Shown piece by piece: positions 1 to 37,478 of a stretch of DNA of 37,478 nucleotides (position 1 is its first letter; each line of letters begins with the position of its first letter). The DNA is from Bacteroidales bacterium (GTDB taxonomy: Bacteria; Bacteroidota; Bacteroidia; Bacteroidales; ML635J-15), in contig JAQVOR010000019.1 of the NCBI GenBank assembly GCA_028702535.1, positions 1 through 37,478 on the forward strand, written 5' to 3'. The translations under genes were made by a program, and so were the position numbers. The notes under the pieces were generated by a model. That model saw nothing but the letters and a program-made list of their open reading frames with translations, ran no database searches and was not told the DNA's origin.

Positions 1-228
1 ATTTATCAAAAACATGAATATAATACTTTTATTGAAGAAAACAAAAGTTTTGACTTTCTGGCTTTGATAGCAAAATTGGGATGTGGAATAAAGTATCAAA
101 TATCCTCATCTTTTAATATTTATATAAAACCAAATTTACTAATAAGAATAACTGACGATTATTATTATAAACCTTTATATTATCCCAATTTATGCTTAGG
201 TGTGAATTATAAACTTAATAAAAATTAA
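1..228 (+). CDS. Outer-membrane beta-barrel protein, C-terminal part (cut by window start)
   Basis: The reading frame is open from the first base to a TAA at 226-228 and gives 75 residues. The product alternates hydrophobic and polar residues (for example FNIYIKPNLLIRIT) and ends with YYPNLCLGVNYKLNKN, which resembles the final strands of small Bacteroidota outer-membrane barrels of the PorT/OMP_b-brl type. The start lies outside the window. The next barrel gene begins 4 bp after the stop, so the two probably share a transcript. The last 33 coding bases recur exactly at 962-994. Membership of the barrel class is an inference from strand pattern only. Confidence 0.6.
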   Translation: MYQKHEYNTFIEENKSFDFLALIAKLGCGIKYQISSSFNIYIKPNLLIRITDDYYYKPLYYPNLCLGVNYKLNKN

Positions 229-232
229 TATA

Positions 233-901
233 ATGAAAAAATCAATCATAGTAATCGTTATAGTAGCATTTAGCACTACATTGTTTGGGCAAACAGGGGA
301 GTTTTCAGTTGGCCTATTGTTTACTCCTGAAATGAATTTTTATGAAGCTGAAAATAATGATAAAAAAGTAAGCATAAATTACAGATATGGACTCATTGGT
401 GAATTTAAAATTAATGACTATTTATACATTCAGACTGGGATAAGTTATATTAAGCAAACTTATGATATTTACAGGTCTTATGATGGTTGTTCTTTTAGTC
501 CTGAAGAAGAATGTCCTTCTGTAATGACTTATATAAATAAAAACGATTATTTTATAATTTCCATACCTATACAATTGAAGATTAAAAAAACATTTGATGA
601 TAGTAAATTCTCCCCTTTTGTTTCATTAAATGTGAATAATAACTTTCATTTACTTGGTAAATATTATTCCGCTTATAGCTCAAATATTGATGAGTTGAGA
701 GAAGTAAAATATTTTGGAAATACAGGAAGTATAGGTTTTGGTATAGAATATTTATTATGGAGTAAACTAAAGCTGGATTTATCTACACAAATAAGGATTA
801 TTGAATACCGTAAAAAAGACCCAATAGTTTATGAAAAAGAAAATCAGATAAATACCTTCAATAATGTAAAACTGTCCATTGCCTTGTTGTATTTATTTTA
901 A
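233..901 (+). CDS. Small outer-membrane beta-barrel protein (PorT-like)
   Basis: The 222-residue product has a signal peptide (residues 1-19, MKKSIIVIVIVAFSTTLFG, cleavage near GQ) followed by repeated amphipathic strands such as YLYIQTGISYIKQTYDIY and SIGFGIEYLLWSKLKLDLS, and ends in a hydrophobic-aromatic strand (LSIALLYLF). This fits the OMP_b-brl families common in Bacteroidota. It starts 4 bp after the upstream barrel gene. No specific function can be assigned. Two cysteines in a loop (near residues 85-93) could form a disulfide. Confidence 0.7.
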   Translation: MKKSIIVIVIVAFSTTLFGQTGEFSVGLLFTPEMNFYEAENNDKKVSINYRYGLIGEFKINDYLYIQTGISYIKQTYDIYRSYDGCSFSPEEECPSVMTYINKNDYFIISIPIQLKIKKTFDDSKFSPFVSLNVNNNFHLLGKYYSAYSSNIDELREVKYFGNTGSIGFGIEYLLWSKLKLDLSTQIRIIEYRKKDPIVYEKENQINTFNNVKLSIALLYLF

Positions 902-906
902 ATATT

Positions 907-1002
907 ATGAATTTAATTAATATGAAAACATCTGAAAATTCAAATAATTATTATCCCAATTCCAATTTATGCTTAGGTGTGAATTATAAACTTATAAACT
1001 GA
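907..1002 (+). pseudogene. Fossil of a duplicated outer-membrane protein 3' end
   Basis: A 31-codon frame (ATG 907, TGA 1000-1002) ends with YYPNSNLCLGVNYKL, almost the same as the end of the barrel gene at 1-228. The DNA at 962-994 is identical over 33 bp to 185-217 and is read in the same frame. The element CCAATT is duplicated just before it, which looks like slippage. I read this as the leftover 3' end of a third tandem barrel gene that has lost most of its length. It is too short to form a barrel. Confidence 0.6.
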
Positions 1003-1040
1003 ATGATATGACAGTTTGTAAAATCGTAAAACCATAAATT

Positions 1041-1499
1041 ATGAAATACAAATACACTAAATTATTATTTACACTTATTGTATTCATGCTATTATTTAGT
1101 AGTTGTGAAAAAGAAGATATCTTTGAAGGAATTATTGTAAAAGAATTTGATACTGGATATTGTTTACCTCCTTTTGGTAATGAACCAAATGAGTATATTA
1201 TTACAAATGACAGCTTATATCAGGATTTGTTAACATTAGGTACAGTTGTATGTGAGGATTATACTTTACCTGAAATTGATTTTGCAACTTATTCTTTACT
1301 CGGTAAATTTACTGTATCTGATGGAGAGGTAAAATATTATAAAAGAGAAGTGATTAAAGATGTAGGAAGTTTAAAATATACTTATAAAATTTACATGAAA
1401 TGCAAAAATAATAGTAAGGCAGCTGTATCAATGAATTGGGTGTTAGTACCTAAATTGCCTGCAGGTTATAGTGTCGAATTTATAGTTAACAAAGATTGA
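1041..1499 (+). CDS. Hypothetical lipoprotein
   Basis: The 152-residue product starts with a lipoprotein signal peptide: basic start, hydrophobic core FTLIVFMLLF, then SSC with the lipidated cysteine at residue 22, followed by acidic residues EKED. Acidic residues just after the cysteine fit the surface-export signal known for Bacteroidota lipoproteins. The mature part carries four more cysteines and no family I recognise. It ends with TGA, which is useful evidence that TGA is a stop in this genome. It lies downstream of the barrel genes and may belong to the same envelope cluster. Confidence 0.65.
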   Translation: MKYKYTKLLFTLIVFMLLFSSCEKEDIFEGIIVKEFDTGYCLPPFGNEPNEYIITNDSLYQDLLTLGTVVCEDYTLPEIDFATYSLLGKFTVSDGEVKYYKREVIKDVGSLKYTYKIYMKCKNNSKAAVSMNWVLVPKLPAGYSVEFIVNKD

Positions 1500-1803
1500 A
1501 TGCTGTTAAAAGGCACTGTGTTTTAATACACTACAAGTGTTAATTATTTCTAAACCTTGGCAAAAAACCAAATCAAAATAATTAAGTTTATTATTTTATA
1601 ATCTCAAAAAACAAAAGTAAAATTTCTTATATAACGCAATTCTTAAATTGGGTGATGATTAAATTTAAAATTTTTAACAAGTTTTTTTGGTAGTATAAAA
1701 ATAAAGCCTTATTTTTATACATTATTTAATGGAATTTATTGCAAATAGGAGTGTTGTTGTGTTTTAAACTTGAATTGAGTATTTATATTAAAATTTTAAA
1801 ACT
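1500..1803. other. Gene-free stretch with an AT-rich perfect hairpin
   Basis: No convincing open frame is present. The main structure is a perfect 12-bp inverted repeat, GTATAAAAATAA at 1693-1704 and TTATTTTTATAC at 1709-1720, with a four-base loop AGCC. It could be a weak terminator or an operator for the FISUMP gene that starts 84 bp downstream. I see no clear TAnnTTTG promoter element. Confidence 0.5.
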
Positions 1804-2838
1804 ATGAAACAAAAAACAAATTTATTGATTTATCCATTATTATTAATGGGATTATTATTAGTGTTTGCAAACAGTTGTGAAGAGAAAGATGATGATGATT
1901 TTGTAATACCTGTATTATCGACAAGTGGAGTTACGGATATTACTTCAACAACAGCAAAATGTGGTGGAAATATCACATCTGATGGTGGGGCAGAGGTAAC
2001 TGCTCGTGGTGTATGTTGGAGTACCAATCCATCTCCAACAATATCAGATAATAAAACAACAGACGGTATAAGTGTAGGTGTATTTTCAAGTAGTTTAAGT
2101 GGTTTAAGTCCAGAAACTACATATTATGTGCGTGCTTATGCCACTAATATTGTAGGTACTCGATATGGTGATGCAATTACTTTTACAACTAAAGAAAATA
2201 CAAGTGTAGGTAGTTTTACTGACTCTCGCGATGATAATGTTTATCAAACCGTTAGCATAGGCAATCAGGTATGGATGGCAGAAAATTTAAAATATTTGCC
2301 AATGGTTGTTAATCCTGCTCTTGATTCAGAAACAACGCCCTGTATGTATATATATGATTATGAGGGATCAAACATATCTGATGCAAAAGCTACAGAAAAC
2401 TATACTACTTATGGTGTTTTGTACAACTGGCCGGCAGCTATGGATGTGTCAGTAGGCAGTGCTACCAACCCAAGTGGAGTCCAAGGTGTGTGTCCTGATG
2501 GCTGGCACTTACCAAGCGATGCCGAATGGACAGAATTAACTGATTATCTTGGTGGTAATAACGTAGCTGGAGGAAAACTAAAAGAAACTGGAACAACGCA
2601 TTGGAATAGTCCAAATACCGGAGCAACTAATGAAACTGGTTTTACAGCTTTGGCAGGAGGCTATCGTGATAGTAATGGCGTTTTTTATAATCTTGGAAAT
2701 CATAGCTATTGGTGGAGTACTACAGAGGATGGTTCGGGTAATGTATCATACTGTGGCTTGAATTGTGATAATAGCGAAGTTTCTAGATATGATGGTAGGG
2801 CAAATTTAGGGTTTTATATTCGCTGTGTTAAAAATTAG
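1804..2838 (+). CDS. FISUMP-domain lipoprotein
   Basis: The 344-residue product has a lipoprotein signal peptide (hydrophobic core LLLMGLLLVFAN, lipidated Cys in NSCEEKDDDD, with an acidic export-type tail). Residues of about 37-127 form a fibronectin/Ig-like module of a type common in Bacteroidota, with the hallmarks RGVCWSTNPSPT and TYYVRAYATN. Residues of about 135-343 are a FISUMP domain (Fibrobacter succinogenes major paralogous domain), with DNVYQTVSIGNQVWMAENL, GVLYNWPAAM, CPDGWHLPSDAEW, YWWSTTE and the closing IRCVKN. Such proteins are surface or extracellular. Their exact role is not established. It appears to be a single-gene transcript. Confidence 0.9.
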   Translation: MKQKTNLLIYPLLLMGLLLVFANSCEEKDDDDFVIPVLSTSGVTDITSTTAKCGGNITSDGGAEVTARGVCWSTNPSPTISDNKTTDGISVGVFSSSLSGLSPETTYYVRAYATNIVGTRYGDAITFTTKENTSVGSFTDSRDDNVYQTVSIGNQVWMAENLKYLPMVVNPALDSETTPCMYIYDYEGSNISDAKATENYTTYGVLYNWPAAMDVSVGSATNPSGVQGVCPDGWHLPSDAEWTELTDYLGGNNVAGGKLKETGTTHWNSPNTGATNETGFTALAGGYRDSNGVFYNLGNHSYWWSTTEDGSGNVSYCGLNCDNSEVSRYDGRANLGFYIRCVKN

Positions 2839-3204
2839 ATTAATTAATACACAGGTTCAGAAAATACCCTCCGCTCGCTCTGATTTATTTGCAATTCGAG
2901 TGCTGCTATAATCCTAGTGCTACAGTAATGTGAGAAGTGAAAAATAATTTTGTTCTTACTTCTAATGCGATGCACGTAGCCTGCCAAACTGCAGTCTCTT
3001 GTTTTACAAACATTGACTTTATTTGCAAACACTAAATAGCAAGTTAAATCAACCTTCTATAAAAACATAAAGTTTTCAAACTCCTTCTAATTTATTTTTT
3101 GCATCTTTGAAGTGATTTGCTGAATTCACAATTTGAATAGCGGCGATTGAAGATAAACAAAACTAAATTTAGTATAAAATTTGTATAATTGTAAGTAATA
3201 AGAA
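2839..3204. other. Gene-free stretch, possible repeat relic
   Basis: No supportable gene is present on either strand. A 62-codon minus-strand frame (2844-3032) has no recognisable features. The piece at 2964-2992 (GCGATGCAC followed by GCCTGCCA) shares short words with the very end of the window (37455-37478), where GCCTGCCA and GCGATGCAC occur in the opposite order, so both may be relics of a dispersed repeat. The region before the permease gene has TATAAAATTTG, a near match to TAnnTTTG with one extra base. Confidence 0.35.
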
Positions 3205-4143
3205 ATGTCAACGAATAAAAAGCAACGTCAAGCGTATATTGGTCTTATATTGGTAACTATTATCATAGGCTTATCATTTATTTTTGTGAAAATTGGACTG
3301 AGATATGCTGGAGCTATGGATTTGCTGGCTCATCGATTTACCGCAGCAGCAATTTCTTTGGTGGTTTTGTGGTTTTTTGGTCTTATTAAATTACCACGTT
3401 TTAGTTTTAAGAAAGCTAAGTCCTTACTTTTACTTTCTTTGTTTTACCCTTTGCTGTTTTTTGCTTTACAAACTTTTGGTTTACAGTATAGCTCTGCCTC
3501 TGAAGCAGGGATAGTTTTTGCTACAACGCCTATTATTACCCTTATTGCAGCCAGTGTCTTTCTTAAAGAAAAAACTAACCTGTTGCAAAAAATTGGAATT
3601 ATATTGTCAATTATTGGAATATTGTATATAATTTATTTTACAGGTGGTGTTTCTGGAAGTGCCAGTTTGCTTGGTATAATATTGTTGTTGTTATCTGTTT
3701 TTTCGTTAGTGGTGTATTATGTTTTGGGAAAAGTCGTTAGTGCTAATTTTTCGGCTATGGAAATTACAGTATGGATGACAATTCTTGCATTTATAGTATT
3801 TAACGGCTTTAGTGTTGCTACTCATGTCAATAATAATACTTTGGGTCAGTTTTTTAGTCCATTTATTTACATGGAGTTTCTTTGGTCGGTTTTGTATTTA
3901 GGTGTTCTCTCATCTATGCTTACAGCTTTTCTTACTAATTTTGCTTTAACTCAAATTCCAGCTTCACAAATAGCGGTGTTCAATAATCTAAGCCCTATGG
4001 TTTCTATTGCTGGAGGTATTTTAATTCTTAACGAAACGCTTTTTGCTTATCATATTATTGGTGGACTATTAGTTGTGGCTGGTGTTGTAATGACAGTGTT
4101 TTTTAAATATAAAAATCCTAAAAAAATTATAAATAAGAAATAA
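3205..4143 (+). CDS. EamA/DMT-family transporter
   Basis: The 312-residue protein is very hydrophobic with about ten membrane segments arranged as two similar halves, the EamA pattern. The first half runs from YIGLILVTIIIGLSFIFVKI to the GILYIIYFTG segment, and the second starts at SLLGIILLLLSVFSLVVYYV. Typical features are the small-residue-rich helix ends (SSASEAGIVFATTPIITLIA and ASQIAVFNNLSPMVSIAGGI) that recur in corresponding places in each half. The tail is basic (KYKNPKKIINKK) and probably cytoplasmic. Substrate is unknown; this superfamily exports metabolites and amino acids. The next gene starts 11 bp later, suggesting an operon with the M81 peptidase. Confidence 0.9.
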   Translation: MSTNKKQRQAYIGLILVTIIIGLSFIFVKIGLRYAGAMDLLAHRFTAAAISLVVLWFFGLIKLPRFSFKKAKSLLLLSLFYPLLFFALQTFGLQYSSASEAGIVFATTPIITLIAASVFLKEKTNLLQKIGIILSIIGILYIIYFTGGVSGSASLLGIILLLLSVFSLVVYYVLGKVVSANFSAMEITVWMTILAFIVFNGFSVATHVNNNTLGQFFSPFIYMEFLWSVLYLGVLSSMLTAFLTNFALTQIPASQIAVFNNLSPMVSIAGGILILNETLFAYHIIGGLLVVAGVVMTVFFKYKNPKKIINKK

Positions 4144-4154
4144 AAAAATCAGAT

Positions 4155-5717
4155 ATGAATTTTAAACAAATTTTACTTGTCGCAATAATTTTAACGTCTT
4201 TATTGGCTTGTCAATCACAAAAGAAAGAGAAAGTTGAAAATCCACGGATTGCTATTGCTGGATTAGCTATTGAGTGCAGTACTTTTTCACCAGCACAAAC
4301 TACTATGGAAGCTTTTCATGCTCGACGTGGCGAAGAAATATTCTCGTATTATCCATTTTTGCATGAAGATTCTGTTACTCGACAACGAGCTCAATATTTC
4401 CCTGCATTAAGAGGTCACGCAATTCCTGGCGGAATAGTTACTCGTGAGGCTTACGATACACTTATGACAGAAATGTTAGAAATGTTAAAAGAAAATTTGC
4501 CTTATGATGGTTTATTTCTTGATATTCATGGTGCAATGAGCGTTGTAGGACTTGATGATCCCGAAGGAGATATGATTAAGCGTATCCGAGAAATTGTTGG
4601 AAATGAAACTGTAATTTCTACATCTATGGATTTGCATGGAAATGTATCGTGGGAACTTGCTCATTTATCTGACCTAATTACTTGTTATCGTTTGGCACCG
4701 CACGAAGATGCAATTGAATCCAAAAAGCGAGCATTAGTAAACTTGCTTGACCGCTTAGAGTCTGGTAAAGGTAAACCTGAATATAAAGCTTGGATTCCTA
4801 TTCCAATTCTTTTACCGGGCGAAAAAACAAGTACTCGTATTGAACCAGCAAAAAGTTTGTATGCCCAAGTTGACCCGATTACAAAGCTAGAAGGTGTGCT
4901 TGATGCCGCAATTTGGGTGGGTTACGCATGGGCTGATGAGCCACGAAACAAAGCAGTGGTAATGGTTACAGGTGATGATATGCAAGAAGTAAAGCGTTCT
5001 GCTGAAATCTTGGCTCAATCATTTTGGAGTGTTCGCGATCAGTTTGAGTTTGTTGCTCCCGTGGCTCCGTTAGATGAATGTTTGGAAATGGCTATCCACA
5101 GTAGTAAAAAACCGTTTATTATAAGTGATATGGGCGATAATCCTACTGCTGGTGGTGCTGGGGATGTTACGTGGACTTTGAAGCAAATACTAGAACATGA
5201 TGGTTTTAATAAGAAAGCAGGTCCTTCCTTGATTTATGCTTCAATACCTGGTCCTAAACTTATCGAAAAAGCAATTGAAATTGGTATAGGTAATGAGGTA
5301 GAAGCTTTTGTTGGTGCAGAAATTGATGATAGGTACGAAGGTCCTATAAAACTCAAAGGTATTGTAGAAGCAATTCTTCATGGCGATAAAAACGCAGAAA
5401 CAGAAGTGGTAGTTCGTGTTGGCAATATTCAAGTTATTGTTACAAATAAAAGAAAACCATATCATTACGAGTCTGATTTTACAAATTTGGGATTAAATCC
5501 ACGTGAAGCGGATGTTCTTGTAGTGAAAATTGGATATTTAGTGCCTGAGTTGTACGAAATGCGAGGCGATTGGATTATGGCACTTACACCAGGCGGAGTT
5601 GATCAAGATTTACATCGATTACCTTATAAAAGAATTGACCGTCCAATGTATCCTTTAGATGAAGATATGGTAAATCCAGATTTAAAAGCTCGTTTTGTCC
5701 CGCTTTCTCACGAATAA
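4155..5717 (+). CDS. M81-family metallopeptidase (MlrC-like), lipoprotein
   Basis: The 520-residue product matches the M81 (microcystinase MlrC-like) family, predicted zinc amidohydrolases acting on peptides. Seen motifs are IAGLAIECSTFSP near the mature start, DGLFLDIHGAMS, STSMDLHGNVS and CYRLAPHEDAIE in the N-terminal half, holding the probable metal-binding D and H residues, and SDMGDNPTAGGAGDVTWTL in the C-terminal half. Unlike many family members it starts with a lipoprotein signal peptide (LTSLLAC, lipidated Cys at residue 19), so it should sit on a membrane facing the periplasm or surface. It is 11 bp downstream of an EamA permease. That pairing hints at linked handling of a peptide or amino acid, which is inference only. 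Confidence 0.88.
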   Translation: MNFKQILLVAIILTSLLACQSQKKEKVENPRIAIAGLAIECSTFSPAQTTMEAFHARRGEEIFSYYPFLHEDSVTRQRAQYFPALRGHAIPGGIVTREAYDTLMTEMLEMLKENLPYDGLFLDIHGAMSVVGLDDPEGDMIKRIREIVGNETVISTSMDLHGNVSWELAHLSDLITCYRLAPHEDAIESKKRALVNLLDRLESGKGKPEYKAWIPIPILLPGEKTSTRIEPAKSLYAQVDPITKLEGVLDAAIWVGYAWADEPRNKAVVMVTGDDMQEVKRSAEILAQSFWSVRDQFEFVAPVAPLDECLEMAIHSSKKPFIISDMGDNPTAGGAGDVTWTLKQILEHDGFNKKAGPSLIYASIPGPKLIEKAIEIGIGNEVEAFVGAEIDDRYEGPIKLKGIVEAILHGDKNAETEVVVRVGNIQVIVTNKRKPYHYESDFTNLGLNPREADVLVVKIGYLVPELYEMRGDWIMALTPGGVDQDLHRLPYKRIDRPMYPLDEDMVNPDLKARFVPLSHE

Positions 5718-5859
5718 TCAAAATATATTGCTGAATTTAATTGGATTAATTAGAACTTTTATTTAAGTTTGTAGGAGTTTGATAAATGATTTTTTACAAT
5801 ATTTACTTTGCAAGCATAAAATCTTATCAGACAATTGCATATTATGATAAATTAAAATT

Positions 5860-7155
5860 ATGGCATTAACAGTTTTAGCTACGGGCGATATTCATATTGG
5901 AAAAAAATCATCTAATATTAAGGATGATGCTGTAGAAGGTGCTACAAAATATACTTGGGATAGGATAGTTGATTACGTAATTAAGAATAATGTTGATGTA
6001 TTAGCACTCACCGGAGATATTGTGGATCAGGATAATCGCTACTTTGAGGCTATTGGTCCATTGCAATCTGGTTTTGAGCGATTAAAACAATCAAATATTT
6101 CAGTTTATATGGTTGCTGGAAATCATGATTTTGAAGTGTTGCCGCAATTAGTAGATTCCGAAAAACATAGCAATATTCGTCTATTAGGAGCTAATGGAAC
6201 ATGGGAAATGGATACATTTTCTAAAAATGGAAAAAATATTCAATTTATTGGCTGGTCTTTTCCAAAAAAATATGTCAGTGAAGATCCACTTTTAAGTTTT
6301 AAAATATCGGAAATAGATCCAAATTTAACTACAATTGGGATTTTACATGGAGATGTTGGCGTTGATAATAGCAATTACGCACCAATAGATATCAATAATT
6401 TTATGTCTCATTCCGTACAAGCGTGGATTCTTGGACATATACATAAACCAGAAATTCTAAATAAATCTGAACCTATTGTGTATTATCCTGGCTCACCACA
6501 TGCTTTAAGTGCTAAGGAACAGGGAATACATGGTCCGATTTTACTTACAATTAATTCCCAAACAGATATTGAAATTAAGCAAATTCCTTTATCGCCAGTA
6601 AGATACGAAACGCTTTCAGTTGATATTACTGATAAAACCGATGAAGCAAGTGTTAGAGAGACTGTAACTTCAAAATTATATGAAGATGCTCAATCAAAAA
6701 AAATAGAATTAGAAAATGTCTTGTTTATAATTTATGATTTAATACTTATAGGTGAACATAGCAAGATTAAAGATTTAGAAACATGGGTAAATCCAATTAT
6801 TGCTGATTATGACCAAGAAATAGAAGGAGTAGCAACTCAAATTTCTGTGCGAAAGATAGAACTTGATGTTCAGCCAAAAGTGGAAAACATGGAAGAATTG
6901 GCTAAAGAATCATCGCCTGCAGGGGTTTTGGCTAAAACAATTATTGCACTTCAGCAAGGAAAAACTACTGAGTTTGCAGATAATTTACTTCAAGAATGGA
7001 AATCAATTTGTAATTCTATTAATCAATCTGGCACTTATCATGCTCTACGAACAACAGAAAGATTTGAAATTGACGAAAATCAAGACTCAACACAATATCT
7101 CTTAAAAGAATGTAATCGAATCCTTACCGAATTAATTGGACAGCAAAATCAATGA
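5860..7155 (+). CDS. YhaO/SbcD-like metallophosphoesterase (DNA repair exonuclease subunit)
   Basis: The 431-residue product carries the calcineurin-like phosphoesterase motifs in order: GDIHIG (D10, H12), TGDIVD (D53), GNHD (87-90), HGD (H163) and GHIH (192-195). These are the two-metal ligands used by Mre11/SbcD nucleases. About 200 residues follow the catalytic domain, as in YhaO. The gene overlaps the next by four bases (ATGA), so it is translationally coupled to an SbcC/YhaN-like ATPase, and the two should form a complex acting on DNA ends. The start at 5860 is the only one that keeps GDIHIG at the usual position. Upstream, TTACTTTG near 5801 is a near match to the TAnnTTTG box. Confidence 0.92.
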   Translation: MALTVLATGDIHIGKKSSNIKDDAVEGATKYTWDRIVDYVIKNNVDVLALTGDIVDQDNRYFEAIGPLQSGFERLKQSNISVYMVAGNHDFEVLPQLVDSEKHSNIRLLGANGTWEMDTFSKNGKNIQFIGWSFPKKYVSEDPLLSFKISEIDPNLTTIGILHGDVGVDNSNYAPIDINNFMSHSVQAWILGHIHKPEILNKSEPIVYYPGSPHALSAKEQGIHGPILLTINSQTDIEIKQIPLSPVRYETLSVDITDKTDEASVRETVTSKLYEDAQSKKIELENVLFIIYDLILIGEHSKIKDLETWVNPIIADYDQEIEGVATQISVRKIELDVQPKVENMEELAKESSPAGVLAKTIIALQQGKTTEFADNLLQEWKSICNSINQSGTYHALRTTERFEIDENQDSTQYLLKECNRILTELIGQQNQ

Positions 7156-10100
7156 AAAAAGCCTCTTACATATTAAAAGATCTTTCAATTCGCAAGATGC
7201 CCGGATTTCCAAGAGGATTAAAATCACTTAATAATTTCGCGAGTAATATTAATATTATAACTGGAGCTAATGCTTCGGGTAAAAGCTCGGTATCACGTGT
7301 TATTCAGCAACTTATATGGCACGATAATACTAAAGGATTAGATGTCGAAGCTTCGGTTATCCTTGACAAAGATGTGTGGGGAATTAATATTGATTCAGAG
7401 AAAATAATTGTTCAACGAAACGGAAATCAAGATCAGATTAGCGGATTACCAACTGCCGAAAGTAAACATCGTTATCTTTTAGCTTTACATAAATTAGTTG
7501 AAGGTAAAGAAAATGATTTAGCAAAGGAAATTGCCAAACAATCTATTGGAGGATTTGATTTAGATGCTATTCAAAAGAGTTTAGAATATTCATCAAAACC
7601 TTATTATAGGAGCATCTCAGAGTATAAAGCTTTTGCAGACGCAGATAAAAATTATAAAAATATTAGGGATGAGCAAAAAAAGTTAAAAACTGAAGAGGAT
7701 AAGCTTGTTGACTTATATTTACAGAAAGAAAATTCCGAAAATGCAGCAAAATTAAATGAGTTTTATTCCAAAATTGCTGATTATTTGGAGCTTAAGTCTG
7801 AGTATGCCCAACTTTCTGATCAAATGAATGAGTTTTCGGACTCAATGAAAAATATCTCTGGTAAAGAATATGAGCAAATTCAAGAATTAGAAAGCCAGAT
7901 TGAAGACTGTCAAAGCAATATTGAGAATGCCGAAAGAGAAATAAATAATAGCCAGAAAGAACTTGAAAAACTAACTATTCTTACAGACGGAATTGGCGAC
8001 GATATAATAAATGAACTTGAGAAAAGACTTGAACAATTAAGCGAATCCGAACGCAATATTCGTAATTATAATACAGAAATTGCAGGACTAAAATCTGTTG
8101 AATTAAATTCTTTAAATAGTATTGATAAGTCAATTAAGCCAGAAGATTGGAAAGAATTAAATATTGATGATGTAAGCGGACTTGATAAAATGCTTAAGGA
8201 TGCTCATCAGGTTTTAGGAGAAAAGGAATATCTGCTTTCTGAAATTAAAATATTAGAGGAGGAAGCAGAGAAATACAAAAATTATGAGCAAAGTTCAGAA
8301 ACATTTAGCCAAGGAATAAAAACATTGGGTGAATGGTTAAAAGAACCAATAAGTAATAATGGATTGTCTTTTAAGTTATTTCTTATAATTTCATTAGTAG
8401 GTGTTTTAACTGCGATTGCAACGTTTTTTGTTGGATGGTTTGGTTTATTTGGGATTATTTTGATTGTTTTCATTTTTGCATTTGCTTATTTAAAAAAAGA
8501 TAAAGGTTCAAATTCACTTGGTATCAGAGAACAAGATTTTATTAATTCTGGTCTTAATGCACCGTCAAACTGGGATGTGGAAAATGTAGCTAAGAGAATT
8601 GATGAATTAATCGAAAATCTTAAAGATATTAAAGATGCAGATAGAATTAGTCAAAGATTAATCAATGCGAAGAATAATCTGAATAGACTAGAAGAACGCA
8701 TTGATAATTTGCATAAAAAACGTGAGGAACGGATAGCAAAATTACAAACTGCTCCTGGATTTCCCGAAAATAATTCCAGTGATTTTAGTAGTTTATATTG
8801 GTTTTTGATAAATGTAAAAAAGTGGCAAGATGCTCATACTCAAAGAAAATCATTGGAAGCTAAAAAATCAGAATTAGAAAAACAAAATACAGAAGAATTA
8901 AGTAAAATCAATGCCTTATTCCAAAAATCAAAATTAAAAATTGTAACTGATGTATCTCAAGGAAAAGCTGTTTTTAAAGATTTAATAACTCAAGAGAGTA
9001 CACGAAAGTCTCAAGTTCAGATAATTGAACAAAAAAACGAGCAAATTACAGTGCAAAATAACTTAAAGACGAAATATGAACAAAAACTTGTAGATATTTA
9101 TCTTATTTTGGATATAAAAGATGAAAACAAAGAACAAGTATTAGGCTTAGTAAATAATTTAGAAAATTACAGGCAAATTAATGATAAATATCGTTTAAAA
9201 CAGCTTGATTGTGCATCAAAAGAAAGACTGTTACAAGAACACTCCTTATATAATAAATATAAAAATGAAATTGAAAATTTAAGTATTGATCAAGCAAAAG
9301 AAGAAGCAAATAAAAATCAAGAAATTGCTAAGCAATTAGAACAAATTCAAAAGGAAATCACAAGTATCGAAACTTTAATTAAGCAGAAAAAGAAGGGCCA
9401 CGAATTAGAAGATGTATTGACCAAAAAAGAAGAAGCATTAGATAATCTCAATAAATTATATGAAAACAATTTGTCTTTAGCTGCTGGAGACCTTATAATC
9501 AGTCAGTTAAAAAAAGAAACGCAAGATCAAAACCGACCAATAGTTTTTACACGAGCAAATGAAATTCTTAATCAAATTACAAATGGGAGATATGAGCTTT
9601 TGTTAGGCGAAGAAGGAGAACCAAATTTTAAAGCTTACGATACAATCCTTAAACTTGGGCAAGATTTATCTGAATTATCAACAGGAACCCGAGTGCAGCT
9701 TTTACTTTCAGTTAGATTAGCTTATGTTGAAACAGCAGAATCATCAATTAAATTACCCATATTAGCAGATGAGTTATTAGCCAATAGCGATGATGAGCGG
9801 GCAAAAGCTATTATTGAATCATTAATTGAAATTAGTAGGGAAGGGCGGCAAGTATTTTATTTTACTGCTCAAGCTGACGAGGTACGCAAGTGGCTGACTT
9901 ATTTGCAATCGCAATCAGAGCTTAAATATCAAATTATTCAATTAGATGGTAACACAAATAAATCGCATGATTATAGTGATTTTATGCCAGATTTGGATAA
10001 GTTTAATTTACTTCAATCAGTTCCTGCTCCAAAAGGGGAAACTCATAAGGAATATGGAGATTTAATCCACAAACTTCCATTTAATGTGCTGATGCAGAAC

Positions 10101-10628
10101 AGTAGTGAGCTTCATCTTTGGTATTTAATTGACAATCTCGATTTATTATATGCTTGCTTAAAAAGAAGAATCAAAACTTGGGGGCAATTAGAAAGTTATT
10201 TCAATAATAATGGACAAATTCAAAGTTTTGATAAAGAAAAATATACATCTTTGAAGAATAAAATTGAAATTTTAAAAAGCTTTAAAAATTATTATAAACA
10301 AGGGCGTTCTCGTCCAATAGATAGAAATGTTTTAGAATCTTCAGGTGTCATTACAGGTGCTTTTATTGATAGAGTTGCCGAGAAATTAGAGGAATCCAAT
10401 CATAATCCTAAACAACTGCTTCAGGCCTTAAGAAATGGGGAAGTATCTCGCTTTAGAGCCGACAATGCTGATGAATTAGAAAATTATTTAATGACAGAAG
10501 GCTATATTGATGATCAGCAAATATTAGAAATAGAAGATATAGTTCATAAGATGCATGTCTTGATCTCAAATTTAGAAATAGAAATACAGGAAGCTGAAGA
10601 TTTTATTAATAGAATTTTGAGTAAATAG
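7152..10628 (+). CDS. YhaN/SbcC-like AAA ATPase with C-terminal extension
   Basis: The 1158-residue protein is a Rad50/SbcC-type ABC ATPase. Walker A is GANASGKSS (38-46), the ABC signature is LSTGTR (842-847) and Walker B is LPILADE (868-874, D873/E874). Long coiled coils lie between. In the middle, about residues 408-447, are two closely spaced membrane-type segments (LFLIISLVGVLTAIATFF, then a second), a trait known from YhaN rather than SbcC. The ATPase head ends around residue 935, and another 220 residues follow (about 936-1158) that I cannot place. They are helical and charged, with LHLWYLIDNLDLLYACLKRR and a repeat-like tail. The gene is coupled to the upstream nuclease gene. It ends 146 bp before a ruined restriction-modification locus. 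Confidence 0.92.
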   Translation: MKKASYILKDLSIRKMPGFPRGLKSLNNFASNINIITGANASGKSSVSRVIQQLIWHDNTKGLDVEASVILDKDVWGINIDSEKIIVQRNGNQDQISGLPTAESKHRYLLALHKLVEGKENDLAKEIAKQSIGGFDLDAIQKSLEYSSKPYYRSISEYKAFADADKNYKNIRDEQKKLKTEEDKLVDLYLQKENSENAAKLNEFYSKIADYLELKSEYAQLSDQMNEFSDSMKNISGKEYEQIQELESQIEDCQSNIENAEREINNSQKELEKLTILTDGIGDDIINELEKRLEQLSESERNIRNYNTEIAGLKSVELNSLNSIDKSIKPEDWKELNIDDVSGLDKMLKDAHQVLGEKEYLLSEIKILEEEAEKYKNYEQSSETFSQGIKTLGEWLKEPISNNGLSFKLFLIISLVGVLTAIATFFVGWFGLFGIILIVFIFAFAYLKKDKGSNSLGIREQDFINSGLNAPSNWDVENVAKRIDELIENLKDIKDADRISQRLINAKNNLNRLEERIDNLHKKREERIAKLQTAPGFPENNSSDFSSLYWFLINVKKWQDAHTQRKSLEAKKSELEKQNTEELSKINALFQKSKLKIVTDVSQGKAVFKDLITQESTRKSQVQIIEQKNEQITVQNNLKTKYEQKLVDIYLILDIKDENKEQVLGLVNNLENYRQINDKYRLKQLDCASKERLLQEHSLYNKYKNEIENLSIDQAKEEANKNQEIAKQLEQIQKEITSIETLIKQKKKGHELEDVLTKKEEALDNLNKLYENNLSLAAGDLIISQLKKETQDQNRPIVFTRANEILNQITNGRYELLLGEEGEPNFKAYDTILKLGQDLSELSTGTRVQLLLSVRLAYVETAESSIKLPILADELLANSDDERAKAIIESLIEISREGRQVFYFTAQADEVRKWLTYLQSQSELKYQIIQLDGNTNKSHDYSDFMPDLDKFNLLQSVPAPKGETHKEYGDLIHKLPFNVLMQNSSELHLWYLIDNLDLLYACLKRRIKTWGQLESYFNNNGQIQSFDKEKYTSLKNKIEILKSFKNYYKQGRSRPIDRNVLESSGVITGAFIDRVAEKLEESNHNPKQLLQALRNGEVSRFRADNADELENYLMTEGYIDDQQILEIEDIVHKMHVLISNLEIEIQEAEDFINRILSK

Positions 10629-10739
10629 TAGTGTTGGCGAGTAGGATTGAAGCGTAATAATGATAAAATATCCTGTATTTGACACATTTCAAAGTTTAAG
10701 TTTGCAAACCGATAATCCAATTTATAAAGAGCCAAATTT

Positions 10740-10770
10740 TTGCTAATAAGTTCAAAATTGATTACTTTTG
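10740..10770 (+). promoter_or_regulatory. Promoter for the methyltransferase relic, near-leaderless
   Basis: TTG at 10740-10742 and TACTTTTG at 10763-10770 are separated by 20 bp, matching the Bacteroidota housekeeping pattern TTG-N19/20-TAnnTTTG. The ATG at 10775 follows only four bases later, so the transcript would begin at or almost at the start codon. Confidence 0.6.
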
Positions 10771-10774
10771 TAGT

Positions 10775-12372
10775 ATGACTGAGTTAAAAGAAAATTATAA
10801 ATTGCCTTCTGAATTTGCAGAATTTACAGGTCTTAAATATGCTAATTCTACAACGGATAAGCATAAGAAAGATATGGGCAGTTTTTTACTTCCAAACAAA
10901 TCGCTGATTTTATGGCAAATTTGGCTAAGCCGAAATCAAAAAAAAATTCTATTCTTGACCCCGGTTGTGGTACAGCTATTCTGTCATGCTCATTAATAGA
11001 AACATTAGTAGGAAAATGTGATTTGGAAGAAATAGATTTAACTCTTTATGAAACTGATTTAAGTATTATTAATGAAACGGAAAAAGTTATTGATTTTTTA
11101 GTTTTATGGTTAACTGAAAAAAACATAAAAATAAATTTCTGCATTATTCAATCTGATTTTGTTCTTGATAATTCAGAAGCTTTTGCTCAAAACTCATTGT
11201 TTGGAATAGAAAAAATAGACAAGTATGATTATATAATCTCGAACCCTCCATACTTTAAAATATCAAAATCAGATAAAAGAGCATCTTTAGCAAAAATATT
11301 GGTATATGGACAACCAAATATCTATTCAATATTTATGGGATTATCTGCAAAAATACTTAAATCTGATGGGGAATTAATATTTATTACACCAAGAAGTTTT
11401 GCAGCAGGAAATTATTTTAAAGCATTTAGACAATCTTTTTTTAAGGATGTAAGTATTTCACATATACATATCTTTGAATCAAGAAATAAAATGTTTAAAA
11501 ATGATAAAGTCTTGCAAGAAAACATTATTTTGCGAGCTACTAAACAAATAAATAAACAAATAAAAATAACAGTATCAGAATGTTACAAAGGATTAAACGA
11601 ACCTTCTGAATCAATATTTAATGCTGAAACTTTAATCGATTTTAAATCAATAGATAAAATACTGTTTATTCCTTCAAATGAAGAAGAAGTTAAAACTATC
11701 AATATATTTAAGCAATGGAAAAGCTCGTTGAATGATTATAATATTCAAATTTCTACAGGTCCTGTTGTTGCATTTCGGTGTGCTGAATACCTCAAAACAG
11801 AAGGAACATTAAATCAAACACTTTCTCCTCTTATTTGATTACACAATATTAAAGAAATGGAGTTGAACTATCCACTTCAAAAAGCGAATAAACCAAGATA
11901 CATTTTAAATATTGAAAATTCCAGAAAAGTATTAGTAATGAATAAAAATTACGTTTTATTACGACGTTTTAGTTCAAAAGATGATAAAAGTAGATTAGTT
12001 TGCTGTCCGTATTTTTCTTGCAATTTCAAAACAGAAATGATAGGAATAGAAAATCATATAAATTATATTCATAGACCAAAAGGAGATTTATCTGAAAACG
12101 AAACATGGGGTATTGCGGCACTTTTTAGTAGTAGTTTGTTTGATACTTATTTTAGAACATTTAACGGAAATACTCAAGTAGGAGCCTCAGAGTTAAAACA
12201 AATAAAAATGCCTCCTCTTGCTGATATAATTTTAATAGGCAACAAAATTAAAGAATTTGTTAAACCTGAAAAACAGCTTATTGATAAAATTATTAATGAA
12301 ATCCTTTTTGAAAAAAAATATGACGAAAATACAAGAAGCACAGTTGATTTTAAAAAAATTGGGGTTGCCTGA
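10775..12372 (+). pseudogene. Broken gamma-class N6-adenine DNA methyltransferase (PstI/BsuBI-type RM)
   Basis: Three fragments together make one methyltransferase. The first, from 10775, ends in the AdoMet-binding region at KKDMG, where family members have GQFFT. The frame then jumps: FFTSKQIADFMANLA continues in another frame from about 10880. Restoring one base, most simply C to give GGC-CAG at 10877-10880, joins them. Motif I is SILDPGCGTAILS and the catalytic motif is NPPY at 11242-11253. The frame stops at TGA 11836-11838 and reopens in the same frame with LHNIKEMELNYPL, so TGG to TGA (Trp) is likely. The C-terminal part (KGDLSENETWGIAALFSS, target recognition) runs to 12372. With both lesions no active enzyme is expected, unless the lesions are sequencing errors. 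The neighbour identifies the system as PstI/BsuBI-like. Confidence 0.88.
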
Positions 12373-12847
12373 GGCACAACAAAATGAAATTGCAGGTTAT
12401 ACTTTACTTGCAATATGTGGCATAAAAGAAAAAGATAAGTGGGTTAAAGCTAAAAATCAAAGTAAAGGCGTTTCAAAAGGTATAATGAGCTTTATCGCCA
12501 CTAACTACCAAAAAGAATATGCTCCAAACACACGTGAGACAATAAGAAGGCAAGTGCTTCATCAACTTGTTCAAGCAGGAATTGTTGATTATAATCCAGA
12601 TATCCCCGATTTACCAGTTAATAGTCCAAGAACACACTATGCCATCTCTGAAATAGCAATAGAAACTATAAAAACCTATCGTACACGAAAATGGAATGAT
12701 GCTGTAAAAAAATTTAAAGCACAAATAGGTTATTTAAAGGATAAATACAGTAAAGATAGAGAAATGTCAAAGGTGCCTTTAAAACTTGCAAATGGAAAGA
12801 CGTTAATGTTATCACCTGGTAAACATAATGAAGTTCAGGCAGTCTAA
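12320..12847 (+). pseudogene. Truncated BsuBI/PstI-family restriction endonuclease
   Basis: The frame starting with ATG 12320 (MTKIQEAQLILKKLGLPEAQ) overlaps the methyltransferase end by 53 bp, as is usual for this kind of pair. The N-terminal helix-turn-helix domain is complete (AICGIKEKDKWVKAKN, APNTRETIRRQVLHQLVQAG, NSPRTHYAISE). The C-terminal nuclease domain begins with KLANGKTLMLSPGKHNEVQ and then stops at once, at 12845-12847, where family members continue for roughly 150 more residues containing the catalytic site. The DNA after the break belongs to an IS21-type istB gene. The protein cannot cut DNA. The family recognises CTGCAG, and intact CTGCAG sites are present in this window, for example near 1459, 2991 and 6918. 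Confidence 0.9.
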
Positions 12848-12851
12848 GTAG

Positions 12852-12959
12852 TCCGAAAGAATCTCAGAAACCACAATTGCTGATGCAATTTTGGACAGAT
12901 TAGTTCATACTTCACACAGAATTGAACTTAAAGGTGAAAGTTTAAGAAAAAAAAAGTAA
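12852..12959 (+). pseudogene. IstB C-terminal remnant of an IS21-family element
   Basis: Thirty-five codons before TAA 12957-12959 read [20 protein letters not shown] then [12 protein letters not shown]. This is the characteristic C-terminus of IstB, the AAA ATPase helper of IS21 transposition. Everything upstream (istA, most of istB, the left end) is missing, and the fragment joins the restriction endonuclease relic at about 12842-12851. It marks the deletion that removed the nuclease domain. Confidence 0.85.
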
Positions 12960-12999
12960 TTTTGTCAGGTTATGTGTTCTTTGAATATTTTTAGAGGGA

Positions 13000-13037
13000 G
13001 GGCAATATTACCATGATGGGGGGGGGGCAGTATCACC
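13000..13037 (+). repeat. IS21-type end repeats and a G10 tract
   Basis: GGGCAATATTACC (13000-13012) and GGGCAGTATCACC (13025-13037) are 11/13 identical direct repeats that follow the istB tail. IS21-family ends are known to carry multiple short repeats, so this is probably the right end of the element. Between them lies a run of ten G (13018-13027), very unusual in such AT-rich DNA and prone to length slippage. Confidence 0.6.
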
Positions 13038-13149
13038 CGAATATCCAAATTTGCACATTTGATAGTTTGTTTCTATTTTTGTAAACTTTTTATTAAACTT
13101 TACTCGTTTAGATTAGATTAGTGTTGATTTTAATTAAAAATAATAAACT

Positions 13150-13476
13150 TTGAATTACATAATTGAAATATCGTTATCGGTTATTATGATTTTATTCGTT
13201 CTTTTAGGATTAATAAAAATCAGCATATTTAAAAAAAATACTTATACATTGCCGAGTATTTTAATAAGCTTGTTATTATTGGGTTTTGGGCTCTACTTAT
13301 CCATTAAATATGGTTTAGTCCTTGATTATGGAACTGAAGATGAAATCAAGTGTACTCATGCTGAATTAATGTATTTTTTTGCAATCACAAGTGTATTAAC
13401 TGGACTTAGCTTTATCCTAATTTCAATAATTAAATTTATTATTTGGAAAATTAAAACATCACTCAACAGAAAATAA
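13150..13476 (+). CDS. Small membrane protein, unknown
   Basis: A 108-residue product with three clear membrane segments (IIEISLSVIMILFVLLGLI, ILISLLLLGFGLYLSI and a third at FAITSVLTGLSFILISIIKF) and a basic tail. The only in-frame start near the beginning is TTG at 13150; no ATG precedes the first segment, so the start is uncertain. I recognise no family. It sits between the IS21 remnant and the orphan antitoxin in a region that is otherwise decayed. Confidence 0.5.
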   Translation: MNYIIEISLSVIMILFVLLGLIKISIFKKNTYTLPSILISLLLLGFGLYLSIKYGLVLDYGTEDEIKCTHAELMYFFAITSVLTGLSFILISIIKFIIWKIKTSLNRK

Positions 13477-13700
13477 AATATTAGGTAAAGGAAAAATTAC
13501 ACAACTCTAACAGAACTTGAATACAAACACTTTGAAAATCTCGGGACTCCTGATTTTTTTGTAATTGTTGCAATTTTATCAATAAATTTAACTGTAACTT
13601 TTAGTCATGTTCAAACAGATTTCTCTAGTTTTTCGGCAAACTCACAAATTGGTCGAAATAACTTGATTATACCCACCAGTTAGCAACAACCGAAAAAAAA
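13477..13700. other. Gene-free stretch with an open fragment lacking a start
   Basis: An open frame from about 13489 to TAG 13681-13683 (product containing LTELEYKHFENLGTPDFF and a hydrophobic stretch FVIVAILSINLTVTF) has no start codon and no recognised family. It shares the frame of the preceding membrane gene but is separated from it by two stops. It may be a gene fragment. Nothing else is visible. Confidence 0.3.
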
Positions 13701-13731
13701 TTGTGTCATATACCAATAATTGGTATCTTTG
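13701..13731 (+). promoter_or_regulatory. parD promoter with palindromic operator
   Basis: TTG 13701-13703 and TATCTTTG 13724-13731 are spaced by 20 bp, a good Bacteroidota promoter. A perfect 17-bp palindrome, ATACCAAT-A-ATTGGTAT (13710-13726), overlaps the TATCTTTG box. Half of it (CCAATAATT) recurs at 13737-13745. ParD-type antitoxins repress their own promoter by binding such repeats, so this is a likely autoregulatory operator. Confidence 0.65.
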
Positions 13732-13748
13732 TAAAACCAATAATTATT

Positions 13749-13892
13749 ATGGCAAAGAATACATCAATATTATTAGGTGAATATTTTGATAATTTCATTA
13801 AGCAACGAATTAAGTCTGGTAAATTTGCAACAGCTAGTGAAGTAATGAGAGCTGCACTTAGACTTTTTGAATATGAACAATCAAAAAAATAA
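13749..13892 (+). CDS. parD: ParD-family antitoxin, short, no toxin partner
   Basis: The 47-residue product MAKNTSILLGEYFDNFIKQR and onwards has the ribbon-helix-helix N-terminus of CC2985/ParD antitoxins (beta strand NTSILLG, helices EYFDNFIKQRIKSG and TASEVMRAALRLFEYE). Family members are usually about 80 residues. The C-terminal tail that wraps the ParE toxin is missing, and no parE follows. Start 13749 is chosen over upstream codons because it follows the promoter and gives the family N-terminus. A 27-codon frame (ATG 13873, TAA 13954-13956) overlaps the end and could be a frameshifted tail relic, but it does not look like a ParD tail. The DNA-binding part may still work. Confidence 0.8.
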   Translation: MAKNTSILLGEYFDNFIKQRIKSGKFATASEVMRAALRLFEYEQSKK

Positions 13893-14000
13893 TATTGGTG
13901 AAATTATCAGGATTTTACATCAAAGAATGGATATCGAAAACAGATTAAGTGAATAATAAATCGGCAGTTGCTGACAGTACAGGTGTTCTAAACTTATTAT

Positions 14001-15710
14001 TTATTTCTTTATTTTCCCAACTATAGTACCACTTACCGACCAATGATTAAAGCTACTTCCTTCATCTTCACCTTGGTCTATTATGATTTGTATATTGTGT
14101 TTGCCTGGTTCAATTTCTGTTAGTGGAATAAAATAGGGGGGAGTAAGTGTTCCTGGACACCAGTTTGACCGGCTTAAATCACTTGAGGATAATCCGTTCC
14201 CAAAATTACCTGATGCAGGATTACTTAAACGATATGTAGCACAGTCTGTTCGCCATGGTAATATTTCAAAAACTTTATTCCCATCAATTAGCACTTGATT
14301 TAATTTTGAAACAAACTCATCTCCATTTCCCCAGCCGCCATGGCCTGTTGTTGTAAATATAAGCTGAGGATTTGTTAGATGTTCGGGCAAATTAAATTCG
14401 ACTTGTAATGTGTCTGTTTTAAATAGTTTACAATAATTTTGACCCGACATTTCCATTATATTTACTGTATTAAATAATGGCATAATGAATTTACTCAGAC
14501 TGTCGATTTCATCTTCCCAACCAGGATAAAAATCTAATTCAAGACTAACTTTATGCCCATTTTTATCATAATTTCCAATAAAAACACCAATCCATATTTC
14601 ATCTGTATCATCGGGAATTAAATTTGTAATTTCTTGCTTGTAAAGTATGTCTTTTGCCCAATTATAATTATTAATAGGTCTTAATATATTAAAATTACCT
14701 GCACCAAAAGATGTAAAAAACCTCATTAACTCAATAGGAGGGTCGTAATCAGTAGTTTTAATAATACCTTGGTATTCTTCTCCATTTTTATCCTGTATAA
14801 CTGGTAAAACGTCCAAAGAATTATTAAAAGCATCTAATATCAAATTTTGGTTTTCATTTTGAATTACAAAAATAGAACCCGTTCTGTCGTAGGCATCGCC
14901 ATCTGATTTTACATTTAATTTAGCAAAACAAGACGCTCCTTTTTTTGTAATTTCTGGTAGTTTTATCTTTTTTAGAATTACTCCACCGTTTGACAAATGA
15001 TAAATTTGGTCGTTGAGAGTATCATCAATATTAAGTTTAGGCAATTCAGGATTAAAATTTACGCGTTCATCATCGAATACTGGTACAATTATATATCGAG
15101 ATAGTATTTTGAGTTCTTCAAATTCAGAATCTGTAATTTCAATAGCATTTTCAAAAGGATAAGCGAGAAGCTCGTCAATTTTTATTTTTTGAATTTTATC
15201 GAATACGATTGATCTATTACCATTAATCTCTACTTTCATAACAAGTGAATTGTAATCGGGCAAAAAATTTGCATAAGGACTGCCTTTTGCTTCAAACTCA
15301 TCATTGTACCAAACTTCAATAGTGTTTGAAAATGAACTATAAACCGCTTTTTTGCATTTGTGCTTATTAATTATTTCAACACTATCACTTATACTAATAG
15401 GTGTAGGCAAATTATCAAAATGCGATAAAGTTTTGTACAAACTGTCGTTGTAAGTAATAATGTCAACATTTAATTTCTTTGTTAAGTCAATATAATGCCT
15501 GATTTTATCGTCATCATTAGAAAGATAACAAATACCGTTTGAGTAAACCATGTCAAAGTCACGATTTTCTTGATACTTGCCATTTGAGAACTGTTGGTAC
15601 GAAACTTTGTACACTATTTTGTTGTTTTTCTGAGCTAAAATGTAATTATTAAATAAAACGATAGATGCCAATAGCAATAAGCAATGCTTTATATTTAAGG
15701 TATTAGTCAT
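14001..15710 (-). CDS. GLPGLI-domain/PNGase F-like secreted protein
   Basis: The 569-residue product has a signal peptide (LLLLASIVLFNNYILA, then Q). Residues of about 27-205 look like a GLPGLI-type domain (KIVYKVSYQQFSNGKYQ, a strand-rich module common in Bacteroidota exported proteins). The C-terminal half matches peptide-N-glycosidase F: a jelly roll with FTTTGHGGWGNGDEF, VLIDGNKVF, LPWRTDCATYRLSNP, SRSNWCPGTLTPPY and HNIQIIIDQGEDEG. PNGase F-type enzymes remove N-glycans from glycoproteins, so a glycan-scavenging role outside the cell is plausible. Catalytic residues were not aligned. The gene starts 5 bp after lgt on the same strand and is probably co-transcribed with it. Confidence 0.8.
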   Translation of the reverse strand: MTNTLNIKHCLLLLASIVLFNNYILAQKNNKIVYKVSYQQFSNGKYQENRDFDMVYSNGICYLSNDDDKIRHYIDLTKKLNVDIITYNDSLYKTLSHFDNLPTPISISDSVEIINKHKCKKAVYSSFSNTIEVWYNDEFEAKGSPYANFLPDYNSLVMKVEINGNRSIVFDKIQKIKIDELLAYPFENAIEITDSEFEELKILSRYIIVPVFDDERVNFNPELPKLNIDDTLNDQIYHLSNGGVILKKIKLPEITKKGASCFAKLNVKSDGDAYDRTGSIFVIQNENQNLILDAFNNSLDVLPVIQDKNGEEYQGIIKTTDYDPPIELMRFFTSFGAGNFNILRPINNYNWAKDILYKQEITNLIPDDTDEIWIGVFIGNYDKNGHKVSLELDFYPGWEDEIDSLSKFIMPLFNTVNIMEMSGQNYCKLFKTDTLQVEFNLPEHLTNPQLIFTTTGHGGWGNGDEFVSKLNQVLIDGNKVFEILPWRTDCATYRLSNPASGNFGNGLSSSDLSRSNWCPGTLTPPYFIPLTEIEPGKHNIQIIIDQGEDEGSSFNHWSVSGTIVGKIKK

Positions 15711-15715
15711 TTTGA

Positions 15716-16555
15716 TTATACAGTTTCTTTAGTAGTTTTATTAGATTTTCTAAGAGACCAGAATACAAGAAATACTCCACCAAGAACAATCGGGATGCTT
15801 AGTATTTGTCCCATATTCAAGCTCATTGTGGCTTCAAAATCTACTTGATTTTCTTTAACAAATTCGATGAAAAATCGTGCTGTAAATATTAAGATAAAAA
15901 ACACACCTAAAAGGAAACCTTTAGCATTTCTAAACCTCTCAATTTTATAAAGTTTTAATAATACGATAGAAGTAATAACGTAGAAAAACGCTTCGTACAA
16001 TTGAGTAGGATGACTTGGAAGAGTTTCGCCATTTCGTACAAAAATAAACCCCCAAGGCAAATCGGTATGATGACCGTATATTTCTGAATTAAACAAATTT
16101 CCTAATCTTATACAAGCTCCTGCAAATCCAGTTGGGATAACAACTCTATCAATTAACCAAAAGAAACTTTTTTTAGTAGATTTGCCTTTTAATATTAACA
16201 TTGAAACAATTATTCCTAATGCTCCGCCATGGCTTGCGAGCCCTTGAAATCCTGTAAAATGAAATTCAGGATTAAAACTTACTGGCAAAATAATTTCTAA
16301 TAAATTATTTTGATAATATGCCCAATCGTAAAAAATGCAATGTCCTAATCTGGCTCCAATCAATCCCCCAAGAACAACGTAAACTGTTAGGGTGTCGAGC
16401 TCTGAAACTGGCACTCCTTCTTTTTTATATATCTTTTTCACAACAAAATATCCTATTATAAATGCAATGGCAAAAAGAATAGAATAATATCTAATTTGGA
16501 AACTACCTAAATCTAATAAAGCAGGATTTACATCCCATAAAATTGAATTTATCAT
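15716..16555 (-). CDS. lgt: Prolipoprotein diacylglyceryl transferase Lgt
   Basis: The 279-residue inner-membrane enzyme transfers diacylglycerol from phosphatidylglycerol to the lipobox cysteine, the first step of lipoprotein maturation. Seen are about seven membrane segments, the Lgt core ACIRLGNLFNSEIYG (family RxGNFxNxE), YVVLGGLIGARLGHCIFYDW, the GLASHGG motif and SHPTQLYEAFFY. Length is normal. It serves the many lipoproteins in this window. It is first in a two-gene minus-strand unit with the PNGase-like gene. The sequence CAAATGTA at 16575-16582 reads TACATTTG on the minus strand and may be its promoter box. Confidence 0.96.
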   Translation of the reverse strand: MINSILWDVNPALLDLGSFQIRYYSILFAIAFIIGYFVVKKIYKKEGVPVSELDTLTVYVVLGGLIGARLGHCIFYDWAYYQNNLLEIILPVSFNPEFHFTGFQGLASHGGALGIIVSMLILKGKSTKKSFFWLIDRVVIPTGFAGACIRLGNLFNSEIYGHHTDLPWGFIFVRNGETLPSHPTQLYEAFFYVITSIVLLKLYKIERFRNAKGFLLGVFFILIFTARFFIEFVKENQVDFEATMSLNMGQILSIPIVLGGVFLVFWSLRKSNKTTKETV

Positions 16556-16665
16556 AATACGGCTTAATTTTTGACAAATGTAATTATCATATTATTATTT
16601 GACTAAAATAATTTAATAAAAATGTATAAAAATTGTTAAAATCTAAATTTTACTTTTTTTTAACC

Positions 16666-16695
16666 TTGTATTTAGCAGATTAAAAATTATATTTG
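16666..16695 (+). promoter_or_regulatory. Promoter of the C69 dipeptidase gene
   Basis: TTG (16666-16668) and TATATTTG (16688-16695) are spaced by 19 bp, a full match to the Bacteroidota pattern. The ATG at 16715 lies 20 bp after the box. Confidence 0.7.
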
Positions 16696-16714
16696 TAAAA
16701 ACTTAAATTTTAAA

Positions 16715-18397
16715 ATGATGAGAAAATATTTTGTGATTATGTTTACCAGTTTGTTCTTATTTTCGCTTGCTGGTTATTCTTGTACGAATTTTATTGTTAC
16801 CAAAGGAGCATCAACAGATGGTTCTGTAATGGTAAGCTATGCTGCTGACAGTCATCTTCTTTATGGAGAATTATATCATTGGCCAGCAAAAAAATATCCT
16901 AAAGGAACATTACTTAAAGTTTATGAGTGGGATACAGGCAAATATCTTGGTGAAATACTACAAGCAGAGGAAACTTACAATGTAGTTGGTAATGTAAACG
17001 AGCATCAAGTGGCTATTGGTGAAACTACTTATGGTGGACGAAGCGAGTTGGTTGATACAACTGGAATAATGGATTATGGAAATTTAATATACATAACATT
17101 ACAACGTTCAAAATCAGCTCGAGAAGCTATTAAAATAATTACCGAATTGATGGACACTTATGGCTATTATAGCAGTGGTGAAACTTTTTCTGTTTGCGAT
17201 AAAAACGAAGCATGGATATTTGAACTTATTGGTAAAGGTCCCAATAATAAAGGTGCTGTTTGGGTAGCAAGGCTTATTCCTGACGGATATGTTTGTGCTC
17301 ATGCAAATCATGCTCGAATTACAACATTTGATTATCAGAAAAAAAATGACTGGTTCAATCCAAAACAAACTACTTTTAACTCTAAGGACGTAATAAGTTT
17401 TGCACGCGAAAAAAAATATTTTAATGGTAAAGATGCTGACTTTAGTTTCTCTGATACTTATGCACCTATTGATTTTGGTGCTGCTCGTTTTTGCGAAATA
17501 AGAGTGTGGGCGTTTTATAATGCTGTAACCGAAGGTATGGATAAATATTGGGAATATGCTAAAGGTAATTATAAGTTAGGAGAGCATGGTTATGCAACTA
17601 ACAGAATGCCATTGTGGGTAAAACCTGCACAAAAAGTTTCTCAAATTGATGTATTTAAATATATGGCAGACCACTTAGAAGGAACTGAACTTGATATGTC
17701 GAAAGATATGGGTGCTGGTGCTTTTGGAAATCCATATCGTTGGAGACCTCTAACTTGGGAAGTGGACGGCGTTACTTATTGTAATGAGAGAGCAACTGCA
17801 ACTCAACAAACAGCATTCTCTTTTGTTGCACAACTTCGTAGCTGGTTGCCCGATATGATTGGTGCTATAAACTGGTTCTCTGTTGACGATGCTGCGACAA
17901 CCGTTTATGTTCCAATGTATGCCTCAATTGATGTTATCCCACAACCATACAAAATCGGAAATGGTGATTTAATGAACTTTACAACAGAGTCGGCTTTCTG
18001 GATTTTTAACCTTGTTTCAAATTTTGCTTACACAAGATATAATGTAATTTATCCCGAAATCGAAAAAGTGCAATCTGAATTACATAAAAGCTTTGTGCAA
18101 GGTATAGCAAAAAATGACGAAAAACTTGCTCGTCTTTATAAAACTGATCCAGTAAAAACAAAAAATGAACTAAACAGATTCTCAAATGATGCCTCAATAA
18201 CAACTCACAAAACATGGACTGAATTATTTGCGTTCTTGTTTACTAAATATATGGACGGTAACATTAAAACTCCAACCAAAGTTCCTGAAGGTTATTTGTA
18301 TTACGCTCCTGCAATCGAACAGCCAGGCTATGGAGAGGATTGGTATCGTAAGATTGTTGAGGAAACAGGAGACCAATTTAAACTTGTTGAACCGTAA
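16715..18397 (+). CDS. C69-family dipeptidase, secreted
   Basis: The 560-residue product has a signal peptide (FVIMFTSLFLFSLAGYS). It is followed directly by C23 in CTNFIVTKGASTDGSVMVSY. In C69 (PepD-type) N-terminal-nucleophile hydrolases the exposed cysteine is the nucleophile, so signal removal could activate the enzyme; alternatively the same Cys could be lipidated, although the AGYSC context is a poor lipobox match. Other family features are GNVNEHQVAIGETTYGGR, DICE-equivalent positions at SVCDKNEAWIFELIG, and HANHARITTF. It hydrolyses dipeptides, probably in the periplasm. It is divergent from lgt and followed by a repeat-rich gap. Confidence 0.93.
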   Translation: MMRKYFVIMFTSLFLFSLAGYSCTNFIVTKGASTDGSVMVSYAADSHLLYGELYHWPAKKYPKGTLLKVYEWDTGKYLGEILQAEETYNVVGNVNEHQVAIGETTYGGRSELVDTTGIMDYGNLIYITLQRSKSAREAIKIITELMDTYGYYSSGETFSVCDKNEAWIFELIGKGPNNKGAVWVARLIPDGYVCAHANHARITTFDYQKKNDWFNPKQTTFNSKDVISFAREKKYFNGKDADFSFSDTYAPIDFGAARFCEIRVWAFYNAVTEGMDKYWEYAKGNYKLGEHGYATNRMPLWVKPAQKVSQIDVFKYMADHLEGTELDMSKDMGAGAFGNPYRWRPLTWEVDGVTYCNERATATQQTAFSFVAQLRSWLPDMIGAINWFSVDDAATTVYVPMYASIDVIPQPYKIGNGDLMNFTTESAFWIFNLVSNFAYTRYNVIYPEIEKVQSELHKSFVQGIAKNDEKLARLYKTDPVKTKNELNRFSNDASITTHKTWTELFAFLFTKYMDGNIKTPTKVPEGYLYYAPAIEQPGYGEDWYRKIVEETGDQFKLVEP

Positions 18398-18437
18398 ACT
18401 AAAATACTCTGTTCTTATTATTTTGTTTGAGAAAAAC

Positions 18438-18481
18438 GGGGACTTCGAGACGATTCTCGTGCCTCGAATCCCTCAGTCCCC
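18438..18481. repeat. Palindromic intergenic element
   Basis: GGGGACT (18438-18444) pairs with AGTCCCC (18475-18481). Inside, CGAGA (18446-18450) pairs with TCTCG (18455-18459) across CGAT. The folded form would be a stem with an inner hairpin. It lies 41 bp after the dipeptidase stop and may also help end that transcript, though no T-tract follows. Confidence 0.6.
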
Positions 18482-18492
18482 TTGAATACTGC

Positions 18493-18676
18493 GATGAAAG
18501 GTGGTTGAGGGAAGCGATTTTAGGAACTTTGTCTCGAATTAAAGGTGGTTGAGGGTTTTGGCCTTAGCCAAAATGTCTCGAATTAAAGGTGGTTGAGGGT
18601 TTTGGCCTTAGCCAAAATGTCTCGAATTAAAGGTGGTTGAGGGTTTTGGCCTTAGCCAAAATGTCTCGAAACCACC
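18493..18676. repeat. REP-like repeat with three perfect 44-bp tandem units
   Basis: Units at 18538-18581, 18582-18625 and 18626-18669 are identical. A diverged copy sits at 18493-18537. Each unit holds a hairpin, TTTTGGC-CTTA-GCCAAAA. The whole array is bounded by GGTGGTT (18500-18506) and AACCACC (18670-18676), which are inverted, so the array looks like one palindromic element expanded from inside. Units abut with no spacers, so this is not CRISPR. Similar GGTGGTTGAG-type palindromes are familiar as dispersed intergenic elements in Bacteroidota. Confidence 0.85.
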
Positions 18677-18690
18677 GATAAAAAAAACTA

Positions 18691-18730
18691 TTTCTAAGCG
18701 TTCTGAACACAAAAATTATATCGAACTCAG
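18691..18730. repeat. 40-bp dispersed intergenic repeat, copy 1
   Basis: This 40-bp segment (starts TTTCTAAGCGTT, ends ATATCGAACTCAG) matches 28543-28582 at 36 of 40 positions in the same orientation, although the two places are 10 kb apart and otherwise unrelated. It lies 78 bp before the next gene. Confidence 0.75.
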
Positions 18731-18808
18731 GTTTTTAATACTTTCAAAACAAATTGAATAGCTTTCTATAAATTATTTGCTTAAATTTGATGAATCAATT
18801 TTAAGCAA

Positions 18809-19288
18809 ATGAGAATAAAAATTAGCAGGAAAATATTATTATTGTCAGGGTTTATAATAGTAGCATTATATTTTTCACTAAACAGAATAAATGATATTAG
18901 TAAATCTGAATTTAGTTATGGTACAATAATAGGAGTTAAAGAATGGCGTAATAAAATATTTCCAGAAGATTCTGAGGAAGCGTCTATTGTGCAATTTTTT
19001 TATGAAAATCAAGAAATAATATTTGATGCAAAACGAAACATTAAATATGAAAATGGTAAAGAAGTTAAAGTGATTTTTAGAAAAAAAACACCAAATAATG
19101 CTAAAATCTTTTCTTTTACTGGATATTGGCTTGAACCAATTATTATTTGTTTAGTACCTATAATATTATATTCTGCTTTAATCTTATCTTTAATAGGTAA
19201 GTTTGATTTTATCATTTTTAGCTTTAAAGAGTTTAAATTTTATAAAAAATCTGATAAAAAACACGCACTGCCCTCAAAGCTAAAATAA
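18809..19288 (+). CDS. Hypothetical membrane protein, possibly DUF3592-like
   Basis: The 159-residue product has an N-terminal membrane segment (ILLLSGFIIVALYFSL), an extracytoplasmic strand-rich part of about 85 residues (FSYGTIIGVKEW, VQFFYENQEIIFDA, GKEVKVIFRKKTP) and a second membrane segment (PIIICLVPIILYSALILSLI), then a basic tail. This two-segment layout around a small beta domain resembles DUF3592 proteins, but the match is loose. Function unknown. It follows the repeat-rich gap. Confidence 0.6.
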   Translation: MRIKISRKILLLSGFIIVALYFSLNRINDISKSEFSYGTIIGVKEWRNKIFPEDSEEASIVQFFYENQEIIFDAKRNIKYENGKEVKVIFRKKTPNNAKIFSFTGYWLEPIIICLVPIILYSALILSLIGKFDFIIFSFKEFKFYKKSDKKHALPSKLK

Positions 19289-19463
19289 TATTTTAAATAT
19301 ATTACATAAATTTGAATTGTGGTATATGAAAATTTCTTATTTTTATAAAATAATTAATAAACACAAAAATTAGTGAGTAAATATTTATTGTAGAGTTATA
19401 ATTTTAAGTATCTTGTCAGCTTAAAATTAAAAGCATTTTAATATAATTCAAAAATATTTTTTT

Positions 19464-22400
19464 ATGAAAAGACTTAAACTAATTCTGCTATCAAGCCTAT
19501 TCGGATTAGTAGCACACGCACAGGTACTTCATTATTGTGATAGCGTGCAAGCAGATTTTTCCTCTTCAGCACCAGAATGTACGGGAAGTGCAGTAAGTTT
19601 TGCAAATAGTGGCTATAGCCATTTTAATTGTACTTATGTATGGGATTTTGGAACAGGAGCAAGCCCAGCTACTGCTACTAACGAGTTTCCACCTGCTGTA
19701 ACATATAGTCTGGCAGGGATTAAGGAAGTCTCTCTTACGGTTACTGATGTTGTAACTGGTTGCGTTTCTTACAAAAATAATGGAGTAATGATTTATGAAA
19801 ATCCAACTGCATCATTTAATGTTACTTCTACAAACGTATGTGAAAACGAAATTGTCGATTTTTCTAATACTGGCAGCTCCGGACCAAGCTGGATATACAC
19901 ATGGGATTTTGGTGCTGGTGCTATACCAGCGGTTTCATCAGCCGAAAATCCATTAGGTGTTTATTGGACAAGTTCTGGTTCAAAAACTGTAACATTAAAT
20001 ATTTCTAACGGACATTGCTTACAATCAACAAGTGTTAATATTGATGTAAATCAAACTCCAAATGTAAATTTTGCCTCTAATGCACCTGCTTGTGCTGGAT
20101 CAGATGTCGATTTTACTAATTTCGGAGCATCTGCAAACTGTAATTTTAGTTGGAGTTTTGGTGCAAATGCTAGTCCTGCAAACTCAACTAACGAAAACCC
20201 AAGTGGAGTGGTTTACTCCTCTCATGGTGCCAAACAAGTATCTTTAACAATTACTAATACTATTACAGGTTGCAGTAATAATTATCAAAATAACATCATT
20301 ATTAGAGAAACACCAATAGTATCATTTACTGACTCTGGCGCTGATTGTATGGGTACTAATTTTGATTTTACTAATACTGGTACAAGTGGCTCTGCTTGGA
20401 ATTATTCCTGGGATTTTGGAACAGGAGCAAATCCACAAATATCCACAGCCGAAAACCCTGCTGGTATTCAGTACGCTTCATCAGGAGTAAAAACTGTTAG
20501 TCTTTCAATAAATAATTCTTATTGTTCAAGTAATACAACTCAGCCATTAACTGTGTATCAGGCTCCAGTAGCTAATTTTAGTAGTAACTCTCCAGTATGT
20601 TCTGGTCTTAATGTTAATTTTTTAAATACAGGAACTACTAGCGGTTGCACTTTTGCTTGGGATTTTGGAACTGATGCAAGTCCTGCTACTAGTACTGATG
20701 AAAACCCAATAGGCATATCATATTCAAGTTCGGGAAACAAAACTGTTACACTTCAAGTAACTGATAACCTAACAAGTTGCACTAATCAAATAAGTAAAAC
20801 TATTACTATAACCGCATCGCCGATTGTAAGTTTTGATTATTCTGGTAATGCTTGTGTTAATGCAGAAGTCGATTTTACTAATACTGGAAGTACTGGTATG
20901 GGATTAACTTTTTATTGGGATTTTGGTGCTGGTGCTTTACCTACCTCTTCGACTGCCGAAAATCCAACAGGCATTATTTATACAAGTAGCGGAACAAAAA
21001 ATGTAAAATTAACTATTAGCAATGGAACTTGCTCAGGCTCTGTAAATCAGACCATTACTGTTTATCAAACCCCTGTTGCCAATTTTGTAAATACAAGTCC
21101 ACAATGCGTTGGATTAAATGTAGATTTTACAAATACAGGTACAAATACAGATGTTACTTACTTGTGGGATTTTGGGGTAAGTGCTGTTCCTGCAAGTAGT
21201 ACAGATGAAAATCCTCTCGGAATAATTTACGCTACCCCTGGAACAAAGCAAGTTAAATTAATAACAACTAATACTACAACTGGTTGTTTAGATAGTATTA
21301 TTCAAAATATTAATATTTTAGTAACTCCAGTAGCAAACTTTTTACATTCAGATTCATTATGTTTCGGTGATATTTATACATTTAATAATATAGGGAGTAC
21401 TGGAAGTAATCTTAGTTTTATTTGGAATTTTGGTAATGGAGCCTCGCCCGCTACTGCAAATTCTGCAAATCCTGGAGGAATTATATACTCAACTGCTGGT
21501 TGGAAATATGTAAGTTTCACTATCAGTAATGGAAGCTGCTCAAATACGCATATAGATTCTGTTTTTGTTCTTGAAACACCAATTGCTGATTTTTCAAGTA
21601 CTGCTCCACAGTGTTCGGGCTTACCAATTGGCTTTACAAGTACTGGCGATAATGTAGGAGTAGATTTTTTATGGAATTTTGGTGATGATGTAAATCCTGC
21701 AAGTTCAACGGATCAAAACCCTCAAAATATTGTATTTTCACAACATGGAATCAAAGAAGTTACTTTTACTGTAACTAATACCGGAACTTCATGCTCATCA
21801 TCAACTACAAAAACAATACTTATCCATGAAACGCCAACTGCAAGTTTTTCAAGTAATGCTCCAGTTTGTGGCGACGAAGGTATCGATTTCCAAAATACTG
21901 GAAGTACAGGTAGCAATTGGGCTTTTAATTGGAATCTTGGTGCAAATGCACTACCATCAAGTTCAAGTGCCGAAAATCCAAGTTCGGTAATATACACACA
22001 AGGAGGTTTAATTTCGGTAACATTGTATGTGTCAGATGGGGTTTGTTCTATGTCTATCACAAACGATATTGAAATATTTGAATATCCGCTTGTAAATGCT
22101 GGTGTTGATACTATTATTTGTGCAAATTCAAGTTTACTACTTGGCTCTCCCGAAGAAGTGGGATATATTTATAAATGGTTTCCATCATCTACACTTGATT
22201 TTGACACAGTATCACAACCAATAGCAAGCCCAACTGCTCAAGTTAGTAATTACATTGTGATAGTTACAGATACTGTAACTGGATGTCAATCAAAAGATAC
22301 TATCATTGTAACAATGCTTCCGTCTGTTATTGCAAACGCTGGTCCAGATTATCAAATTTGTCAGGGTGATAGTGTCCAAATTGGTACAGGGCTAATGGAG

Positions 22401-23078
22401 GGACAAATGTACTTTTGGTCTCACGATACTATTATTGAGTTTATCGGTATTCCAAACCCTTTTGTGTCTCCCGATGTTTCTCAAGTTTATACTTTGAATA
22501 CTTTTTATTGGGGTTGCGATACAATTACCGATAATGTGAGTGTAACAATTTACCCACTTCCAAATGTGCAGGCAACAGGTTTGCAAAATCAAGATACGAT
22601 TGAAATAGCACAGGGAGAATATGTTCAACTGCTTGTACATGGCGGAATCCAATTTGAATGGACTCCCGAAGAGAGTTTGGATAATTCATGGGTGTATAGT
22701 CCAATGGCTCATCCCGACACTACAACTGTTTATACTGTAATTGCAACAGATATTCATGGTTGTTTTGATACCGATCAGGTTACTGTAATTGTAAATACGC
22801 CAGGGGTTTATATTCCAACGGCATTTACACCAAATGATGACGGTAAAAATGACATTTTTTATATTAGAGGAAAAGGAACAATAGTTTTTGAGTTAAATAT
22901 ATTTAATAGAAACGGAGATTTAATTTATCATTCTAAGAATCCACAGGATGGTTGGGATGGAACAATACAAGGAACTGGTAAGAAAGTTCCAAATGGAGCT
23001 TATGTTTATCACACAAAAGGTGAATATAGCGATGGTGGAGTGTTCAATATGTCAGGAATGATAAATTTAATTAGATAA
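19464..23078 (+). CDS. Giant PKD-repeat protein with type-B T9SS signal
   Basis: The 1204-residue product has a signal peptide (ending VAHAQ), ten PKD-like repeats from about residue 30 to 870, two or three further Ig-like modules, and a C-terminal gliding-motility-type domain (about 1113-1204) starting YIPTAFTPNDDGKNDIFYI and ending INLIR. That domain directs export through the type IX system and surface attachment. Each PKD repeat has a core such as YVWDFGTGASP. The repeats alternate between two kinds: odd ones carry TN/TD..T.C ends and STDENP, even ones carry SNG.C ends and AENP. It is paired with a PorP/SprF-like gene 29 bp downstream and a longer paralogue after that. Ligand unknown; an adhesin or structural role is likely. 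Confidence 0.93.
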   Translation: MKRLKLILLSSLFGLVAHAQVLHYCDSVQADFSSSAPECTGSAVSFANSGYSHFNCTYVWDFGTGASPATATNEFPPAVTYSLAGIKEVSLTVTDVVTGCVSYKNNGVMIYENPTASFNVTSTNVCENEIVDFSNTGSSGPSWIYTWDFGAGAIPAVSSAENPLGVYWTSSGSKTVTLNISNGHCLQSTSVNIDVNQTPNVNFASNAPACAGSDVDFTNFGASANCNFSWSFGANASPANSTNENPSGVVYSSHGAKQVSLTITNTITGCSNNYQNNIIIRETPIVSFTDSGADCMGTNFDFTNTGTSGSAWNYSWDFGTGANPQISTAENPAGIQYASSGVKTVSLSINNSYCSSNTTQPLTVYQAPVANFSSNSPVCSGLNVNFLNTGTTSGCTFAWDFGTDASPATSTDENPIGISYSSSGNKTVTLQVTDNLTSCTNQISKTITITASPIVSFDYSGNACVNAEVDFTNTGSTGMGLTFYWDFGAGALPTSSTAENPTGIIYTSSGTKNVKLTISNGTCSGSVNQTITVYQTPVANFVNTSPQCVGLNVDFTNTGTNTDVTYLWDFGVSAVPASSTDENPLGIIYATPGTKQVKLITTNTTTGCLDSIIQNINILVTPVANFLHSDSLCFGDIYTFNNIGSTGSNLSFIWNFGNGASPATANSANPGGIIYSTAGWKYVSFTISNGSCSNTHIDSVFVLETPIADFSSTAPQCSGLPIGFTSTGDNVGVDFLWNFGDDVNPASSTDQNPQNIVFSQHGIKEVTFTVTNTGTSCSSSTTKTILIHETPTASFSSNAPVCGDEGIDFQNTGSTGSNWAFNWNLGANALPSSSSAENPSSVIYTQGGLISVTLYVSDGVCSMSITNDIEIFEYPLVNAGVDTIICANSSLLLGSPEEVGYIYKWFPSSTLDFDTVSQPIASPTAQVSNYIVIVTDTVTGCQSKDTIIVTMLPSVIANAGPDYQICQGDSVQIGTGLMEGQMYFWSHDTIIEFIGIPNPFVSPDVSQVYTLNTFYWGCDTITDNVSVTIYPLPNVQATGLQNQDTIEIAQGEYVQLLVHGGIQFEWTPEESLDNSWVYSPMAHPDTTTVYTVIATDIHGCFDTDQVTVIVNTPGVYIPTAFTPNDDGKNDIFYIRGKGTIVFELNIFNRNGDLIYHSKNPQDGWDGTIQGTGKKVPNGAYVYHTKGEYSDGGVFNMSGMINLIR

Positions 23079-23107
23079 GCATTTATAAATTTTAAAAAAC
23101 ACGAATT

Positions 23108-24079
23108 ATGAAAAAAATAATACTAATATCACTTGGATTACTAATCAGTTGGTCAATCCTTGCACAAGACGTTCGTTTTTCTCAGCCTTATTCTGCTCCG
23201 TTAAAAGTAAATCCTGCTATTATGGGGTCAGATAACAGTATTAACGCCAAACTTAATTATCGGTCGCAATGGGCAGGAATTGATAAAGGATATCAAACAG
23301 CTTCTTTAACTTTCTTTATGCCTGTTTATGAGCAAAGTAACGACAACAACCTAACTGCTGGGCTATTTACAATGAACGACAAGGCGGGCGCTTTTAATCA
23401 TTTAGAAATTCTAGCAGCGGTTGCATACAATATAAAACTTACCGACAATGGACACTATCTTAGTGCCTCAATTTATGGTGGATTTAATCAAAAATTTATG
23501 GATATCAAAAATCTAACTTTCGATGATCAATATGTTGTTGGCTCTTATGCTCCTGCAAATCCAAGTAGCGAAACTGTAATGTATGAATCAAAAATGTTTG
23601 CCGATGCTGGTTTAGGGCTTTTATGGTATTATCAACCCGAAAATGGAAATATTAGTGCTTTTGCAGGATTTTCAGCTTTTCATTTAACTGCACCAAACGA
23701 AAGTTTTATCGAAGGAGACGGATTGTTATATACTAAAATATCAACCCAAGCAGGTATAAAAATAACACCCGAAGGCAGTCAAATGTCGTTTATGCCTAAT
23801 ATTATTGCAACATCTCAAAACGGAGTTTACGAGCTTGCAACTGGTTTACATGCTGATTATAGCATCAATGACGAGTATCTTGTTCGTATTGGAACATGGT
23901 ATCGTGCACATAATACGATTGCTTTTCTTGTTGGTTTTCAATACACTAATTATTATATCGGATATAGTTACGATTTGCCAAGCTCTGGAATTAGCAATCT
24001 TGCAACTGGAGCAAATACACATGAGATAAGTTTAGGATATTATTTTAATAATAGTGAAAATATCCGTAAATTATTTTAA
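23108..24079 (+). CDS. PorP/SprF-family type IX secretion outer-membrane protein
   Basis: The 323-residue product has a signal peptide (IILISLGLLISWSILA, then QD) and the PorP/SprF start DVRFSQPYSAPLKVNPAIMG. It continues with barrel strands (LNYRSQWAGIDKGYQTASL, FVGFS-type segments, YYIGYSYDLPSSGISNL) and ends GYYFNNS. PorP/SprF proteins hold or export specific T9SS type-B cargos and are commonly encoded next to them. Here it lies between two such cargos: 29 bp after the first, 4 bp before the second. The three genes probably form one operon. Confidence 0.94.
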   Translation: MKKIILISLGLLISWSILAQDVRFSQPYSAPLKVNPAIMGSDNSINAKLNYRSQWAGIDKGYQTASLTFFMPVYEQSNDNNLTAGLFTMNDKAGAFNHLEILAAVAYNIKLTDNGHYLSASIYGGFNQKFMDIKNLTFDDQYVVGSYAPANPSSETVMYESKMFADAGLGLLWYYQPENGNISAFAGFSAFHLTAPNESFIEGDGLLYTKISTQAGIKITPEGSQMSFMPNIIATSQNGVYELATGLHADYSINDEYLVRIGTWYRAHNTIAFLVGFQYTNYYIGYSYDLPSSGISNLATGANTHEISLGYYFNNSENIRKLF

Positions 24080-24083
24080 ATAA

Positions 24084-27000
24084 ATGCTTATGAGCAAAAT
24101 AAAATATATACTAATAAGCTTATGCTTTTTGATTTTTATTGGTCTTTCGGCTAAAGCTCAATTGGCAATACAGGATTTTCTTACTGATTCTCAACTTGTT
24201 CAGCAAATATTGTTAGGAGAGGGGGTGCAGGTTTATAATATAACATCATCCGCTGCACCACAGGCAATAGGACAATTTACCACAGGCAGTTCTATACCAG
24301 AATTACCTATGTCTAGTGGAATAATATTGTCAACAGGAAATATTTTTCATGCAATAGGACCAAATATTGATCCAGGTACCTCTACAAATAACGGAAGACC
24401 AGGCGATACTGATATTGAAAGTATTATGGGAGGAATTGCTTCTTTTGATGCTGCAATAATTGAATTTGACTTTAGAACACCCGCAGATACAGTTCGTTTT
24501 AACTATATTTTTGCCTCTGAAGAGTATCGCGAATATGTGTGTAGTTTTAATGATGCTTTTGCATTCTTTTTATCAGGACCAAATCCTCTTGGTGGGGATT
24601 ATTCAAATCATAATATAGCACTTTTACCTGGCACAACAACAAATGTATCTATTTCAAATGTTAATAATGGATCTTCTTCTGGGACTTGCCCTTGGGAGAA
24701 TTCTAACTCAGAATATTATGTCGATAATCCTGTAGGAAGTCTTAATGTTGAGTATGATGGACTTACAAAATTATTAACCGCTATAGCCGTTGTTGTCCCT
24801 TGTCAAGAATATCATATTAAAATTGTTATTGCTGATGCTTTCGACAGTGCTTATGATTCGGCAGTTTTTCTCGAAGCCAACAGTCTAGGAGCAATTGTTG
24901 ATACAATAGTTCCTGATTTTGTTCATGACGGACCTGGTTGTACTGGTAAGTTAATAAATTTTATAAATGCGGGGCAATCAGGACCTACTATAACTTATGA
25001 ATGGACATTTAACGGACCTGCCTCAATCGCATCATCTACTGACGAAAATCCGTCAGTTAGTTGGTCGGCTCCAGGTTTATATCAAGTTGATTTTAGCATT
25101 ATATATAATTGTAATTTAGATACAGCAAAAATTACAAAATATGTAAATGTTTATGAAAATCCTAGTGCCGATTTTACCTTTACAACTGATGTTTGTCAAT
25201 TAAGCGAAGTGCAATTTACAAATACTGGCTCATCGGGAGATGAATATACACATGAATGGATTTTTACAGTTGATGCGAATCCCAGTGTCTCTTATGCGGA
25301 AAACCCATCGGTTATTTTTACAACGCCTGGAAATAAACTTGTTAGGCATATAGTTTCAAATGATCATTGTACAACTGTTTACGAAGATTATATAAATATT
25401 ACTGCCGGACCAATAGCGTCTTTTGCTCATAACGGACCTCTGTGTTTAAATCAAACAATTGATTTTACAAATACGGGTACTAGCTTTGGTGTTAGTTTTG
25501 AGTGGTCATTTGGACCAAACGGAGTACCAAATTCAAGTACAAATGAAAACCCAACAGGAGTAAGTTTTACAACAGCTGGAACGCAAATTATTAGTTTAAC
25601 ACTTACCGATTTGACAACAGGTTGCATACAAACCTACGTATCAAATGTGCAGGTTTTTAATATTCCTGTGGCTGATTTTTCATTCATTGATAATGTTTGT
25701 ATTGGCACAGGTGTAGATTTTACAAATACTGGTAGTTCTGGTAGTATGTTATCATACTCTTGGAATTTTGGCTCAAATGCCTCTCCTGGTAGCTCTTACG
25801 CAGAAAATCCTGAAAATATCAATTTTAATAATAGTGGTGCACATTCTGTTACTTTAACAGTATCAAATCAATCTTGTAGCTCAACTATAACACAGGTTAT
25901 AAATGTTGAAAATTCACCAGCTCCTGAAATATCATTTAGTAGTAATGCCCCAAATTGCAATGGAGTACCAATAGATTTTAGTTTTGATTTAGATCCCACA
26001 AATTTGGATTTTAACTGGGATTTTGGACCTAATGCTACACCTCCAACTTCAACTGATGTAAATCCTGCTGGAATTGTTTTTAATTCTTTCGGATCACAGC
26101 TTATTACCCTAACTGTAACAAATCAAATATCAGCTTGCTTTAATAGTCAATCGCAGTCAATAAATCTATATGAAACACCTAGTGCATCATTTAGTTTTAC
26201 AGATTCTGTTTGTGTTAGTTCTTTAGTCGACTTTACAAACACAGGCTCAAGCGGACAAGAGTTTTCTTATTTATGGGATTTTGGATCAAACGCTAATCCT
26301 AATTCTTCGGGTATAGAAAATCCAGCTGGGGTGAGTTTTAACACAAATGGTCAGCAGATAATTACATTAACCGTAACTACACCTCACTGCGTATCTACTG
26401 TAACTAATGCTTTATTTATCAAAAATTCTCCAGCTCCAGTAATTGATTTTGCATCTACCGCTCCCGTTTGCGAGAATAATAATATTACATTTAGCATAAA
26501 TAGTTTTGATTCTTCATTAGATTATAGCTGGGATTTTGGCATCAATGCAAATCCTACAACTTCAACAGCTCAACAACCAGTTGTTGTATATAATAATGAT
26601 GGCATTATGACTGTGCAACTTTTTGTAACAGACCCATTAACGTCCTGTAGCAATTATGTCGAAAAAACAATTCAAGTATATCCAATTCCTAATGTTAATT
26701 TTACATCTTCGGCACCAGTTTGTATTGGTGAGTCTGTATCATTTTATAATACTGGTAGTATCGGTGAAAGTCTTGTGTATAGCTGGGATTTTGGTTCGGG
26801 TGCAACACCCAATGTGTCAAATGCGCAAAACCCCAATTCAATAATATACACAAGTTCTGGTGAAATAGAAGTAAGTCTTACTATTAGTTCAAATGAATGT
26901 TCTAATACAATAGTTCGAGGTATAGAAATATATCCAGGACCAATAGTTGATTTTACTACTAATGCTCCTCTATGTACAGGAAAAAATCTTCAGATGCATA

Positions 27001-28424
27001 ATCTAACTATTGATGATGGAAATGCTACTTATCAATGGACTTTCGATGGAAACGCATCAATATCAAGTTCTACTGACGAAGAACCTAATCTTGAATATAC
27101 TGATCCAGGTTTGTATGGCATTCATCTTATAGTTACAAATATATCAAATTCTTGTACTGATTCATTAACTAGATTTATTAATGTGTATCAAACTCCGGTA
27201 GCAGATTTTTCATCAAATGATCCAGTATGTCCAAACGAAGAAATTAATTTTGTAAACGAAGGTAGCACAGGCGATGATTACACTTATTCATGGAGTTTTG
27301 GTAGATATGGTTCTCCACATTCTTCTTTATCTGAAAACCCAACTGGTATAAGCTTTTCGCAGGGTGGGACGCAGCTAATTTCATTTTTCGTTTCTAACAA
27401 TAATTGTTTTGCTGTTTCGGCTAGTGTTATAACTTTACACGATTTGCCATTTGCTGATGCAGGACAAGACACAATTATTTGTGCAAACAGAACAGTTTTA
27501 ATTGGAAGTCCCGAAATTGCAGGATATTCATATTTTTGGTCTCCAGCAAACTTCCTTGAGAATCACCAAATTGCAAATCCACTTGCTGTACCAATTGCCG
27601 AATTTACAAATTATTATCTTACTGTTATAGACACAAGTACTACATGCGTAAATTATGACACTGTCACTATTACAATGATGCCAATGGCTATTGCCTTGAC
27701 TGGTCCCGATATTAGTATGTGTCTAAATGATTCTGTACAAATTGGTGCAGGAGAAATTCAAGGACAATCATATTATTGGACACCAGCAACAGGGATTTCA
27801 GACCAGTATTCGCCTAATCCAATAGTTAATGCAACTGAAACAACTATTTACACCCTTAGTGTTGCATGGGACGGTTGCGATACCGTTACAGATCAAGTTA
27901 AAGTTAAAGTTCATCCATTACCAATTATTAAGGCAGGAGAGGACCAAACTATAGCTCAAGGTGAATCTACTCATATAAATGCAACTGGTGGTGTTAGTTA
28001 CCTGTGGTCGCCAAACGAATTCATAAATAATACTTACCTTCCTAATCCAAGTGTAAATCCTGATGATACTATTACTTATATTGTAATTGGAACTGATGTG
28101 CACGGTTGTCAAGGAATGGACTCTGTTACAATCTTTGTGAAAGAGGCTCTGTTTTATATTCCTAATTCATTTACACCAAACAACGATGGGCGTAATGATG
28201 TTTTTTATATTCGAGGCAATCCTATAGAAAATTTCCAATTACAAATATTTAACAGATTAAATCAATCGGTATTTATTACACGCAATTTTTATGAGGGATG
28301 GAATGGCACAATTCAAAACTCTGGCGATAAATGTGTCGAAGGTGCTTATGTGTATATTGTTACTGGTATTGATGAGCAGGGCGAAGATGTCGTAAAATCG
28401 GGAATAATCAATCTAATTAGATAA
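24084..28424 (+). CDS. Giant choice-of-anchor L/PKD-repeat protein with type-B T9SS signal
   Basis: The 1446-residue product has a signal peptide (ending SAKAQ). A choice-of-anchor L domain covers about residues 27-270, with GIILSTGNIFHAIGPN, DTDIESIMGG, VRFNYIFASEEYREYV and the NDAFAFFLSGPN core. Ten PKD-like repeats (about 277-1120) alternate in two kinds as in the upstream paralogue. After three Ig-like modules comes a type-B T9SS C-terminal domain (about 1356-1446; FYIPNSFTPNNDGRNDVFYI to INLIR). The last 330 residues align well with the upstream giant, showing descent from a duplication. ATG 24084 or the ATG two codons later (24090) could be the start. It lies 4 bp after the PorP/SprF gene and is a likely client of it. 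Confidence 0.93.
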   Translation: MLMSKIKYILISLCFLIFIGLSAKAQLAIQDFLTDSQLVQQILLGEGVQVYNITSSAAPQAIGQFTTGSSIPELPMSSGIILSTGNIFHAIGPNIDPGTSTNNGRPGDTDIESIMGGIASFDAAIIEFDFRTPADTVRFNYIFASEEYREYVCSFNDAFAFFLSGPNPLGGDYSNHNIALLPGTTTNVSISNVNNGSSSGTCPWENSNSEYYVDNPVGSLNVEYDGLTKLLTAIAVVVPCQEYHIKIVIADAFDSAYDSAVFLEANSLGAIVDTIVPDFVHDGPGCTGKLINFINAGQSGPTITYEWTFNGPASIASSTDENPSVSWSAPGLYQVDFSIIYNCNLDTAKITKYVNVYENPSADFTFTTDVCQLSEVQFTNTGSSGDEYTHEWIFTVDANPSVSYAENPSVIFTTPGNKLVRHIVSNDHCTTVYEDYINITAGPIASFAHNGPLCLNQTIDFTNTGTSFGVSFEWSFGPNGVPNSSTNENPTGVSFTTAGTQIISLTLTDLTTGCIQTYVSNVQVFNIPVADFSFIDNVCIGTGVDFTNTGSSGSMLSYSWNFGSNASPGSSYAENPENINFNNSGAHSVTLTVSNQSCSSTITQVINVENSPAPEISFSSNAPNCNGVPIDFSFDLDPTNLDFNWDFGPNATPPTSTDVNPAGIVFNSFGSQLITLTVTNQISACFNSQSQSINLYETPSASFSFTDSVCVSSLVDFTNTGSSGQEFSYLWDFGSNANPNSSGIENPAGVSFNTNGQQIITLTVTTPHCVSTVTNALFIKNSPAPVIDFASTAPVCENNNITFSINSFDSSLDYSWDFGINANPTTSTAQQPVVVYNNDGIMTVQLFVTDPLTSCSNYVEKTIQVYPIPNVNFTSSAPVCIGESVSFYNTGSIGESLVYSWDFGSGATPNVSNAQNPNSIIYTSSGEIEVSLTISSNECSNTIVRGIEIYPGPIVDFTTNAPLCTGKNLQMHNLTIDDGNATYQWTFDGNASISSSTDEEPNLEYTDPGLYGIHLIVTNISNSCTDSLTRFINVYQTPVADFSSNDPVCPNEEINFVNEGSTGDDYTYSWSFGRYGSPHSSLSENPTGISFSQGGTQLISFFVSNNNCFAVSASVITLHDLPFADAGQDTIICANRTVLIGSPEIAGYSYFWSPANFLENHQIANPLAVPIAEFTNYYLTVIDTSTTCVNYDTVTITMMPMAIALTGPDISMCLNDSVQIGAGEIQGQSYYWTPATGISDQYSPNPIVNATETTIYTLSVAWDGCDTVTDQVKVKVHPLPIIKAGEDQTIAQGESTHINATGGVSYLWSPNEFINNTYLPNPSVNPDDTITYIVIGTDVHGCQGMDSVTIFVKEALFYIPNSFTPNNDGRNDVFYIRGNPIENFQLQIFNRLNQSVFITRNFYEGWNGTIQNSGDKCVEGAYVYIVTGIDEQGEDVVKSGIINLIR

Positions 28425-28542
28425 ATTTGAACTTTTTCGGATTCTAATAAAATCTGGTAAAGTTATAAAGCTATCTATTAAATGCTTATAAACAGCACGA
28501 TTTATCCCGATAATACTCGTTGTTTTTAATCAAATTTTAATG

Positions 28543-28582
28543 TTTCTAAGCGTTTTGAACTGAAAAATTATATCGAACTAAG
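28543..28582. repeat. 40-bp dispersed intergenic repeat, copy 2
   Basis: This segment is 36/40 identical to 18691-18730, with substitutions at repeat positions 13, 19, 20 and 38. It ends 23 bp before the promoter box of the next gene. Confidence 0.75.
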
Positions 28583-28605
28583 CTTAGTAGCACACAAATA
28601 ATTAT

Positions 28606-28613
28606 TATATTTG
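28606..28613 (+). promoter_or_regulatory. TAnnTTTG promoter box of the lipoprotein gene
   Basis: TATATTTG lies 22 bp before the ATG at 28635. A longer reading frame from 28611 would begin inside this box, which supports the later start. No clear TTG element is seen at the expected distance. Confidence 0.5.
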
Positions 28614-28634
28614 TTTTTTACAAAATTCAAGTAT

Positions 28635-29168
28635 ATGAAAACTTATTTAAAATACTTCGCATTTCTTTTGTTAGTAAGCATTGCTTTTTCTTGCAATAAC
28701 AAAAAAAAGGAAGAGTCTAAAAAACAAATAATAGAAAAAGCCGAAACACTAAAGCAACTTAAAGAAAAATATGGGAATTATAAATTTAAAAATTGTGATG
28801 ACTTACTTGAAGCTGGGGACGAAATAATGGACGTTTATATCGAAACTGTTAACAGAGCTTATAAAGGAGATAGTTTGGCAAAAAAAGATCTTGATAGATT
28901 CGATACTTTTATGAGCCAATACGATGCTATTGCCTTAACTTTATCAAGCGAATGCCCCGAGCGGTTTGAAGAATGGGCGGCAAAAACAGAAGATCGAATA
29001 TCTCAAATATATCCAAAGATAGATAAAATTTATAGATCAGATTTTGAAACCGAATCTTTCCAGTACGACGAGGAACTCGAAAAACAACTAAATAAAGAGG
29101 TAGAAGATCTTAATAAACAAGTAAAAGAGGCTCTTGGTAAAGAAGAGTTTTCTTTAAAAAATAAATAA
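28635..29168 (+). CDS. Hypothetical lipoprotein, DUF6591-like size class unknown
   Basis: From ATG 28635 the product is 177 residues with a lipoprotein signal (YFAFLLLVSIAFSC, lipidated Cys at residue 20) followed by a lysine-rich stretch. The mature part is mostly helical and highly charged (LDRFDTFMSQYDAIALTLS, ERFEEWAAKTEDRISQIYP), ending in a coiled-coil-like tail rich in E and K. I do not recognise the family. The glycosyltransferase gene starts 3 bp after its stop, so the two are probably co-transcribed. Confidence 0.7.
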   Translation: MKTYLKYFAFLLLVSIAFSCNNKKKEESKKQIIEKAETLKQLKEKYGNYKFKNCDDLLEAGDEIMDVYIETVNRAYKGDSLAKKDLDRFDTFMSQYDAIALTLSSECPERFEEWAAKTEDRISQIYPKIDKIYRSDFETESFQYDEELEKQLNKEVEDLNKQVKEALGKEEFSLKNK

Positions 29169-29171
29169 AAG

Positions 29172-30080
29172 ATGTTAAGCATCTGTATTCCAGTTTACAA
29201 TTATAATGTGTCTGAACTCGCTATTCAGCTTTATAAACAATGCTCAAAAATTAGCTTAGATTTTGAAATATTGATTTTAGAAGATGGCTCAGAAAAAAAC
29301 TTTGTTGATAAAAATGTAAAATCAATTCAATCTCAAAAAGAGATTATTCACATTATAAATGCACATAATTTGGGTCGCAGTGCCGTTCGCAATCAACTTG
29401 CCGAAACTGCAAAATACAACAAAATACTTTTTTTAGATTGCGACTCTAAAATTATTGATGATGATTTTATCTCTAATTATATTAATGTCTATGAAAATGA
29501 TGTGGTATGTGGGGGGACAGCATATTTCGCAAATCAATATGTAAAAAGCCAATCACTCCGATTAAAATATGGGTTAAAAAGAGAAATGACTGTCGCTGCA
29601 ATCAGAAAAAAAAATCCAAATAAATCTTTTACAACAAACAATTTCTTAATCTCAAAAAGCATATTTAACAAAATTAAATTTCGTGAATTTCTTAAAGATT
29701 ATGGACACGAAGACAGCCTTTTTGGGTTTGAACTAAAACAAAACAATTATATTATTCATCATATCGATAATCCCGTCTTACATTGTGGTATCGAAGATAA
29801 TGACATCTTTCTCGCTAAAACTTGTAGAGCTATCGAAAATCTTATCCTTATACAAAGTAATCCAAAGGTAAATTCATTTTTTGTCAATGAGGTTAAATTG
29901 GTTAAAACATATTGCAAAATAAACAATATTAGACTAATGTTTATAATAAATCTAATATTTACTAAATTTGAAGCACAGATTGAAAAACACCTTATAGAAT
30001 CAAGAAAACCATCATTATTTTGGTTTGATTTTTATAAATTGGCTTATTATTCAAAAATAAAAAAACATAAAAAAGTTTAA
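29172..30080 (+). CDS. Family 2 glycosyltransferase
   Basis: The 302-residue product has the GT-A fold of family 2: nucleotide-binding start MLSICIPVYNYNVSELA, EILILEDGSE, HNLGRSAVRNQLAE, the DxD-type metal site LFLDCDSKI, and the acceptor/catalytic region KDYGHEDSLFGFEL. It transfers a sugar from a nucleotide donor to an unknown acceptor in the cytoplasm. The C-terminal 80 residues are basic and may associate with the membrane. It directly follows the lipoprotein gene. Confidence 0.9.
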   Translation: MLSICIPVYNYNVSELAIQLYKQCSKISLDFEILILEDGSEKNFVDKNVKSIQSQKEIIHIINAHNLGRSAVRNQLAETAKYNKILFLDCDSKIIDDDFISNYINVYENDVVCGGTAYFANQYVKSQSLRLKYGLKREMTVAAIRKKNPNKSFTTNNFLISKSIFNKIKFREFLKDYGHEDSLFGFELKQNNYIIHHIDNPVLHCGIEDNDIFLAKTCRAIENLILIQSNPKVNSFFVNEVKLVKTYCKINNIRLMFIINLIFTKFEAQIEKHLIESRKPSLFWFDFYKLAYYSKIKKHKKV

Positions 30081-30121
30081 ATACAAGTAAGCAATTGTTA
30101 AAATAAATGTAAATAATATTA

Positions 30122-30129
30122 TATCTTTG
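30122..30129 (+). promoter_or_regulatory. TAnnTTTG promoter box of the DHOD-like gene
   Basis: TATCTTTG lies 22 bp before the ATG at 30152. The nearest upstream TTG (30095-30097) is 24 bp away, longer than the usual 19-20. Confidence 0.5.
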
Positions 30130-30151
30130 TAAATAACAAAAAAACTCAAGT

Positions 30152-31132
30152 ATGGAAAAGCTTAAAACAAATTACCTTGGATTAAAACTCAAATGCCCTG
30201 TAATTGTAAGCAGTTCTGGTTTAACCAAAAAAATCGAAAATCTTATAGAGGCTGAAGAAAGTGGTGCTGGTGCAATAGTGCTAAAGTCTATTTTTGAAGA
30301 ACAAATAACGTATGAAAGTAATAAAGCAATTGACCAAAGCCACAATTATCCAGAAGTAGCAGATTATATTAGAAATTACTCAAAACATAACTCGCTTAAC
30401 GAATATATTCAACTAATAAAAGATGCGAAAAAAGCTGTAACCATACCAATTATTGCTAGTATAAATTGCACTAGTGATTTGGAGTGGGGCGATTACGCTA
30501 AAAAGATAGAGGCCGCAGGAGCAGATGCTTTGGAGCTTAATATGAATATCTTTCCGTTTAATCCCGATAAAAAAGCTGCCGATATTGAAGAACAATACTA
30601 CAAAATTGTTGAAAGTGTAAAAAAGAATACAAAGCTTCCTATTGCTTGTAAACTTGGTAAAAATTTTACAAATCTCCCTTATTTTATCAAACAGTTAAAT
30701 TTTAGAGGAGTAAATTCATTTGTACTATTTAATAAATTCTTCGAACCCCTTATCGACATCAATAAAGAAGAAATTACCAACTCGGCGGTTTTAAGCCACG
30801 AAAATGACCTTAAAATATCATTGCGCTGGGTTGCAATTATAAAAGGAATGATGCCAGAAATTGAAATTTCTGCATCAACTGGAATACACTCAGCAAACGC
30901 TTGCATACAACAAATACTTGCTGGTGCCGATACAGTACAACTCTGCTCTGTGCTTTATCGTAAAGGTATATCTGAGATTAAACCTATTATTAGCGATATG
31001 ATAGATTGGATGGACAAAAAATCATATAAATATATTGATGATTTTAGAGGAAAACTATCTTACGAAAATATTAAAGACCCTCAAATGTACGAAAGATTCC
31101 AGTTTATTAAATATTTTGCAAATATTGAGTAA
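30152..31132 (+). CDS. Dihydroorotate dehydrogenase-like flavoprotein
   Basis: The 326-residue product is a TIM-barrel flavoprotein of the dihydroorotate-dehydrogenase-like group. It has NYLGLKLKCPVIVSSSGLT at the start, GAGAIVLKSIFEEQI, a substrate/FMN strand IASINCTSD, ADALELNMNIFPFN, IACKLGKNFTNL, and the phosphate-binding end EISASTGIHSANACIQQILA with GADTVQLCSVLYRKG. The usual PyrD residues after the ELN strand (NCPNT-like) are replaced by NMNIFPFN, so it is probably not the pyrimidine-pathway enzyme. Such DHOD-like proteins are common in Bacteroidota with unproven substrates. It has its own promoter box. Confidence 0.87.
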   Translation: MEKLKTNYLGLKLKCPVIVSSSGLTKKIENLIEAEESGAGAIVLKSIFEEQITYESNKAIDQSHNYPEVADYIRNYSKHNSLNEYIQLIKDAKKAVTIPIIASINCTSDLEWGDYAKKIEAAGADALELNMNIFPFNPDKKAADIEEQYYKIVESVKKNTKLPIACKLGKNFTNLPYFIKQLNFRGVNSFVLFNKFFEPLIDINKEEITNSAVLSHENDLKISLRWVAIIKGMMPEIEISASTGIHSANACIQQILAGADTVQLCSVLYRKGISEIKPIISDMIDWMDKKSYKYIDDFRGKLSYENIKDPQMYERFQFIKYFANIE

Positions 31133-31183
31133 AATAATTAGTTGTTCTTATTATTTTAGATCCTTTATATTCGTAACTTCAAT

Positions 31184-32866
31184 TTAGTTGCTTGAAGGTG
31201 GCTTATGAAAAAACTGTGCATCAATATCTTTCATATTTGGCTCAGGATATTTATTGTAATCCATATCTTTAACTTGGCTTTTCTTTGTTTTAGGAAGGTC
31301 GTATTCAGTAGGGCTAAAAACTAATCTGTAAAGATTGTGTAGAAATAAATAATCCATGCCAGCAAAATCCCAAACATCATTTGGACTTCTTCTTCCTGTA
31401 TTGTTCGGCCAGTTTAATCTTGATGATGATGACCAATATGGATGATAATCAGGGCGGGTATCATCGGTTGATGGAAAACTTTCGGGAGCAAATCCTAAAA
31501 TTTCTTGATAATATTTTTTGTCATTTTCATAAAACTCATTATCAGGTCTATATATTTGATTGTACTTTTCTGAATGAAGCAAAACTAGGACTAAAGGATT
31601 ATGTTCATAAGTCCAACGTTCACGTTTATCGCCAAGTAAATATAATAAATCATAAGAGTTTTTATTCCAATTGATATCTGCAACACTTGCTAATGCTCTA
31701 AACATATAGTCGTCAAGCGGTTCAGGAACGGGAAAACCGCCGAATCTAAGAAATCTGAAGTTTTTAAAAAGTAGGGTTTTAAAAATGTATGCATTTAAGC
31801 CCTTCTCAGAACCGTCAGTATGATATTTATCTTCTTCAGCAATAAAATTTCCAGCTTCTGCAACTCCATAAGAGTTCATCCAAACGCCCATATCTTCACC
31901 GTTTCCTTCGGCAACAAGGTCATTTGTTATTGGATTCATAATATACCAAGCCGATGATAGAACGCCTCCCATATTAGATCTATTGGGCCGAGCAGTACCT
32001 TTGTGTGCTTTCATAACAATACGTTGCTCTGGATATTCATGCTGCATTCGACAAATTAGTCTGTCTGTAATATCCTCAACCCATTTGCCAAAAAAAATCG
32101 AATCGTTATAAATAATCTTTTTATCGCTTAGATAAAGAGGAATGTAGTTATTTATAAAATTTAATTTAATAGATGCAATTGGCTCGTTGTCAACTAATTG
32201 CTTAACAAGTGCCAAAGACTGTAACATATAAATAATATTATCTTGGCTCATTCCTTGTTTTGGAATTACTCCTCTTTGGAAAACAGACAAATACCGGTTT
32301 GAACCGTCTTTTGTTTTGTTATGCCAGCCATATTCTGATTTAAAATGATTATGATATTGTCGCCAAAACCCGAGGGTTACATCATCACGAATTAAAAATC
32401 CATTTATATCATCAGGAAAATGAACCAATTGAATGTCATTTGTTATGTTTCCTTCGGTATTATGGTGTTTTCGTAAAGTGTATTCTGAATAAAGATCTAA
32501 ACGTTCTATTGCGAATAGAGCATAGACTAACATTTCGAGAGTTTCGTGATAATCTTCGCCATTGTTTTTCAAAAGACGATATTCAGTTGATAAAATCCCT
32601 AACCAATGATTAAAATTGCAATTCCCATCACTCCAACTCACCCATTTAGGGTTTCCTGCCGTATCAAGCCTTCGATCTACTGCTGGGATATTAACTCCGA
32701 ATTGCTCAACATCTGGACTTATAATTACCCATTCGTTTAATAATCTATTTCGATAGTCAACATATTTATGCATTAATTCTGCATCTTGAGCATTTGCAAA
32801 ATTATAAAAATGCAAAATAACATTTAGTAATAACAGTAAAAATATTGTTTTAGTAAAAACTTTCAT
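31184..32866 (-). CDS. Secreted protein of unknown function
   Basis: The 560-residue product has a signal peptide (FLLLLLNVILHFYNFANA, then QDAEL). The mature protein is rich in W, Y and H and looks mainly helical, with stretches such as NHWLGILSTEYRLLKNNG, YHETLEMLVYALFAIERLD and SQDNIIYMLQSLALVKQLVD. Regularly spaced helices of this kind recall alpha/alpha toroid glycosidases and polysaccharide lyases, but I see no motif that proves it. No T9SS C-terminal domain is present. It is a single minus-strand gene convergent with the DHOD-like gene. Confidence 0.75.
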   Translation of the reverse strand: MKVFTKTIFLLLLLNVILHFYNFANAQDAELMHKYVDYRNRLLNEWVIISPDVEQFGVNIPAVDRRLDTAGNPKWVSWSDGNCNFNHWLGILSTEYRLLKNNGEDYHETLEMLVYALFAIERLDLYSEYTLRKHHNTEGNITNDIQLVHFPDDINGFLIRDDVTLGFWRQYHNHFKSEYGWHNKTKDGSNRYLSVFQRGVIPKQGMSQDNIIYMLQSLALVKQLVDNEPIASIKLNFINNYIPLYLSDKKIIYNDSIFFGKWVEDITDRLICRMQHEYPEQRIVMKAHKGTARPNRSNMGGVLSSAWYIMNPITNDLVAEGNGEDMGVWMNSYGVAEAGNFIAEEDKYHTDGSEKGLNAYIFKTLLFKNFRFLRFGGFPVPEPLDDYMFRALASVADINWNKNSYDLLYLLGDKRERWTYEHNPLVLVLLHSEKYNQIYRPDNEFYENDKKYYQEILGFAPESFPSTDDTRPDYHPYWSSSSRLNWPNNTGRRSPNDVWDFAGMDYLFLHNLYRLVFSPTEYDLPKTKKSQVKDMDYNKYPEPNMKDIDAQFFHKPPSSN

Positions 32867-33002
32867 ATTATATTATTTTCAGTAAAAATATAGAATTATT
32901 TGCAATCCAAAAACTTCAACTGTCATTTGTTGATATTTAATGAGAAAAAACATTTTTATAGAGCGATAATACAATATTTTTGAAAATATAAGTTTAAAGT
33001 GT

Positions 33003-33929
33003 ATGCGAAGTCGTTTAGTAATATTGTTTTTGTGCGTATGTCTGTCGGGTTTTACTCAAATGACACAGGAGCAGTATATTGAAAAGTATGCCTCAATAGC
33101 TGTAAAAGAAATGAAACGTGTGGGAGTTCCTGCGAGTATAACTCTTTCGCAAGGGATTTTAGAATCGGCTAGTGGTAATTCTTTTCTTGCAAAGCAAGGG
33201 AATAATCATTTTGGAATAAAATGCCATAACTGGAAATGGGATAAAATTTATGCCGATGATGACACTAAAAATGAATGCTTTAGAAAATATAATAATGTGG
33301 AAGATTCATACCGTGACCATTCTGATTTTTTAAGAGAACACAATCGTTATCACTTTCTTTTTGAACTTGAAATTATCGATTATCAAGGCTGGGCCAAAGG
33401 ACTTAAAAAAGCTGGATATGCTACAAATCCGGCTTATCCCGAAAGATTAATAGGTCTAATTGAAAAACACGAATTATATAATTATGATTTGGGCAAGGCA
33501 AAGCCTAGTGATAAAAAACCAAACCGTAATAACAGCAATAAAAACAATTATGATGATGGATTTGAGATAAATCTATTTGCTGACGATGTACTTGAAAACA
33601 ACAGAGTGCCTTATATTGTTACAAAAAACAATACAGATATTAACACTATATCACAAGAACTCAATTTAATGACTTGGCAAATAACAAAATATAACGACTT
33701 AAATAAAGATGAAATTATTGCTGCAAACGACACCATTTACCTTAAACCAAAACGCAATAAAGCATCTAAAGCTAACGATACTCATCTTGTTAAGTCGGGT
33801 GAAACTATGAGGGGGATTTCTCAAAAATATGCGGTAAAACTTAAAAAGCTTTACCAGAAAAACAATATGAAACAAGGAGATGAGCCGCTACCTGGAACAA
33901 AAATAAATTTAAGGAAAAGAGTAAAATAA
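33003..33929 (+). CDS. GH73 N-acetylglucosaminidase with two LysM domains
   Basis: The 308-residue product has a signal peptide (LVILFLCVCLSGFTQ) and a mannosyl-glycoprotein endo-beta-N-acetylglucosaminidase (GH73) domain at about residues 21-160: PASITLSQGILESASGNS (catalytic Glu E54), QGNNHFGIKC, FRKYNNVEDSYRDHSDFL and GYATNPAYPERLIGLIEKH. Two LysM domains follow, the first at about 205-250 (YIVTKNNTDINTISQELN) and the second at about 262-305 (HLVKSGETMRGISQKYAV). It should bind and cut peptidoglycan in the periplasm, for wall turnover or cell separation. It is monocistronic and divergent from the unknown secreted protein. Confidence 0.95.
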   Translation: MRSRLVILFLCVCLSGFTQMTQEQYIEKYASIAVKEMKRVGVPASITLSQGILESASGNSFLAKQGNNHFGIKCHNWKWDKIYADDDTKNECFRKYNNVEDSYRDHSDFLREHNRYHFLFELEIIDYQGWAKGLKKAGYATNPAYPERLIGLIEKHELYNYDLGKAKPSDKKPNRNNSNKNNYDDGFEINLFADDVLENNRVPYIVTKNNTDINTISQELNLMTWQITKYNDLNKDEIIAANDTIYLKPKRNKASKANDTHLVKSGETMRGISQKYAVKLKKLYQKNNMKQGDEPLPGTKINLRKRVK

Positions 33930-34055
33930 TTATTCCTCTTACTATCAAACATGTAAAATCCGCAAATATAAATTACTGAATATTACGTTCAATAAAATAT
34001 CTATTACGAATACACAGAGCTATTTCTGCGAGATACTCAAATATATTAATGCAAA

Positions 34056-34133
34056 AACACCCGAGTAAAGTACTCGGGCGTTAGTATTAACCCTAATCAA
34101 CCATGAAAAAGAGAAAAGTAATGAGATTACTTT
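34056..34133. ncRNA. Two-hairpin element, copy 1
   Basis: Hairpin 1 is CCCGAGTA (34060-34067) with TACTCGGG (34071-34078), extended by AAC/GTT outside one mismatch. The linker is TAACCCTAATCAACC, directly followed by ATGAAAAAGA (ATG 34103). Hairpin 2 is AAAGTAAT (34115-34122) with ATTACTTT (34126-34133). On the minus strand hairpin 1 is followed by GTTTTTG. The linker matches copies 2 and 3 while the stems do not. Only in this copy, bases 34131-34160 can form another 12-bp hairpin. Confidence 0.7.
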
Positions 34134-34293
34134 ACCTATATAACAAGGTATATAGGTAAAATGTTGCATACACTAATGCTAAAATATACTTTACACTTAT
34201 AATAAATGTCTAAAGATGATAGAAATGATACATTTGGGAATCATTTCTAAATAAAATCAAAATAAGTTTAATTTTATTGCAAAGTCTAAAATA

Positions 34294-34378
34294 ACAAGAG
34301 TTCGGTTTAGTGCCGAACTCTTGTATTAACCCCAATCAACCATGAAAAAGAAAACTTTTATCATTATAATTTGATAAA
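34294..34378. ncRNA. Two-hairpin element, copy 2
   Basis: Hairpin 1 is ACAAGAGTTCGG (34294-34305) with CCGAACTCTTGT (34313-34324), 12 perfect pairs around the loop TTTAGTG. The linker is TAACCCCAATCAACC, followed by ATGAAAAAGA (ATG 34342). Hairpin 2 is TTTATCA (34357-34363) with TGATAAA (34372-34378). On the minus strand hairpin 1 is followed by TATTTT, and a promoter lies just upstream of hairpin 2. Confidence 0.75.
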
Positions 34379-34388
34379 TGTTTATATG

Positions 34389-34419
34389 CAAATGTACACA
34401 CAAAAAAACTTACTAACAA
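34389..34419 (-). promoter_or_regulatory. Minus-strand promoter candidate for element copy 2
   Basis: Read on the minus strand, TTG (34419-34417) and TACATTTG (34396-34389) are separated by exactly 20 bp, the same spacing as at the parD and methyltransferase promoters. The predicted start, a few bases after the box (about 34383-34380), falls at the edge of hairpin 2, so the transcript would cover hairpin 2, linker and hairpin 1 in that order. Confidence 0.5.
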
Positions 34420-34493
34420 ATTGATATGTTAAAAAAATATTAAAATTTTGTTATTATAAGATTTCCTAAAATTTGATTTGAATATTAAAAATA

Positions 34494-34585
34494 AAAGAGC
34501 CCGAGCTTTGGTGGCTCAGGCTCTTTGTACTAACCCCAATCAACCATGAAAAAGAGAAAAGATAAATCAAATTTGCATTTGATTT
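34494..34585. ncRNA. Two-hairpin element, copy 3
   Basis: Hairpin 1 is AAAGAGCC (34494-34501) with GGCTCTTT (34519-34526), then a C/A mismatch and GAGC/GCTC around the loop TTTGGTG, which differs from the copy 2 loop at one base. The linker is TAACCCCAATCAACC, then ATGAAAAAGA (ATG 34546). Hairpin 2 is AAATCAAAT (34564-34572) with ATTTGATTT (34577-34585). On the minus strand hairpin 1 is followed by TATTTTTAAT, terminator-like. No strong promoter box is seen on either side. Confidence 0.7.
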
Positions 34586-34750
34586 TCGATACGAAGAAAA
34601 GCATTTTTTTATAATAAAACTAATGTATTTTACTAAAATTAGATGTACTTGACGTTAAAAATGGTCAAATCGAATAAAAATCATATCAAACAGTTAAAAT
34701 AAAAATAATCTAAGTGTTGTCCGTATCAATATATTTTGTAAATTTGTTAA

Positions 34751-35335
34751 ATGAACTTTAATCTAGACATATTAAGGGTTATTTCTAATAACGTTAAGCC
34801 TAGTGTTGGAAAGATACTTATTTCAGAGCCATTATTAGATGATTTGTATTTTGGTCGATCTGTCGTGTTTCTAATTGATGAGGTTGAAGACTCGTTTATG
34901 GGCTTAGTGCTTAACAATACTTCAGATCTTTTATTAAAGGAGGTTATTGACGGTTTCGATAATTGTGATTGCCCTCTTTTTTTAGGGGGACCTGTGAATC
35001 CTGATGTATTGTATTATATTCATACATATAAAAATATATCTGATGTCGAAAATATTTCCGAAAATCTTTATTTTGGAGGAGACTTAGATGAAATTCGTTT
35101 ATTGGTAAGTCAAGGAAAATTAAATAACTCTAATATTAAATTTTTTATTGGTAATGCGGGTTGGGCTCCTGGCCAACTTTGCGAAGAAATTAGTTTTAAC
35201 TCATGGCTAGTTAGTGATGTTCCAAGGAAATTTTTATTCTCTAATCATTTGGAGATGTGGAGTGAATCCTTAGGATTTGTGAGCGACCGTTATCAAATTT
35301 GGAAAAACTTCCCTATAAACCCCGATTTAAACTAA
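34751..35335 (+). CDS. yqgE: YqgE/AlgH family protein
   Basis: The 194-residue protein matches the YqgE/AlgH family over its full length: GKILISEPLLDDLYFGRSVV, SFMGLVLNN, PLFLGGPVNPDVLYYIHTY, YFGGDLDEIRLLV, NIKFFIGNAGWAPGQLCEEI and a W-rich end. The family is widespread and of uncertain biochemical role. It is cytoplasmic, with no signal peptide. It is convergent with the DivIC/FtsB-like gene, with only 7 bp between the two stop codons. The first gene downstream of the three RNA-like elements, it might be affected by them if they act in cis. Confidence 0.95.
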   Translation: MNFNLDILRVISNNVKPSVGKILISEPLLDDLYFGRSVVFLIDEVEDSFMGLVLNNTSDLLLKEVIDGFDNCDCPLFLGGPVNPDVLYYIHTYKNISDVENISENLYFGGDLDEIRLLVSQGKLNNSNIKFFIGNAGWAPGQLCEEISFNSWLVSDVPRKFLFSNHLEMWSESLGFVSDRYQIWKNFPINPDLN

Positions 35336-35342
35336 TATATAG

Positions 35343-35654
35343 CTATTCCGAAATAATGATGAATAAATCTTCATCAGCCTCTTTCATCTGATATTGTTCC
35401 CTTGCAAACTTCTCTAAATCGTCTTTATTTGAGAACAATTCGTGGTATTGTGTTTTATAAACCTTTATTTCTTGTTCGAAAAATTCAGCCTCTTTTTTTA
35501 ACTCAGCTAATTCCTTTAAGTTCTTAAATCTATCAACTAGATTATAAGTGTCGAAAAAACCAACCCATACTATAAATACAATAATAACAAATAAGTACCT
35601 GTTTTTTACTAAGGTAATAATGAATTTCCATAATATAGTTAGCTTCTCGTTCAT
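35343..35654 (-). CDS. DivIC/FtsB-like septum formation initiator
   Basis: The 103-residue product has a short cytoplasmic start, one membrane segment (YLFVIIVFIVWVGFFDTY, about residues 19-36) and a coiled coil (about 42-75, with LKELAELKKEAEFFEQEI). It ends in the conserved region DLEKFAREQYQMKEADEDLFII, where the AREQYxM motif is the hallmark of FtsB/DivIC. These proteins bridge the late divisome at the septum. Length is typical. It is the only cell-division gene in the window. Confidence 0.93.
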   Translation of the reverse strand: MNEKLTILWKFIITLVKNRYLFVIIVFIVWVGFFDTYNLVDRFKNLKELAELKKEAEFFEQEIKVYKTQYHELFSNKDDLEKFAREQYQMKEADEDLFIIISE

Positions 35655-35981
35655 TTCATCAAAATTCGGTATTATCTTCTTTAATTATTAATAAAACTGC
35701 TCTAAATTATTAACATGTTAATGTTTATTGTGTTTTTGATAATAATTGCTCTGGTTTTTATGCTGCGAAATTCATCTTGTTCTATTGGTTATAACTTGAT
35801 TTTTGAATTGTTTTGACCAAAAAATCCACAAATGTTTTTTTAAGGTAATTAATGAATTAATTAAGTTTATTTATTTTATTTTTGTATTTTTATAACATTA
35901 CCATTTGTTCTCTAACGTTATGTATCGACAAAAAAACTAAAACCATTACCTATATTAGCATACAGTGGATTTAATCCTAAA
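35655..35981. other. Upstream region of the hip-like locus with promoter box and palindrome
   Basis: No gene is seen. TATTTTTG at 35877-35884 fits the TAnnTTTG box and would give a leader of about 90 bases before the kinase gene. Just upstream, TAATTAAT-GA-ATTAATTA (35846-35863) is a perfect palindrome and could be an operator, as HipB-type repressors bind palindromes. No hipB-like gene lies in this window. Confidence 0.45.
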
Positions 35982-36918
35982 ATGTCTCAAATCAGTATAA
36001 TTAAAAAATATCAATATTATTTAATAAAAGGGATTACTATGACAGGTGATGCACCTAAGGATTTTCTTGGTGTTTATGAATATGGATATGTTCCTAAATC
36101 AAAATGCAAAAAATGGTCTAAATATATTGCTAAACATGGGCATAAATATTATCCAATGGAATCTATTACTGAATTTCTAATTTATAAAATTGGTAAGACA
36201 CTTGGATATAATGTTGCTAATGCAAAATTAGCTCTTGTTGGTGGACAAATTAGATTTTTATCAAAATATTTTATAACTAATATATGTACTCAAGTTCTTG
36301 AACATGGAGCTGATCTATATGCTGGATATTTAAACAATGCTCGTCAATTTGTTGATGATGTTGAATTTAAAAAATTGTCACATAATTTTTTTACAGTACA
36401 ATTTACAGAATCTGTATTTAAACATTTTTATCCAATCAACTACTCTTCATTAATGTCTGAATTCTTAGACATGCTTGTTTTTGATGCAATTGTAGGAAAT
36501 AATGACAGACATTTTTATAATTGGGGTATTTTAAAAAATATAAAAAATCATGTAGCCCCAATTTTTGCTCCAATTTATGATACTGCCCGTGGATTATTTT
36601 GGAATGAATTTGAATAGAAAATATTGCAACAAAAATGAAAAATTACCGCTTATACATAAGTATGCTAAAAATAGTATGGCAAAAATTGGATGAGAAAAAT
36701 CTTCAAAATTAAATCATTTCAATCTTATTGAAAACATCTTAACTTTACCTTATGCTGCTAATTGTATATCTGTTTCGATTTTTAATGATGACAACTCCAT
36801 AAAAAAAGTGAAACAAATGATTGACGAAGACTTTAAGAACTTGCTTAGTTTCAATCGTAGAGAGCTTATTAAAGAATATTTAACTTATAGATTTGATACA
36901 TTAAAAAAAAATATTTAA
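35982..36918 (+). pseudogene. Broken HipA-like Ser/Thr kinase
   Basis: The first frame (211 codons) contains the kinase core of the HipA C-terminal family: SITEFLIYKIGKTLGYNVAN, the catalytic loop LVFDAIVGNNDRHFYNWG (D175, N180) and the metal-binding APIYDTARGLFW (D200). It ends at TAG 36615-36617. The missing tail is in the +1 frame: RKYCNKNEKLPLIHKYAKNS, then TGA at 36691-36693 where Trp fits (KIG-stop-EK), then SKLNHFNLIENILTLPYAAN and on to TAA 36916-36918. One inserted base near 36615 plus TGG to TGA explain it. Known HipA kinases phosphorylate tRNA synthetases or similar targets and act as toxins. This copy should lack its C-terminal helical part. Confidence 0.85.
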
Positions 36919-36926
36919 TATCTTTG
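36919..36926 (+). promoter_or_regulatory. TAnnTTTG box giving a near-leaderless hipA-N transcript
   Basis: TATCTTTG overlaps the stop codon region of the kinase relic and ends four bases before the ATG at 36931. A TTG at 36893-36895 is 23 bp upstream. The next gene can therefore be expressed independently of the broken kinase. Confidence 0.5.
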
Positions 36927-36930
36927 CATT

Positions 36931-37320
36931 ATGAAAAAAATATTTTCAAAATTAAATTGGAAAGTAGAAGGGATGGATTATAATGATAAACCTTCATCTC
37001 CTGATGCTGTATTCCATCTTAAATATAATAATGAAGTTATTGGTATTTTAACATATACTGATGATTTATGGCATTTTAATTATACAGATACTTTTAAATC
37101 CTTGCAATTATCCCCATTATCTAATTTTCCAGATTTAGATAAAACATATTCCTCAGAATCATTATGGCCTTTTTTTGCATCTAGAATTCCTTCGTTAAAT
37201 CAATCTTTTTATACTAAAAAATTAAATAAAGTTAATGCAAACAAGAACGATTCAGTAGATTTATTAAAAGTGTTTGGTAAAAGGACTATAACAAATCCAT
37301 ATCATTTAGATTTTATTTAA
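36931..37320 (+). CDS. HipA N-terminal subdomain protein (HipS-like)
   Basis: The 129-residue protein resembles the N-subdomain-1 module of HipA as a stand-alone unit: AVFHLKYNNEVIGILTYTDD, WHFNYTDTFK, LQLSPLSNFPDLDKTYSS, then LWPFFASRIPSLNQ and a tail with LLKVFGKRTITNPYHLDFI. In split systems such as HipBST the separate N-subdomain protein (HipS) neutralises the kinase (HipT). Here it lies downstream of the kinase, whose gene is broken, and has its own promoter box. This one appears intact. Its partner today is unclear. Confidence 0.78.
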   Translation: MKKIFSKLNWKVEGMDYNDKPSSPDAVFHLKYNNEVIGILTYTDDLWHFNYTDTFKSLQLSPLSNFPDLDKTYSSESLWPFFASRIPSLNQSFYTKKLNKVNANKNDSVDLLKVFGKRTITNPYHLDFI

Positions 37321-37339
37321 TATAATCTAATATAATTTC

Positions 37340-37445
37340 CATTTCGACATTTATGTAATATACAAGTGCGTAATTTCAATGCTATTTTTTTTATTAAAAC
37401 CTCGCTCACTTAAACATAGCTTTGCTATGTGTTTCTGTCGAAATG
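37340..37445. repeat. Inverted repeat near window end
   Basis: CATTTCGACA (37340-37349) and TGTCGAAATG (37436-37445) are perfect 10-bp inverted repeats 86 bp apart. Between them is a small hairpin, ACATAG-CTTTG-CTATGT. No gene is present, and the window ends 33 bases later, so its full extent cannot be seen. It may be a dispersed palindromic element. Confidence 0.4.
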
Positions 37446-37478
37446 TTGAACTAAGCCTGCCAGCACTGCGATGCACTG

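Follow-up and report, generated by a model that had tools for sequence, protein, structure and literature searches.

The best-described sRNAs resembling the locus studied here are the FopS family (RF04319), reported from within the Bacteroidaceae (PMC11697453). In Bacteroides thetaiotaomicron, FopS sRNAs pair with the translation starts of susC-type mRNAs and block initiation in vitro, an effect counteracted by RbpB, which also binds FopS (PMC11697453). Another sRNA of this species, GibS, shares with the present locus a long unpaired seed at the 5′ side that base-pairs in the region of the start codon, and differs in its length of 145 nt (PMC7366714) and in its two seeds, R1 and R2 (PMC11697453). 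The locus has in common with FopS that several paralogous sRNAs are present per genome, that a seed core (UUUUUCAUGGU) is followed by GGUUA, that each of the three copies ends in one 3′ intrinsic terminator hairpin, and that the genome has an RRM gene. Unlike FopS, it has an extra 5′ stem-loop between promoter and seed, a tandem layout at one locus and an ECF-like promoter for one sibling, C. Neighbouring, closely similar sRNA genes comparable to these siblings include PrrF1/PrrF2 in Pseudomonas and NgncR_162/163 in Neisseria; we know of no sequence relation between these and the array, and both their phylum and their targets are different. In the titles and abstract openings listed from the open-licence literature we found no report of the array, the related work listed being on B. 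thetaiotaomicron and Porphyromonas, together with a 2026 preprint that reportedly deals with a nitrite-responsive RNA locus of a commensal. Judged from its sequence and that of its orthologues, the array is most likely a conserved set of sibling sRNA genes that are of the FopS kind in layout and seed core.

The window (the whole stretch of DNA analyzed, 37,478 nucleotides) contains a 38-nt repeat in three copies, at 34081-34118, 34320-34357 and 34524-34561, with spacings of 239 and 204 and with 82-92% identity of copies 2 and 3 to the first. The three units are flanked by a glucosaminidase/LysM gene (33003-33929, plus strand) and yqgE/algH, beyond which lies a DivIC-like gene. All units fold better than shuffled sequences on both strands (z -3.6 to -7.4), and the 23-nt linker pattern has no site outside the array in the own genome with up to three mismatches allowed, so the three sibling repeats named in the preliminary description are real. 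A scan found a terminator-like site on the minus strand of every unit and a further one on the plus strand of unit 1, compared with 0.1 expected in all. The strand implied by the preliminary description is thereby reversed: the RNA would read from the minus strand, on which hairpin 1 of each unit is an intrinsic terminator. In that direction each unit has the order promoter, 5′ stem-loop, linker and terminator, and the near-invariant linker reads UUUCUCUUUUUCAUGGUUGAUURGGGUUARUA. The parts of the array are the following.

34486-34587, minus strand: predicted sRNA A, about 100 nt, first in transcription order and nearest yqgE (covariance-model match 34486-34559; 5′ end inferred from the promoter position in orthologues)
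34592-34600, minus strand: putative degenerate -7 box of sRNA A, TTTTCTTCG (TTTG stands there in most A-type orthologues)
34561-34587, minus strand: 5′ stem-loop of sRNA A, GAAAATCAAAT..ATTTGATTTATC (fold scores; kept in A-type orthologues)
34528-34559, minus strand: conserved linker and predicted seed of sRNA A (orthologue alignment, column conservation)
34494-34526, minus strand: intrinsic terminator of sRNA A (terminator scan; covariation)
34287-34383, minus strand: predicted sRNA B, about 97 nt (covariance-model match 34287-34355; putative 5′ end)
34389-34396, minus strand: putative sigma-ABfr type -7 box of sRNA B, TACATTTG (match to the consensus TAnnTTTG)
34352-34383, minus strand: 5′ stem-loop of sRNA B (fold scores)
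34325-34355, minus strand: conserved linker and predicted seed of sRNA B (orthologue alignment, column conservation)
34294-34324, minus strand: intrinsic terminator of sRNA B (terminator scan; covariation)
34047-34133, minus strand: predicted sRNA C, about 85 nt (covariance-model match 34047-34116; putative 5′ end)
34139-34168, minus strand: ECF-like promoter of sRNA C, TGCAACA (34168-34162), N17, GTTATA (34144-34139), found in 7 of 9 C-type copies (sigma class putative)
34115-34133, minus strand: 5′ stem-loop of sRNA C, AAAGTAAT/ATTACTTT (orthologues, fold scores)
34085-34116, minus strand: conserved linker and predicted seed of sRNA C (orthologue alignment, column conservation)
34056-34082, minus strand: intrinsic terminator of sRNA C (terminator scan; covariation)
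34751-35335, plus strand: yqgE/algH (DUF179), divergent neighbour and synteny marker, outside the RNA

Six genomes have arrays of three copies (G000, G299, G300, G305, G306 and G308), and each of them, followed in the direction of transcription, begins with the A type and ends with the C type; the middle copy is named B from its position, and its upstream sequence is of more than one sort. Of the 19 non-C copies, 8 have the motif TAnnTTTG, which we take to be the sigma-ABfr -7 consensus, at a distance of 36-48 nt before the seed core; copy B of the window is one of them, while A-type copies in arrays have degenerate boxes only, as in the window. C-type copies have a different upstream motif, presumably resembling an ECF-sigma promoter, in which TGCAACA is followed after 15-18 nt by a GTT-box (7 of 9 copies), together with an AAAGTAA/TTACTTT stem. 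The TGCAACA/GTT motif was also found upstream of one non-C copy, L106. As a regulon marker it showed no excess: 417 kb of the own genome yielded a single site, that of copy C, against 1.1 expected.

Because plain MAFFT alignments misaligned the stems, the covariance model was seeded from copy 2 alone and then realigned, proceeding to a model of the three copies and to a third one, R3, built on 25 copies. Across 28 copies, 22 of 33 linker columns are invariant compared with 0 of 30 directly upstream, a figure that is partly circular because the models that found the copies include the linker. Hairpin 1 has 12, 12 and 13 pairs in the three window copies, and in their structure-guided alignment, which had been fitted to the structure, 97.2% of stem cells are paired and 8 of 12 pairs are changed on both sides, versus 3.1 in shuffles. 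In the 25-copy alignment, 94.8% of terminator cells are paired (69.0% shuffled), 81 cells have two-sided changes (24.6 in shuffles) and the covariation score is 0.774 (0.283 shuffled), none of the three being reached by any of 500 shuffles, and the score drops to at most 0.151 when the partner is slid by 1-3 columns; these covariation numbers lean upward because the structure guided the fitting of the alignment and the copies are relatives of one another. The count of pairs with two-sided change in the 25 copies (11 of 12) is not special, with 65 of 500 shuffles reaching it. Terminator covariation alone is evidence only of a kept terminator. Taken with the linker, it bears out the earlier claim of a nearly invariant linker accompanied by covarying stems.

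The 5′ stem-loop is supported across copies as a group. The 48 nt upstream of the seed core have a mean z of -2.30 in 28 copies, compared with -0.06 and -0.02 in two flank controls of 28 windows each; single values range from -0.3 to -5.4, and the copies are not independent. Several single copies are not significant, including L018 and L020 (z -0.3), and part of the fold in window copy 1 is a hairpin that overlaps the predicted promoter. With 60 nt upstream of the seed core, shuffles as good numbered 0 of 500 for copy 1, mostly via this hairpin, 8 of 500 for copy 2, partly via another hairpin further up, and a weak 18 of 500 for copy 3. The preliminary description had both hairpins paired in every copy. 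Hairpin 2 of copy 1 as drawn (TTTACCTATATA) is the one overlapping the predicted promoter, is not kept in orthologues and gives way to AAAGTAA/TTACTTT as the conserved 5′ stem.

The covariance model from the three copies strongly matched 11 of the 26 genomes of the same genus (E <= 1.1e-6), and R3 identified 28 copies at E < 1e-10 in 14 of 31 genomes of the host family, representing four of the five genera searched. Each of the 13 other carriers has 1-3 strong matches, compared with the three paralogues in the own genome. The locus is divergently adjoined by yqgE in 13 of the 14 carriers, the exception being G309, and one carrier (G297) has a second copy on another contig. The covariance-model search proposed in the preliminary description thus yielded further copies with covarying stems in relatives, and these copies with their near-constant linker fit the structured RNA family, rather than protein family, that it had called. 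As a separate observation, G316 harbors a divergent second copy (L037, 1501-1571; CTCTTTTTCATGGTTATTGGGGTTTTAGTTGG plus terminator) on a contig other than that of its yqgE locus. Seven same-genus genomes (G274, G302, G304, G185, G081, G315 and G296) lack a strong array match and an RRM match alike, and no YqgE homologue could be found in them; the ‘genus’ may for this reason hold two quite different groups.

The exact linker was found in 13 stretches of named genomes, all metagenome-assembled (11 Bacteroidales, one Marinilabiliales, one Bacteroidota). R3 matched 23 of 392 other genomes in the order sample at E <= 0.003. Exact E-values would predict about 1.2 such genomes; the values used are rough, by a factor of about 5 near 0.01 and 1. 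By eye, a TTCAT core is at the seed position in 15 of these 23 loci and absent in 8 (L171, L177, L181, L184, L185, L188, L189 and L190), which were left out as relatives along with L107. The whole layout is clearest in L168, L170, L178 and a true FopS, L180 (66.6 bits), and, within the host family, in L108 (E 0.02) and L037 (E 9e-5). Five of the 15 loci with the core (L169, L173, L174, L183 and L186) form a separate lineage in one other family of the order; they have TTCATGTTGTTTTGGTTAATGG and a terminator in common and are possibly a further sRNA family. A 23-mer search with up to three mismatches matched 10 of 295 order genomes including the own one, and the nine others, with one site each at 2-3 mismatches, are chance-like because a reversed control matched 8 genomes. 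Viral contigs had no exact linker pattern. In 2 of 16 viral stretches (L258 and L266, IMG/VR), TTTTTCATAGTTGATT[AT]GG precedes a terminator-like hairpin, possibly marking relatives carried by phages. Of the remaining 14 stretches, 10 consist of a single repeated sequence that is unrelated.

We put the probability at roughly two in three that the array consists of three tandem sibling genes for trans-acting sRNAs which, as FopS does, act through their seed on AUGAAAAA starts. Each sRNA, of about 85-100 nt on the minus strand, would have its own promoter and its own intrinsic terminator, and the 5′ stem-loop would probably protect the RNA. The seed would be the conserved single-stranded linker, whose core UUUUUCAU(GG) is antisense to AUGAAAAA, a start that is commoner in signal-peptide genes, so that it would cover the start codons of chosen envelope and secreted-protein mRNAs and block their translation in the mode of the FopS sRNAs of Bacteroides. 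The promoters appear to differ, being of housekeeping type for B, degenerately so for A, and ECF-like for C; with one shared seed, different signals would therefore feed one target set, most likely with an RbpB-type RRM protein as partner. The analysis shows the anatomy of the array, its conservation, its covariation and its synteny, while transcription, targets, repression, partner, promoter classes and shared descent with FopS are inferences.

The preliminary description knew of no named family that fits. FopS does share the layout and an identical 11-nt seed core followed by GGUUA, the middle of the seed being different, though its model misses these copies. An Rfam search of the window gave no FopS match at gathering threshold, and lax matches to MicC, Thr leader, Spot 42 and others were rejected, being far below cut-offs and driven by terminators or AT-rich sequence. 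With the RF04319 model, one copy in the window scores 19.9 bits (E 2.1) among the matches listed, against a curated cut-off of 56, while a chance place inside a neighbouring gene scores 22.4 bits; six relatives' loci with 10 copies gave no match at E <= 2. The array copies are not FopS members, as the FopS model scores them at chance level. RF04319 passes its cut-off in 75 of the 393 genomes in the order sample, and these hits fall under many family labels; none of the five sampled genomes of the host genus is among them, and of these five only the own genome carries the array.

In a local alignment of linkers, ours and FopS score 22 with 11 identical letters, matched by 7 of 2000 shuffles; the GGUUA that follows in both lies outside this score. 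Shuffles as good numbered 0 of 2000 for our linker with L108 and with L037, 2 with L168 and 15 with L178; they numbered 0 for L168 with L178, 7 for FopS with L108, 1 for FopS with L168 and 301 for L037 with L178. Possible intermediates between the array and FopS, to go by these sequences, occur elsewhere in the order, and the RF04319 model gives one of them, L178, 30.6 bits (E 1.1). Shared descent of array and FopS is likely; the core could also come from common selection for AUGAAAAA pairing. On the latter account the siblings are a real sRNA family without descent from FopS, and the shared UUUUUCAUGG arose from pairing with AUGAAAAA starts, an alternative we take seriously at somewhat below even odds. 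It would explain why the scored identity is only 11 nt and the FopS model is at chance level, as well as the architecture: in the FopS copies listed, 29 in number, the seed directly adjoins the -7 box, whereas here, with 5′ ends placed by prediction, a 5′ stem-loop intervenes between promoter and seed. It sits less well with the element order, which is that of FopS with GGUUA at the same place, and with L108, L037 and L168, which align to our linker over 22 to 33 columns. Two further observations concern FopS itself. By eye, FopS genes in L191, L197, L199, L201, L206 and others have a palindrome like ATGTTGTATAACAT, a possible operator, before the TAnnTTTG box; and in L180 the FopS copy (1504-1573) is followed, after 76 nt and on the strand it shares, by a TPP riboswitch (1650-1751).

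The proposed seed function was compared with gene starts in the own genome, in a sample of 268 genes (379 kb plus the window) with signal peptides assigned on a simple hydrophobicity criterion. Many bacterial protein messages begin with AUGAAAAA, to which the linker core is antisense, and ATGAAAAA starts 15 of 105 signal-peptide-like genes versus 6 of 163 others (p 0.002). The real linker does slightly better on gene starts than shuffled ones: among 100 of these, 3 reach its top-20 mean energy and 9 its top-50 signal-peptide count. Signal-peptide genes make up 7, 20 and 38 of the 20, 50 and 100 best-pairing starts, respectively, compared with 105 of 268 overall; there is no enrichment among paired starts because these shares are about the 39% base rate, and the two best-pairing starts in the sample are not signal-peptide genes. 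SusC-type mRNAs as targets in the own genome came out mostly negative: of the 17 starts of TonB-dependent-receptor genes, 3 fall outside 2 SD of the shuffled linkers.

Sites complementary to 21 nt of the linker with up to three mismatches number 205 (array copies included) against 123 for the reversed pattern in the 14 carriers, and 57 against 31 in 14 non-carriers, hence no carrier-specific excess; the comparison is weak because the non-carrier control counts are far lower and base composition is probably different. Among the matches listed, which run from the fewest mismatches up, two non-array sites in the 14 carriers have no more than one mismatch. Each falls on the start codon of a protein that looks exported, in G295 a papain-family lipoprotein and in G299 a protein with an SprB-like repeat (below Pfam's cut-off). 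The 14 non-carriers have no non-array site at this level, and the best other non-array sites fetched, from genomes partly listed, have 2-3 mismatches. Overall, the target evidence is weak.

RRM_1 genes are present in 17 of the 31 family genomes, in all 14 carriers and in 3 of 17 non-carriers (Fisher p 3.5e-6). This is a correlation with phylogeny, since RRM presence divides mostly along a clade boundary at which yqgE differs too. The own genome has two RRM matches, one of them an 84-aa protein. Separately, one relative (L253) has a seed-like sequence downstream of an RRM gene, which looked like chance and was discarded. Were the linker a binding site for such a protein, the RNAs could be decoys that titrate it rather than pair with mRNAs. 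This is distinctly unlikely, although 22 invariant columns are long for a seed, RRM genes co-occur with the array, the target tests are weak and RbpB does bind FopS (PMC11697453); the corresponding FopS region pairs with mRNAs and RbpB counteracts this (PMC11697453), and titration leaves the antisense match to AUGAAAAA without explanation.

That the units are cis elements, terminators or attenuators merely halting read-through between yqgE and the glucosaminidase gene, is very improbable: the terminators are indeed oriented along the minus strand, but they end neither message because both genes are on the plus strand, and neither the conserved linker nor the promoter-like boxes inside the array would be accounted for. 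Plus-strand leader peptides, or a structured leader starting ATGAAAAAG, are scarcely tenable. An ATG with short frames is present on that strand, but the peptide version was rejected, as orthologues show no conservation past the first few codons. Along the plus strand, yqgE is the first gene beyond the array, and what follows two of the three units is a further unit instead of a gene. The small MKK frames that the preliminary description pointed to are an antisense image of the seed, with no conservation behind them in orthologues. A repeat of transposon origin, which it had suggested looking for, has a vanishingly small probability: the units are repeated and have hairpins, as a MITE-like element would, but they occupy one locus in the own genome, phage and plasmid records gave no match, and order and synteny are fixed across four genera.

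Beyond the reading of three sibling trans-acting sRNAs, a wider scheme, which we consider doubtful, would make FopS one branch of a Bacteroidales-wide sRNA superfamily with an antisense-to-AUGAAAAA seed on translation starts of the exported proteome; here, three arrayed siblings would link housekeeping and ECF-type (perhaps envelope-stress) signals to the same targets via an RbpB-type protein. To our knowledge, post-transcriptional control in Bacteroidota has been described mainly from Bacteroides. The array family adds a further lineage in which structure covaries, synteny is conserved and an RRM protein is a candidate partner, so that it can tell what in the FopS scheme is general. Should the relation to FopS hold, whole branches escape RF04319 in its present form. 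By aiming its seed at a common start of signal-peptide genes, the family would, if this is true, have a simple general means of lowering exported proteins.
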